The position numbers and the translations under genes were made by a program. A stretch of 64,000 bases of DNA, taken from Hymenolepis diminuta. Its lineage: Eukaryota > Platyhelminthes > Cestoda > Cyclophyllidea > Hymenolepididae. Below, piece by piece: positions 1 through 64,000 of the stretch. The notes under the pieces were generated by a model. It did no database searches. It saw nothing but the letters and a program-made list of their open reading frames with translations, and was not told where the DNA came from. The stretch is taken from positions 2,663,789-2,727,788 of the forward strand of contig CAADRB010000015.1 in the NCBI GenBank assembly GCA_900708905.1. Reading direction: 5' to 3'. Within the stretch, counting starts at the first letter, position 1, and every line of letters begins with the position of its first letter.

Positions 1-467
1 GAGACTTATTGTCTGGGTGTGTGAGCAATATCATACTGGTATATTGTGAATCTGATGACAAGTTCAATGAGAATTGGCAAAACTGAGATACCTCACTGCA
101 TCCTCGAGACAGCTGTGATTCCCAGCCATCCACAACAATTCTAACATACCAAAAAAATCTCCAAGCAGTCATCAAAAGACAAATGTATGTAAAATTGATA
201 CCGCCCTTACTTCCTCTAGCACGATGTAACTAACATTCGCTTACCAATTTGTAGAGAAAACAGCAGCCATTAAGAAAGAATAAGAAAATGTGGACATAAT
301 TGGGGAACTTAATACCAAAATTGAGCAGAACAGAAGGAAATATGATCTGATATAAAAATTAAAATGTATAAATTGTAAGCCCAGCTCACAGAGTTATAGA
401 TTCGAGGTGCGGTCAAAATAATAGATATTAAATTTGGAAAATACGAAATCTGATCATTCAAATGTCA

Positions 468-852
468 GACCTCTGATTAGTAAATATTGAAGACTTTTTA
501 ATGTTAATAAACTCATCCAGTAAAGCTTTCTCTCTCTTCCGCTTAAACGTGCTGTAGTCAAAATAATTAAAACGGATGTTTTCAGTCAGAAGGCCTGGAA
601 AAATGTGAGTTCTATCAGCTGCGATAAGCCATAAAGTTTGCTTAATATGGCGACCATGCACAGGCTTTTTCCCTGAAGTGAGTATTTTAGGGTTATTGGA
701 GACCAGTGCAGTATGCACAAATGGGAATTTGAGATTTAAGAAGTAGGAAACAGAGTTAATACTATTTAAATTTACCATAAGAATTTGTACAGAGATGAAA
801 TGACTGACCAGAGCTTTGCTGTATAAGATGACCTTAAAACTCAGTATCATGT
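468..852 (-). CDS. Possible small protein or exon, unrecognised
   Basis: An open frame of about 129 codons from an internal ATG near 852, longer than its AT-rich surroundings lead one to expect. It contains SNNPKILTSGKKPVHGRHIK, then a charged C-terminal part. No domain is recognised, and there is no upstream or downstream exon support. It could be chance or an old mobile-element fragment. Confidence 0.2.
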
Positions 853-1079
853 GATATTTTTTATATATGACTATGGTCAAAAGTCACAAACGTTGCTTGC
901 GTTTGGCTCCGTGTGATGAAATTTTAAAAACATAATGACAGGCTATCTTCAACTTTCAGAAGAAATAATAGATTCCATGTCCACTTAGGAAAGCGCTTTT
1001 AAACGCTCATCTTGGGTAGAGAGTGGCATTGTGGAGCCTCTCTTTCTAACACCGCCGTTTTAATTTGTGCTGCCGGCCA

Positions 1080-1180
1080 TTCCATTCGCTGAGCATACAC
1101 CAATGGACTTTGAGCCCGCTACCTCTGATTTAGCAGAAGTGCGCTTTAATGACTGCACCAACGGCACACGAAGTTTAGAA
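1080..1180 (-). repeat. tRNA-derived SINE-like copy
   Basis: The minus strand has TTGGTGCAGTCATTAAAGCG followed by AATCAGAGGTAGCGGGCTCA and AAGTCC. This resembles the A and B boxes of an RNA polymerase III promoter in tRNA order. It is too diverged at the ends to be called a tRNA gene. Confidence 0.4.
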
Positions 1181-2579
1181 GAGATATTTATTGATAAAAT
1201 GCATGTGGATTGTCGTACAGATAATCTAACTTGTTCGGATAGTAATATCTTTGGATTCATGTTAGTGAGTAGAGACTAGGGTTATTAGATTGTAGAATTC
1301 AGACTACTACTAATGGTTAACATAAATCGGTCTATCCAAATAAGAACGCCAACAGTGGACAGTAGACAAGGGAAATGGAAAAAAAGGACAAAGAGAACGA
1401 AGATCAGAAGTGAAAAGGTGAGGATCAATTGTCTGCACCCAGTATAAAGCCATACATGTTCGACATGCCTAAAAACCGGAAAAATTAAGTGACGCATCGC
1501 AAGGGAGAGGAGAACGAACGTCAAAGGTGGATGTGATCTTTGATCAGAGAGGTGTTAAATGCAGTGATTGCACTCGGTTAGCGCAAGCACTCGAGCGTAA
1601 AATAATTTTGTATTAAAAAATGGAAATGCACAAGTATTTCGAAATTAATTCTTGAGAAGCGTACAGAAAATCAACATTTACTACATTTCGGAATAAAAGG
1701 GCTGTAAAGATAAATCATTGGCAATGGGTTCTCCAATTTATTGTTCTCTATTTGATACGTTACTTAGGTTTTTAAACACCATTTTTAATTTCTTATTCAT
1801 TTTAAATCGAAAATTTTTTAAAAAATATTTTAAAAATAGAAATGAAGATTGAAGTGAAAAATGACGGATATACTATATTTGTTAAATCAGGGCTCAAATT
1901 TAAAAATGACGGGTGAATCAAGATTATTACTCTAAATAAAAAGCAAACATTTTTATAAGTAGATAGTAAACTTTTAGAAGATTAAAAAGCTAATTGAGAT
2001 CATAAGGAAAATTTAGGATCTGCTAATATGTCAGATTATAATTTACGTCCTCTCGTCTCTTCTTGTTACATTTTCCTTACTTGAAAATAGGTAGATAGGA
2101 AATAAATCAGAAAAACTAAGCAGCAAGAAATTATAAACTGAAATACCATTAATTTTCACTTCAAAAATTTTCTGGCAAACTGCTCCCTGAGCCCCAATAT
2201 TGAATGTATTTTTACGACAGAGTGAAGTAAATATTAGAGAAATGTTTTATATGTTGTTGGAAACACAAGCATAATGAACTGGTTGCCAAAAGTTATTTAA
2301 ATTAATTTTTATTCATTGATTATTAGTGAAAATAATGTATTACGCATGGATAAAATTTTATAGTTAGGAAATTAAAATGAAAAATTGGTAGGAATAACCA
2401 TTGGAATAAAATTTAACTCGTGAATAATAACTAAATCCACTTAGTTTTTTTCTCTCTGTTTCTCGAATAATATTAGTTCTCTATTTGTTCACCGTCAGGA
2501 GGTATTATTTGTATTATTACTCACAGGAATAAAAAAATTGAACTTTTTAATTGTAAGAAACGGGTGAAATTTGCTAATA

Positions 2580-2800
2580 GAAGGCCCAACAAGTGATAAA
2601 GTGCAGAGTTCACTATGATGCTGAGAACGACTTCACGATTTGAAAGAGTTCTTCACGTTCTTCAATTCGAATTTCATGATTCGTTCTCTGCTTCTCAATG
2701 GGGACCAGAAGTTTAAGACAAGACTTTAAATCTTGACAGTAGGTCTATACAATCCATTTCGATTTTTCCAATGGTTGAGAAGGCAAAATGGTTTTATTTC
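2580..2800 (+). repeat. Dispersed repeat family A, degenerate copy
   Basis: Shares TTTCATGATTCGTTCTCTGC and TTTTTCCAATGGTTGAGAAG with the copies near 15.8, 19.5 and 27.1 kb. Too diverged for exact ends. Confidence 0.4.
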
Positions 2801-5800
2801 TTATCCGGTAGCTCAGATTCTTAACATTGGCAGATGTGAGATAGCTAAAATTTGATGTCAGAAGAACTCAGAAGGAGGTAGTAAGATTTATTGCCTTTAA
2901 AAATATTAAATTTTACTTCCAATGGGAAATAACTACTACCTAAATGTTAGATTTTAATTTTTAACTTCTCCAAATATAATTGAGCTGCAACCTAGTTTAA
3001 GGATGGATTCCTTTGTATCCCATAACAATTATGATCATCAGTGCGTGTGAACATAAATTTGCTTACGTAAATGAAACAGTCCTAGAATGTCTTCTACATG
3101 AATGAGTGTAATAGCACTTTATTCAATATTCTTTAATAATGATTAGATCAAGTCAAAAATTGCAGATAATATTAGAAAGGGATGGTGTTTGTGCATTTTC
3201 GGTTCATAAAAATTCCGTTTATAATTCCATCATGCATTTAAACAAAATGATCTCACAAAAGACATTTAAGCACACAACAGCTAAGGTTTTTATTTCATCC
3301 TATTTTTCTTGGCAAGTTTTGTTTTTATGTATGGAAATTTTCGATTACTAACAGCTTACAAATATCTAAAAATCGGGGATTATGGCAGCTGAAAGAAATG
3401 TGAACTTAAAGGACTATTAATTGTTTTATCTTAATGTTAAAAATCTGGATCACATTGCGATGTAAACAATTTTACCCACACTTGCCTTTCATAAGACTTC
3501 AACAGGTTATTACTTTTTCATTTCCCTTCTTTTTGCTTTGCATTTTGCCCTCTTTACTTTTCACAACAGAACTGGGACATCTTAAGAAGGAGTCAAGCGA
3601 GGTTGACAGTAAAACTTAACAAATAAATGCTTGCTAGAATACAATGGATTAAAGTGTAAAGCGAGAATGCGTCTGTACAACAGGAAAACAATTAGGAAAT
3701 CATCTATCAGGCTGTACCCTACCGCCTTGGCTTTCCACTCATGAAGTTGAGAAAAATTCGACAACTAATTTTGACTTTTGGTTTTAGGGAAGATTTACAT
3801 AGTTCACCTTCGATTTTGGTTTTATTTCTGTGCCCACAGTGGAATTCTCTTCAGGATACTGATTCTTTTTTTCCTCTCCCTTCTATTCAATTTTGTTACA
3901 TATTCGTGAATATTCCTCGCGGATTTTTATTTTGCTTCATACGCGTCTTCGGGCTGAATTTTAATTTTGGAAAACTGACTGATCTTTGATTCAACATCCT
4001 CAAATTTTCAAAACCGAAAAATAAAAGTTAAATCTTATTCAGGTTCATAGGAAACTCTATGATTTTCTGAATCAGGGATTCTGCAGATGGTTGGAGAAAG
4101 GAAATATCTGATTTTTCAGTTTACATACGTATGACTTTGGGACACTTCTCTAACAGCGTCATAAGAATTTCTTGCTGTTTATTTAGCATTTATTCAAAAA
4201 ATTTCTCTACTTTACTTCAAAATTACTTATTCTGCTCCTGCTGTTTCATTAGAGCGGTTCGAATTCTTCCACATTCAAGGTCAGTTTCTGAATACACGTT
4301 CTAATTTTGCGTTTGTTTTAACCTTCCTTTATCATCCTTTACAATCTGCACAGCCCAATATCTCAATTTCCAGATTGAGAAGAAAAGGAGGGAACAAACG
4401 TATCAGTTAGGCACAACGCAATCTTTGATTATGATCCTGAAATATAAAAACGAACCGATGATATTAAAATATGGCAGACACGAACAATAAAATGTTATTC
4501 TCTCAGGAGGAAATATTGAATAATTTTTTTTCACGGTGAAATAACATTTCCGCTTTGACTCCGCCCTTTTTAGGCCGCGTCCTATTCGTACTCTGATTCG
4601 CTTGAAGCCCACTCGTTGATTCAGCTGGAACTGAAAAATGCTTTCATGAATGCAATCTCAGAATAAAATAGTCAAAGTGGGCAAAAACTAAAGTAAGCAA
4701 ACGAATTTGAACACTAAGCATATGAAACGGCATAAAATTTCACAGGCCTCCCCTTCAGGTTACAAATATTGGAAAGGACCTGTATCATTTTGTTAAATTT
4801 GTTTAAGTGATGCGATATGTAGATAAATAGGAGTATGTTTGATGATAAATGACCTGACTAAAATATGATCAACATATTATGATCGACAAGAGTAATTTAA
4901 AAACGGACAGTAAATATATCATTAGTAATCAATGACACGTTAAAAATGTTTGGACTCTACTTGCAAGATATTCACAAAATATTAATGAAAACTAGCACAA
5001 CTAAAATATTTTTAAGTAGACACGTATTTATATGAACAGAGTCATGAGTTTTAAAGATCAAATACCCTTATACGGAAAATTAAAGTTTTATAATGGTTCT
5101 TCCGAAATTTAAGTACTCTAAAATGCCTAAAAAGCGCAAAAGACACATTAATTCCATTTTTATCTTTTAAAAAATTCATAAACCTAAATAATTCACTTCT
5201 ACTTCTAACTGTTAATTTTAACTGCGGAAGAATATCAGAAAGTATATTAAACTCAAAGTCTTTCAGTGCCTTGAGGCATTAAAATTCACTATCGAAATAA
5301 ACGCAGCTGCCGTTTCTTTCTAATTTAGAGAAACTTTCTCTACAACATGCTGAAGACGCGCAAAGGATGATGCAAAGAACGCCTTTTTCCCACGGCTTCG
5401 TGTGGTTATAAAACATTATTTCATATTACCATTAAATAAATTGTTAAAATTTATTCCCTAGTGGGTATGTTAATCATTCTTATGTAATTAATAAGAAAAA
5501 AATGTTTTGTGCAGTTGAATTCAGAACCGGTGGAGAAATTTATTGATTCCTTCCGGTAAAGTTAATGGTCATTTTATTTTATACAGTGTATTTCATATAA
5601 TCACAAAAGTGCATGAAATCAGTGCAGTAAACAGAGAAATGCGTAAATCCAGAAAAATTTGTAAGTCCTGGCAATAAACTCATTATAATCAGCAAAGGTG
5701 TCAATTTAAAACTATTTTATTGAATTGATCAACTTTAATAGTGAAAGAAATCAGTGAACGGAAATTCATTACTGTAATGCAAAATCAAAATTTCAATTGT

Positions 5801-8800
5801 TAAAAATACTTTAAATGCATGTCATTGAATCACAGTAAAATGCAATATATTTAACTACTTGCTCTTTGTGTAAAGTCTTTGTTAGAAAGAGCGAAGTTCT
5901 TTTCTTAAAAGATTTAGAATCTGAAATTTGGGAAAAACTTTCGCGAAAGTTGATATTTACAAAAAAGACAATTACTAATATTGCTGTTATATGGTTTTTA
6001 AGAAATTTATTAACCTTTGCTTGGGTACACCAATTGATCAATGAGCTTTGCCCGGAATAAATATGAACACATTCAAGAGAGTAGATGTTGATACTGGAAT
6101 CTTTCTCCTCAAGTAACATGTGGAGAAATTAACTTATTCCGAAACACTTCTACCTGAAACACAACATTTTCAACACTGACTTCACCTGATTCTCGTCACC
6201 TACTAGCCAATTTTGTCTGTACTCAAGGGATTTCTTGCGACGTAAAAGTTTGAATATTTTCACAATATCAACTATTGATATTCAATCCCACTTCAAAATT
6301 AAACGTAAATACGCTTATCTTGTATTAGTATTTGATTAAAATGAGTCTTACTGGAATGTTTCTAATAATTTGAAAGACCATATGCTCTGGTTAATATGGG
6401 ACAGTTAATAGAAAAATAAATTTCCCCAAATTAGAAATTTACCAAAGTTCACGTCCGACCAAAATTGATTTACAAGAAGAAACTTTTGTCTCTATGACCT
6501 CGATGTTTTTACCATTAGATTAATCTCTTTACACATTAATTCCCGGAATTATTAAGCTCATTTAATTTAATATAAGCAGAGATAAATTTTATGGCATATA
6601 TATCTTGGAAATTTGCAGATTTAAAATCAGCAAATGATAATTTTCTTTGGAAATCTATCGGAAAGTGATTTCATTTCTATTCTTAGACCTCTTTTATCTG
6701 AAATATTGTTAGCCATTAAATTCGCTTTGGAGACTGGTTATTGAAAGTTTAGCGTTTAAATATAACTCTAGACCACATAATTATCAAATATATTCAACAC
6801 TTTTAAGATCTCAAGTCAAATTAAGTTGTTGAACCAATTCAATCGTTCTAAATGTAGAATTAAAAGCTAATTTAATTAATAAAAATGTCGAAAATAATTT
6901 AATGACATCAAATTATAAACTTGTCAACCAATAAATTTCAAAGATAAAGTAAATTGCTACAGTCAAAATAATTTAATATATTTGGCTAATCAAAAATCTT
7001 GAAAGTTTTTGGAGTTAGACTTAAAATAATTAAATCCTCGTCGAAACGATCTAATTATAAGTTCCAATGAAGATTACATTAGTGGACACTAAAATTTCAT
7101 ATCACTTAACAATTATATTATTTAACTATTTCGTAATGAACTATATAACTCTGTCACATTTTGAAAGCGAGACGTAGTTGATACGATTCGGTGTGTGTAA
7201 TTCCTCCATTCCGAAAATGTATTTAACTGTTTTTCTAATGTAAATTTTCTGATTTCCCTATTAAACTTGCTGCATTTTTTTAAACTTCTATGCAAAATAT
7301 TTACTAAAATTATTCAGAGAAAGTGCAAATGATAGAGATCAACAGCCAAAAATTTCTAAATTCTAAATGATTTGCCTCAAAAAATCCAAAATGCCAAATA
7401 GGGGCTTAGAACTTTACCCTAAAATTTAATTGCATAGTTAATACAGAGTTAGCAAAATATCAATTCAACTAAAACAGACAAAAATAAAATAAGTGTTTTG
7501 AATTTATTTAAATAAACCATATGTTAAAATCTGACCGAAATAAACATCCATTTGTATTATCATAACTCGTGGGAAAAAATAAATATTTGCATTTTATAGA
7601 GAGAAAACAAATGAAATTAAGCGAAGGTTAAGTATAATACTCAATAAAGAGGAAGATATGAAAAATTTTTGAGAATAGCTTCAAGATATATCAAAAAAAT
7701 TTAACCTTATTTGTGTTTTTTGAATTCGAGCTATCCAGTATTTAATCATTGGGTAGTTCGAGTTTGAAATGCAAATTTCCTGAATTGTACACTGATTCAC
7801 GAAAAATCTTCCTTGTGATGTTTAGTTCTTATAGTTTGTCTGACTAGATAGGAAGATCACAATCACCACTTCAATTCATTTCTTTTCTGTCAAGATGAGT
7901 CTACTTGATGAAATTCTGACACTGTGATCTTATCATAGCAGGGTGGACTAGAGTTAAATCAAAGTGATGTAATTATATAATTGTGTGCTATTACTACTTA
8001 GTAAATACAGCAAAATAAACTCTTTTACAATTATGACAATCAAAAGCAGAATATAAAACAATCTGTTGTACTATTCCAGTTTTTAGATTAAATTTGGGGA
8101 TATTTTAAGTTCACACTTGTTGACTCAAATATACTAATTATGCCCACTTATGTATTCAGCAAAACAAAAATATAATAAACTCGTTTGAAAGAATGTAAGA
8201 ATAAAAATTTTAATATACTGAGGTTAACAAGGTGTGATATGTTAATGAAATTTGTATGATCGAGTAAATCACTGGTAATTTATTTAATTATTAGTACATT
8301 AAAACAACCAAGCAATTTTTCTTCAAAATTTCTCTAAATTAATATCAGAAAGGAAAGTTAAAAGATCTAAAAATTGTTCACTCTGCATTAAGTGAAATTT
8401 AAATAATGCTGATAACCTGGTTTAACTTAAAAATTATCACGTATCAACGGTCACTACATTTTAACTAATCAAATAGTAATAACCATTAATAAGGTGGATA
8501 ATTAATAAAATTACTGAATTAGTTTTGTATTAGTGCAGTAAGGGCAAATGCATTAAAACTGACGGTAGATGTTCTTTGCGTCTATATCTCTAGTCGGAGA
8601 CTAGCATTTAAAGAAGAAATCGAATCGATTGTCTTTTTCTAAAGTGCTTTTGTCAATAATTGAAGTCAAGTGTGAGGTACTGTGAGTGGAGGAAATTCTT
8701 CATGAATGAAATGCGGGAGTAAAGACTAATTCAGCTTGTTTTTTATTATAAAACAATCTTTATGAATATATTATGATCTGATTTCCCGATTTCTTATCAC

Positions 8801-11800
8801 TATTTGTATAAATAAACAGTCCTGCCATTTTATTCCATTGATTGATACAATGCCTTTATTTGCATTTGAATAATTAATTTACCATTTTGGAATTCAATGT
8901 GCCATCAGCCGGTTTAACTTATTAAATCTGACATCTGGTCAATTCCTCCCTGATTATATGAAAGCACCGAGTCAAGAATATATCAAATCTTGGTGTTAGT
9001 TTTTTCTCAACATGTAGTTGAGATTGTCGTAACTGGATGATATAGCTGTCTTCTACAAGTTAATGTGGTTGGAGTTAAAGACTTAAGTTAATAAATAAGA
9101 GGCGTGGATAATTTTGTACAACGCGTTTCGCCGGCGACAGATAGTTCTATTTTTGTACACGCATTCAACGAGAATGCCATTAAGCTTTCCAAAAGTCACA
9201 GTTACCCAAATAGCAACTTCAGACCAAGGTGATTAAAGCAATTGAACAAGTAAAGAAGTGCGAGGCGTAGAATGCATTAGTTTAAAGGAAAAAGCATTAT
9301 TTATATATAAAAAATGCTCAGCGCCGAAATATAAAATAAATATTTAATAACAAAACTAGAACAAGGTGATCCAAGTTCAAAATAAGAAAAAAATGCTAAC
9401 ATGCAAATAATTAATTAAATGTACAATGAAAGATCCTAGTTCCAATTTGATATCACAACAATAAGAGCATACAAAATAATGGTTAATACATAAAGCTCAT
9501 TTTCAGTTTCTTTTAGTAAGTTATAACGTCCTTATTTTGTACTCATTGCTAAAACTTTATAAGAAATCGTGATCCTTGCCGTAATTGGATGGCAGTCATC
9601 GATTTTTAGTTAGCAACGTTACGTATTGATTTCGATCTTATTACAACTAATCACAATGTAAGGGCAGCGTTGTTAAAATATGATCATTGATGCCAAGTAA
9701 AAGGGAGTGTAAAATAATCTAATTTATCTTATTAACGGGGAAGATTTGAACTTTTCTAAGGTACTGCTTACTCAATAAACTAAATTTTAGATCAGAAATT
9801 TAGAAATCCCTTTTAATCAGATATGTAAACTGTCGAGGAAGCTGTGGAAAAATAATCTGTGAGATACAATAACTATTTCTACAAATGCTGGGAGTTTGAT
9901 ATAGACAGTTTTTAGTAGATTACTCGGACTCTGTTCATAAGGAAAAATTTATTTCTATTTTCTCGGTATAAACTGGCTGAAGCAACCGATTAGGCATTTA
10001 TCTAAAGAAGCGGAATCTAAGAGTCAGAGAAGGGAGAATTTTATACTGTTTTAGACTTAAAAGTTGGTAAAGATAGTGGAAATAGCTAAAGAAAAAATTG
10101 GTGGTGTAGAATGCAAAAAGGTAATTAAAAAGCTAAGACAGGAGGAGGTTAACGGCATACAAACCTTTTACTATCTCTTACGGTACTTTGACACACATTA
10201 CAGTGTATGAATAGCGATATGAACCTTGGCAGCGTCTTTGTCTTACAATAAGCAACTGATAAACTGATTTTAATCTATTTTTGGAGGTGGTTTTGTGTTT
10301 ACTGATATGCTGCCTGCAAATACAGGCAGACAAGAAAACATATGCAAGACGTTAATCAACTAACCAATTCATGAAAATTCGATCAAAACTTTTAAAATTA
10401 ATAAAGTAAAATATGTATGTTTCCTCCCTTATCTTCGTAAAATTATTCTATTATCTTTTAACTCAATTAAATCTTCTTTCATAAAATCATTAAATGACAC
10501 CTTTAAGGTGGGAAGTGAAAGAAGTAAATGACGTGAGAAACAGCTTTCAATTTAGATCCTTCCAATATGTTTTTCTTAACTGAATTAATACATTTCTATT
10601 TATTTTACAAATAAAATTGATTTTAATTATTATAATAGGCGAATATTTGTTTATCACCCACACAAAAGTTTTCATTTGCTCTATTTTATTTATGCTCAAT
10701 AAAACCTCCTTACAAGTGTAAAATGGAAAGGACAGAAATAACTGAGATTATTATATAATTATGTGACCTTAATGTAACTGAATTTCATTAAAGGAAGATT
10801 GCTTTATTTCTGGATCAAGCATCTGAAAAATACATTAAAGCACCCTTTTGTTTATAGAGTCAAATTAAATTAAATTTTCCGCGTCTAACTTTTATATGAT
10901 GGAAATAAGTTAACTCATATTTTCCATGATGGATATTTCCGGTTATACATTATATATAGACCATCCTATAGGTATTATTAAATAGAATAATTTAATTATG
11001 ACGAAAACAGATATTTTACTAGGTTATAACAAAGTGTTCCGCTTTTATTTATGTAACCCAGAAATGAGTTCAAACCCTTAAAAATAAATAATTTTCAGCC
11101 TCATTCAATTTGGCTCTTTTATTCTTAATTAAGTAAGATGCATTTTTTTGCTTCAATGAAATTTATTTTTTGTTTAGAATTTTTATTGCCGCAGTTTTTT
11201 CTTTAATTAATTACTCTCCCTTCCGGATAAAATTCTAGATACCGGAAATTAATTTCATCTCCCATAAGTCATGCCAAAATTAAAGTTTTACTAATCGAAT
11301 TTAATGCGCAAGCATAAGCTAAGTGCAAAAAAACCTTTCAATTAAAGTAACTTTTTCATGAATCTTTTCAATAAATTAATCCCTTCTATAATCAGTAAGG
11401 TGGGAATTCAACGTAACCTCTTTCAAAGCTAAAAAAATCGACAAAAATTTTGTTTTAATAAAAAATACTGGTATTAAATTAATTAGTAATTAACTAAATA
11501 CAGCAAAAAAATATGAATGCATCTGCAGCAGTATCAGTTTTAAGTTATCCATAAGATAAGTTAACAACCGAGATGCAATTTTCTTTTATCACTTAAAATG
11601 GAATAGGTTTTCGAGAAGTGATAACAAAATACAAAGTAGATAAAACCTAGTTGAACTGGAAAATTAAACACATAGGAAACATCAGAAAACTGAACGATTT
11701 CAGTGTTTTACATATTATGATCCGAGAAATTCGTAATATTTTGCTCATTTATTTGCTTAATATTTTATGCATTGTCAATATTAGACCAAAAAAATAACTT

Positions 11801-14800
11801 TTGAGGCATTTCTAAGATTTACCGCTAACGTATGTCATAACAAATAGTTATTTCACAACAGACTTGGTTGCCTGCAGATTGAATTGCCATTAGAAATGGT
11901 TTATGCGAAAGGTTTGAGAAAATTTCAATTCTTCAGCATTGCCCTTCCATCGCATGGATATACTTTGTCAAATGCTGTGCAATAAAAAATGAATATCGGT
12001 GTTCATTAACTCGCTGTCATTATGCAAATGGAATAATAAAATACACATAAGAGAATTATTTCGTCATGGAAAGTGTTAGTTTTAAATAGGCTTAATTAAA
12101 ATATTACAAGAACTGGTTATATATTATTATAAACTTGGACCAAACATGGTAAAATTGTTTAATATCTAAAAATTATCACAAATTTTTACTCACTGAAATT
12201 AAAGATGTAGATATTTACTAGATGAAGTTAATTATTTCAAATTAGCAATTAAATACACTTTTCAAAATGTCAGATTCTTGGGAAATAAATTTGCTCCAAT
12301 TAAACTCTATTTTGTAACAATGTTAATTACTAATTAAGCGAGCGGCTGTTTGACACTGTCATTATATTTAGGTTGTTTAACTGAAGAAAATGGTTTTTGA
12401 AAGCCGCATCTAGTTATTCTTTTATAAAAATTGCATGAAAAAATTGGGAGGATTAAATTAGTAAATTAATGTTTGTATATTTATTAATGGGGAAAAGTGT
12501 ACAAAATTGACTACAAATACTCCACTTCGATCAACCGGTCGATTTATAAAATTTGGCTTTTGGATATTTAGTTAATTAACACTTAAATTCCAGTAAGGCA
12601 GAAACACTTCTGAACTTTCGATCTACGCCCGTATTCTGCCCGGTTTCCTTTTCTTTGCTCTTCACCGGGCTATTTTACTAATATTTCAGTTTAGTGTACA
12701 TTTAATGTAATAATTTGGAATTAAAATTAAATAAACTTTGGTTTTTAATCGGTTATGCATTATTTTGATGATTTTACTAATTTGTGAAAGTGATACTTCT
12801 TTTACGATTGGTATCTTCAAAATTATTTCTTAACTGAGGGTTTTATCGGAGTATGCGATCACATTAAGCTCATTTTTAAGCACTATTCATGCTCAATGAA
12901 AAGAAAATTTCAAAATACTCTTCGTCGACTTGACTTTGTAAGATGTAACTTCTCTAGAAATTATTTCATTATCTTCGGATTTTAGCATTTAGAGGACGAT
13001 TTACCCTTTTTTATTCACTGCAGGTCACCTAGCAAGCCACTTTTTGGAATAATTTCTGAATAATTTCGACCATATAGCTCTTCGAAAGTGAAGTTTTTAA
13101 CTATACAAAAAGCGTAACGTTTTCTATGATAATAAATTATTACCTAAAGTTAGTATCCTTATTTCACCGGGAAAATGCTCGAGAAAAAAAACGACATATT
13201 TATATTCATTCACCCATTAGAATTGGCCGTAAACCCCTAAGTAGTACGTTTTTTTCTAATTTTCTTCTAGGACTAAACTTTAGTAAGACCTTTTCCCATT
13301 TCCAGGGATGAGAGAAAATTAAACGCAGAAATATAATTACCGTCTCTTTCAGCTAATTAAATAATGTTGTAATATTTCGTTCTTTTGCCTTTTGGCATTT
13401 TTAATGACTAATTTGTGATTTTCTATGTTGATGATTAAAATTGCAGCAATGATAAATACACTAAATACAGTTTTCAATCATAATATTCCCTAAAAGTTAA
13501 AAATGCATTTCAATCAAAAAAAATTGTTTAAACTTTGATCTTAGGTTGGTTATGTACGATTCAAAATGAGCAAACATTTTACCACTTTCAAATAGTATTT
13601 GTACGATCAGTTGAGTGCCAAGATCTGATCTGGAAAGCCGATATTATCGGTTTCTGCACTGCGGCGTTCTCCTTGTTGTTAGTATTATTGATTAGTCTGA
13701 AATTTCGCAATACGCGCCTTGGCCCAGTGTAGATTAACAGATTAAACTCGGCACCTTTCTTGGAGAATGAAACTTTTAAAAATGAAGCAATAATTTATCT
13801 CAAAGCTAAACGCTAATGTATATTATTTTTCTTAATTTATGCTTGCCTAGATATTTATATTATTATTACCCAAGAGAATGTTTTTTGACGTTTTCATCTT
13901 AGGGAAACACCCTTGCACACAAAATAGTAAAATAAATCAGCAAATGAAGAAACAAAAGGGGCTCAAATAAAAGTATCTAATAAATTTAGAATGTCAAAGG
14001 GAGCATTAGGTTGTTCACTGCCCCATAAGTAGCATAATTTACTTTGTAAATTTCACTCTCTGACTGCTGGGCTTCCGGATAATTTCATATCCGCGATAAT
14101 TTTAGTTTGCTGACTAGTTGATTCGATTGAATAATTGATAATGACGCTTATAAATGTCATGATCAGACTGATTTGACAAGCATAGATCACTGGAAAATAG
14201 ACAGCTTAAAGTGAAATCCTTATCTGTTCATTACACCATTATTAAAAAATTTATTTTAGACAAAAATATATCTTCTATTTCATTACAGTTTATAATTTTC
14301 CTTATTGTAGATTACTCAGAGTAATAACAAAATTAACATTAATCTAATACTTGTGAGGTCATTATTTCATTATTTTTTTGCCAATCAGGAATCACTTAAA
14401 ATTAGTTGTTTATTTTTTTGGAAAGTTGTTTCGACTTTAAATTTCAACGGAAAAGGAAACTCCTCGAAGACCTGTGAAAGCATTTATAAATGTTAAATAT
14501 TCTCAGAAGCAGCAAATATCTGATAAGACGATAACACAAGTTGCACACTAATGCATTTGGAGAAATAAATTTCCCCTTTTTCTCTTTGAAAGTGCTTCCA
14601 CCTACAGAAGTTAAAATGCAAATTTTTCATTTCAAATAAATTTCAAATGCTGTTGTTTTTTAAACTTTCATATGAATGGATGACAGTGATTTCTAAATCA
14701 TTAGAGCTAAATATCCAACTTGCGCTACTGAGTCATACTTTAGATTCTTAGTAATATGTGAAGATCTTTCGAACGAAGTACACATCCAGCTATTATGTCA

Positions 14801-15709
14801 CTGTGATATTTTAAGTTTTCATCAAACTGCTGTGCTTGAGAATGAAATTTACCAAACAAATGAAACTAAATTTGGTCTTATATTACTTATTGCAATAGTT
14901 AAATAGGTAAACAACTTCTTTGATGTTGCTAAGACCTAGTTTTCTCTTTTCACCAAGAGATAAAAACATTTGAAAACTTTTCTTTATTGCCTTTTTATTT
15001 TTCATAATCTGAAAAATTAACGTGCTAGATCTCGGATTTCGGTTTAAAATTTATGTTAATGCAGGGGAATCAGTTAATTTCTGTTTGGTATTGCTTTGTT
15101 TATCTTAGAGCAGGGTGCTGTCAGTTCCGTTTGTAATTATTGGAACTCTAAGACATTTATGCAACCTGACTGACTCGAAGCATGATTTGCTATGACTTAC
15201 ACTTCGAAATGGCTCTTTAGTTACAAATTTTAATACTCTTTATTATAAACATTTCAGAATACAAGTAAATCTCATCATACGTGTCCGGCGTACTGATTCA
15301 GACAATTTTGATTTTAAACATTAAATTCATATGAGTAAGCTAACCAAACTAAGGGTATTTCGCCTTATTCTAATGGAATGATGGGTGAACAGGATGACGA
15401 ATAAAGGATATACCTGACAAATCTTATGACCGATCTCCTGTTCTTCTTCACCTTTAATGTGATCAATTAAAACGAAGGCCATTTAGATATTAGTATACTA
15501 ATGTGTTAATAAAATACTATTTGATGTAGTAATATTTGTAAATAGTATTTTAAAAACAGCTACTTGATCTTTTCATTACAAATACTTAAAATATTTAAAA
15601 AAATAGTACTTTTATTTATTGATATCGCCTTAATAAAAAAATCTTAATGTAAAAATTTTTAAAAGATTCCAAAAATTATGATTTTTATTTTGTGTAATCT
15701 TTATTTATT

Positions 15710-15945
15710 ACCCGAAGTAATACAAAATAAATGTCCAATTGTTGGTTGTAGAAGTCAACTGAAATAGTTTAACAGAAAGTCTAATAAGGGCTAAAGTGGA
15801 AGGGATCAAAGAGATCTTAATGAAAACTTCAAGGTATCAAATGAATCATACTTCGTTTTATAATTCGAGACATACGAATTTACAAAATATTTGGCTCAGG
15901 TTCAAAAAAATTCACGTTTCATGATTCCTCCCCTGCATGCTTTAA
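15710..15945 (+). repeat. Dispersed repeat family A, degenerate copy
   Basis: Contains TAACAGAAAGT, GGAAGGGATCAAAGAGA and TTTCATGATTCCTCCCCTG. These match, in the same order, pieces of the 19.35-19.66 kb copy. Confidence 0.45.
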
Positions 15946-18069
15946 TTCGGAATTTGTTAAATTTTCCCCAAATTTTTTTAACTTAGAAAAGAGATGGAGC
16001 CCGAATTTTATTTATAATATTATGACACACTTTGATCAAATAAAATGTCTGCTTTAAGATAAAAATTCATGATCAAAGTAAAAATATACATATCTGAGCA
16101 AGCTCAAATTAGAATCATTTCCAAAAGTTTACATTTTTGATAATTTCATTCTTAAGATAATTTTATAAACAATGTTTTAATCACCACTTTTAATTTTACT
16201 TGTCATATGCACAAAATTTTGCCCTAAATTCCTAGGTGGATTCTCGTTATACTTTTAAATTCCCTCTCACTTCACAAATTATATTAAGGAAAGTACATAT
16301 ATTATCTTTTACGATTATTGATCAAAAAATTTTAACCGAGTCTTGTATATATTAACTTGAGATACCTTTCCAATGATCTCTTGGTAAGAGGAAACTTATC
16401 CTTAATGAGAAATCAGATATTAAATAATAAAGTCGCATTAGAATTATGGTGATGTATTCCATGAAGAGAAACATTTAATTATTTTTGTGAATACTGTCCT
16501 TTATGAGATTACTTTTGAACTTAACTGAGAGAAGTTGAACTGCTTAATTTTATTTCATAAGCGATACTTTTCGTGTGAGTTTAACTTCAGTTACTATTAA
16601 TAATAAAAACCCTATTCAGTGCTAAAAAGGTACCCAAAATGTTTGTGATTGCCTCATGAAACGACCTCCTAATTTGATTTGTTGATCATAATTCGCTTTA
16701 CTGTTAACCAAAGGACTTATTTGTAGGAACTACTTAGCGTTTTTAAGTATTTTTAAAGTGTACGTTTTTATTCATACTCTAATTAACGAATTATATTTAA
16801 TACTGCTAATTCACATTTTAAGTGAACTAATTCTGAGACGAATTTATATATCCGGGGATAGAATTAAAATATCTTTTATCCGTGAGAATAGAAAGCTTTA
16901 AAACTATGATTTCCTCTGCTAATATACATAGGTCACTGAAGAAATTAACTGTGTTAAATAACTGTAAGCGAATTGAAAATATGCTAGCAGAAGAGCTTTC
17001 GGTCATATCAGGGGATCGAGAAGTCAAAATTTTGTCTGAGACCTAATATTAAAGTCTTGACGTCAAAGTGGATAGTAAAGTAGAGAAGATACATCTCAGG
17101 GACAGGGAATCTGGTGTCAGAAATGACCTGACAGATGAATATGCCTGAATATGTAACTCGATATAGTAAGGCTAAGAAATTACTTCGTCAATGAATAAAC
17201 TGCTTGACTTTAATGATGCCAAAACTCTAATAAACTGTATCCCACTACTTAGCATAAATTGATGCCGTTTTAATCCTTTAATCGCAGATTTGTAGTAAAA
17301 GTTTAGGCAAAATGTGAAATATCAAAAATTAAGAAAATCGTTAGGTTTAAAATGTAAATGATTCTTCAGTAAACAAAGACTTACAATAGGCCAAGTAATG
17401 GATTCCAATGATAATTGAGGAATATCATTTGAGAAATTTACTAGTCAACTATAATATTCATATTTCTATATTTTTTGAATCAATTTGCTGCTTTTGATAA
17501 GAACACACCTTCAGAGAGAAGGTTTAAACATTGAAGCTTGTGCATTCAATTGCAGAATTAATAATATCGTTCACAGTTGGCTACAATACCAACTAATGAA
17601 ACGACTAATATGAATTTTAATAGATCGTTTCCCATTAAGTTGAGGTAATATAAGCTCCAAAAGCGAGCGTTCTGAAGACTCTTCAACTTTTCTTATCATA
17701 TCAGCTCGTATATTGCTTTTGATGTAACGACAACTACTACTTATATTTCCTCTTTGTTGCTTAATCCATCTTGCAATTTATTTTTCGTTTAAAAAACTTC
17801 TTCAAATAAACTACTCTCTATTTCCATCCCATTTTTGAAGTGAAGAACAGTAGGTGAAGGATTGGAAAAGTTCAGATAATGTTAGAAGAATCAGATACTG
17901 AATACTTATATTTTCAAGGTTTTTAAATTAATAAATAGAATATTGTGTTGAAAAAAGGAGATCCGCGTATATAAAATGATTAATGCGACAAAAATTTCTT
18001 TAAAATGTTTTAACTGAACACTGTTTATTAAGCTCTAAAATAAAACCATCAGCTATCTCAGATAAGCCA

Positions 18070-18420
18070 CTCAATGGCACGTAGCATCACTTGGTTTTCT
18101 CAGACGCTGAAAGGAAAAAAATAAAATTCATCAGCAAGCCTGACCATCATAATTAAACAAGTGGTCAATAAAATTTGGAACTCACATGTACGAGTTTGCC
18201 TAGTAATCCAAGAGCTCGATCATAAAATTTGAATTTCGGAACTTAAACTACCCAAATGAGTAAATATTCTGCAACCCGATTTCACAATTCAAGTCATACA
18301 TTGGCTCTACTCCCATCTTTTCGATCCTCTTGCCTTTACCACTTATTAGAATTTTTATATTAACCGCTTTTATTTGCTTTTCCACAAAAATGTAGTAAGT
18401 TCTCGCCTTGCCGTCAGTTA
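18070..18420 (-). repeat. Dispersed repeat family A, inverted copy
   Basis: On the plus strand AACTACCCAAATGAG, CAACCCGATTTCACAATTCA and TTTTATTTGCTTTTCCACAA run in the same order as the 27.0-27.3 kb copy. It is therefore the reverse complement of the 19.4 kb copy. Confidence 0.45.
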
Positions 18421-19344
18421 AAACTGTCGAACGAGAAACGTTCTAATGAGATATTCAAAATATAAGAAATTTGCATAACACTGATCGAAATAATTCAAAC
18501 GACGACTCCAACTGTAAATTTTTCTAAAATTACTTTACAGACTGTATGAAATTTTATTTATTTCGATTTTACTCAATTGTAGCCACCAAGTTATGAAATT
18601 AAACCTCTTTTCATTGCTTATTTATGCAAATATCAAGAAATTTTTTTATCAAGAAATTTGCACGTAAGAATATTATAATAATGAATGTTCTAAATACTTT
18701 TTAAAGATACCTGTAATTGTTAAAATTATTAATGCTTTATCATTAATCTTGGAAATATGTTTTCACGTTTATACATGGACGCTTTCACTTGCGGGTAAAA
18801 TTTCTGTGTTTCACATGTATAAGATGCATTTAAGCATCAAAGTTGGATATTTATAGCATGAAAATCATTTTTACTGATAAGTATTAGTAAAAGGAAAAAT
18901 TTTATGCGTTCTAGCTTTTGAATATATTATATGAATTTCTAAAGTCCACAGTCCGCTCTCTTTCCTCTGTAAAATGAATATTGAGGCTATAACTTGCAAT
19001 TTAATAAACTAAGTATAAAAACGTTATTTAATCCTCGTTGAATGGAGAGGGAGAAATGTTTAAATCTTGATTAATGTGATTTAAAATAAACCTTTTCCTT
19101 CCTTTAAATAAAATATTTAATTAACTAAATTATTTAGTTTAATGTTTTGAAGTCGTTTAATTACTAGGGTTATTAAATTAGGAATGATTGTTCAAAATTT
19201 GGTTTAACTTAATTGCCCTCTCAAATAAACAAGCCGATTTGTTATTGGTCTAGTTTCAGTTGAAGGTTAATGGACTAACTTGAATTTATATTAAAAATTA
19301 ACCTTTTCCAATATTATTTACAGAAATACAAAAAATTTTCTTTA

Positions 19345-19665
19345 TTAATTGTGGGAGGCAACCGATATCGAATAACAGAAAGTTGAGCAGATAATAAATG
19401 GGAAGGGATCAAAAGATACAGAGAGCAAATTCAAGGAATCGAAGAGTTTTGTCTCATTTGATTTTTAGACTCGGATTCTATGGTATTTATTAAATGGGCA
19501 GTTCACCTTCAAAACTTCAAGTTTTATGATTCGCTCCCTGTATTACAGCGAATGCTTGGCTGTCACGTTCAGTGTTTATTGACCAGCATGTTTTAGTCAA
19601 GAAGTACCGTTTTGCTGTTTCAATTCATTTTTTCTTCCAATGATTGAGAAGATAAAGGGTCTTAC
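19345..19665 (+). repeat. Dispersed repeat family A, best plus-strand copy
   Basis: About 320 bases including GTGGGAGGCAACCGA, GAAGGGATCAAAAGATACAG, TTAAATGGGCAGTTCACC and TTCTTCCAATGATTGAGAAG. It aligns along its length with the reverse complement of 27020-27285. There is no coding capacity or clear terminal inverted repeat. Confidence 0.5.
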
Positions 19666-22600
19666 ACGATATTTCACAGTTTACGGCTTTAAGATGGCTG
19701 AGACGAGATAAAAATATAATAACGGAACTACTCAAAGCAGGTCTTTGGTTTATTGATACGTAAAACATTTTATTGAAACCAAGTGATGCGTTTCTTCTAT
19801 AAATTGGGAGTATCTGATATTCCAAAACCGACTGTAATATGTTGTAATGAATAAAATTTTGTTAATAGTAGAAAATTTAAATTTATTTGCTGTATCTGAA
19901 TAAGAAATCCTCTTAGCTTATCTATATCTTGATGATCAGGTTAGTTTTGAATTCAAAATTTATCTAAATCGGCTTTTATATCACAAAAATTCCGCCTAAC
20001 CGGTATCTGAGTTGCCTTGTTATTTTGCAGAAAGCGTTCATAAAGAGCATACATGCTAATTTTATCATAAACCTTTTAATTAAACTCAAAGTACTTTTTG
20101 TATCAAGTCCAGACTGAGTTTATTTTGAGTCTGAAATATCAAAGCTACTTTAAGTACCCGAAAACCTAATAATTTGTTTTGATACTAGTGTAAAAGGTAT
20201 TAATCACTTTTTTAATCAACTTAAAAATGTTGACCAATTAAATCTAAACTGCGACATGATAAGGCGTATGCATTTCTGCTATACTTACCATCGACTTAAT
20301 TATAGAGTATAATTATATTATCATTGTAGTATTATGATAATAGCATTATCTGAGCCATCTTTCCACTTGAAATCCCTGATGGCAACTTTTAAGAGATTTT
20401 CAAATTACACATATTTTTACCTCATCTACTGCAATTTTTATCTAATTTTGAAATAGTTATAACAAGATTATTTATCCATTGTGTGTATCAAATCCGAAAG
20501 GATATGTAGCTTCCGAAGTCTAACTCACTGGAGATACGTGTGGAATTTGATGATTGTCTTCTAATTAATTTCAAAATTTTCTTTTTTCTTTTCTCCTTTG
20601 GTTTGAAGTTTTTAATTCAAAATTCACTTTATGGAAGAATCTTCCTCTTCAATATGCATAACAGAATTGAAAATAGTCTCCAAAAAATTTTGCCGTCCTC
20701 AAAAATATTAGTTGCTTTACTACCTTTTTCCTAACAAGCTCGATGAATCCCACATGAAGTCGTTCCAGTTTAAAAAAAACTCATTATAGTTTGATTCACG
20801 CTCTTTAAACCTAATCTTACGCTAAATGTTATAAGTGGGTAAAAGAAAGACATTTTAGCGAAGTATCTAGCCACTGCTGTTGAAGTAAACTCATTCTCAA
20901 GGACCTCTTATATGAGCAACGTGGTCCAAAAAGTCGTATAGAACCTAATTTTACATTCAATAATCGCTGAATGTTCCGATTCTGAGCAATGTTTTGGTGT
21001 AGCTACGCCAACTCTCATTCTTACAATTCCTAATGTTTAAATCAGTCATACAAAGCAAGTATAAATTTTGTATTTATTAGAAACAAACGTAGAAAACACT
21101 GTGATCATTGAATAAGGATATATAGCTTCCCCCCATCATCGTAAAAAATTATTTATATAATTCTTGTAATATTTACATAAGATTGTACTTTAATTTGATG
21201 ATATTGCATACATTAGTTTTTTGTCTGCAATATCGGGTTAAATAACTGAAATCAGGAATCATTTTGTGTTTATTTGCAAATCTTTAGTAGAATCTGAAAT
21301 GAGATAATTCAATGTCAATGATGTAACTGACATTCCGGCTTTTACCGGAAACTTGTCAATGTAGACTATGTATAGTCTTCCTGTTAAAACAAAATTTGCG
21401 TCTTGATACCCATTTCAATTTTGAAAAGAATATGCCAATGTTAAGCTATTGAAAAAAATACATATGATTGTAAGAAATTGACATTATTAGTAACAAATTG
21501 GCTAGCATCATCTGAAAGTCCATTACCTTAAGGAAGGAACTAAATTTATTGCAATTATCTTAAAATAAGACCTCTTAATCTACTTTGATTTAGAGAAACA
21601 TGAGCAGGTAGTCATTAGATTTTTTACTACATATTTACGACATGTACATCAGAATGACCAAGAGTGGTCTTATCCATGATCGTGATCTCTTAAATATATT
21701 CCCGGTAATTACCTTTTCCATGAGATGATTTACTACAGTTGTCCATCTCGTTAGCTTTTTTATTGAGAATGATATAAAATGAATAATTTTAAGGAAAACG
21801 ATAAATAAAAGAAAATAAAAAAGAATAAATAGACATATTGGCTTTTATTTTTCGTTGTTGTAACAGAATTTGTAGTGCGCACACAATGACACCTAGTTCT
21901 GATAGTTCTCTTAAACATGGAGTGACTCACAAAGCACATTAAATCAAACAAATACTCTTACCTTACTTTATTAGGCCATTTTTACACAACATCGCGTCTA
22001 CCCAGGCTGATTGGTTGTTCATAACGAGCTCCCTATTTTCTACTCTCTCTTTGCTACTTTGTCTCCCCACTATCATTCCAACTCATGCTCCGACTCCACT
22101 TTTGATATTCTGATTTCTGGAAAAGCCTTTATGCTCGAAGAAGAAGAAGAACCATAAGAAGATCATTAGGTTCATAGAGGAATATCAAATGCCTAAATGC
22201 TTTTACCTAGATCATGTTTCATTATTTAGTAACTTTGATGGAATAACGATCCGTCAGTGTTTACATCTAATTACTATTTGGAATGAGAATTTAAAAAAAA
22301 TAGCTTTATACACTATAAGTCCCTTTTAGTACTAGCACCTTCCCGACTTGAGATATTTGGGAGATTAATTTTAAATGGGATAAGATTAAAGTTACATTGA
22401 ATATCAGATTTTATGGACCAGACTTCGCTTTCACTATTTTCTTACCTAATCATTTCGATAATTGACTCTGATATATTTGAATGCTATAGAAAATGCTCCG
22501 AATTAATATAGCTCAGATCAAGTCAGTTGAGAATGGAGAAGAGTTGTAACTGTATATTGTGCAATTTGTTCAAATCTTCCCCACTTTTCAGTGAATTCTT

Positions 22601-23699
22601 TGGTGCTAAATTCACATACCTATTTTACTTCTATAACCTGCTTTTCGAATATTATTGACTGAAGAGTATATTAATTGAATGATGGTTAATAACAGTATAT
22701 GCATTTCAGGGAGAAAATAATGAAAAAATTATTAAAATTTTCCATAAAGAAACTAACATTTTTTATATTTTCTTATATTTTATTGGAATAACGCTTAAAA
22801 TTAGTTTTTATATGGACTAAATGGACGCTATGTAGGCAGTACATTTTCATAATTATCGATTTGTAATAGCAGCGAGAGCTTCTTGTTGTTCCTTATTCTG
22901 ACAGAGACATCAGGTTTTAGATTATAATTGCATTAAGCGTCAGTCTTAGAGGCTGATGATTTATAATTTTTGTAAAAATAGCTTCCGCCTCCGGCAACTT
23001 AGCGTAATAATAATGTCTGCTATGTCAAAAGTCACAGATCCGATAACTGACAGTGGAACCGATTAAAATTAATTAGTAAGTAGGGAGAAATAAATTTAAA
23101 TCAATTTAAATTTATAAAAGCAATATTCGTCGGAGGGCTTGGAGATTAAAAATAAGTATCTGCATGTTAGAAAGGCACCAAAATCGGTTGATAAATGTAA
23201 AAAACCAGTCAATTCGCCATATCAAGCGTCAATTTCAACTTGGTGATTTCTAAAAATAGTAATTGATATCGTGCCATGAACAAAATGAAAAAATACTCGT
23301 AAAATGGCATTCAAAACGTACTCTGACGATCTACAAGTCCATATTGCAACCAGAAGAAGGAAAAACACGAGTTTTAGTTGTTATTACGAAAACTTATTAC
23401 AGTTCAACTTGAACTGCGTACAGTATTATATAATTCATAATAGTTTGTAAAAACAATTTAAGGGATATGAGTTAATGCTAATAGTAATGGAGAGAAAACT
23501 TAAAATAAAATTTCGATTTCATCAAGCCAAAATATTTAATAAATATCCATAATTATATTGTCACCTTGACACATCCAAAATAAAATGACATACGTTCGAT
23601 ATGGGCTTACTTTTAATATTGAAGAAACTTTTATTACAATCTTTACTGCGAGTAATCAAGAGTGAACTATTATGTACTATTTTTATATTTATCTATTTA

Positions 23700-23960
23700 T
23701 TTACAACATTTTATCATGGGGAACATCAAAGTATATAGGAAGAGAAGGCCCATAAAGAGGGTATATATTTACTTTTAGGAAGGAGTATTAAAGACAGTAG
23801 ACGTGAATCTCAGGATATCAGGAGAATCCACTTTTTCTAAGTCCCAGAACCATAAGGTTAACTGCTTTTTCAAGTTTCGGTTTCTTTAAGTCAGTCCTTT
23901 TTTAATACCTTCCTGCACCTTGTATGAAAAGCGCGAACGACATACTTTCATTTGATTTGG
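23700..23960 (+). repeat. Dispersed repeat family B, copy 1
   Basis: ATCATGGGGAACATC, then a purine-rich stretch with GAGGGTATATATTTAC, then GTGAATCTCAGGATATCAGG. The layout resembles 25450-25700, with many changes. Confidence 0.3.
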
Positions 23961-25449
23961 CAGCCATTATGTTTTACATGGCTTTGCAGTAGTTACTGGA
24001 TATAGGAGTCTGCCAATTGGTGAAACATATTTGGGTTTGTGGTGGCAGACACGCCAGTGTCTTCTCACTCTAATTTGAAAAGTGTCGATGCCATTGAAGC
24101 TCCAAACATGTTATATTTCTTATACGCACAAATTTCAGCCCTGTTTCGTGACCTATAGTGCGAGAAATATGAGGCTTTTTAGAATTTTTCATCAAAATTT
24201 CGCATTCCTTTCCACCGAACACTTATTTAGCATCCTCTTAAAGTTTCCTTTATCAACGTTTTATTTGTACACGTCATCTTCTCTGTAAAGACTTGTCTTA
24301 GTAACTGTGCAGTAAGGTTCTTAAAGGGATTTTTTACATTAGAATATTAATATCCATTGGTTTCTAGCTGTGCAATCCTCCAAAATGTTACCGATATTTT
24401 AATCATCAATCCTTACTTGAATCTTAATCGATAGCACTATCGATCTTATAATAAATCTAACTTTCACCAGCCTTTATGATTTATGATTCTACGGAGTCAT
24501 CGGCTTGACATTTTCATTCGCCAGTAAGCGAAGTTAGTTGAAAAATTTCAACCGATTTATAATATGACCACTTATTTGCACTATATACCAAAAGTCTCCT
24601 TCAATCTCTTCATTAAGAAAATCGACGTGTACTTTCATGATCCCATTTTCAAACACAATATATAACGAAAACTGCAAAATTCCCTTAACTTTCTGTCATC
24701 AAATACTAACTTTCTAACGGGCAAACTCGTTTAAACATTTAAACACTTAAAAGTATAAGAGCTTTTTCTTATAAACTCCCCGAGAAAATAAATCATCCCA
24801 CTAAAACTATCGTTAAATATCGTTAATTTCCTATATGATGAAATATATTTACTCTGAAATGTAATTTAAGTCTCTCCAAACTGAGTGCAGCTTTTATTTA
24901 CAAAACAGCTCATATCGGAGCGCCAAATCAGAAAATAAATAAAATTTAATGACAGTTGATATTATGACTGATCTATCAGCGTGATTTTTACGACCGACAA
25001 AGGTTTTTTTTACTATTTTTTTTAAAAAAGGACAAATGAATTCAACTGATGTTAATTGAATTACATATATTATTTCCCTCCGGTTTCAACTGATACTGCC
25101 CATACATATTAGTAAAAACAGACAGTTAAAAAGCACTGTATTGCATAAATTTAATTCCGATAAACTTTAGTGAAAATATCGTAGTCATTGTCCTGTGGTT
25201 GCTCCTGTTATTGAGAAAAAAAATTAACATATCTGGGTTTAAAGCCATTAATTAAGTTAATCTTTTTCTACAAGCTCTAACATGAACACGCTCAGTGATT
25301 AAATAATGAAAATTTAATTTTAGACTAAGACACAGTAAAGTGAAAATGGCCGGATTGATGAAGTCAGAAATTAAATGGAATCAAATTCTTTAGATACCAC
25401 GCATAAATTTGTTTCTTATGGCTGAGCTAAAAAGCCTTAAAACAGTTTT

Positions 25450-25700
25450 TCATGGGGAAACACCCAGACACGTAGGAATTGAAAGTTCATTAAAAGGAGG
25501 TATTTAAATAATAGAAGCGAGTCAGAAAATCTACAGAATTCTACTCTATCGGTGTTTCGGAATCATCAGATTTTTCATCATCCTGTTCTTCGTAAGAAAA
25601 CTATGGGTGACATGCTTTCCTATGATTATGTAGCTCTTCTCAATTCAAATAACTAATGGGGCACCTAATTACTAGGCAGAGAAGCAGATCTTCTCTGAGT
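25450..25700 (+). repeat. Dispersed repeat family B, copy 2
   Basis: TTCATGGGGAAACACCCAGA, then AGGAGGTATTTAAATAATAG, then CAGAATTCTACTC. Partner of 23700-23960. A weaker third match, TTAGGGAAACACCCTTGCAC, lies near 13900. Confidence 0.3.
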
Positions 25701-27019
25701 TTGTGATGATTGATCAGCCAATGCCTTCTTATCTCACTTTCATTTACGAAAAGTTGACAACACAGGAATCCATACATTATTTCATGGGTATTAAAAGCAA
25801 ATTCTTGAACGGGTATAGCTGGTAATGAGTGTCTTATTTCAATTCAGCACATCCCAGACAACAGAACCATGTTGGGAGAAGAGAAGTACAAAATACTTGA
25901 AAAGAAATTAACGTGAATTAAAAGGGAAAAAAATGGATAATTGGTGTTGCTGTTGGGAGGATTCAAAAATGACAAAGGGGGACAGATTAATACTCCAGAT
26001 CCTTAGAAGCCTTTACTCATCAATTTTTCTTTCTTTTCACCTATGTTTGTAATATAGGTAATTGTATATCTCTTCGTCCAAAATATTTCTTCCTTGTTCG
26101 AGTTAAGAAGATCCAGTAAAACGGAAATAATATGATTAACGAACAGTTTTAACTGCTACAGCTTGATCAAATTCAGTGGTTGATTTCATTTAAAGCAGGA
26201 TGCAAATGGTCAAACTAATATAACAGAAACGTTGTTATCAATTTTAAGTAAGGCATTATAATGTATTTTTAGCGTTTTAATTCCTGTTGCTCTAACTCTG
26301 GTGTTTCTCCGAATTTCCATTTTTTGGTTAGATCTCCATACTTAACTAATTTTAATTCAGCTCTTTCGAAAATACTTTTTACGTTCATCCAGATGTATAA
26401 CCCTCAGTTCTTATTGGGAGCACGAAGTATTTTTATTAAATTTTAATGAAGTTTGTTTTATGTCAGGAAATTTTTTTCCTGTATACGCCTGAATTTTATG
26501 CCCAAGTTAATAAATGTGAAAATATTTTTTTCTCATAATATAACGTTAGCAAAAATAAATTCTTTGCATTTTGGTTGCTATTCAATCGGATACTTTTGCA
26601 AATTAATTAATCAGATAATCTCGATAAATAATAGTATGCATTTTATTAATTTATTAATTTTTATTGTTTATTACAGCTAAAATATATTAACCCATAAAAA
26701 GAGAATAATTTTAAGGAATAAGATTCTAGATGGGGCTAATAGCAAAACCTAATAAGAGATTTATAGATTATGTGATATATTTTGTTAACATATTCGGTGA
26801 TAAAAAGTTGGGTTCAGAAAGTAACTAAAAATCACTTATTCTTTTTGCACATTTATAAACGACTTACTATCATTGGAACTTGATTAAAGTTTGAGATCAT
26901 TCAATTTTTGTATTCTATTATATTAATCGATTATTTTTATATATTATTTGTGGCTACCTCTCCCCTAGTATATTAAGATCATATAAGCCGCTTATAATCA
27001 TATAAGATCATTCTGCTTT

Positions 27020-27285
27020 CTCAACCGTTGGAAGAAAAGGAAATAAACTGAAGTGGCAGGATGAACTATCTTAACTGAACAACTGGTCGATTTGAATTTG
27101 AATCTCGAAATATGAACTACCCATTTAATCCAACCCGATTCCAAAAATCAGATGAAGAAAGACTCTCTGGCACTTCGACTTTATCCTCAACATATTTTCA
27201 ATCCCCTCCCCTTATCGTTTATTGTGTTTACTTCTATCTGCTTTCACTTGCTCTCCCACGTTAAAAAATTGTAGAAATTTTTGAA
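27020..27285 (-). repeat. Dispersed repeat family A, best inverted copy
   Basis: The reverse complement includes ACGTGGGAGAGCAAGTGAAA, GGGAGGGGATTGAAAATATG style spacing, GGATTAAATGGGTAGTTCAT and CTTCCAACGGTTGAGAAAGC, collinear with the 19.4 kb copy. Confidence 0.5.
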
Positions 27286-30249
27286 TTATTGTTGATAATA
27301 AAATATAAAAAATATATTGATTTTTCATTTTTATAAGAATCACTCTTAGGGCTGTTAAAATATTCAATCAAAGATATGTAAAAACGATTAATCAAGCGGA
27401 TATTATAGTACGACATCAAAAATCCTCAAACCTAGGAAGAAAGAATATGACAAAACAAGATGACCTTATGACACCATATAGTTGTGTTAAGCATCATTTG
27501 TTATCTCCATTTTATCGTACAGCCTGTAAGAGAACGGTAATTCCAATCCTATGGTGAGCTTAATTTATGAAACTGGGAAGAAATTAAAGGATTTATAATT
27601 GTGGAATTTAGGCCCTCGTTTTCAGACAATGATTTGAGTATAATTGATTTTCTCCTGTCGTCAAATGTGTCTAGTTTGTCAATCTAAACAGAGGCAATCT
27701 GTACAATATGATCGGGGAAAGACGTGATGTCTTCTGGGATTTTGTATCTAATTCCTAAAGTGCTATAGAAATTAGCAAGGCCATTTATCAAATATAGAAG
27801 TTAGAGCAGAAAAAAGGAAACTGAAAACACTTATCTATTTGACTACCTATATTCAAAATGAATCCCGTTAGTGTAAATGCGCATTGGATACAAATAATAA
27901 AAAATCGATTCTATATTTCAAATAGTATGCACGCATTACTAATCCTTATTTGAGTTCTCACCATTTCAAACGTGTTAATATAAGCACACTACAATTTTCA
28001 CAAATGTGCTAAAAATATTATTTGCCTAGTTAAAATCCGTGGCGACGCTTAATTTTTTAATGACTCGATCCTCCGTTAGGAAAGGGAGGATGTGCGCCAA
28101 GAGTGGGAAAAACAATTCGTCACTTGAGAAAAATTCTAATGGGAAATGGGTTGGCAAAAGTGACTACTCTGGTAACAACCTCATAACGTTTATTTAAAGC
28201 TAAAAGTGTACCTACAGTGTCTTATGTTAAATTGTAAAACTCACGGCATATAATGAATTAATTAGGAGCTCAATTTCAAAATTTGTACTTTGTTATCTAA
28301 GTACAAGTGATTCTTGACCAGAATTTTATACAAAAAATAAAACTCCAAAAAGTATCTGAGAAACCGGCGCTGTCAATGGCAAAGCATTTGAGCTTGACAT
28401 GTGAGAAGTTAGAAAAGGTGCGAAGGGGGATCCAGTAGAAGTATCAATGTCCTTGTCCCCAAATTAATTAAATTTTTCTCTTGTTAAAATTTCCTCACTT
28501 TAGACACATAAGTTATCCAGATTATAACCAAGACTCAGCCCCAAATCTTTAGTCGATGGATTAAATTAGTTCCTTCCCATGTACATGGACCAAATCACTG
28601 CTGTCAAAACTCCATCCAATCTGTTTAACTGAAGATACCTTGTCCTCCTATATAAGCAGACATATATACATATCTATCCCGCATATTGGCACTTCAGCCT
28701 CTCCCATATTCCTCTCCCCTCTCGGTCTTTCTGTGTTCTCAATCCTCTATCCTTTTGTTGTGATAAAGATTGATAGATGATAAAATTTAACTCCTAAAGA
28801 ACATTTAGGGAGAAATCAGATACCTTAACCGAAAGTTTAAACTTCTAAACTTCAAATAAGTTTTACTTACTTTGAATTTTGGATTTATCTGGTTGACCAC
28901 TTTTAACTACCGGATGTAGTTCAGAGCATCAGGCTGTCGTGTTTTAAAGCTCAATTTTCCTTCTAAGTTCCTGATTCAATTCATGTTCTGGACATTAAGA
29001 CCTCTTTGTAGAGTTGGACAAAATAAGAGATTAAAAGTATAATATCCATGCACTTTTTCTCTTCTTGTAGCCAAGAAAAATTAGCTGATTCTAACTAGAA
29101 TCAACAAAAATGCTACTCTGGTTTCTCCAAAAATCCTTGAATGTCTACATCCCCTCGATATTTTTTATATCGGTATCTAATTCAATCTCAGAGTCCATTT
29201 GAGCCCTAAGGCAATCCCGTAGTCATTTAAGAATTCCGTCATTAACATATAATAAACTGACTTTTGTGTTAAACCAAATTAATAATATCTCAATATCATA
29301 AATAACTAAATCTGCCAATGAACAAAAATGTCAGTTTAACTTCACAATTTTCCCAACTAGAATTCAAATGTTCTCACTCACGAGAAAATGTGCATTAAAA
29401 GAAATAAATGGTCAGCCTTGTTATTTTCTAGTAATACGTTTTTAAACGCTGCAATTTTAGGTTTGTTAAATACATCAAAGTCTGTTTGCTTCATATTTAC
29501 TCTAGTAGCATCTAACCACCCTACAGCTGTGAAAATTTAATAGACGTCTCTACTCAGTCTTGTGAATATGAGTGATTTGAAATTTACACTTTTTCTAGCA
29601 TCGGACTGATGTGTGGTATTCGTGATCGTGCCAATACCTATGTAAAATTTTATTCAGCGTACTCTAGCATCCACTGGAAATTTCTCTCCAGCGGTCTCCA
29701 AAATCAAATACTTCGAGCCGAAAATATTTTAAGAATAGTAATACCAATCAGCACTTAACTTTAAGAAAGTTCTGTTCTTTCCACGACCAATATCTGCAAT
29801 TTGTGATTCTACTATTCGTTATTATTGAAAATCGTAACTCACCATAACAAACTCATTTCCTTGAATTAATCATTAAAAGATACACTTTTTCAAGTGAGCA
29901 AAATAAGTAATTTCAAGAAAGTGTTTTCTATTAAAGAGAGACAATAAGTTTGAAGAATAAATTGTGATTCCTATAGTAAGACCTGTCTTAATCTATGAAA
30001 GAAAGGCTCATTTAAGTCTTGATTTTGCCATTTTGATAAAATAAAAGTGAAAATTTAAGGTATCTATTAAAATACGAGTGATAGAAGGAGATTTATATCT
30101 TTTATTATTACATGTAATGAGAGGAGAGGGAATTAAAGGCCTTGAAAAGTACATTAGGCCACACAAAATATTCCAAATCAATTAGAATTGTTAACAGCAC
30201 GTAACTTAGTTAGAGGGAAGCATCCCGGAGCCGCTCTTAAAAGAAAGTG

Positions 30250-30395
30250 GCGTTCAATCACCTCTCACATTGGCCAGAATTAACCAGAGCAGTTAGTCAC
30301 ACACCACTAGATGTGCACCTATAGAAATTGATCTTGTGACCTCTGACTTGGCACTAACCACATGTTGACCACTGGGACACCAACTCACGACCGTT
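30250..30395 (-). repeat. tRNA-derived SINE-like copy
   Basis: The minus strand reads GGTGTCCCAGTGGTCAACAT, then GTTAGTGCCAAGTCAGAGGT and CACAAGATC. It shares the GTCAGAGGTCAC core with the copies near 32290 and 53770. The 3' side after the tRNA-like part is of unknown origin. Confidence 0.45.
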
Positions 30396-32269
30396 TTGAT
30401 ACTTCTTTCCTCCAAGAAATCTTTATGAAAACCTTTAGGATAGTAAAAATCCAGTTTTAAAGTTTACATGGTGACGCGTACACTAGATATTGACTTTTTT
30501 AGTCATGCATTCTATAAACTTCTCCTCCGAAAACAGAAGAAACGTGCACAAGTCACACGAGAGGAAAAGATCGGATAGTGGCACCAACGTCATAGTTACT
30601 GCGTTATTAACTGATATAAACTATGATTTTCAGCCACCGATTATCTTGGTTTCATCATGGTTGCTTTCTGTTAGAAAGCCAAGGCGAATATTTTCAATGC
30701 ACACATAAGTCCATCTCCTGCACTGAACTGCTGATTATTAGACTTCTTTGCTCGGACTTGAATATGTAAGACAACCAGCGAAGAACCCATGGGTGGCAAT
30801 GCAGGTCAACCAGACAGCCAATCATTTATCTCACATTTAACTCCCTGTAGGTACATTTATCTTCGTAATTAAGAACCGTCATTTTGAGCTCCACGTCCAC
30901 TATCTTTTTCTTCCTGGGGTCTGAGCTTTATAAAGGGGCAACTGAGAGTTATAAAACTTTCATCTAACCAAGAATAAATAGCTATAACCACCGAAACACG
31001 TTGAGGTGGGAGTACGATTTACTACTAAGATACCTTGCTGATAATTTATTCATTTACGCAAGATCTTAGCAGATCTTAGCTGATGCAGAACTAGAACCTC
31101 TCACGTGGGTATTGCTGTAGTAATAAATAATTAAAGTGGTTTATTTTGCGCCTTGGAAATATATTTGTCCCACCGGGCACTAGCCCACATGAGTATACGT
31201 TCCCGTTCAATTATTTAATCCGGTCCATTTTGCGGAAGAAACAAAGCGTATTCTCAATCAAGCTGTAAGGTGCGATATAAAGTATTATTTAGAGATCTTC
31301 AAGGATATCTTGAGGAACGTTATTTTTAATAGTTTGTTAATTAAGTATTCCATTATCCAACGATAGGAGCCAGACTCCAATATTTTCATTTTCGAAGCAA
31401 AACTCATAAAAATTCTTTGAACGGATTTCCTTTCCTACGCGTTAGGTTTTTCTGTTGCTCTTCTCCTCTGCTCGTGTCTGGAAATGAAGCGTTATCGATC
31501 TTAGTCGTTTTCTGGTATTCAGTTGATTCTAAATACTCCAGACGTATGAAAAAACCAATTTTCTTAAGTGAAGTGGAGGAGGAACCTTTTTTTGAACTAC
31601 AGGATTCCTCATCTCTTCTTTCTGAGTCAAGGGCAATCCAGATTATAGCTTTGGCTATGTATCGTTGTAACAGTATACATTTTACTAATAATCGTCACTC
31701 ATTTTTTATTCATGTAATTGAATAAAGTGAAACATTTAGTTTAGATATATCCTTTAAGTCACCTAAGTTCATTTTTGGCCTTATATTCCTTTTACTTATG
31801 AGTGCAACACTATACTTATTTTCTTTACACTGCCTCCCTTATAAGATTCCTGTCTAAGTCCACTTGACTTAGTCATAACAGCTGCATTTCTTCAGACATT
31901 TTATGGTAACAGTATTCGAAAGTCTGTGCTCCTTTAAAATCTGGAGTACAAAATAAGAGTATAAGGCACGTTCATTATTGAGCAGACATAAAACAGAACC
32001 AATTTTCAAGTTAAATTATGCAGGTTATAAAATTGATATTCAGTGATTCATTGTTCCAACTGCTAAATTATTATATTAAGAAACACCATGAAGCATTAAA
32101 ATGATGTGAGTCCCGGCCAACTACGAAAAATTACAACATATATTGATCTTTTTCCATTGTAATATTGAGTGACAAAGCCATTCGCTCTTTGTACCTTTAA
32201 TTGCCCCAAGCCCATTCAAATATTTACCAACTGATTTTCTGCCTTTCTGATTTAGAAACCCACATTCTA

Positions 32270-32350
32270 ACATTCCTCTCTCGGTGAACGCGATTCAATT
32301 ATGTGAATCGAACTCGTGACCTCTGACAGCGCTACTGTTAATATAGAACA
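32270..32350 (-). repeat. tRNA-derived SINE-like copy
   Basis: The minus strand carries GCGCTGTCAGAGGTCACGAG followed by TTCGATTC, a near-ideal B box preceded by the shared core. The A-box half is weak. Confidence 0.45.
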
Positions 32351-32766
32351 TAAATCTCATACCATTAAAAAGGAGTGATGAGGAACAAGTTTCATTCGGA
32401 TAAAGACTATTCCTTTTTAGTCTATCGTTTAAAAGCAACTTCTAATTTTAATTTCCAGTTCTACAATTTAATCAACCTCTAATTAAGTCAACGAAATCAC
32501 GTGAAAATTCATGCTGAAGCAATCAAAATCCATAAAAAAATTCCCCATTTTGCTCTAAGTCAAAAGTACCATAAAAACACGTGAGTAATAAACATAGGTC
32601 CATAGTGTATGCGTAATTCTGAGCTAAAATGTAAGCACTCTTAATCGGTCATATCTAACCCTGCAATCTACATCTCTTTAATGCCGCACAAAGTACACAA
32701 AGAATTAAATTCGCCATAAATCCTAACTACAAGCGCAAAACATCGGACGAGGTTTACTAAATGACT

Positions 32767-32772
32767 TTTATT
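32767..32772 (-). terminator. Poly(A) signal of TRMT10C
   Basis: An AATAAA hexamer on the minus strand sits about 50 bases past the TGA stop, a normal spacing for 3' end formation. Confidence 0.6.
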
Positions 32773-32822
32773 TATACAGTTAAGAGCACAAAACTAAACC
32801 TCAAATAGCTGTACAAAATAAA

Positions 32823-34137
32823 TCAGATACTACGGAAGAGCCTATTAATATCCCTCTGAACTGCATCGTGATCTCGAAGGAAACGGGATGGAATATTTTG
32901 TTCAAGAGCTACCTTCCAGTCACCATTCGTCGCTTTAGCTGTGGCAAGGATTGAGTGAATGGCCACTAGGGTAAGTGTTTTACTACCAGAGCGCCAATTG
33001 ACGTAACGTTCTAGAGGCAAGCGCATACACTCCCAACCTGCGAATTTAAAATAAATATTATACTTACTTAACATCAGTAACAGTATATTATCGAAATGGG
33101 AGTAACTTACCAGCACGCTTAGCCCTGGCATGTGTAATGGGTCTACGAACAGACTTGTCAACTATTCCACCCACAACGTAGACAGCATCATGATCATATT
33201 CTCCGATTTCGAAGGCTCGCGGGGCATTTGGACTCAGATAAACAAGTCTCCGGTCTTTGATAACTTCACTAAAATGTTCCGACCTCACAGTAAAAGGACA
33301 TTCTTCCAGACCGCTACATCTGCTAGACTGAAATAATTAAATTAGTATTTTCATTAAGATAAGAAGAAATTTAAGAGTCAGTAGAAATAACTTACCGAAT
33401 TTTCAGTACCAAAAGCCTCTTCAAAGAACTTGTACTGATTCGTACCATGGACTAGACTTGTGAACATGAAGTGAAAGGGAAACGGACGCTGTGCTCGATT
33501 ATGCGAAAATGCCATGGCAAGTTGGCGAGCGAGATTCTTCTGATCAATAATACGCATTTCCTCTTCATGAGAGCAATCAAAAATTAGGGTTTGAGCAGAA
33601 TCTTCAGCTGTTCTCAGTTCAGCAATTACCCAATCATCATGGTGTGCTCGAATGGGTCCACCTCTAATCATTCGAAGTATTTGATTTTTCTGAATGGGTT
33701 CACTAGAAGACTATAAATAATCAGATAATAAGACAAATTATTACCTCTTCAATGATTCTTGCAGACTGTTTTGCTTTCTTTGCCTCCTTCTTTTTTGAAA
33801 CCTTATATCGGAATGAGTAGTACCTATTTCTAGCACTGAGGGAAGGACAACATAAAAGCTCAAGATATTCCAATGGTGTCAAATCCAATGGAACCTCCTT
33901 CCCACGAGCAATTAGCATGCTATGCTCAGCCTTGATATACAGAAGACGGTGTGCATCGTCGGAAGTCAAGTTTGATAAAATTTCCTCGGCCGGTTTAGTC
34001 CGATCAAGGAGGTAGGGTGCGATATCAATTTTCGATGAAAACAACTTTATTCTGGTTGTGAAAAAGTTTCTTTTAGTGACTGACAGTGTTAACAGAGGAC
34101 CAGATCTTCTAAAAGCACATGTGAAGGCCTGCATCAT
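32823..34137 (-). CDS. TRMT10C: Mitochondrial ribonuclease P subunit 1 / tRNA m1R9 methyltransferase (TRMT10C, MRPP1)
   Basis: Four minus-strand exons, 34137-33745, 33710-33396, 33327-33111 and 33037-32823, give 1,140 bases and 379 residues; all phases close. The first about 35 residues are basic and rich in S, T, F and R, as in a mitochondrial presequence. Trm10-family SPOUT motifs follow in order: TLIFDCSHEEEM near 172-183, NLARQL...NRA...PFPFHFMF, LVYLSPNAPRAF near 264-275, YDHDAVYVVGGIVDKSV with the expected Asp at 293, HARAKRAG, and C-terminally MRLPLERYV...LTLVAIHSIL...GDWKVAL. Human MRPP1 is 403 residues, so the length fits. By family knowledge the protein methylates purine 9 of mitochondrial tRNAs and forms RNase P with SDR5C1 and PRORP. 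The ATG at 34137 was chosen as the first in-frame Met before the presequence. Confidence 0.9.
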
Positions 34138-35139
34138 GATGCAGTACAAACGTAACCTTGGTTAGAACGAATCAAAATCGCTAATTTTGGAACGTTTGTT
34201 GGCATATTTATAGGAAATATGCAATTTAATATAAACATGACCATTATTCTTAAATGCGTGACCAAATCCTGTAGTATTTTGGTTATAAAAATGACAGACA
34301 TATAAATTCATAGTCTACGAAATGACGAAACTGTTATTTGTAGTCATAATAATTCATGAATTTATTTCATTCGGAATAACCACGGCAATTTAGGCATTCT
34401 AAGCATTTGTTTTAGTTGAATTATATGGGATTTTCTTGATTGCAATGATATATTTATGTTAATTAGTGATGAATCATTAGCATACAATTAATCGTCGTTT
34501 CCTCACCAAGCTTTTGATAGATGTGAAACGATCACAAATGTATAATCAGTAATCTCACCTAAAGTCAACTCTTAATTGTTCATTCTTGCAAAAATTACCT
34601 GGTATTTCATAATAAAAGCACCCTTAGTTAATGTTCCAGTACAAATGCCAATGCCAATTAAATTAAATATAATGTATCTCACATAGCTGGCTGATTTGTG
34701 TCTAGGTAAAATAAATAGCACTTTTCACAATTTTGTGCGAAATAAGACTTAGAAAAGGTTAGTTTCATTAAACTGATAGTTATTTATGATTAAATGCGTT
34801 AGAACTCACGTCAGTAATTCCAGTAATGGAAGCACTTTCCACCTTGATACATCGTTGCTACTTGTATGCTACCATATTTGTCAGAAAGTATCGTTATATT
34901 CTAAATATGAATTAATGTATGCTAAAAGGCTAAATTTAAATAAAATATTAAAGGAAGAAAATTAAATGGTACATTTGGCTGTATGAAGTTTGCGCTAGCT
35001 GAATTTATGAAGAAATTTTTAATTATCTTTGAGTTTCTGCGCACGTGGTTAGCACTTACTTATTCGGTAAGATTCACTAATAATGTTATCGTTTTCTTCA
35101 GCAAATATATAAATTTCCGTTTTAACTTAACTTTTAGCT
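34138..35139. promoter_or_regulatory. Intergenic region between divergent genes
   Basis: About 1 kb of AT-rich sequence separates the TRMT10C start (minus) from the small helical-protein gene (plus). It probably holds both promoters. I see no clear TATA box or CpG cluster. A strong pyrimidine-AG acceptor ends just two bases before the ATG at 35140, which suggests that a 5' exon or a trans-spliced leader joins there. Confidence 0.3.
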
Positions 35140-35514
35140 ATGAAAGATACAAGTAGTTGTTCAGAACAGTATGAACTCTTTAAAAATGATATTGAAAATC
35201 GTACCCACGATCTAATGGAACGTATAGAACGTTCACGGAGTTCTTTTTGGGAAAATTTCCAAGCTTGTAGAGAATATGTGATAGAACAGGTACTAATATA
35301 TGTAATATTTCTATTGTTTCAGACTAATTGCCTTTTTACAGAACTCGAAACGCAAGTTTTGAATGGACAAAAGGAAATTGATGACAAGGCTCAAGAATTT
35401 GGGATGGAAATAATGAGCCTTTTTGATAAAATTGGATCTTGTGTTTCAGCGATTGGGTCGTGTAAGAAAACTTTGCAAACACTTTCAGCTGGAGGTCGTA
35501 TTAGCGAAGACTAA
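35140..35514 (+). CDS. Small helical, probably coiled-coil protein, unrecognised (2 exons)
   Basis: Exon 35140-35289 and exon 35323-35514 flank a 33-base GT/AG intron and give 113 residues. If the intron is kept, the frame stays open and the product is 124 residues with an 11-residue hydrophobic insert (VLIYVIFLLFQ). The spliced protein is charged and helical: a helix with ENRTHDLMERIERSRSSFW (residues about 19-37), then LETQVLNGQKEIDDKAQEF, then a helix with spaced cysteines. There is no signal peptide or membrane span in the spliced form. Length and layout recall the small subunits of BLOC-1 or BORC type complexes, but I cannot assign it to one. The ATG directly follows a splice-acceptor-like TTTTAG. 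Confidence 0.55.
   Translation: MKDTSSCSEQYELFKNDIENRTHDLMERIERSRSSFWENFQACREYVIEQVLIYVIFLLFQTNCLFTELETQVLNGQKEIDDKAQEFGMEIMSLFDKIGSCVSAIGSCKKTLQTLSAGGRISED
35290..35322 (+). other. 33-base mini-intron, in-frame and stop-free
   Basis: The sequence starts GTACTAAT and ends TTGTTTCAG, with the pyrimidine-rich tail expected of an intron. Its length is a multiple of three and it has no stop, so retained transcripts would still be translatable. Its size matches another mini-intron at 48341-48373. Confidence 0.6.
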
Positions 35515-36719
35515 ATTATACTTACCTTATTATCGATATCAAACTTAACCAATGTTGTTTTATAAAAATTTGTTAGTAATTTTCTATTGAATTTCAGGAA
35601 TATATTTTTAAATTACTTAGCATCTTTATTTGCGTTTATTTCAGGAAATTTTATTTCTTTCCTCTTGTTAATAGCGTTAATTGTTTCTGAAGTAGTCAGA
35701 AACGATACCAAATGGCTTGAGACCAAAAAATATATGTCCTGTTAGTCGCCTAACGGCGTTTTTCTGAGCGTGTGCATAGCAGGTGCTGCAGCTTCCCGTT
35801 AGAGTTTAATTCGCCGTTTATTGTCGATATTCTAGCGATAATGGGCTCTCCCCCATTATTCCCATTTCCCTAACTGCTCATGACGCCTTTGTCCTTCTCA
35901 AAATTTGGCCGGATGCCAATTCTGCCTGGGTCGCTTTTACGGCAAAAAAATAATGTTATTAAGTGTGCATGTACTATTATGAGTGATTTTACAAATTTTG
36001 AATATTATCAAAATGAAAGTACTTCTGAAGGCTGATAGTAGGATTAAGGTAGTGTCGTTGATATGGGAATGGATTATAATATCCTTATCCCTTTTGCTCG
36101 CAGTTTATTAATCAGATGATAGAGATTTAAAATCCATTGCTACAGAGCGTTCTGAAAATAAATTGATCGAAGGTGCGTATTTATCATCACACAACGAAGT
36201 GTGTCGGAATTCGATTCCACTCTAGTGTGAAAAGGTAAAATCAGGAGTATTCTACCTAATTTAAATAAATTATTGGGAGTCGTTCGGTGGTTAAAAGTAA
36301 TTTTTGTTATGTATATAATCTAATAACTTATCTCATCTTCATCAAAATTAGTCCTTCAAAACTTGGACAGAAATCGCTCGACGTATTTCATCAGCTGTAT
36401 TTTTTTATCATTTCAATTATCCCTTCTGCAATGTTCACACAGAGTCAACCTTTTAATGTCTGGTTAGACATTCTGAAGTATAATTTCTACTTATTGCCTC
36501 TCTTATTCTTCCTAAGAGCTAGATAATAGCCTAATAGACCATTGAAAATGACAGGTGAGTTTGGTAGCAGTGAGTCTGACAATGAAATGATCTCACAAGG
36601 TAATGAATTAAAAGAAAATGAAATATACATTTTCCCCATGAACTTTAACCAGTTGTGATGCGTTTAACTACTTTTATTAAAAGATAAGTACACATTATGT
36701 TCAATAATCACAAGATCAC
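35515..36719. other. Intergenic region with a GC-richer island
   Basis: Between the small plus-strand gene and the 3' end of the receptor-cyclase gene. The stretch 35740-35950 is clearly richer in G and C and contains TTAGTCGCCTAACGGCG. It has no open frame of note and is probably an unidentified repeat. A B-box-like GGAATTCGATTCC lies near 36206. Confidence 0.35.
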
Positions 36720-36725
36720 TTTATT
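36720..36725 (-). terminator. Poly(A) signal of the receptor-cyclase gene
   Basis: An AATAAA hexamer on the minus strand lies about 147 bases past the TGA stop at 36874-36872. No closer canonical hexamer was noticed, so this is the likely cleavage signal. Confidence 0.45.
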
Positions 36726-36871
36726 ATGTTCATGCCATCTAAGTCAGTCGATCCTTCCGATGCATTTTTGAGAGAGAAGAAAACAATATTTCAAATTCTA
36801 AGGCAATTTTCCACTTATAAAGTACTAGATATGAAACAAAATAATAGTATCTCTGTGACGTGGTCTTGGCC

Positions 36872-39800
36872 TCATCGAAGAACGTAGAGTTCCATTTTCT
36901 TGCATCCCTGAAATCACAGAAAACAAAACCTTTTGATAAATTTGAAGGTGAAGAGAAGTTCAAAAATTTTGAGGGTGAGTATAGATAAATGCAAATATAT
37001 GCAAATGCAAATTCAGATATACTCTGAAGTTACCTATTACATATCAACACCTTTCAAGCTTAATCCCTTCAACTTTTAAGAAATTTTAACAATAAAAAAT
37101 CGGTCTCAAAATCTGTTTATTATTTAACCGAGAAAAGCGGATGAAGGCACACAAATACCCAATATTCATAAACTTAGTTCAAACATCTTGCAGGAGAAAA
37201 CCCTTGGTTATATGCGTGCATTATTTTAGTAAGTTTATTTTATTAATAAGATACTATACTTACCCATAAATCAACGCAGTAGGTATTTACGAGAGTGTAA
37301 TCTTTGCAATCATTAAGAATACTCTTCATGTCCGATGTGACTTCGGAAGAAACTAGAACTTCCATGGGTTTAGCGAAGCGTTTCAATTCTAGAATTTCCT
37401 CAAGGGCCTTGCCATAAACGTATTGCCTGAAATTAATCAAATTCAGGGGAATGAATCTCTGTTTGATGGTAGCAATTTGACCTGGTACTTGACAAATAGG
37501 TAAATTCATCTCCACACTTTTTAGAGGGCTTCTTTTCCAAAAATAACCGATGTATTTCGATTCTCTTAGAATCGCATATAAAGTTAACCAACTTTATCTG
37601 TCTATCGAGATTGAAGTCAAGTAAAGATAATTTAGGTCGTTCAGTTTGGTAGCGGGCGTGACACTGCTTAACCTTAGATATATCCCCACCTCTGTTTAAC
37701 TCAGTGGCCGCAATGCAATAGAATAAATATGGAGAAGGCTAAGGTAGCTACAGGACGCTGTGACTGGTTATTAAAGTTCTTAATATGATTGATTGTTAAA
37801 GAGCAAAACCTCTAGATTGATGATAGCTTTCATCACTCATCTTGCCTATACGGATTGTCAACAAGAGCAGAATGCGACAGCAAATCTCTTTTCATTGAGT
37901 CACAGAGACCACTTGCAGGGTGCGCATTGTACAGTTAAGTCATGCTTGTGGCGGTCTTGGCAAACTTCTTTTTATTATGAGCATAAAAGCATAAAGTATT
38001 TGATATAGTAAAAAAGGGTACACAGGTAATTTCGATCACCATAGATAGTTTATATGACTTAATGATTACCATGGAAAATAAACTCCAAGTGGTCCCGACA
38101 TAGCCATCGATCGATGCACGACAGCACAGAATTTGGGATTAGAGAGTGGATCAAATTTGTTAATAGCATTGAATTCGCATTCAACTTGGCTTACGACCCG
38201 AATAAGGCGCAGGATCAGTTCTCTGTCCTCTTCGGATCCTGGTTCAGACCCTTCTCCACAGTCAATTGCAGCAAAACAAACTCCGTCGTTTTCATAACCT
38301 CCTACAAAAGATATGGTATTATTATATGGTTAGCTTCTTCTAAAATATTTGGATTCAAGAAATATCTTATAATGAAAGTAATATATTATAATCTTGATAT
38401 ATGTTCATGAAATTAATATTATTCAAAACAAGCCGATGACGCTGTCGGTTAAAAAACTTTTCAACTTTAAAATTACCAGGAGCGGCTAGACATCGCAGCT
38501 TTTGATCGTTGGCATGTTTCTGGGATATCTGTTTCAGGCATTGGATCTCATAGAGAACCTGAAATGGAAGCAACAAAATTCAGTTTATTAAATAGTTGAT
38601 AAAGTGGTCGCAGATATGATTTCGAAACACATCAGCCAATTGGAATAGCCATTCACATCAGTTATTATTGGGTCAAAGTACAATGTAAATAATCAGTCAT
38701 TTTATCAAATTTCATGACTTTAAATTTACCATACAACTTTCAAACCCAAACCTTTTCCAACACTCATCCTTGAAATGGGGTGGGAATAACATCACGGATC
38801 TTCCCTGCACATTCTGCTATCCCTTTTACTAGCCAAACTTGACCAGCACGGTTAGCTACTTCGATCACTAAGTACACACAAACAAACATTCATCACATGA
38901 TCTCCGTTTTAGTAGACAAGTTCATTAAGCCACTGACGCATATATAAAGGGTTCATATTGCCATCGAGTCCATAACGTAGAACATGGAGATAATTCAGTG
39001 ACAGAATTTAGACTTAAGAACAAGTCATTACAAGTTCCCAGTATTGGCCAAATCTCATGAATTAGCGCTCTCGTAAGCTTAAGGTCATTACCCCAATTTA
39101 TTGCTCAATTATTAATACATCTCCCAGATTTTATATTTATTATCCACAATTAAACAAAAGTCCACAATATTTTATTGTGGAAAAACATCTGAACAATGGG
39201 AACAGTAAAATAATCAATGAGGATGTAATAAAATGGGAACAGAGTATTTAGTTAGTGTTAAGAATGTGTATCCAAAAAATGTCAATCATTCATTTATTGC
39301 GTATCTAATCCCATATGAGCATATTTATTTATAATAGCAAATTGGTCGTTTGAGCTAGTCTTATTTCTTCTTCTGAGATCTGAGTAGTGCAGATTTATTA
39401 AGGGAGAACTAGGGTATTGTTAAAAGTAGTCGGCAGGGATGACATTCCAAAAGCTCTTAAACGCAAAATACTTTCGCTTTTTGATAGCATTCTTTTCATT
39501 TTAGCTATGAGAGGGACCTTAGCCAATCAACGACCTCCCGTTTTCTTCATTTTATCAAATCGTTTTCCCTCCTCTTGTGAAAAATTCCATATTCTTCTTC
39601 TTTACTCTCCCTTACCTAAGAAGTCGGCGGGAGATTTCAACAGATAATTCGTGTTATCAATTGACTCTAGTATTTCTTCTAATTCTGCTCAACCACTTTG
39701 TGTTCAAAGTTTGGTTGGGATAATATCTTATTTCAGTAAATAAAACTAGACTCAAAAACCGGTCTTTAAATATATACAAATGGTCGCTCGTAATGGATCT

Positions 39801-40216
39801 AATATCTCTCTCTTTCTATCCTATATCCACCACTCACAGTCTAATCACTTGAACTCCACACCCTGCCTCATTCAGCCTAGTTACGTCGTGTTTCTCAATT
39901 TCTTTCAAATATTCAATGATTGTAGTTCAATTTATAAGAAGAACTGCATTTTGGCTAGAACTTAAATGGGTGAATATTTCAAATGTGCAATTTACTTACC
40001 GAATTTTCATTACCATCGGTAGCAGACTGGAGAAAAGAAGTGTCCAATGTGACAACAGCCAAAAGGGTATTCTGGGGTGTAATCACACCACCATTAATTA
40101 CTTTCATACTATAAGTCGGTGAAAATAACTGATCAAGTTTACTGCAGAGTTCGGACTTAACCAAAATGATGCCTCGCTCACGAAGAACCGCAGTTGAGTA
40201 TAGGTCATTCAGTCTC
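36872..40216 (-). other. Divergent class III cyclase domain (exons 6-10)
   Basis: Exons 40216-40000, 38558-38477, 37689-37593, 37516-37264 and 36907-36872 align along the whole class III cyclase domain. The dimerisation helix precedes AVVTLDTSF (D913), in place of IYFSDIVGF. NDQKLRCLAAPG (D945) stands for GDAYMVVSGLP, and QCHAR for the conserved HA helix start. FRQYVYGKALEE (1016-1027) replaces RYCLFGDTVN, and GCKKMELYVL at the end matches the GKGKMxTYWL terminus. Lost relative to active guanylate cyclases: the guanine-selecting Glu (K941) and Cys (Y1019), and the transition-state Asn (E1026) and Arg (E1030). The order and the closing phases argue for a real, constrained domain rather than random ORFs. 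Confidence 0.65.
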
Positions 40217-43200
40217 CTTAAAAAAGATAATTAGATTAAGTTCTCACAAATAGAGTTCTCTGAGTGGAGTGAGATATTGGCATAACTTACGCTATGGCTG
40301 CTCGTAGCATATGGTGAGCTACAGACCGACCTTTCGGTACTAAGCTGGCCATTGTTTTGAGAACATCTCGAAAGCTTGGCCTCTTTAGCTCAGAGTGATC
40401 GATGCAGGATTCTGCAATATCACGAATCTGAAATGATAAAATGGGTTTTGATTTCCTTTGTATCGCTGAACTATTCACTTAGATATCGTATTTCAAGTTC
40501 GTGACATCATAAAGAAGCAAAAGGTAACTTTATTAGGGTACTTGTTTGCTTACGCAGGAGGGAACAACCTAAATTTCATTCTGAGCATGGCAAATTATAA
40601 AATCCTTTGCAGTTACATGGTTATTTTGAGAATAAAGGAAACTAATTGGCATTCTTCCTATTCACTAAAATTTCTCTTGTAATACGGTATTTCCCATCAA
40701 GCAATCGTGATACAAATTGGAAATATTCATCAATACAAGGTTTGAAAAAGGAAACAAGGACTTTAACAACAGTAGGTTAGATAATCGAATAGCGTTATTT
40801 TCCAAATCCCTGAGAGAATCTCAATGCATTAATTCCAATGCATAATGCATTTCAGATTTCGGCTGAATTTGACCTAACAGGGCACAAATTTAAACTTATT
40901 CACTTACTGGTATGTTGGATACCAGTATCGTAGCGTTTCAACACTCCCTTCTCCACCCGCACCCCATCTTCTCTCTAAACTGCATAAAACCGTTACGTCT
41001 ATTAGACGCCTGAGTGGATAGAGCTATACTCTGACAGGAATTAACAGCAGTATGCCCACTGTTAACTATTCCATCGATCGATTATCGGCTTATCTCAATC
41101 TTCTACCTTCTGTATACTGAGTTACATTCTGTTTTGACCTTGGTTCATTCTTATTCCTTTCATTTAGCTACCGATCTTTTCCCGTTTATTTATCTTCTGC
41201 ATATTGGGCTTCTCCCTTTAGGCTAATCGAAACGAAAGGCTGTTTACCTTAGAAGGCATATTGATGGATATGGAAAGCTGGTACACTTTATTACAAATGG
41301 CCTCTGCTAGTTGATACTCATGTTCAAATGCCGTCAGCGCAGCGTGAAAAGGTACTTCAAGGTTCCAGATCTCTGTGAGGATCACTCCAAAACTGTAGAC
41401 ATCACACACCATTGATTTATACTCAATTCCATACGTCTCTTCAACTCCTATTTCCGTGTTATCAGGAGTTCTACTCTTTCGACCGTCTGTATGATCTTTC
41501 TTCGAAAAAATATGTTCCATCATCCTTATCTGATCAGCATGGTGATCTGTAGAAAGAGTAGTACACCCATGAGTGGCTATAAAGTTCTTCAACTGAGCTG
41601 GTGACTTCCATACCAATCGAAGATATTCTGGATGCCAGCAGACTTTCAAATGACGTTGAGAAGTATTCTTAAGGATACATTTACATCCTATACCCTCCGT
41701 TTGAATAAGTTCTTTAACATGCTGCCATCGAGATATCTTGATCACCCATCGACTATCTAGAAGACATGTCAAACTTGATAGATTTCCATGAATAATATTT
41801 CGACTATGTAGATAAGTCATTCCTGATGCGATATCCGATGCAAGAGTCAGTTTCATCGGTTGAGAGATCTCATATTGTCCACTATGGAGTAACTCAAAGA
41901 GGCTTCCACGAATACAAGGTTCAACAATCATATAGTAAATCCATGGAAGGACAAAGTCAGATTCAGAATATCCCTGGGTCTTTAAGCCTCCACCACACGG
42001 AGTTTTTCGCAACTTTTTCAACTGATTTGCAAGTCGATTGCGTTTGTGTCTACAATTTTCTGCTGAACACTTCGCCATACCATAGAAACGAACTACATTT
42101 TCATGATCAACTTCAGTGTACTCTTGAAGTGTAACCATTCTCTTCTCTGAAAATCCCATGGTTGATGGAATATTCGTTGGTTTGAGAAGAACATCCACAT
42201 TCTTGAATACTCGATTAACAGGCGCTGTCGAAAGAATTGCATCAGCATAAACCCAGGCATTAGTAGCACCCTTCTTAATGTTCTTAGAAATAGCATGTGG
42301 ATTTCCACCATTACGTTCTTTATTCGTTCCAAGGGCATATTCAAGAAATGCCGTATTCTTAATCTTGTAGATATCGGGCGAGTTCTCTAAAGTTGTTGAT
42401 CTATCTGGAGAATCCATTTGTCTGATGTCAATAAGATATTCAGAAAATTTATGATTATGAGAACGGAAATAACGAAATAGGATTATGAAAACGACAAGGA
42501 GAATAACGATTGTTGCACAAGAAGTGAAAATAATATCTCTGTATTCTTTATCAGCATCGTCATCATCATCCCATTCCTCAGTTTCAAAATGCATCTCCTC
42601 AGAGTATAGCTGCACAGCTGATACTACTAAATCATTCTTGTTTAAGCAGGTCATTTCACTTAGATTTGAGCTGGGGAGGATGCCATTTATCTGACGGAGA
42701 CCAAACAAAGCTAGAATCTCTTTTGCACAAGGTGATCCCTTTAACCATTCGAGAAATCGATAAAGCTCAACTTGTAGCCTGCAAGGTGAACTGAAACGTT
42801 GCAGAGGATCTTTGCGTCGAAGGGATATATTATACGGTTCGACGTCCAGATCTTTCTTAATAACTGCATATAGATTAAAGCTGAAGGGATATTGATTAGA
42901 ATTTCCATCCTCAAAACTATAATCTGCCGGGTTCATAACATTTCCGTTGCTTAATTGAAATGAAATGGTTGGAAATGGTGGAATAGTAGCTAGAAAGTAG
43001 GCCATAGAATAGGGTATTGAGCTTAGAAGGTTGAATTCCCCAGAAGAAGAAAGGGCTCTATAGAGTGTCATATCGTCGGTTGCATTAAAATCTCGTAGAG
43101 AGGTTATTGATTCGTGTTTCCGTCTCCAGACACTTGAGTAATTGCTAAGCACCTTTGAAAGAGCGAAATTCGATCGACAATGGTCATCTCTGACAATGAG

Positions 43201-45211
43201 ACTTATTGGTTGTTGAACTATTGGAAAATCTGCAAGAAAGACGTAATAATAACATGGTAGGAATCTAATAGTATTTAAAAGATATCAGAATACATACCCG
43301 GATTCTTGTGACGAATTCGAACATCATCCCAGGAGTTGATTTTGCCAGCAAAAATGGCTTTAATATCAGAGGAGCTCAGAACAAGTTGGAAATATTTTGA
43401 GACTTCTGGAAGATTGTAGCAGAACACCAAACGTCTGCAAATAAATTAGGCAAAATTTATTTAAATTAAAAATTCCTTAAAATACAAATTGCAAAATATT
43501 TACCATTTCTTGGAGACTTAGATTAATATGTTTTTACTCCATGTGCATAACTTAATCAAATCAATAGGGAGGAACTTAATTGCTTTGAAGCTTATTGGAA
43601 GAGATCAGTGCTAAAAATTAATTTTTGGTAAACATGCGGTCGCTTTCTCCTCTCATCTGATTCGTTCGAAATTTGTCCTAGTTAAAAAATGATAAATGTA
43701 ATCAAGAATATTTGATTCTAAATTTAACCACTTAACGAAGTTGCTTCTGAATGGATGGTCCTGAATTCAGTAGAAGCCTTAACTATCACGGGTCTAGAAA
43801 TAGGTAATTCACCTTTCAGTTCCATATTTTTCAAGCTCAAAGTTTTTTGATTTCTATTTACTTAAAATGATAAACTCACTCCTACTTCATTATGCATGCG
43901 CAACATAAGAAGAAAAATCCATACTTTTTGAAAAGGCTTCAAAATAAGCCAACTTGTAGGAATTCAGACCAGAATGGAGTAACGGTTTATACGATATTTT
44001 TTTGTAGATTCCTTCTCCCTTCTCATTTATAGGTCTTAAATTAGCGGTGAAAGCAAGCTGAAATGCAGCTCCATCTCCTTAGAGTTGTAGATTTGTCGCG
44101 TGATGGGCAATTCCTACAAGTGGTCTTCAGTAGGGGGGTGAGGACGTTCGCCGTTTTTTCTGGGAAAAAACTATTATCGACCTTCGACATAACCAATGTA
44201 TAGACGAATTGTACTTTCTTATTTAGTAACCATAATAATAACTATTTAATAATAATGTTTCAATATTGATTTAAGTATCCACACTTTCCCCTTATCTCTC
44301 CAATCGGGTCCGAGTTAAATACAGCCTTGCGGTATCTAGAAGGAATAAAAATCATACCCCCAGAAAATAGATTTACAGGCATTACAACAGTGTTGAAGTC
44401 TTACTTTACAAAAGAAAATTAATGCAGTTCTAACTTTGTATCGTCATAAATATTTTCAGAAAACTATCACAATGCTTATTTATTAATAAGATCAGTATTT
44501 CTCAAGAAAGTCATATGGAAATCTTTCCTATCTTGTCTTTATCAGTTATTTGTCTTGGCATTTTCAGGTGAAGTAGAATAAAATATTTTAAATTATGCTT
44601 TTATTAGTCAGTGAGTAAGGTATCAACGTTCCTGAATTCAAATAATTTGTCTGTAGTTATAATTACTAGGCTATAAGTTCTAGCAAAAAAATATTTTTTG
44701 TTATGTATTGAAAGGTTACTATAGTAGGAACTGACGCTGAGGCAAACGGGACGGCCATGTATTCAGAGGAAAAATTCCCAATTTGAGCAAACGTATCAGC
44801 CAAGAGAGCTGAAAATTGTTCCAACATCTCTGGAGGAGAAGAGCCACCAGGATATGACGTCTCAGTAATCGTTGGGACTATCTAAAATGGAAACAATACT
44901 ACTTATATGTGGGTGATCTCAAATTAATAATAGATGTATTAATATTGATAAAGAATAGCATGAAGTCTATTTAAATTTAAATGTATTTTGGTAGTTCAAA
45001 CTGAATCTATGAAGAGACTTGAATTTAAAAATTCACAAAAAGTGCTCACATTCACATAGTGACTGCGGTTTTGAACATACGATTCGATCAATTTTCTCCA
45101 TAGAGGAAGGGCATTCCTAGATACAGCGGCGGCGAATTTGAGATCGGATAATTTTTGGTTTGCCTTTATTTGAGTTAAAATAATTAATTCCACCATCAGT
45201 AACGATATCAT
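36872..45211 (-). CDS. Receptor guanylate cyclase-like protein with PstS-type extracellular domain (10 exons)
   Basis: Model exons on the minus strand: 45211-45050, 44881-44736, 43434-43298, 43229-41248, 40427-40291, 40216-40000, 38558-38477, 37689-37593, 37516-37264 and 36907-36872. Together they make 3,249 bases, 1,082 residues plus stop, with all phases closing. Residues 1-17 look like a signal peptide. Residues about 20-335 resemble PstS phosphate-binding proteins (YNLPEV at 109-114, AIFAGKINSWDD at 129-140). A membrane span lies near 380-403. A kinase-homology domain covers about 440-850, with HGN at 629-631 where kinases have HRD and SRW at 648-650 where they have DFG. A diverged cyclase domain covers about 880-1082. 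Family knowledge: single-span receptor cyclases make cGMP on ligand binding. Here, catalysis is doubtful because key residues are replaced. The borders of exons 7 and 8 and the GTTGGT donor at 37592 are the weakest parts. The start was chosen at 45211 because it gives a signal peptide directly before the PstS-like strand. Confidence 0.8.
37850..38410 (+). mobile_element. Gypsy-like integrase relic, antisense inside a receptor-cyclase intron
   Basis: The plus strand within the intron 37690-38476 carries two pieces of retrotransposon integrase in the same frame. Near 37900-38005 there is a segment like the zinc-binding HHCC domain entry (HRDHLQGAH, then QTSFYYE). Near 38140-38270 there is the end of the catalytic core, WIKFVNSIEFAFNL followed by FSVLFGSWFRP, which matches the W..LP..EFAYN...FELVFG..PR pattern of Gypsy integrases. 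The DDE core between them is deleted and several stops intervene, so it is dead. The plus reading direction is antisense to the host gene. Confidence 0.5.
43298..45211 (-). other. PstS-like (type II periplasmic-binding) ectodomain, N-terminal half, exons 1-3
   Basis: Exons 45211-45050, 44881-44736 and 43434-43298 encode the signal peptide and the first lobe of a solute-binding fold. The order of elements follows PstS: a first strand with AAAVSRNALPLW (residues 28-39), a helix, a linker rich in P, G and S, then MAVPFASARLVFCYNLPEV and the segment AIFAGKINSWDD, which matches the PstS hallmark IFLGKITNWND region. The PstS segment that reads DFGASDAPL is not recognisable. The second lobe lies in exon 4 and ends near residue 333 with a helix FLEWLKGSPCAKEILALFG. 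Similarity was judged by eye from family knowledge, not by a search. Confidence 0.7.
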
Positions 45212-45256
45212 GTTACCTTCACTTGATTTGTATACATTAAGGAAGAACTCTATAAG

Positions 45257-48252
45257 GGAAATTTTGCTTAACTCATATTGGACAAAACAATGGACGAGAA
45301 TAACCAATAGAATACACGAGGACAGGATTGGTTAATTTCAGGCATTGATTGATAGTAGCTGGACAATATGAATAGTACAAATAGAGATTTTGTTAATTAT
45401 CATTGAGAATTTCTAACACAAATAAAAAGAACAGTCTAACTTTTCAACATAATTAAATAAATGTGCGGATGACAAACGAAGGTATTACTCAATGTTAGAT
45501 CTTGAATTGAAAACATTCTCATCCATTTCAAAATGGTATGTAAGCCTCGTCTTTTAAAAAAATTATTATGGTGTGACCGGATTCCTTACCTTTGGCTATA
45601 AAGTAGCACGTTGAGGCCGGGTGATAGCACGTTCGCCAACAAAACAGCTCTAATCCCTTGTAAAACTACCTTAGGAGCCGAGCCAAATATCCCCGCCAAG
45701 AACTAATGATCTTTCTAAGGTTAGCAGGATACAAGGGTCTTAGTTAAGCGAGAAGACCAAGAGTTAGGTTGGAAAAATGGGCATTGGACAGGTGGAACTG
45801 AATGAGAGAGGAAAGGAGGGAGGAGTAGGAATATAAATTGAGAAGAAATAGGAAGACATCAATACTGAATAAGGATAATTCGGATTGCGATGGATAGACG
45901 AAGCAAGGTAGGCTTCGAGACACTGACTAGTTTTATCCTGTATGAGTCATTGCGTAATTGTAGAATGAACAACCAATCATAAATCACTCACTGATGATTA
46001 GAAGTCATGGCGCGCAGATACTACAGCCACCATTTTATCATAAATCATCCATAAAATCATAAATCTGGGCTAGATGGATCACCAGAACCAGGACAGTAAA
46101 TTGTTAAATAATATCTTAGCATTAAATTATGGCATTTGGTATCACATACAATTATTTTTCAAATTGAAAATGGATAATTCTACACGGACTCTAGTTTTGT
46201 TCTTGTATGTTCTGAATGTAAGAATGACCAGTGAAGTTGCGTATGAGTTAGTGAAAAAAAGATCATCAATGTGTCATCGAAGTCGCTGAAGGTTTAAAAG
46301 AGGGAAGTTATTACTAAACTAGGATCAAAATACATTAAAATTAGGTCCCTATACATAAATCGACTGTTTTTGTTTAATACAAATTTAAATAATCTGAATA
46401 TATGAAGATTCGATGTTTGTAATTGAACTTTAACAGTAACTGGTATAAATATGCAAAAGAATATATTGAAGTTTGTGTCCTGTTAAAATTAAAGTGTAAT
46501 TTCAAAAGGAACAATGACATTTCTTTTCTGTGTTAGACTAAAGTAAAAAAGGTCACGCAGAGACTGCGAATGCATGATTGGGAAAATGCAAATTAAAGGC
46601 TCCAAGGACGCCTGGGATCAGAGTGATTGAAGCTTGTGTAAGTTTGAGAACTGTTTGCACTTGCTGTACATTTATCAAGGTTGATGATAATCTGCTCTTC
46701 TCTATAGGATACCGTAACCGATTCTTAGGCTCCCCAAATACGACCTGAAAACAAAAACGTTGTCCCAAAGACAAGGACAGCTACATCTCCGGAGATTAGA
46801 TGGGCTGTGTTAAGCTGTGCTACAATATAAATGATTTGAGTAACGGAACAGGGAATTTGACTACTGGTAACTGCGGAGATATGATCAAATGCGACAAAAT
46901 TTTTATTATTAAATAAAATTAAACATCCGTAATTTCTAGATTATTTCAAATTGGGGAGCAGCATGACATAATTATTAAACCCTATCACTTTTCAAATCAG
47001 ATTTTGAAGGCTATATGTGACCATATTATCTTTGATATTAGTTTAATTAAAATGATTATATAATATCAGTGAATAAATAATTACCGGATATTTAACAGAC
47101 ATGTATCCGAATATTATGAAATATGTCACAATCTTTAGTGGTCACGGGGAACTATTTCAGACCAAATAACTCATAAATTTCAACTTCACAATTTCATAAC
47201 ATCTGACTTCTGCAAGGATCACTTTATGTCATACCATACTTCTGATAGCTGCTCAACGCGATAACCCTAATTGAATCTAACTGAACACTTCAGTTGGGTC
47301 TTGTTACCGATGCTGGCTAAATTTCTAACAATTTCCTCAATATAATTAGTTAGAACTAATTAAACTATTTCTGGAACAGATAAGGTATATGGATTATCCT
47401 TTACTGTTTAATTATGGTGAGATTCTATATAATAATCTTTATATTAAACTCTAGCCCTCTGTTCGTTCATTGCTGTAGGAGGTTTTCCAGATGGAGAATC
47501 ATATGATAACTCATTTCATTCATACATTTTTCATGAATGTATCAGCTTTTAATGAAATTGAAATATAATTTTCTCATCCTTTTTGTAAAATTTTGTAACG
47601 AGCACTATAAAAATGTTAAAGCTGAATACTTCTCCGATCAATTAGAAAACTCTTTGATTATTACCAAAATAGTTATATTTTCTTATTAGAAAATCAAATC
47701 ACTACCTATTTTGTAGGTTATAAAATATTTAGGTGAAATCAACTTCTATTCATCAGAATATTCAAGATTTCTACTGATAAACTCTTCAAATGATGACGGC
47801 AACTAATTCTCCCCAGACCGACATAATATTGAGTACTTTTATAATTAGGAGTGTGTTAATCAAAAGTATAATTACGCAAAGCATTTTAATACTTTCCAAG
47901 TTAAAATCATTCAATAACATTTAATTGAATAATTTTTCATTGTTAGTCTAAATTTTAAGTCGGTGTCACTCATTACGTTGTGTTAAATTAGTTTTATGTA
48001 TAAATCGGTTAAAGTTCGTAAAAAATACTTAAAAAGGGCAGTAAAGGCAAAAGTAAAATACATTTTAGTTCATAAGATGTCTAATTTCTTTAATTGCTAT
48101 CAATATTAAACATCAACAGATTTTTAATTTGTTTAAATCTTTCAAATAAATTAACTTTTACATCGGTCACAACTTCAACAGTTATTTTTATCAAACAAAT
48201 TGGTGTTAACGATGGTTGGGTCTTAGAATATTTCTTATAACTTTTGTCTTAG
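45257..48252. other. Intergenic region between the receptor cyclase and the transporter
   Basis: The two genes are divergent, so this 3 kb should hold both promoters and probably the missing first transporter exon. The stretch 45590-45850 is GC- and purine-rich, probably a repeat. The LTR fragment near 46.7 kb lies here. An acceptor-like CCCTTATAG about 45 bases before the receptor ATG suggests a 5' UTR exon or leader. Confidence 0.35.
46690..46736. repeat. Fragment of the same LTR family
   Basis: About 45 bases containing CTCTTCTCTATAGGATACCG, then TAACCGATTCTTAGGCTCCC, match the start of the LTR at 61551 onward. The similarity stops abruptly on the right, so this is a fragment, upstream of the transporter gene. 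Confidence 0.5.
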
Positions 48253-51200
48253 GCAATAAATAAGGACACTCTTATTGGTGTTCTTTCCGTGATTGGTGGA
48301 ATATTAATCCATTTTACCTTTGGACATTTTTATACAATTGGTATTTTTATCAAACCATAATTAATGAATTTAGGCAATCTTGCTCCGTATATGATGTCCT
48401 ACTTGAAGATTAGAGTTGATCCTAACGTTGAAATGGGCTCAGCTGTATGGATTTCTGCTATTGCTTTGTCAATGCAAGGCGTGTCTATGCCTATTGGTGG
48501 TGCTTTGTTGCCATTTATGGGTTACCGTGCTGTAGTCATACTGGGTTGTATAATAAACAGCGGCAGCATATTGCTAACTTACTTCACTATTCAAAAAGGC
48601 TTTATCTACGTTGTTTTAACTTACGCCGTCGCCCTCGGTTTTGGTTTTGGATTTTCATACGCTATCATTTTTTCCGTTGCTGGATCGGTAACTATTAGTT
48701 TCTCTTAAATCTTATGAATTTATTTACATAGTGGTTCCCAAAACGACGAGCCCTCATTACTGGTATGATTGTTGGTGGTTTCGGTCTTGGAGCTCTTGTA
48801 TTTACACCCATTCAGACTGTATATATTAACCCAAATAATCTGATGGTGAACAATGAGACCAAGTAAATTTCTTTACTACAAAATTATTCATCAATGTTTG
48901 TTGATGACTTTGACTTAATTTATGTTTTCTCTTATTTTAAAGGTTGTTTGATGACCCAGAATTGCTCGATAAAGTTCCAATGGCTTTTCTAATTCTTGGT
49001 GGCTCACTTGCAGCCCTTCAGTTCATCGGTATTTTTCTCCTTATTGAAAAAACAGAGCCAAAGAAGACGGTAGGAATTTATTCAAATTTCAATTAAAATG
49101 TATTTTTTTCAGGACTTGTTCTTCCATCTGATACATTTTCCTCACGTTTTTAGACAAAATCTGAAACTGAAAATCAGGAAGACAAAAACGTATTTCGATA
49201 TCCATAATTTTGGCAACTTAAACTCAACAGTTTGCTATATTTCGTCTATTTTTTCTTTATAAACCAGGAAATGCGATCTTTGGTTCATGGTGATGCTGAA
49301 AAGAATGCTGCTAAAACTACGGCCCAAGGCGAAGTGTACGTTGTGTTGATATTAAATTAATTTATATGAATAAATATATTATTAAAACGATATATTTATT
49401 GTGTTTTCTATTAATCCAGAGAGGACGAGGAAATGATGGCTATAATTGGAACCCGTCGTTCAATCTCGATTGCCCACTCTAGTATAGGTCCAATTTCTCC
49501 TCCTAAACGCGGAAAAGTGTCGATTGTTGTCCCGGAGTAAGTATCACCAAAAAAACCTTCGGTTATTTTAATTATAAAATCAACCGGCATTGACTAATCC
49601 TATTAAAATTGATGTCGATTAAGTCAAGTTGAAATTTCATCAGACTGAATTGTTTGAGCTCAATCTAATTGAATTACCTTTTAGTTAAACATTTAATGGA
49701 TATAAATTAATGCTTTTTCGGGAGGTTTTTCAATATAAATGAGAATGCTGAAAATTATGTTAACTGGAGTTAATCTTGTATCTCTTTAATTGCTCTTTAA
49801 AAAATTATTCTCAGTATTTATTAATTCTACACATTAAAATTAGTCCACGATGTTCTCAAAATTTCAATTTCACTGAATGAAAGGAGGCAGAGATCATTAG
49901 TAAAAATTAATATTGATGATTAGTGAGTTGGTTGAAGAGATGTTTGAGGATTTATGCTTTTATTCTGCGAAGACTCAAGGATGGACCTTGATTTTCGGAA
50001 TACGATAATCAATAGGTCAATACATTGAAAGTGTACTCTATCAACACTGCTATTCCCAATCGTGAGATCAATTTTTCTGCCATATTTTTCTTTTTTAATA
50101 AGTTTTGAATAATTGTAACAAAACAGTGCTTAATTTCTGTATTTTTAGAATCTCTAAGGCCATATCTACCTAGTGAGTTTTAATCAATACGGAATAGACA
50201 TATTTGGATAATCATCTAACAGCATGCTATTATGAATTTATTCGCTAACAATAATTGTGGAAATTCTTAATTAAACTCACGTTATGACATTCTTTGTCAT
50301 TCTGATCTCTTATATTAGTCAACAAAATAAGGATTCTTATTGACATATGGACAATACTAATCCAAAAATCAAATAATTTTAATAAAATTGAATAATAAGA
50401 AACAGTAAAAATTTGTGATTTTCTTAAGTCATTGATTTGATGAAATTTGAGATTCAAGTTCTTTGCGATGGCATGGTTGAGAATCTAACTTGCGATAAAA
50501 TATTAACCCCAAAGAATCGAAAGTTCTAATTTCAGAATTCTCTTTTTCATCTTTCACAATTTCTAACAAAAAAGTGCTATCGCATGTTTTGTTCGCTAGG
50601 AAAAGATTCTTTTTCTTCTGTTTTCTGGCTAAATCCAAATATGTAAAGTCTAGCATAGGTTTTAAGTCGAAACCGTGCCTATTTTAGAAGGCATGCGATA
50701 TTAACCGCCTGGATTGTTTTAATTTTTAATGAAAATACTGACAAATAAAGGATAAATGTAAAATATTTTTCAATACATCTGTTCTACTTCATATGTATGT
50801 TTTAATAATAGTTTTAAACTGCTTTACAGTTAGGGAAAAAATTTTCGTTCGCTCAATTATATTTAATCTTTGACCAGATAGAACAATTCAAATACGGCAT
50901 ATTTTGCTAACCAAATGAAGGATATTCTGCTGTCAGGTTATTTGTATCATTTGAATTATACATTTGGTATTTTCTATTATCAGTTATTAAGAAAGTACGT
51001 CGGCATTTTCCTGTTAATTTTTGTGATTATTATTTTTTTCCTTCCCTATCCCAACTTCACTCGATTATAGATTTGGGGAATCATTTTAACAAAATGAATT
51101 CGATTTTGTAACCCGAAGGGAAAATGGTGTACCTCCATTTCTTAGGTGAAAATATTGTACTTCCTCCTAGCCATATAGTCCAAAAGAAGTTTATTTTACT

Positions 51201-54200
51201 GATTTAAACTACTTTAAATTAAATCAGCAATTCTTAAAGACTGGGTCAATCAATAATGAAAAAAAATGATGCCACATTTATTTGTTTTACCTATTGTAAC
51301 GTTCAGAATTTAGATAGGAGCGGTTGTAGTCTATCTTGCAGTATTGCATTTTTGAACTGGTTTAAGTTAATTCAACTCTATTGTTGTTAAGAAACATATG
51401 ATTGATTAAAATTGTTATACCAGTGAAGGAATTATCTTTTCTTGAGTAAGAGGAAAACCACTACTCTGCAAATAATAGAAAATTTAATTAATCATTCCCC
51501 CAACGTCAAACTATTCATAGATTGATCACTTTGTAATTACAATATGAATACTAATGAACATTTAGCTTCTGGGATATTATTTTCTACGTATTTGCAAGAC
51601 CAGATGCAAAAAAAGATTTTTATAGCTAACTGAGTCTTCTGGTGTCCAGTTCTTTTATACATTTTTAAATTGATCTTTTCCTTGTTTTAAAATAGATCTT
51701 CAAGAATGCAATTTGATTGTTTCCTTCGGTTGCGAACTAGTCTTTGTTTTATCTTAACTTCCGCTAATAATGAAAAATGTAGTCAGAATTTCTTGTGGAA
51801 TGTAGACTGGGACTTTAAAAAGTATTAAACAGAACACGAAGTTTAAATTAAATCCATAAGATGTTTTCCAAAATAGAAGCAATTATTTAATAATTAAATT
51901 TTACTTGAAAGCCTGACCAGTAGAAATTCATTATTTCTGTGCTAGCCATGTAAACACTGTTCTCTTTAGTTCATTCCAAAATTTTCGAACTACTCATAGA
52001 TAACTGCGTTTTAGTTCAGCATTTTTTATGTGAAAATATACTCGATGAATCCATTTGCAATTTCTCTCAAACAAATGACTTGAAAACTTTGGAAATGTCA
52101 GTATTCTTAATTATGGTAAAAGAGGATCGAGTTAAAAGCCAATGCAAACTAACACTTATTACAAAATTTATTTATTATTTATATTAAGGTAGATTTGCTG
52201 AAGGGATAAGTTATATTTCGTGTAACGGAAACGAGTTACTTTACACGTATTTAAGGGATAGAAGAGTGAAATTTCAAGACTTCGGCTCTGAGAAGGAAAT
52301 ATTTTACTACTGCTGAGGTTTTCTCTAGATCCTCATGTATTTGCCGCTGTCTATTTTTTTCGGAGCTCAGTTTTGTATTTTCACAATCATTTATTTTATA
52401 AATAAGTTCTACTTGAATCATAGATGAAAAAGGAAAAGAAGAAGGTGTCCATCTTATGCTACATAATTTTAAAAGATTGGGTGATGGTGATTATCCCATC
52501 TTCATAGTTACAGACAGTTAACAGGTTTAAGGTAGAATTTTCTGTATCTTACCTCTTCTAATATATATAGTGGCAAGGTATCGATGTGCGTATTATCTGA
52601 ATTTAGCATTATAGTCCGTATGCAAACTGCTGCACAACTAACTTATCACATGCTACAGGTATTGCATTACAATAACCAATCTCGTTGGCATTAGAACATA
52701 TCTGAGCAGTTATTTTTCCTAAAGATAAATAAAGCAAGACGTATTTGTTGAATAATAATGGTCTGCTTACTTATAAAATTAGTATAAGTATAAAGTAAAG
52801 TTAAGTATAGCTTTAAAGTCTTAAACTTATAGGAGAAAAAGAGGGAATCCGGTCGGTAAAGTATGAGATTTTGTTTTATAAATTTCTCAGTTCATATGGA
52901 AGAAGTGTATTGACAGTTCTTTTCAGAATTATATGTACTTAATTTTAAACCATGCACTGAATGACTTTTCAGTTGAAAGTCGAGAAGTTTGAAATGCCTA
53001 ACAAATTCCTAATTTGTTACGATAATTATATATCTGTCCCATTCCAGTGTCTTACAATTTTATTACACTACCATTTAACGGATCAATAAGTATTCAGTCA
53101 CGTAAAAGTAGTTCAGGTTCTACTGGTTTCATTATCATTTATTTATTCTTTTCTTCGAACTGTCTACGTGACCCTAAACTAAGCAATTACAACAGAAAAA
53201 TTATCCTTTCACTCTCTTGGTAAGGCACGTGTATCTTTGAAATTTCCTTGCTGTAAAATATAGGAAAAATAGGAAATAAAAAAATAATTTTACTTTTGTT
53301 TTTGCATAGGTAGGCAGATAAACAGAAGCCTAGCTTTAGAGTCTTTAATAAGGGAAAAGGGTAAGAAGAGTAGAATCTATTAATTTTGGAATATTCAACT
53401 GTTCATCACTCAGCTCAATTTGGAGAAAATGTGTTTACATTTTAGTCTGCTTTTTTGGTTATTTATTGGTCTACTTCAGAATAAAATATGTTTATCTTAA
53501 AATTCTCTTGGTAAGGATTTAGAAAATATGTTTACCTTACACCAGACAGTATATTTCATATCATAAATGAGATAATTTGAAATGACAAGAATACTCCTAA
53601 TTCGAATGAAAATTAATCTACCACATTCTCCGTTGAGATACTTGTATCCATCTCATTAAGGAGGGCGTCTGACAGCACTCGTTTTTGGTAGAAAGTTAGT
53701 TCCTCTTGGGAGAAGCTGGAATTCTGCAATTCTCTTCATTAGTCGGTGTGGTTGGGCCATGAACCCGTGACATCTGACTGTATAAACGGACATATTAGCT
53801 GCCACAGTGAGTAGACAAAAGCTTAATTAATTAGAATGGAGTTAATCTTTGACCAACTTTATCCACGGAAACAATGAAGAAATAAAATCCTCATCTCACG
53901 TATGTTATAGAGACTGTAAATGCTCAATAAATTGAAAATAGTGTAAAGAAAATACGACTTTTTAAATCTTCTTATCTCCTTTTGGTAGTTGTAGGTGACT
54001 AGTGATTGAAGTAATTACAACGATACAATTTTCCTTTCAATTTCCTAGTAATTTTGAAAGCATCTAGTATTTTATGCTTAAACTCTTCAACCAATGTGAA
54101 TTTCCATGACTCATATCCAATAAAAGCGGAGATTTGAGTTGTTTTGGTAATATGTTCTCTTCAATGTTTTTTTTCTGTGTCTATAAAATGTTATGACGTT

Positions 54201-57200
54201 TCCCCTTCAAATTCTTTCTCCTGTCACATTTCATTTTTATCGCGGCAGTTTTTGAATGAACACGCTTCCACTATATAAAAATTTCTCCTTTTGTTACCTC
54301 ATAAAATATTAACAAGCTTGGATAAAGGAGAAGGAGAAAAAAATCTCGTTTTCGAGTCAATCTCACGGGTTTGAAATGCTTTCTAGGTGTTTACATGATG
54401 AAATTTAGAGAAAAAAGAAAGCATCCCTATGTGCCAGTCCAACTTGATAAAAAAATCAATTTAGACACACTTTTCATTCAGATTTGCTAATAATACCAAA
54501 AATTGAACCAGCACATAGTAAGAATGAAATGCATATAAATTGTTTGATTTGATTCTTTCCTGAACTGAAATAGTAATCGCTTGGAACATATTTAAAGAAC
54601 GTAAAAGCAATGAAATGCTAATCAAGCAAGAGATAGGATGAATTAAAAGGAAAAATTACAAAGTTGACAAATGGTTGGCTTTGGCAAGCCCTTTTTTATT
54701 TAAACATTTAGTGCTATTTTAAACCACCATATAAATCCTGCATATCTGTTTCCCTTCTATTGTTGTTCAAAAGCACAAAATTAAGGATAGTTTCGAAAAT
54801 TTACTGCTTTTATATTTTGGACAGAGGGAATTGAAAGCGTATACATTCGTCGATGTGATAGTCATTTTTCCTAAGCAAGATGAGTTCGAAAATGAATTTG
54901 TCTTCGGTCATTTCAAATAATGAGAGAGAAGGCAGAGCGAGAAATATTATTAAGTATTGAACGGTGAACCTATTAAAGAAATAATTTCATTTATTTCTTT
55001 CTCCTACTGTTTTTAGGGAAATTAACTACCCACCACTACAGTGCCTTCGTCGCCACGAATTCTACTTCCTTTGGATTATCATGCTCTGCAACATTATTCC
55101 AATTACACTGATCACTGCTTCTTTCAAGGTTTGTTGCACTCTCTCTAGGAGTGATAACCAAGAAATTACAGTGAATAACTAATGCAAACTTTTGTGTGTA
55201 GAATATTGATGAAACTATTTAGCTTAATTTTTCTTACCTGATGTTGTATATTGATGCCCTTGTGGTAGACCAGTTTCTTGGACATACAAATATGGGAATT
55301 TATTACCAATCGCACTGGTTAATTTTGGCTACTAAGAGGGCTGATAGAACAGGTGTTTCCTCATAAGGTCAACTTCAGAATAGCTTCCTTCTATCCAAGT
55401 TAAAATGAATTGGAAAGTTCAATTAAGGATTAGTTGATCCTTAACGCCTGAGTTACAAAAGTGCGATGTGTTGAAAGTTCACAAAAAGTTTGATAGTTTC
55501 TAATCATATTTTAAATACTACATATTTTTGTTTTAATTTTAGTTGGTGGGTCAAATGCATATTCCAAACGATCGTTTCCTCTCCGGTGTTGCAACAGCCA
55601 GTTCTCTCTTTAACTCTGGTGGACGAATTATGTGGGGCGCAATCTGCGATAAATTCTCCTTCAAGGTATTCACTTCTTGGACCTTTTATTTAAACTCACT
55701 TTATGCCCTTCATAGTCCTAAATTGGGTCTGTCTATGAGAAACTCCCACAGAAAGAAGTGAAATTATTTGCGCGAATAGTTATTAGCGTACTAAAGTTCG
55801 GATGCTCGAGGAATTGAGTATTTTGCAATTAGCTTGAATGTTTGTCAATGAGTTTAACACATGAACAACTTCTGGGATTTTAAGGTTAACAGTAACATCA
55901 ACTGAAAAATAAATGTCCTTTCCATCGCACGTTGCCACTAGTTCAGGACTAAATCAATGTCAATGATTTGGTTGCGATTGTGAGACGAACTCGGTCATTT
56001 CTATCATGTTCTATCAAGCTCAATAGCTCTTATCTGATGGATGAGAATTGGTTTAGATAGAAAATTTTTCGGTACTACTATGTAAAAGTATTGGGTTATC
56101 TTTCTAAAAATAAACCGTTTGTTTAACCAGTATTAACCATTGCAAAATGTCGTTACAGTTACTGTGAATGAATAATGAGTATAACCAAATAATATAAACA
56201 TTCCCATATGTTAGGTAAGAGGAAACGTATGTGAAAGGAATCTACGGTTGACGAATTTGTCAATTTTTTTCTCCCTTATTCAAGATGTAAACACAACCAA
56301 CCTCGTCGGAATGCTAAAATTGTCTATTGTATGATTTGTGCTATGTTCTGTTTATTTAAATGTAGACCAAATTCATAAAATATAACATAGAATTTAAAAT
56401 CATTTTAAGTGTTGTTGAATATCCAACTAAAAAATAATTTTATGAAAATTGGCTGAATTCTTTAGTAGCTAAAAAACTTTTTCACATTAAATTTTGACTG
56501 TTCGAAATAAGTGTTAAATAATTTCCCATTTCAAGTAACGTTAATTATGCAGAAAGCTTGCTGTGATTTTATCATTATAAATATTGATTAACTTACTAAA
56601 AATTTATACTTATGAACATTCTATAGGCGTAAGTTGGAGAGTTCACCCGAGCAGAAAAATATTCTTTTACCTTATACCCCCTGTCAAACTTTTGCAGTGT
56701 TCGTTTAAGTTTCGTCGAATACTGAAACATTAAATAACGCAATTTAGTATTCTCCAGCGTTCAAACGCCCTTCTAAATATTTTTGAGTATAAAGTCTTGA
56801 TTTGACAAATAAAAAAGCATTTCCTATTTTTTTCAATGGATTCAGGGGATATTTTACCGAGACCTTAGTCTAATTGAATTTGGTCAGGTTATTCTTAGTC
56901 GCCTGTACAATTCCTGCGCTTTGCCGCGACAGAGACGTGACGTATTCGCAGAAATGAGTCATTCTTCTTCTGACGTCTCACCTAGTAATTGTCCGCAAAA
57001 TGAGTCACACATTCTCCTCCTTAAATGACCACCACGAACAGGGAAGTGGGATGCAAACAAGCTTGTTGAAGTGACGTCATAGATATAAAAAAGAGAGAGC
57101 ACCCGATTTATAGAAAAGAATCAGATTTCATGGATATATATATCGTGTTCGTTCTACTGCATAGAGTAGCGTATTTGAAAAATTCTGTGTTTTAATCAAG

Positions 57201-59141
57201 TTTTGATGGTGGAAGAAGATAATGGCACCTGGACATGCAATTTAGTCGATTTTCAACGATATTTATCAAAGAAGTGCAAGGATCTTATTGGAAGAAAATA
57301 AGAGTAAATTTGAGAATTTCTGTCTGTAAAACCTAAAAGTTGTTATATTTTCATATATTTTAAAGGGGTCTAAATGTTCTCTATTCGTTTTGAGATTTGT
57401 GGGACCAAAGAATTTAATTTATTGAAGCAAATTTTCTAAGGGATAACCCTCATAATCAAACAAAAATGTTTCACTATGTATTCTTGTATGTTAAAAGCGA
57501 ACATTGGATGTGAAGTTACTAAAAGAAATGGAAGGTGGTATTTGTATCCTATTTGTGTCTTAAGTGTCATTTTAGGTGGGTTTGAAATAGAAGAAAGCGA
57601 AATGCCGCCAATTATTTTTTTTATTGTTTATTAAACGCGTATCTGATCGGAAACCGCAAGAATTTAGTGTAACGACCCCACTGACTTTTAAAAATCAATG
57701 CAGGGTGGCCCTGAATTCAATTTCTAGGCAGGGAGTTTAATCACTTTTTATATTTTCTTATATTATTTCATCCTCCTCTTCTTATGATATTGTAATATCT
57801 CAACGAAAATGTCTAATACGATGCAATATGTTATTTAGAGAGTTCAGATACTTAAAATTTTCCCTATTCGATTAATATCAAACTCAAATTGATAAGTTCA
57901 TAACACCCATTTTATTTGCGATTATTGAGTCTTTTCGGATTTTGGTGGGCTTTAAGGAGACCAAGTATTAACTGCTGGCCAGGCTATGACTGATTTTATG
58001 GGTCCCCGTTCATGACATAACTACGATCGTCCAAAAAAGGGGGTTTATAAAATGGAACATTGTTTCGGATGGTTAATCCAGAACGATGTGAAGAAATAAA
58101 CCTTTTAACTTTAAAAAGATTAACTTATATTTGCCTTTTACTCTCAATTTGCATTTCAACATTTGTAATTTATCGCACAAGGGCATTAATGAAAATCCGT
58201 GCCAGCCTCCAAGTAACTAACTATAATTAGATTTACATGCATAAATCTGGTGGTTTTGACCTCATTTCTATCGCAAAATCTCATTTATTTTAATTCTAAT
58301 AAAAACTGGTCAAATAGATTGCTTACGTAACATATGAATGGAATAAAAGAGCTAAAATTAATTAAAACAAAGGTGGCGGTTCTTTATTGAGAAAATTACT
58401 CGGATGAACTTTTGACGGTACTAAAATAAATGAAAAAGTGGAAGGGAATTATTTAATAAAACGCGTTCTCAATTTCAACAATCATTAAGGACAAATAATC
58501 ATTTGAAAGTACTCCTAAGACTGTCAAGTTCAATTTAAAAATCATGTTTGAATGTTTTAGCCAACTCATTATTGGCTTTGTTGCGTATCCTTCACATGTC
58601 CAGGTTAAAATTTCAAATTAACCATATACTCACTTTAATTCAAAACCATTTCAGAACATATCGGAAGATATGAAAAGAAAAAAATTTGTAATGAATGAAA
58701 TTGCGTCATGTGATAAGAAGTTATGATCAGTGAAAGACTGTAACAGAAAGCTGCTCAATATGCAATAGTTCGATAACCTAGATGTATTGATTAAAAATTT
58801 AAAGTTAGGCAGGTGAGTCATGGATAGAACAATGCGTGTGGAGTCGAGAGTTTAGATAGTGGTTTTCACGCAACATGAGTGATTTAAATGAAAATTCATC
58901 TCTCACTTTTATGTTTTCCTAGGGACCGCTCACTATGATGTTGACGACATGGGCAATCCTTCTCTTCACTTTCCCCTACATTGTGCAAATCAAGACTGGT
59001 TCTATGGTCGTCTACACGATTTGGGTCTGTCTTCTCTTCCTCTGCCTTTCGGGTAATTTCGTTCTGATGCCCGGTGCTACCAGCCGTATTTTCGGACCCG
59101 ATTATATGGCTGTTAACTACGGAATGGTTTTCACCGGTTTC
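48253..59141 (+). CDS. Major facilitator transporter, oxalate:formate antiporter / monocarboxylate transporter type (partial)
   Basis: Ten plus-strand exons: 48253-48340, 48374-48687, 48732-48862, 48943-49069, 49154-49189, 49268-49335, 49420-49536, 55017-55128, 55543-55665 and 58923-59141. They give 445 in-frame codons with matching phases. Ten membrane spans and the start of an eleventh can be read. After span 4 comes WFPKRRALITGMIVGGFGLG, the family's W-F-P-x-R-R signature before span 5. After span 7, RFLSGVATASSLFNSGGRIM and WGAICDKF match span 8 and its loop. TSRIFGPDYMAVNYGMVFT matches the loop before span 11. A hydrophilic loop of about 75 residues after span 6 is built from four small exons. 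Substrate is unknown; small carboxylates are usual for the family. The start-codon exon and the end of spans 11-12 were not found, so this is a fragment open at both ends. Confidence 0.85.
48341..48373 (+). other. 33-base mini-intron in the transporter gene
   Basis: It begins GTATTTTTATC and ends ATGAATTTAG and contains in-frame stops. Removing it joins HFYTI to GNLAPYMM, restoring the expected end of span 1 and the following loop. This makes it a secure example of a very short spliced intron in this genome. Confidence 0.8.
49537..55016 (+). other. Large transporter intron (about 5.5 kb)
   Basis: It lies between exons ending GTCCCGGA|GTAAGT and TTTTTAG|GGAAATTAAC. The content is AT-rich with short chance ORFs on both strands. 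The only structure I could name is a SINE-like tRNA-derived piece near 53740-53815. Confidence 0.6.
53735..53815 (-). repeat. tRNA-derived SINE-like copy in a transporter intron
   Basis: The minus strand reads CACTGTGGCAGCTAATATGT, then CAGTCAGATGTCACGGGTTC. This gives both the A-box-like and B-box-like parts in the right order and spacing. Confidence 0.45.
55666..58922 (+). other. Large transporter intron (about 3.3 kb) with an internal promoter-like cluster
   Basis: It lies between TTCAAG|GTATTC and TTTTCCTAG|GGACCGC. It contains the CRE/AP-1/TATA cluster at 56935-57090, which is listed separately. The rest is AT-rich without supported genes. Confidence 0.6.
56935..57095 (+). promoter_or_regulatory. 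CRE / AP-1 motif cluster with TATA box
   Basis: Within 160 bases there are an ACGTGACGTA element (56935-56944), TGAGTCA at 56955-56961, TGACGTCT at 56971-56978, TGAGTCA at 57001-57007 and a perfect palindromic CRE TGACGTCA at 57072-57079. A TATAAAA box follows at 57084-57090. The local base composition is richer in G and C than its surroundings. These motifs are standard binding sites of bZIP factors (CREB/ATF, Fos/Jun). The arrangement would start a plus-strand transcript near 57115-57125. It could be an alternative promoter, the promoter of an unannotated RNA, or an old LTR. Confidence 0.5.
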
Positions 59142-61538
59142 GTAAGAATTTTCTTGTTTCAACTCTTTTGTTGTAAATTAGTGCAATTGCGATAACGTTA
59201 AACTTCAGACCCAACCCCACAAACGCTTAATTTCAGAATATACCTCACAAAATTTAAGATATTCCAGGCGTAATGGCCAGTGGATTTGTGTCTACTGCCT
59301 TCCAAGTGCGTTATATCTTGCACCACCAATTTTTATACCCTCATTAGCCTTCAAAAAGAGTCCACAAATCCCCAACTTGAGACGATCAATTTTCCCGAAG
59401 GTCATTTACTCAAAATATCGAGATTAGTGCATGGGCAACGACCCCCAATTTTAGTACATTTAAAAAATATGTAAATGTTGCAAATAACTAACAACTGCAT
59501 TATTAATTTAATTTTTCCTGGAGTAAAATATTCATTTTTTTATAACAAAAGAATTAAAATTTCGGAATATACCCCACAAATTTTCTACGTGAGAGTTCAG
59601 ATATTCAGAGGATGATGATCAATTGATTGAATTGAGTGGATAGGATCATGGTTAACCTTGGTTTCGTATGGCCATTAGTAGCGTCATGTAATAAAGAGTA
59701 CCTTGTTTTGCACTTAAAAGATTTTCCTAACTTTAAATAAATCTGTATAGCATAATATTCATAGTGGTTGCCCACTTACAATTTCGTCTTTCTTTATTAA
59801 TTAAAGAAGGGCTAACGTGCATGTTTTAGGAATACCGTCTTAAGACGTTCTATTTAAATTTCCTCTCTACTTTGTTACTAGCTTGGTTCAAGCTACGCAT
59901 CTTTAAGCCCATTTCACTTAACCACGTGCGAACATTTTTTTCCATTCCTCACATAGCTTTCCATACCCGCGCGCCTATCAACGAAGTTCCAAATTCGTCT
60001 GAATATAGAAGTTGCCCCTATCACATTTTCTGCTGCTATTATTGAGCTGCTAGTGAACATGATCAGGAGAATCATAGTCGGCATTATAGAATATCGTTTA
60101 ATCTGTTCTATACGGAGTAAATAATTCATAACGGTAAAAAGGAAAATAGAAACGAACAGAATACGCACACCTAAACTTGTTGCTTGCTAGTGTTCTGAAA
60201 TCCGAGACATGTCTGTTTCGTTATATTGATACTTTATTAATTTTTATCAAAAGAAATAGTCAGTTAATGCTTAACTCCGAATTATTTTTCGGAAAGATGC
60301 ATGACCTTCAGTATTACATATAAAGAAGGATGGAAATCAAGGGATTTCTCTCCTGAAGAGTAAGAATATATGTTAATAAGATGTATAGTAATGAGTGCTT
60401 TTTAGTCCTTTCAGGTGGCGAAATAATTAAAGTAGAAAATCTTTTGACTTTACTTCTCCATTACCTTCTGAGAAAAATAAGAGGGAGCTTTTCACTGATA
60501 TTTAAGACATAAACTGCATTAATGTTAAAGCCATTAGGATTGTTTCAATAATACACTCGATAGTCATATTAAACGTTAGAATCTTAAAGTTTTGCATTGG
60601 TTCGAGTGGAAAATAATTTTAACAAAGTCCTCGGTAGTAAATTCGGTGTCAATTGTAATGAAAAGAAAGTAAAAAATCTTGTAAAGGGAAGAGTGGTAGA
60701 TGGTTTCCTAGGCTGCCTAATTCCTGCTTTATACTGGCATTCAATCTAAATAATCAAATTTATGGTGATGCTAAAAAACACGAATATGGTTAGTTTTGTC
60801 TAAAAGATTCGAAAATAGTGATTTAAAATGAAATTTGGCCTATAAATAATTGGGAGCTTTCACCGATTTTCACCTTGTTTATCGTTGAAATGGTTGAACT
60901 TTTCAACTTGATTAGAAAAGCAGATTTTGTAAAGAACTTGTGGAATTCCAATTTGTTTATTCTTTCTTAGTGAGACAATAGAAAATAATGAATAATATTA
61001 ATACTAATATTAATAATAAAGGAGTAATAATTTATTCTGAAACCCTTAATTTAATGTTTAATTTCCCTCAAGTTTAACATGTTTTATTAAAAAATCCTTT
61101 ATATTTTCAAATCCATATTTATGATTTGATTATGAAAAATGTCGCTTCTCTAGTTTAAATGGAAAAGTCGCATTCACAGATTAATGTACCTGATTACATT
61201 GGTGGCGAAATTAGTCTTATCGTTTTTTAAACAGAACTTGCAAAAGAGTCACATTATGCTTCTAAATCTGGTGAATCAGATATCCAAATATCAGAATACA
61301 CAATCAAAAGCATATATGTTTTGCATTTTGCCCCAGGAAATTTTCCATTATCCACTAATCCAATGAACTACACATCAAAAGTCTTATTCTGTGTAATAAT
61401 TGGACGTATTCTACTTAATAAGCAAACGCAAATGTTTCATGTATTCGAATTCTGGGACAATCAATATCCCATCAATACCAGCTAGACCTTTCAAGTATTT
61501 TGATTTTTCAGTAGTATTTTTCTTAAATGTTTGGTATA
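59142..61538. other. Probable transporter intron, start
   Basis: The GTAAG donor directly after GGTTTC at 59141 opens an intron. I found no acceptor followed by a plausible span 11-12 exon before the LTR element, so the intron probably runs past the end of the window. Confidence 0.4.
59914..60168 (-). CDS. Possible short secreted or membrane protein, doubtful
   Basis: An 84-codon minus-strand frame, opposite to the transporter direction. It starts MRILFVSIFLFTVMNYLL, which looks like a signal or membrane anchor. A second hydrophobic stretch follows, then a basic tail ending in RNGKKCSHVVK. No family is recognised and no splice partners were found. A chance frame is equally likely. Confidence 0.15.
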   Translation of the reverse strand: MRILFVSIFLFTVMNYLLRIEQIKRYSIMPTMILLIMFTSSSIIAAENVIGATSIFRRIWNFVDRRAGMESYVRNGKKCSHVVK

Positions 61539-61840
61539 TGTTGTAATTTACTCTTCTCTGTAGGATACCATAACCAACTCTTAGATTCCCTAAGACATTA
61601 CACCATTTACAAACACGACCCGACAACATCACAATACAGACGACCCAAACCACTATATCAACACAAGACGCACATTTTCGTATCTATAGGTCGGTTTATC
61701 TTATGCGTCATTTACAACCCTAATTTAAATAAACTCGTTCGAATAAAAGGGAATTAAGAGACAGGAATTTAAAGGTGGCAAACAAGGAATCTTACATATA
61801 AGAATTATTTTGGGAAAATTATTATTTTTTATATGTAACA
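61539..61840 (-). repeat. 3' LTR of the Gypsy-like element
   Basis: Shares long stretches with 63711-63995, such as CACTATATCAACACAAGACG and GGTCGGTTTATCTTATGCG, with scattered substitutions. Both ends carry TG...CA. It is the 3' copy if the element reads on the minus strand. Confidence 0.65.
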
Positions 61841-62726
61841 CGCCCGTTCGTAGATTTAATCACCCGTTCGTCTTCGTCGTGAGATCGGCCGAGAGACGAA
61901 GGAAATGTCATCGAGTCCTAGTAGTACATTTCTTTCGCGTCGTTGCACTACATCGGGGATCACAGGCTGTTCAGGAGTTAGATATATAGAACACAAAAAA
62001 TTAATAGCATCAAGGCTATTTAGAGAATGATGGTTTTCACAATTCAACAAATCAAACCCTACTGGTCTGAGTTGTTTGTGATCGCGAAATCAAGTGTCCT
62101 TTCCGTTCTCAACGTCGTAGATATCACCGCCACGTGGCTTGGTAATTATGGCAGCTGTACATTGGTGATTTAAATTATGGTTGAGGGTATGTACAACATC
62201 ACCCACACTACATGCGCGCATCGGGTCACACTTTGTCGGAATTCAAAGTTATTTTGATAACAACATCTCTTTACACGCTGTTCTTAAATCTTAATCTCTA
62301 AATTCTGCTGCGGCGGATTGTCCTAACACGGCGAGAAATCTCCTTAGCTGAATAATCGATCGGTCGGAGCAAGATTAGGCAAAACGTAGATTTAAGCTGT
62401 GTACTTGAGTCCATAGCTAGCATTTCTGGTACACCAGGAATTAATGGAAAATAGAGATAGCTGATTTGCTTGCTGTAAGCTAGAGTAGAGCAACATCGAA
62501 TCCTTTCAAATGTGAATTTATTATCGTAGTGCATGCAGCGTCTGTAGTGTGTCCGGAGTGGAAACTTAGAGTTGAGTCCTGGGAGAATCTGGTTTCAGAA
62601 ATTTAATATGAACAGAAGGATGAGGGATTTCGACAGCATGTAGACACCGGTTGCATCCTCTCACAAGATTTTCCGCATTCGTAGGTTCGAGAGTAGATGT
62701 CTGGTGTTTTTGTTTTCGTCATGGGA

Positions 62727-62895
62727 ACTGGGTAAGGTTGAGCTCATCGATCCATTCTGGACCCATTAGGTTAATATTTCCATCTATAACGTAGCACTCC
62801 TTGAAGATCGTCTTCTCCAAGAATATAGCCTCGTATCGCATCGATTCGTAGAATTGCACAACATTAGATTCGAAGCCAGTGTTGATCATAGCTCT
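62727..62895 (-). pseudogene. Retropepsin-like fragment of the LTR element
   Basis: The minus-strand frame holds INTGFESNV where an aspartic protease would have DTGxxxxV, and then CYVIDGNINLMGPEWIDELN, matching the VVDG..NLLG.DWL..L terminus of Gypsy proteases. The active-site Asp appears to be Asn, and the domain is shorter than usual. It ends at a stop. This is a relic of pol, not a working enzyme. Confidence 0.5.
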
Positions 62896-63710
62896 GTCCC
62901 GTCTGAGTTAATGCTCTCTTGCTGTTCAGGTTTTGTCTCGTTGAACTGTTCCTAGAAGATTCTCAGTATAAATCTTCTTTGCGGCAGTTGTCATTGCAGT
63001 TCTGACAACGACGTCTTCGATAGGACAGTCTCGATGGTGACAACGTCCTCCCCAAAATCAGCATCTTGGCAGTGACTGCTTCTGATAAATGTCGGGTGGA
63101 GAGTGGGTCCTCTTGGTCAATGGATGATAGGTCATTTTCAGGTCCTTTCAAGTTGAACACTCCCAGTTAACAGTCCACCAGCAGATTCGGGTCTGCGACG
63201 AGACTTCTTGACATCAGGTTTCTTGTCCAAGAGGGATAGAAGAGATCGAAGACCAAGAATGAAAATAAAACATCTAAATGGATTTTCTTCTAGAGAGCCA
63301 AAGCGAAAACTAGTGCAAAGTCAGTTACGATACCTATACGATAATGAAAATTTTTATCTTCACTTATGTCCAAGTAAAAGAGAGAACTGTTATCACCAAC
63401 GACCTAACCTAACTTCGGCTGAAAGTAGGACGAGAACAGGTAATTGTCGCTTCTGTTAAATTCACGAAACAGCATGGTAATTCGAGTGGCGTGGAAGAGA
63501 TCTGCCATGATATTATAATAAATATCACGGTGCTAAGTGTATCATGTAAAAGTTTCATCTATAAGAGGATTAAAATGAAATATACCTAAATTTTTTTCAC
63601 GTAGTCTTTGAGATCCTTTGTCAAGAAATTCATCTGGCTAAAGACATTTCTCATGATTGAGGAGATTCGAGCTTCCATATCCGCATAACTTGATAACTGC
63701 GTCGCCAAGC

Positions 63711-63995
63711 TGTTGTAATCTGCCCTCTGTAAGATACCGTAACCGACTCTTAGATTCCCTAAGACATTGCACTAGTTACAAACACGACTCGACAACACCA
63801 CTATACAAACGAATCAAACCACTATATCAACACAAGACGCACGTTTTCATATCGATAGGTCGGTTTATCTTATGCGCCATTTACAACCGCAATGTGAGTC
63901 AATTCGTTCGAATAAAAAGGAATTAAATGAATCAAGAATTAAAAGGAGGAAAATAAAGAATCTTACATATAGGAATTATTTTCTTATGTGTGACA
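63711..63995 (-). repeat. 5' LTR of the Gypsy-like element
   Basis: Partner of 61539-61840. The inner edge on the minus strand is followed, after two bases, by a primer-binding-site-like TTGGCGACGCAG, which sets the orientation. The exact outer end is uncertain because the window stops five bases later. Confidence 0.6.
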
Positions 63996-64000
63996 GTGTG

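Follow-up and report, generated by a model that had tools for sequence, protein, structure and literature searches.

The receptor cyclases of animals are regarded as having ANF-like heads and responding to peptides or odorants. Venus kinase receptors, which occur in flatworms and other invertebrates, join an ANF-like module to an active tyrosine kinase, and the clearance receptor NPR-C has neither a kinase-homology nor a cyclase domain. Soluble phosphate binders include the DING proteins and the 'human phosphate binding protein' (2q9t, 2v3q), the latter probably bacterial in origin. Proteins that combine a PstS-type domain (PBP_like_2) with 7tm_3 are in print for a fungus (SPPG_06488; PMC3251606) and for Plasmodiophora (PMC4815078), and P0011 also has this combination.

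Here we describe a gene of the tapeworm Hymenolepis diminuta, located in a window of 64,000 nucleotides (the whole stretch of DNA that was analyzed). Our preferred reading, to which we give an even chance, is that it encodes a relative of the receptor guanylate cyclases with a PstS-like ectodomain, one predicted span and two degenerate inner enzyme domains, and that the product is a ligand-gated, non-catalytic receptor. Like the ANF-type receptor guanylate cyclases P0009 and P0010, it has an ectodomain, one span, a kinase-homology domain and a class III cyclase-fold domain, but it lacks the ANF (type I) ectodomain, its cyclase catalytic residues are replaced, and PF00211 finds no match. With the Venus kinase receptors it shares a kinase-type, single-span layout and a two-lobed ectodomain; unlike theirs, its ectodomain is PstS-like and its kinase degenerate. 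NPR-C is similar in being natriuretic-receptor kin without cyclase activity, an inactivity that for the tapeworm protein is predicted from sequence, but the tapeworm gene keeps the kinase-homology and cyclase domains in degenerate form. In the PBP_like_2/7tm_3 proteins, PBP_like_2 likewise forms the outer part of a eukaryotic membrane protein, but it stands on seven spans instead of one span with the inner domains of a cyclase receptor, and SPPG_06488 and the Plasmodiophora protein are not from animals. We found a single span and no PF00003 match in the tapeworm protein, so it does not have the seven spans of a class C GPCR. DING proteins and the 'human phosphate binding protein' differ in being soluble, and bacterial and phage PstS in that the tapeworm domain is part of a predicted animal membrane receptor and lacks S139, G140 and T141.

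The gene lies on the minus strand and has ten exons. A first-pass annotation had placed it at 41248..45211; this covers exons 1 to 4 correctly but is incomplete, as six further exons extend the gene down to 36872. The putative signal peptide, the PstS-like strings and the single span that it had described in exons 1 to 4 are all present on this strand, in the order given. For exon 2 we took the donor GC/GTCAGT (phase 2), because it restores the spacing seen in PstS (VPFASA-RLVFCYNLPEV). The public H. diminuta protein P0001, found only after this choice, has the same junctions for exons 2 to 4. Its N-terminus differs from exon 1, which is supported by P0002 (H. microstoma), P0006 (Taenia) and P0007 (Echinococcus). 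Only one span, at about residues 378-407, passed the hydropathy threshold, and the 376-residue ectodomain contains six N-glycosylation sequons, compared with two in the 692 residues beyond residue 405.

Table 1. Exons of the tapeworm gene, in window positions
Feature	Positions	Strand	Content
Exon 1	45050..45211	-	Start Met, putative signal peptide, first PstS-like segment DLKFAAAVSRNALPLWRKLIESYVQN
Exon 2	44736..44881	-	PstS-like lobe 1, VPFASA at end; junction identical in P0001
Exon 3	43298..43434	-	Most PstS-like exon: YNLPEV, AIFAGKINSWDD; PstS-only profile E 5e-6
Exon 4	41248..43229	-	Remaining ectodomain (PISLIVRDD ... FLEWLKGSPCAKEILALFG), single hydrophobic span, most of kinase-homology domain
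Exon 5	40291..40427	-	End of kinase-homology domain; conserved
Exon 6	40000..40216	-	Linker and first strand of cyclase-like domain (AVVTLDTSFLQ)
Exon 7	38477..38558	-	Cyclase-like domain, continued
Exon 8	38070..38301	-	Cyclase-like domain (GGYENDGVCF ... VHRSMAMSGPLGVYF)
Exon 9	37264..37426	-	Cyclase-like domain (VYGKALEEILELKRFAKPMEVLVSSEVT)
Exon 10	36872..36907	-	Last codons and stop

Several comparisons support the view that a PstS-type (type II) binding fold takes the place of the ANF (type I) domain in the ectodomain, as the first-pass annotation had proposed. PF12849 matches the window protein with an E-value of 5.9e-8 (33.2 bits, cut-off 27), and PF01094 has no match. A profile search of the PDB gave a best E-value of 6.1e-9 and listed 20 chains at E ≤ 1. 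PstS or phosphate-binding proteins account for 17 of them, with E-values no weaker than 0.021, and the remaining three lie between 0.33 and 0.82. Comparison with the ANF ectodomain profile gave a probability of 0.1 and an E-value of 0.68. A profile built only from bacterial and phage-contig PstS sequences also matches exon 3 of the paralogue described below, at 4e-7. Judged from these profiles, the relationship to PstS exceeds chance. The predicted structure shows a two-lobed type II fold; the good model was built with 15 PstS rows, and from five tapeworm rows alone the pLDDT was 34, so that the proposed structural check bears out the fold with the PstS rows included. When the whole genome was searched with PF12849 exon by exon there was no match; exon 3 matches the PstS profile locally despite this.

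The ligand site has diverged. Of the PstS site, R135 and D137 persist in 6/6 tapeworm rows with letters and S38 in 2/6, while D56, Ser139 and Gly140 are kept in none of six, Thr141 in none of seven, and T10 and F11 in none of four. The set of PstS phosphate-binding residues is therefore not present, and phosphate bound in the canonical PstS mode appears an unlikely ligand. The idea that the receptor senses an anion is weakened, with R135 and D137 in its favor and the loss of Ser139, Gly140 and Thr141 against it. A small-molecule ligand of some kind is likely.

Behind the single span, exon 4 encodes a kinase-homology domain that matches PF07714 with 64.8 bits (cut-off 23.1); PF07714 and PF00069 match all six orthologous proteins scanned. 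After members of the family itself, the next profile matches are P0009 and P0010 (1.6e-21 and 3.6e-19). The kinase motif is degenerate, with RWQ at the DFG position of P0010 and a catalytic loop, HGNLSS, without Asp. With this degeneracy and an ANF comparison probability of 0.1, the protein does not fit the description of a Venus kinase receptor.

No Pfam profile matches the C-terminal domain, and further searches likewise gave no cyclase hit for it. PF00211 yielded 22 exon matches across the genome, none of them in this domain, and none of the three cyclase motifs tested occurs in it; in Spirometra PF00211 gives a weak 14.1 bits (cut-off 21.9). A profile of six tapeworm C-termini compared with two genuine cyclases gave a probability of 64 (E 6.6e-5, 79 columns), which, leaving the paralogue aside, tentatively hints that the window gene's own domain is related to cyclases. 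Against an alignment containing P0010 and the paralogue, hhalign gave a probability of 91 (E 1.3e-6, 247 columns). The Asn and Arg of NTASRM, which we take to stabilize the transition state, are replaced in six of six tapeworm rows of the joint alignment and in the paralogue. Of the presumed guanine-selecting residues, the Glu of KVETIGD is replaced in all five rows with letters and in the paralogue, and the Cys of YCLFGD in six of six tapeworm rows, though the paralogue keeps it. Two Asp, possibly the metal-binding pair, are kept in 5/5 cyclophyllidean rows (LD..FLQ, ENDGVC), so a residual half-site is possible; their assignment is uncertain, as the first was paired with a metal Asp by hhalign but not by MAFFT.

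The gene is conserved in tapeworms from Hymenolepis to Spirometra. In a family search of the genome, the window gene and one paralogue alone clearly exceeded the kinase background. The paralogue shares with the window gene its domain order and its intron phases into exons 3 to 9 (2, 1, 0, 2, 0, 1, 2), and it passes PF12849 (27.2 bits, cut-off 27), Pkinase (52.9, cut-off 31.7) and PF00211 (41.6-44.9, cut-off 21.9). Among other loci of this genome, the receptor-type C128 and C194 have all three catalytic motifs tested and are possible partners, and four further receptor-cyclase loci keep the metal and guanine motifs with Lys in place of Arg. In the stretches upstream of receptor-cyclase loci C2 (8.1 kb) and C3 (7.9 kb), the search for a PstS-like head gave no E-value better than 0.7 and ANF had no match; a genome search with PF07701 gave no match, nor did its control anywhere. 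Protein searches that require shared five-residue words (7991, 1866 and 7993 candidates scored) returned no relative from flukes, planarians or other animals among their matches. One of them failed to recover even the orthologues of Taenia, Echinococcus and Spirometra; hence this result does not establish absence outside tapeworms.

In our preferred reading, a small solute would close the two lobes of the ectodomain, and the span would relay this closure to the kinase-homology and cyclase-like domains. Since neither domain is expected to catalyze, a partner would carry the output; the likeliest is a complete receptor cyclase that dimerizes with the cyclase-like domain and whose cGMP output would be raised or damped. 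With key residues lost in both domains, the product likely signals without making cyclic GMP alone.

Alternatively, the protein could be a decoy or clearance receptor that, in the manner of NPR-C, binds ligand and internalizes or buffers it, its inner domains only aiding folding, dimerization or trafficking. In favor of this, both enzyme domains appear inactive while the ectodomain fold is kept. It is nevertheless unlikely: in all five orthologues compared, similarity to the window gene is higher for the kinase-homology and C-terminal domains than for the ectodomain (79% and 81% versus 69% in H. microstoma), which argues for an intracellular signaling or binding role. A pseudokinase scaffold that recruits other kinases or adaptors and is unrelated to cGMP would be in keeping with long insertions in the kinase-homology domain, which the window gene and its paralogue share with Spirometra and which P0009 and P0010 do not have. 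We consider it rather unlikely, because a cyclase-like C-terminus is retained in the paralogue as well as from Hymenolepis to Spirometra, which is hard to reconcile with cGMP complexes playing no part. The first-pass annotation had named the gene a receptor guanylate cyclase. A catalytically active, otherwise ordinary enzyme of this type with an unusual ectodomain would fit the domain order, the possible metal Asp pair and the record of the E. multilocularis orthologue as natriuretic peptide receptor 1, but the missing PF00211 match and motifs and the replaced Asn, Arg, Glu and Cys make it very improbable. That the ectodomain likeness is a chance or gene-model artefact, as the modest PF12849 score (below cut-off in P0002, P0007 and P0008) and the empty exon-wise search might suggest, we reject as hardly credible given the PstS-only match of exon 3 and the ANF probability of 0.1.

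The first-pass annotation had described the domain combination as one not known to be characterized. Nothing relevant to a PstS head on a receptor cyclase was among the matches listed in the open-licence literature, but PBP_like_2 on 7tm_3 is already published. A fluke kinome counts four receptor cyclases, and the words ectodomain and periplasmic do not appear in its main text (PMC12837073).

A more speculative and improbable reading is that in tapeworms, as the first case among animals, a receptor-cyclase chassis acquired a PstS-type solute sensor. The cyclase domain would be an obligate half-site subunit that kept the two metal Asp but not the transition-state Asn and Arg, and that needs a complete receptor cyclase as partner to make cGMP; a nutrient-like solute of the host gut would gate cGMP through the heterodimer, and the four Lys-for-Arg loci would share this division of labor.

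Overall, the label natriuretic peptide receptor on the Echinococcus orthologue means that existing annotation hides this gene. As its catalytic residues appear lost, it offers a test of how pseudo-receptors steer cGMP signaling. A gutless parasite with a bacterial-type solute-binding receptor head could directly read nutrients or ions at its surface.

The receptor gene, identified in a 170.6-Mb genome assembly of 203 contigs, has nine GT-AG introns, and its exons join into an open frame of 1097 residues (see table). All strings quoted in the first-pass annotation were found in the sequence in the order stated, and the interval assigned there to the gene (41248..45211) covers exons 1-4, but the gene has ten exons and continues down to 36872. 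The product is 99% identical to the public H. diminuta protein P0001 across 95% of its length. The two models agree over exons 2-10, save for 13 residues missing from P0001 at the exon 4-5 join. In P0001, exon 1 gives way to a different N-terminus, so that the putative signal peptide is missing; the proteins of H. microstoma, Taenia asiatica, and Echinococcus multilocularis share the N-terminus modelled here. The putative signal peptide was read from the sequence only and lies below the hydropathy threshold passed by the span.

Positions of the receptor gene, its neighbors, and related loci in the H. diminuta genome
Feature	Location	Strand	Remarks
Receptor gene	window 45211 to 36872	minus	ten exons
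Exon 1 of the receptor gene	window 45050-45211	minus	replaced in P0001
Frames resembling the P0005 tail	window 32823-34161	minus	about 2.7 kb downstream of the receptor, same strand
Transporter-like exons	window 48361-49540	plus	upstream of the receptor, opposite strand
Paralogue	C158:623155-627882		exon-joined product of 959 residues without N-terminus
Lys-bearing cyclase locus	C1:460702		kinase-homology exons
Lys-bearing cyclase locus	C2:1960674		kinase-homology exons
Lys-bearing cyclase locus	C2:1971989		kinase-homology exons
Lys-bearing cyclase locus	C3:5243164		kinase-homology exons
Guanylate_cyc exons	C194:131718-133365
ANF_receptor exons	C194:165081-177586		30-45 kb upstream of the Guanylate_cyc exons, same strand

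Hydropathy analysis gave a single hydrophobic stretch above the threshold used (residues about 378-407), and of the N-glycosylation sequons, six fall within the 376 residues ahead of the span and two within the 692 residues beyond residue 405. Both observations fit a predicted extracellular head followed by one span. We mapped the tapeworm sequences on E. coli PstS at positions which we take to be its ligand contacts, counting only rows with letters. Arg135 and Asp137 are kept in all six rows and Ser38 in two of six, while Ser139, Gly140, and Asp56 (0/6), Thr141 (0/7), and Thr10 and Phe11 (0/4) are kept in none. Six tapeworm rows share a conserved Asp a few columns past PstS Asp56, where the alignment is uncertain. 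The ligand pocket appears to have been rebuilt relative to PstS, which makes another small molecule a more likely ligand than phosphate.

The kinase-homology domain passed both PF07714 and PF00069 and contains a DSRWVIKI stretch of the receptor-cyclase type. It is predicted to lack phosphorylating activity because its catalytic loop reads HGNLSS and RWQ stands at the DFG position. The C-terminal domain had no Pfam match and no significant match in a PDB search, and none of the genome's 22 exon matches to PF00211 fell in it. At the sequence level, its cyclase ancestry is shown by profile comparisons with two genuine cyclases (E 6.6e-5 across 79 columns) and with an alignment of the ANF-type receptor cyclase P0010 and a paralogue on contig C158 (E 1.3e-6 across 247 columns). 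A joint alignment revealed replacement of Asn and Arg within NTASRM in all six tapeworm rows and the paralogue, of the Glu of KVETIGD in all five tapeworm rows with letters and the paralogue, and of the Cys of YCLFGD in all six tapeworm rows, the paralogue keeping this Cys; these residues presumably have roles in cyclase catalysis. Near the metal positions, two Asp are invariant across five cyclophyllidean rows, the first being paired with a metal ligand by hhalign and not by MAFFT. The original reading as a receptor guanylate cyclase holds for the kinase-homology domain and the cyclase ancestry, but it is not supported for an active enzyme, with this Asn, Arg, Glu, and Cys replaced in the alignment and PF00211 unmatched.

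The paralogue is 21% identical to the H. microstoma protein P0002 and shares with the window gene the intron phases into exons 3-9 (2,1,0,2,0,1,2). Its product scored over three Pfam cut-offs together (PBP_like_2, 27.2, cut-off 27; Pkinase, 52.9, cut-off 31.7; Guanylate_cyc, 41.6, cut-off 21.9) and so ties the PstS-like head and the kinase and cyclase parts into one predicted architecture. The metal Asp, the Asn, and the Arg are all missing from its cyclase domain. An assembly gap lies upstream of the first paralogue exon found. The genome search brought up no clear family member beyond these two genes.

The receptor-type loci on C128 and C194, near which kinase-homology exons lie, have three motifs: the metal motif, VETIGDAY, and NT(A/S)SRM in intact form. 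At four more loci the first two motifs are kept and Lys replaces the transition-state Arg (NQAQKM twice, IQALKM, and HRALKM); the Asn is kept in the C1 locus and one C2 locus and replaced in the other two. These four possibly encode impaired or half-site cyclases. The window gene and its paralogue have none of the three motifs. The ANF_receptor and Guanylate_cyc exons on C194 possibly form a conventional ANF-type receptor cyclase.

Relatives among the hits came from H. microstoma, Rodentolepis nana, Anoplocephala perfoliata, T. asiatica, E. multilocularis, and Spirometra erinaceieuropaei, the last of which we take to be a tapeworm of a different order; one further relative is a fragment. None of the hits was named as coming from a fluke or a free-living flatworm, but this search lacks the sensitivity to demonstrate that relatives are absent there. 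The source record of the E. multilocularis protein P0007 calls it 'natriuretic peptide receptor 1', although the ectodomain aligns to PstS rather than to ANF. The Anoplocephala protein P0005 continues into a tRNA-methyltransferase-like part (PF01746, in one of six members). Frames resembling this tail lie downstream of the window gene on the same strand, which suggests that gene order is conserved and that the Anoplocephala gene model is a fusion; three of the frames, scanned singly, had no Pfam match. The transporter-like exons on the other side gave a weak MFS_1 match (15.3 bits, below cut-off).

We propose that a ligand would close the two lobes of the head and that this movement would be transmitted via the span to the inner domains. 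As both inner domains are predicted to be inactive, output would pass via a partner protein. Class III cyclases act as dimers, and a complete receptor cyclase would therefore be the first candidate. Alternatively, the product might act as a decoy or a scaffold. In each of the five orthologues compared, similarity to the window gene is higher for the inner domains than for the head, which argues against a mere remnant.

PBP_like_2 joined to 7tm_3 is found in the fungal protein SPPG_06488 (PMC3251606), in Plasmodiophora proteins interpreted as transporters (PMC4815078), and in P0011 (1195 residues; 7tm_3, 148.7 bits; PBP_like_2, 46.1 bits). P0011 also has a second similar stretch, recognized by eye. 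No paper describing a receptor cyclase with a PstS-like head was among the matches listed for receptor cyclases, flatworms, and such domains in an open-licence library. With the 7tm_3 combination in print and no such receptor cyclase among the papers listed, we therefore rate the window gene not as a new kind of system but as a relative of the receptor cyclases in which the head is new and the inner enzyme domains are degenerate.
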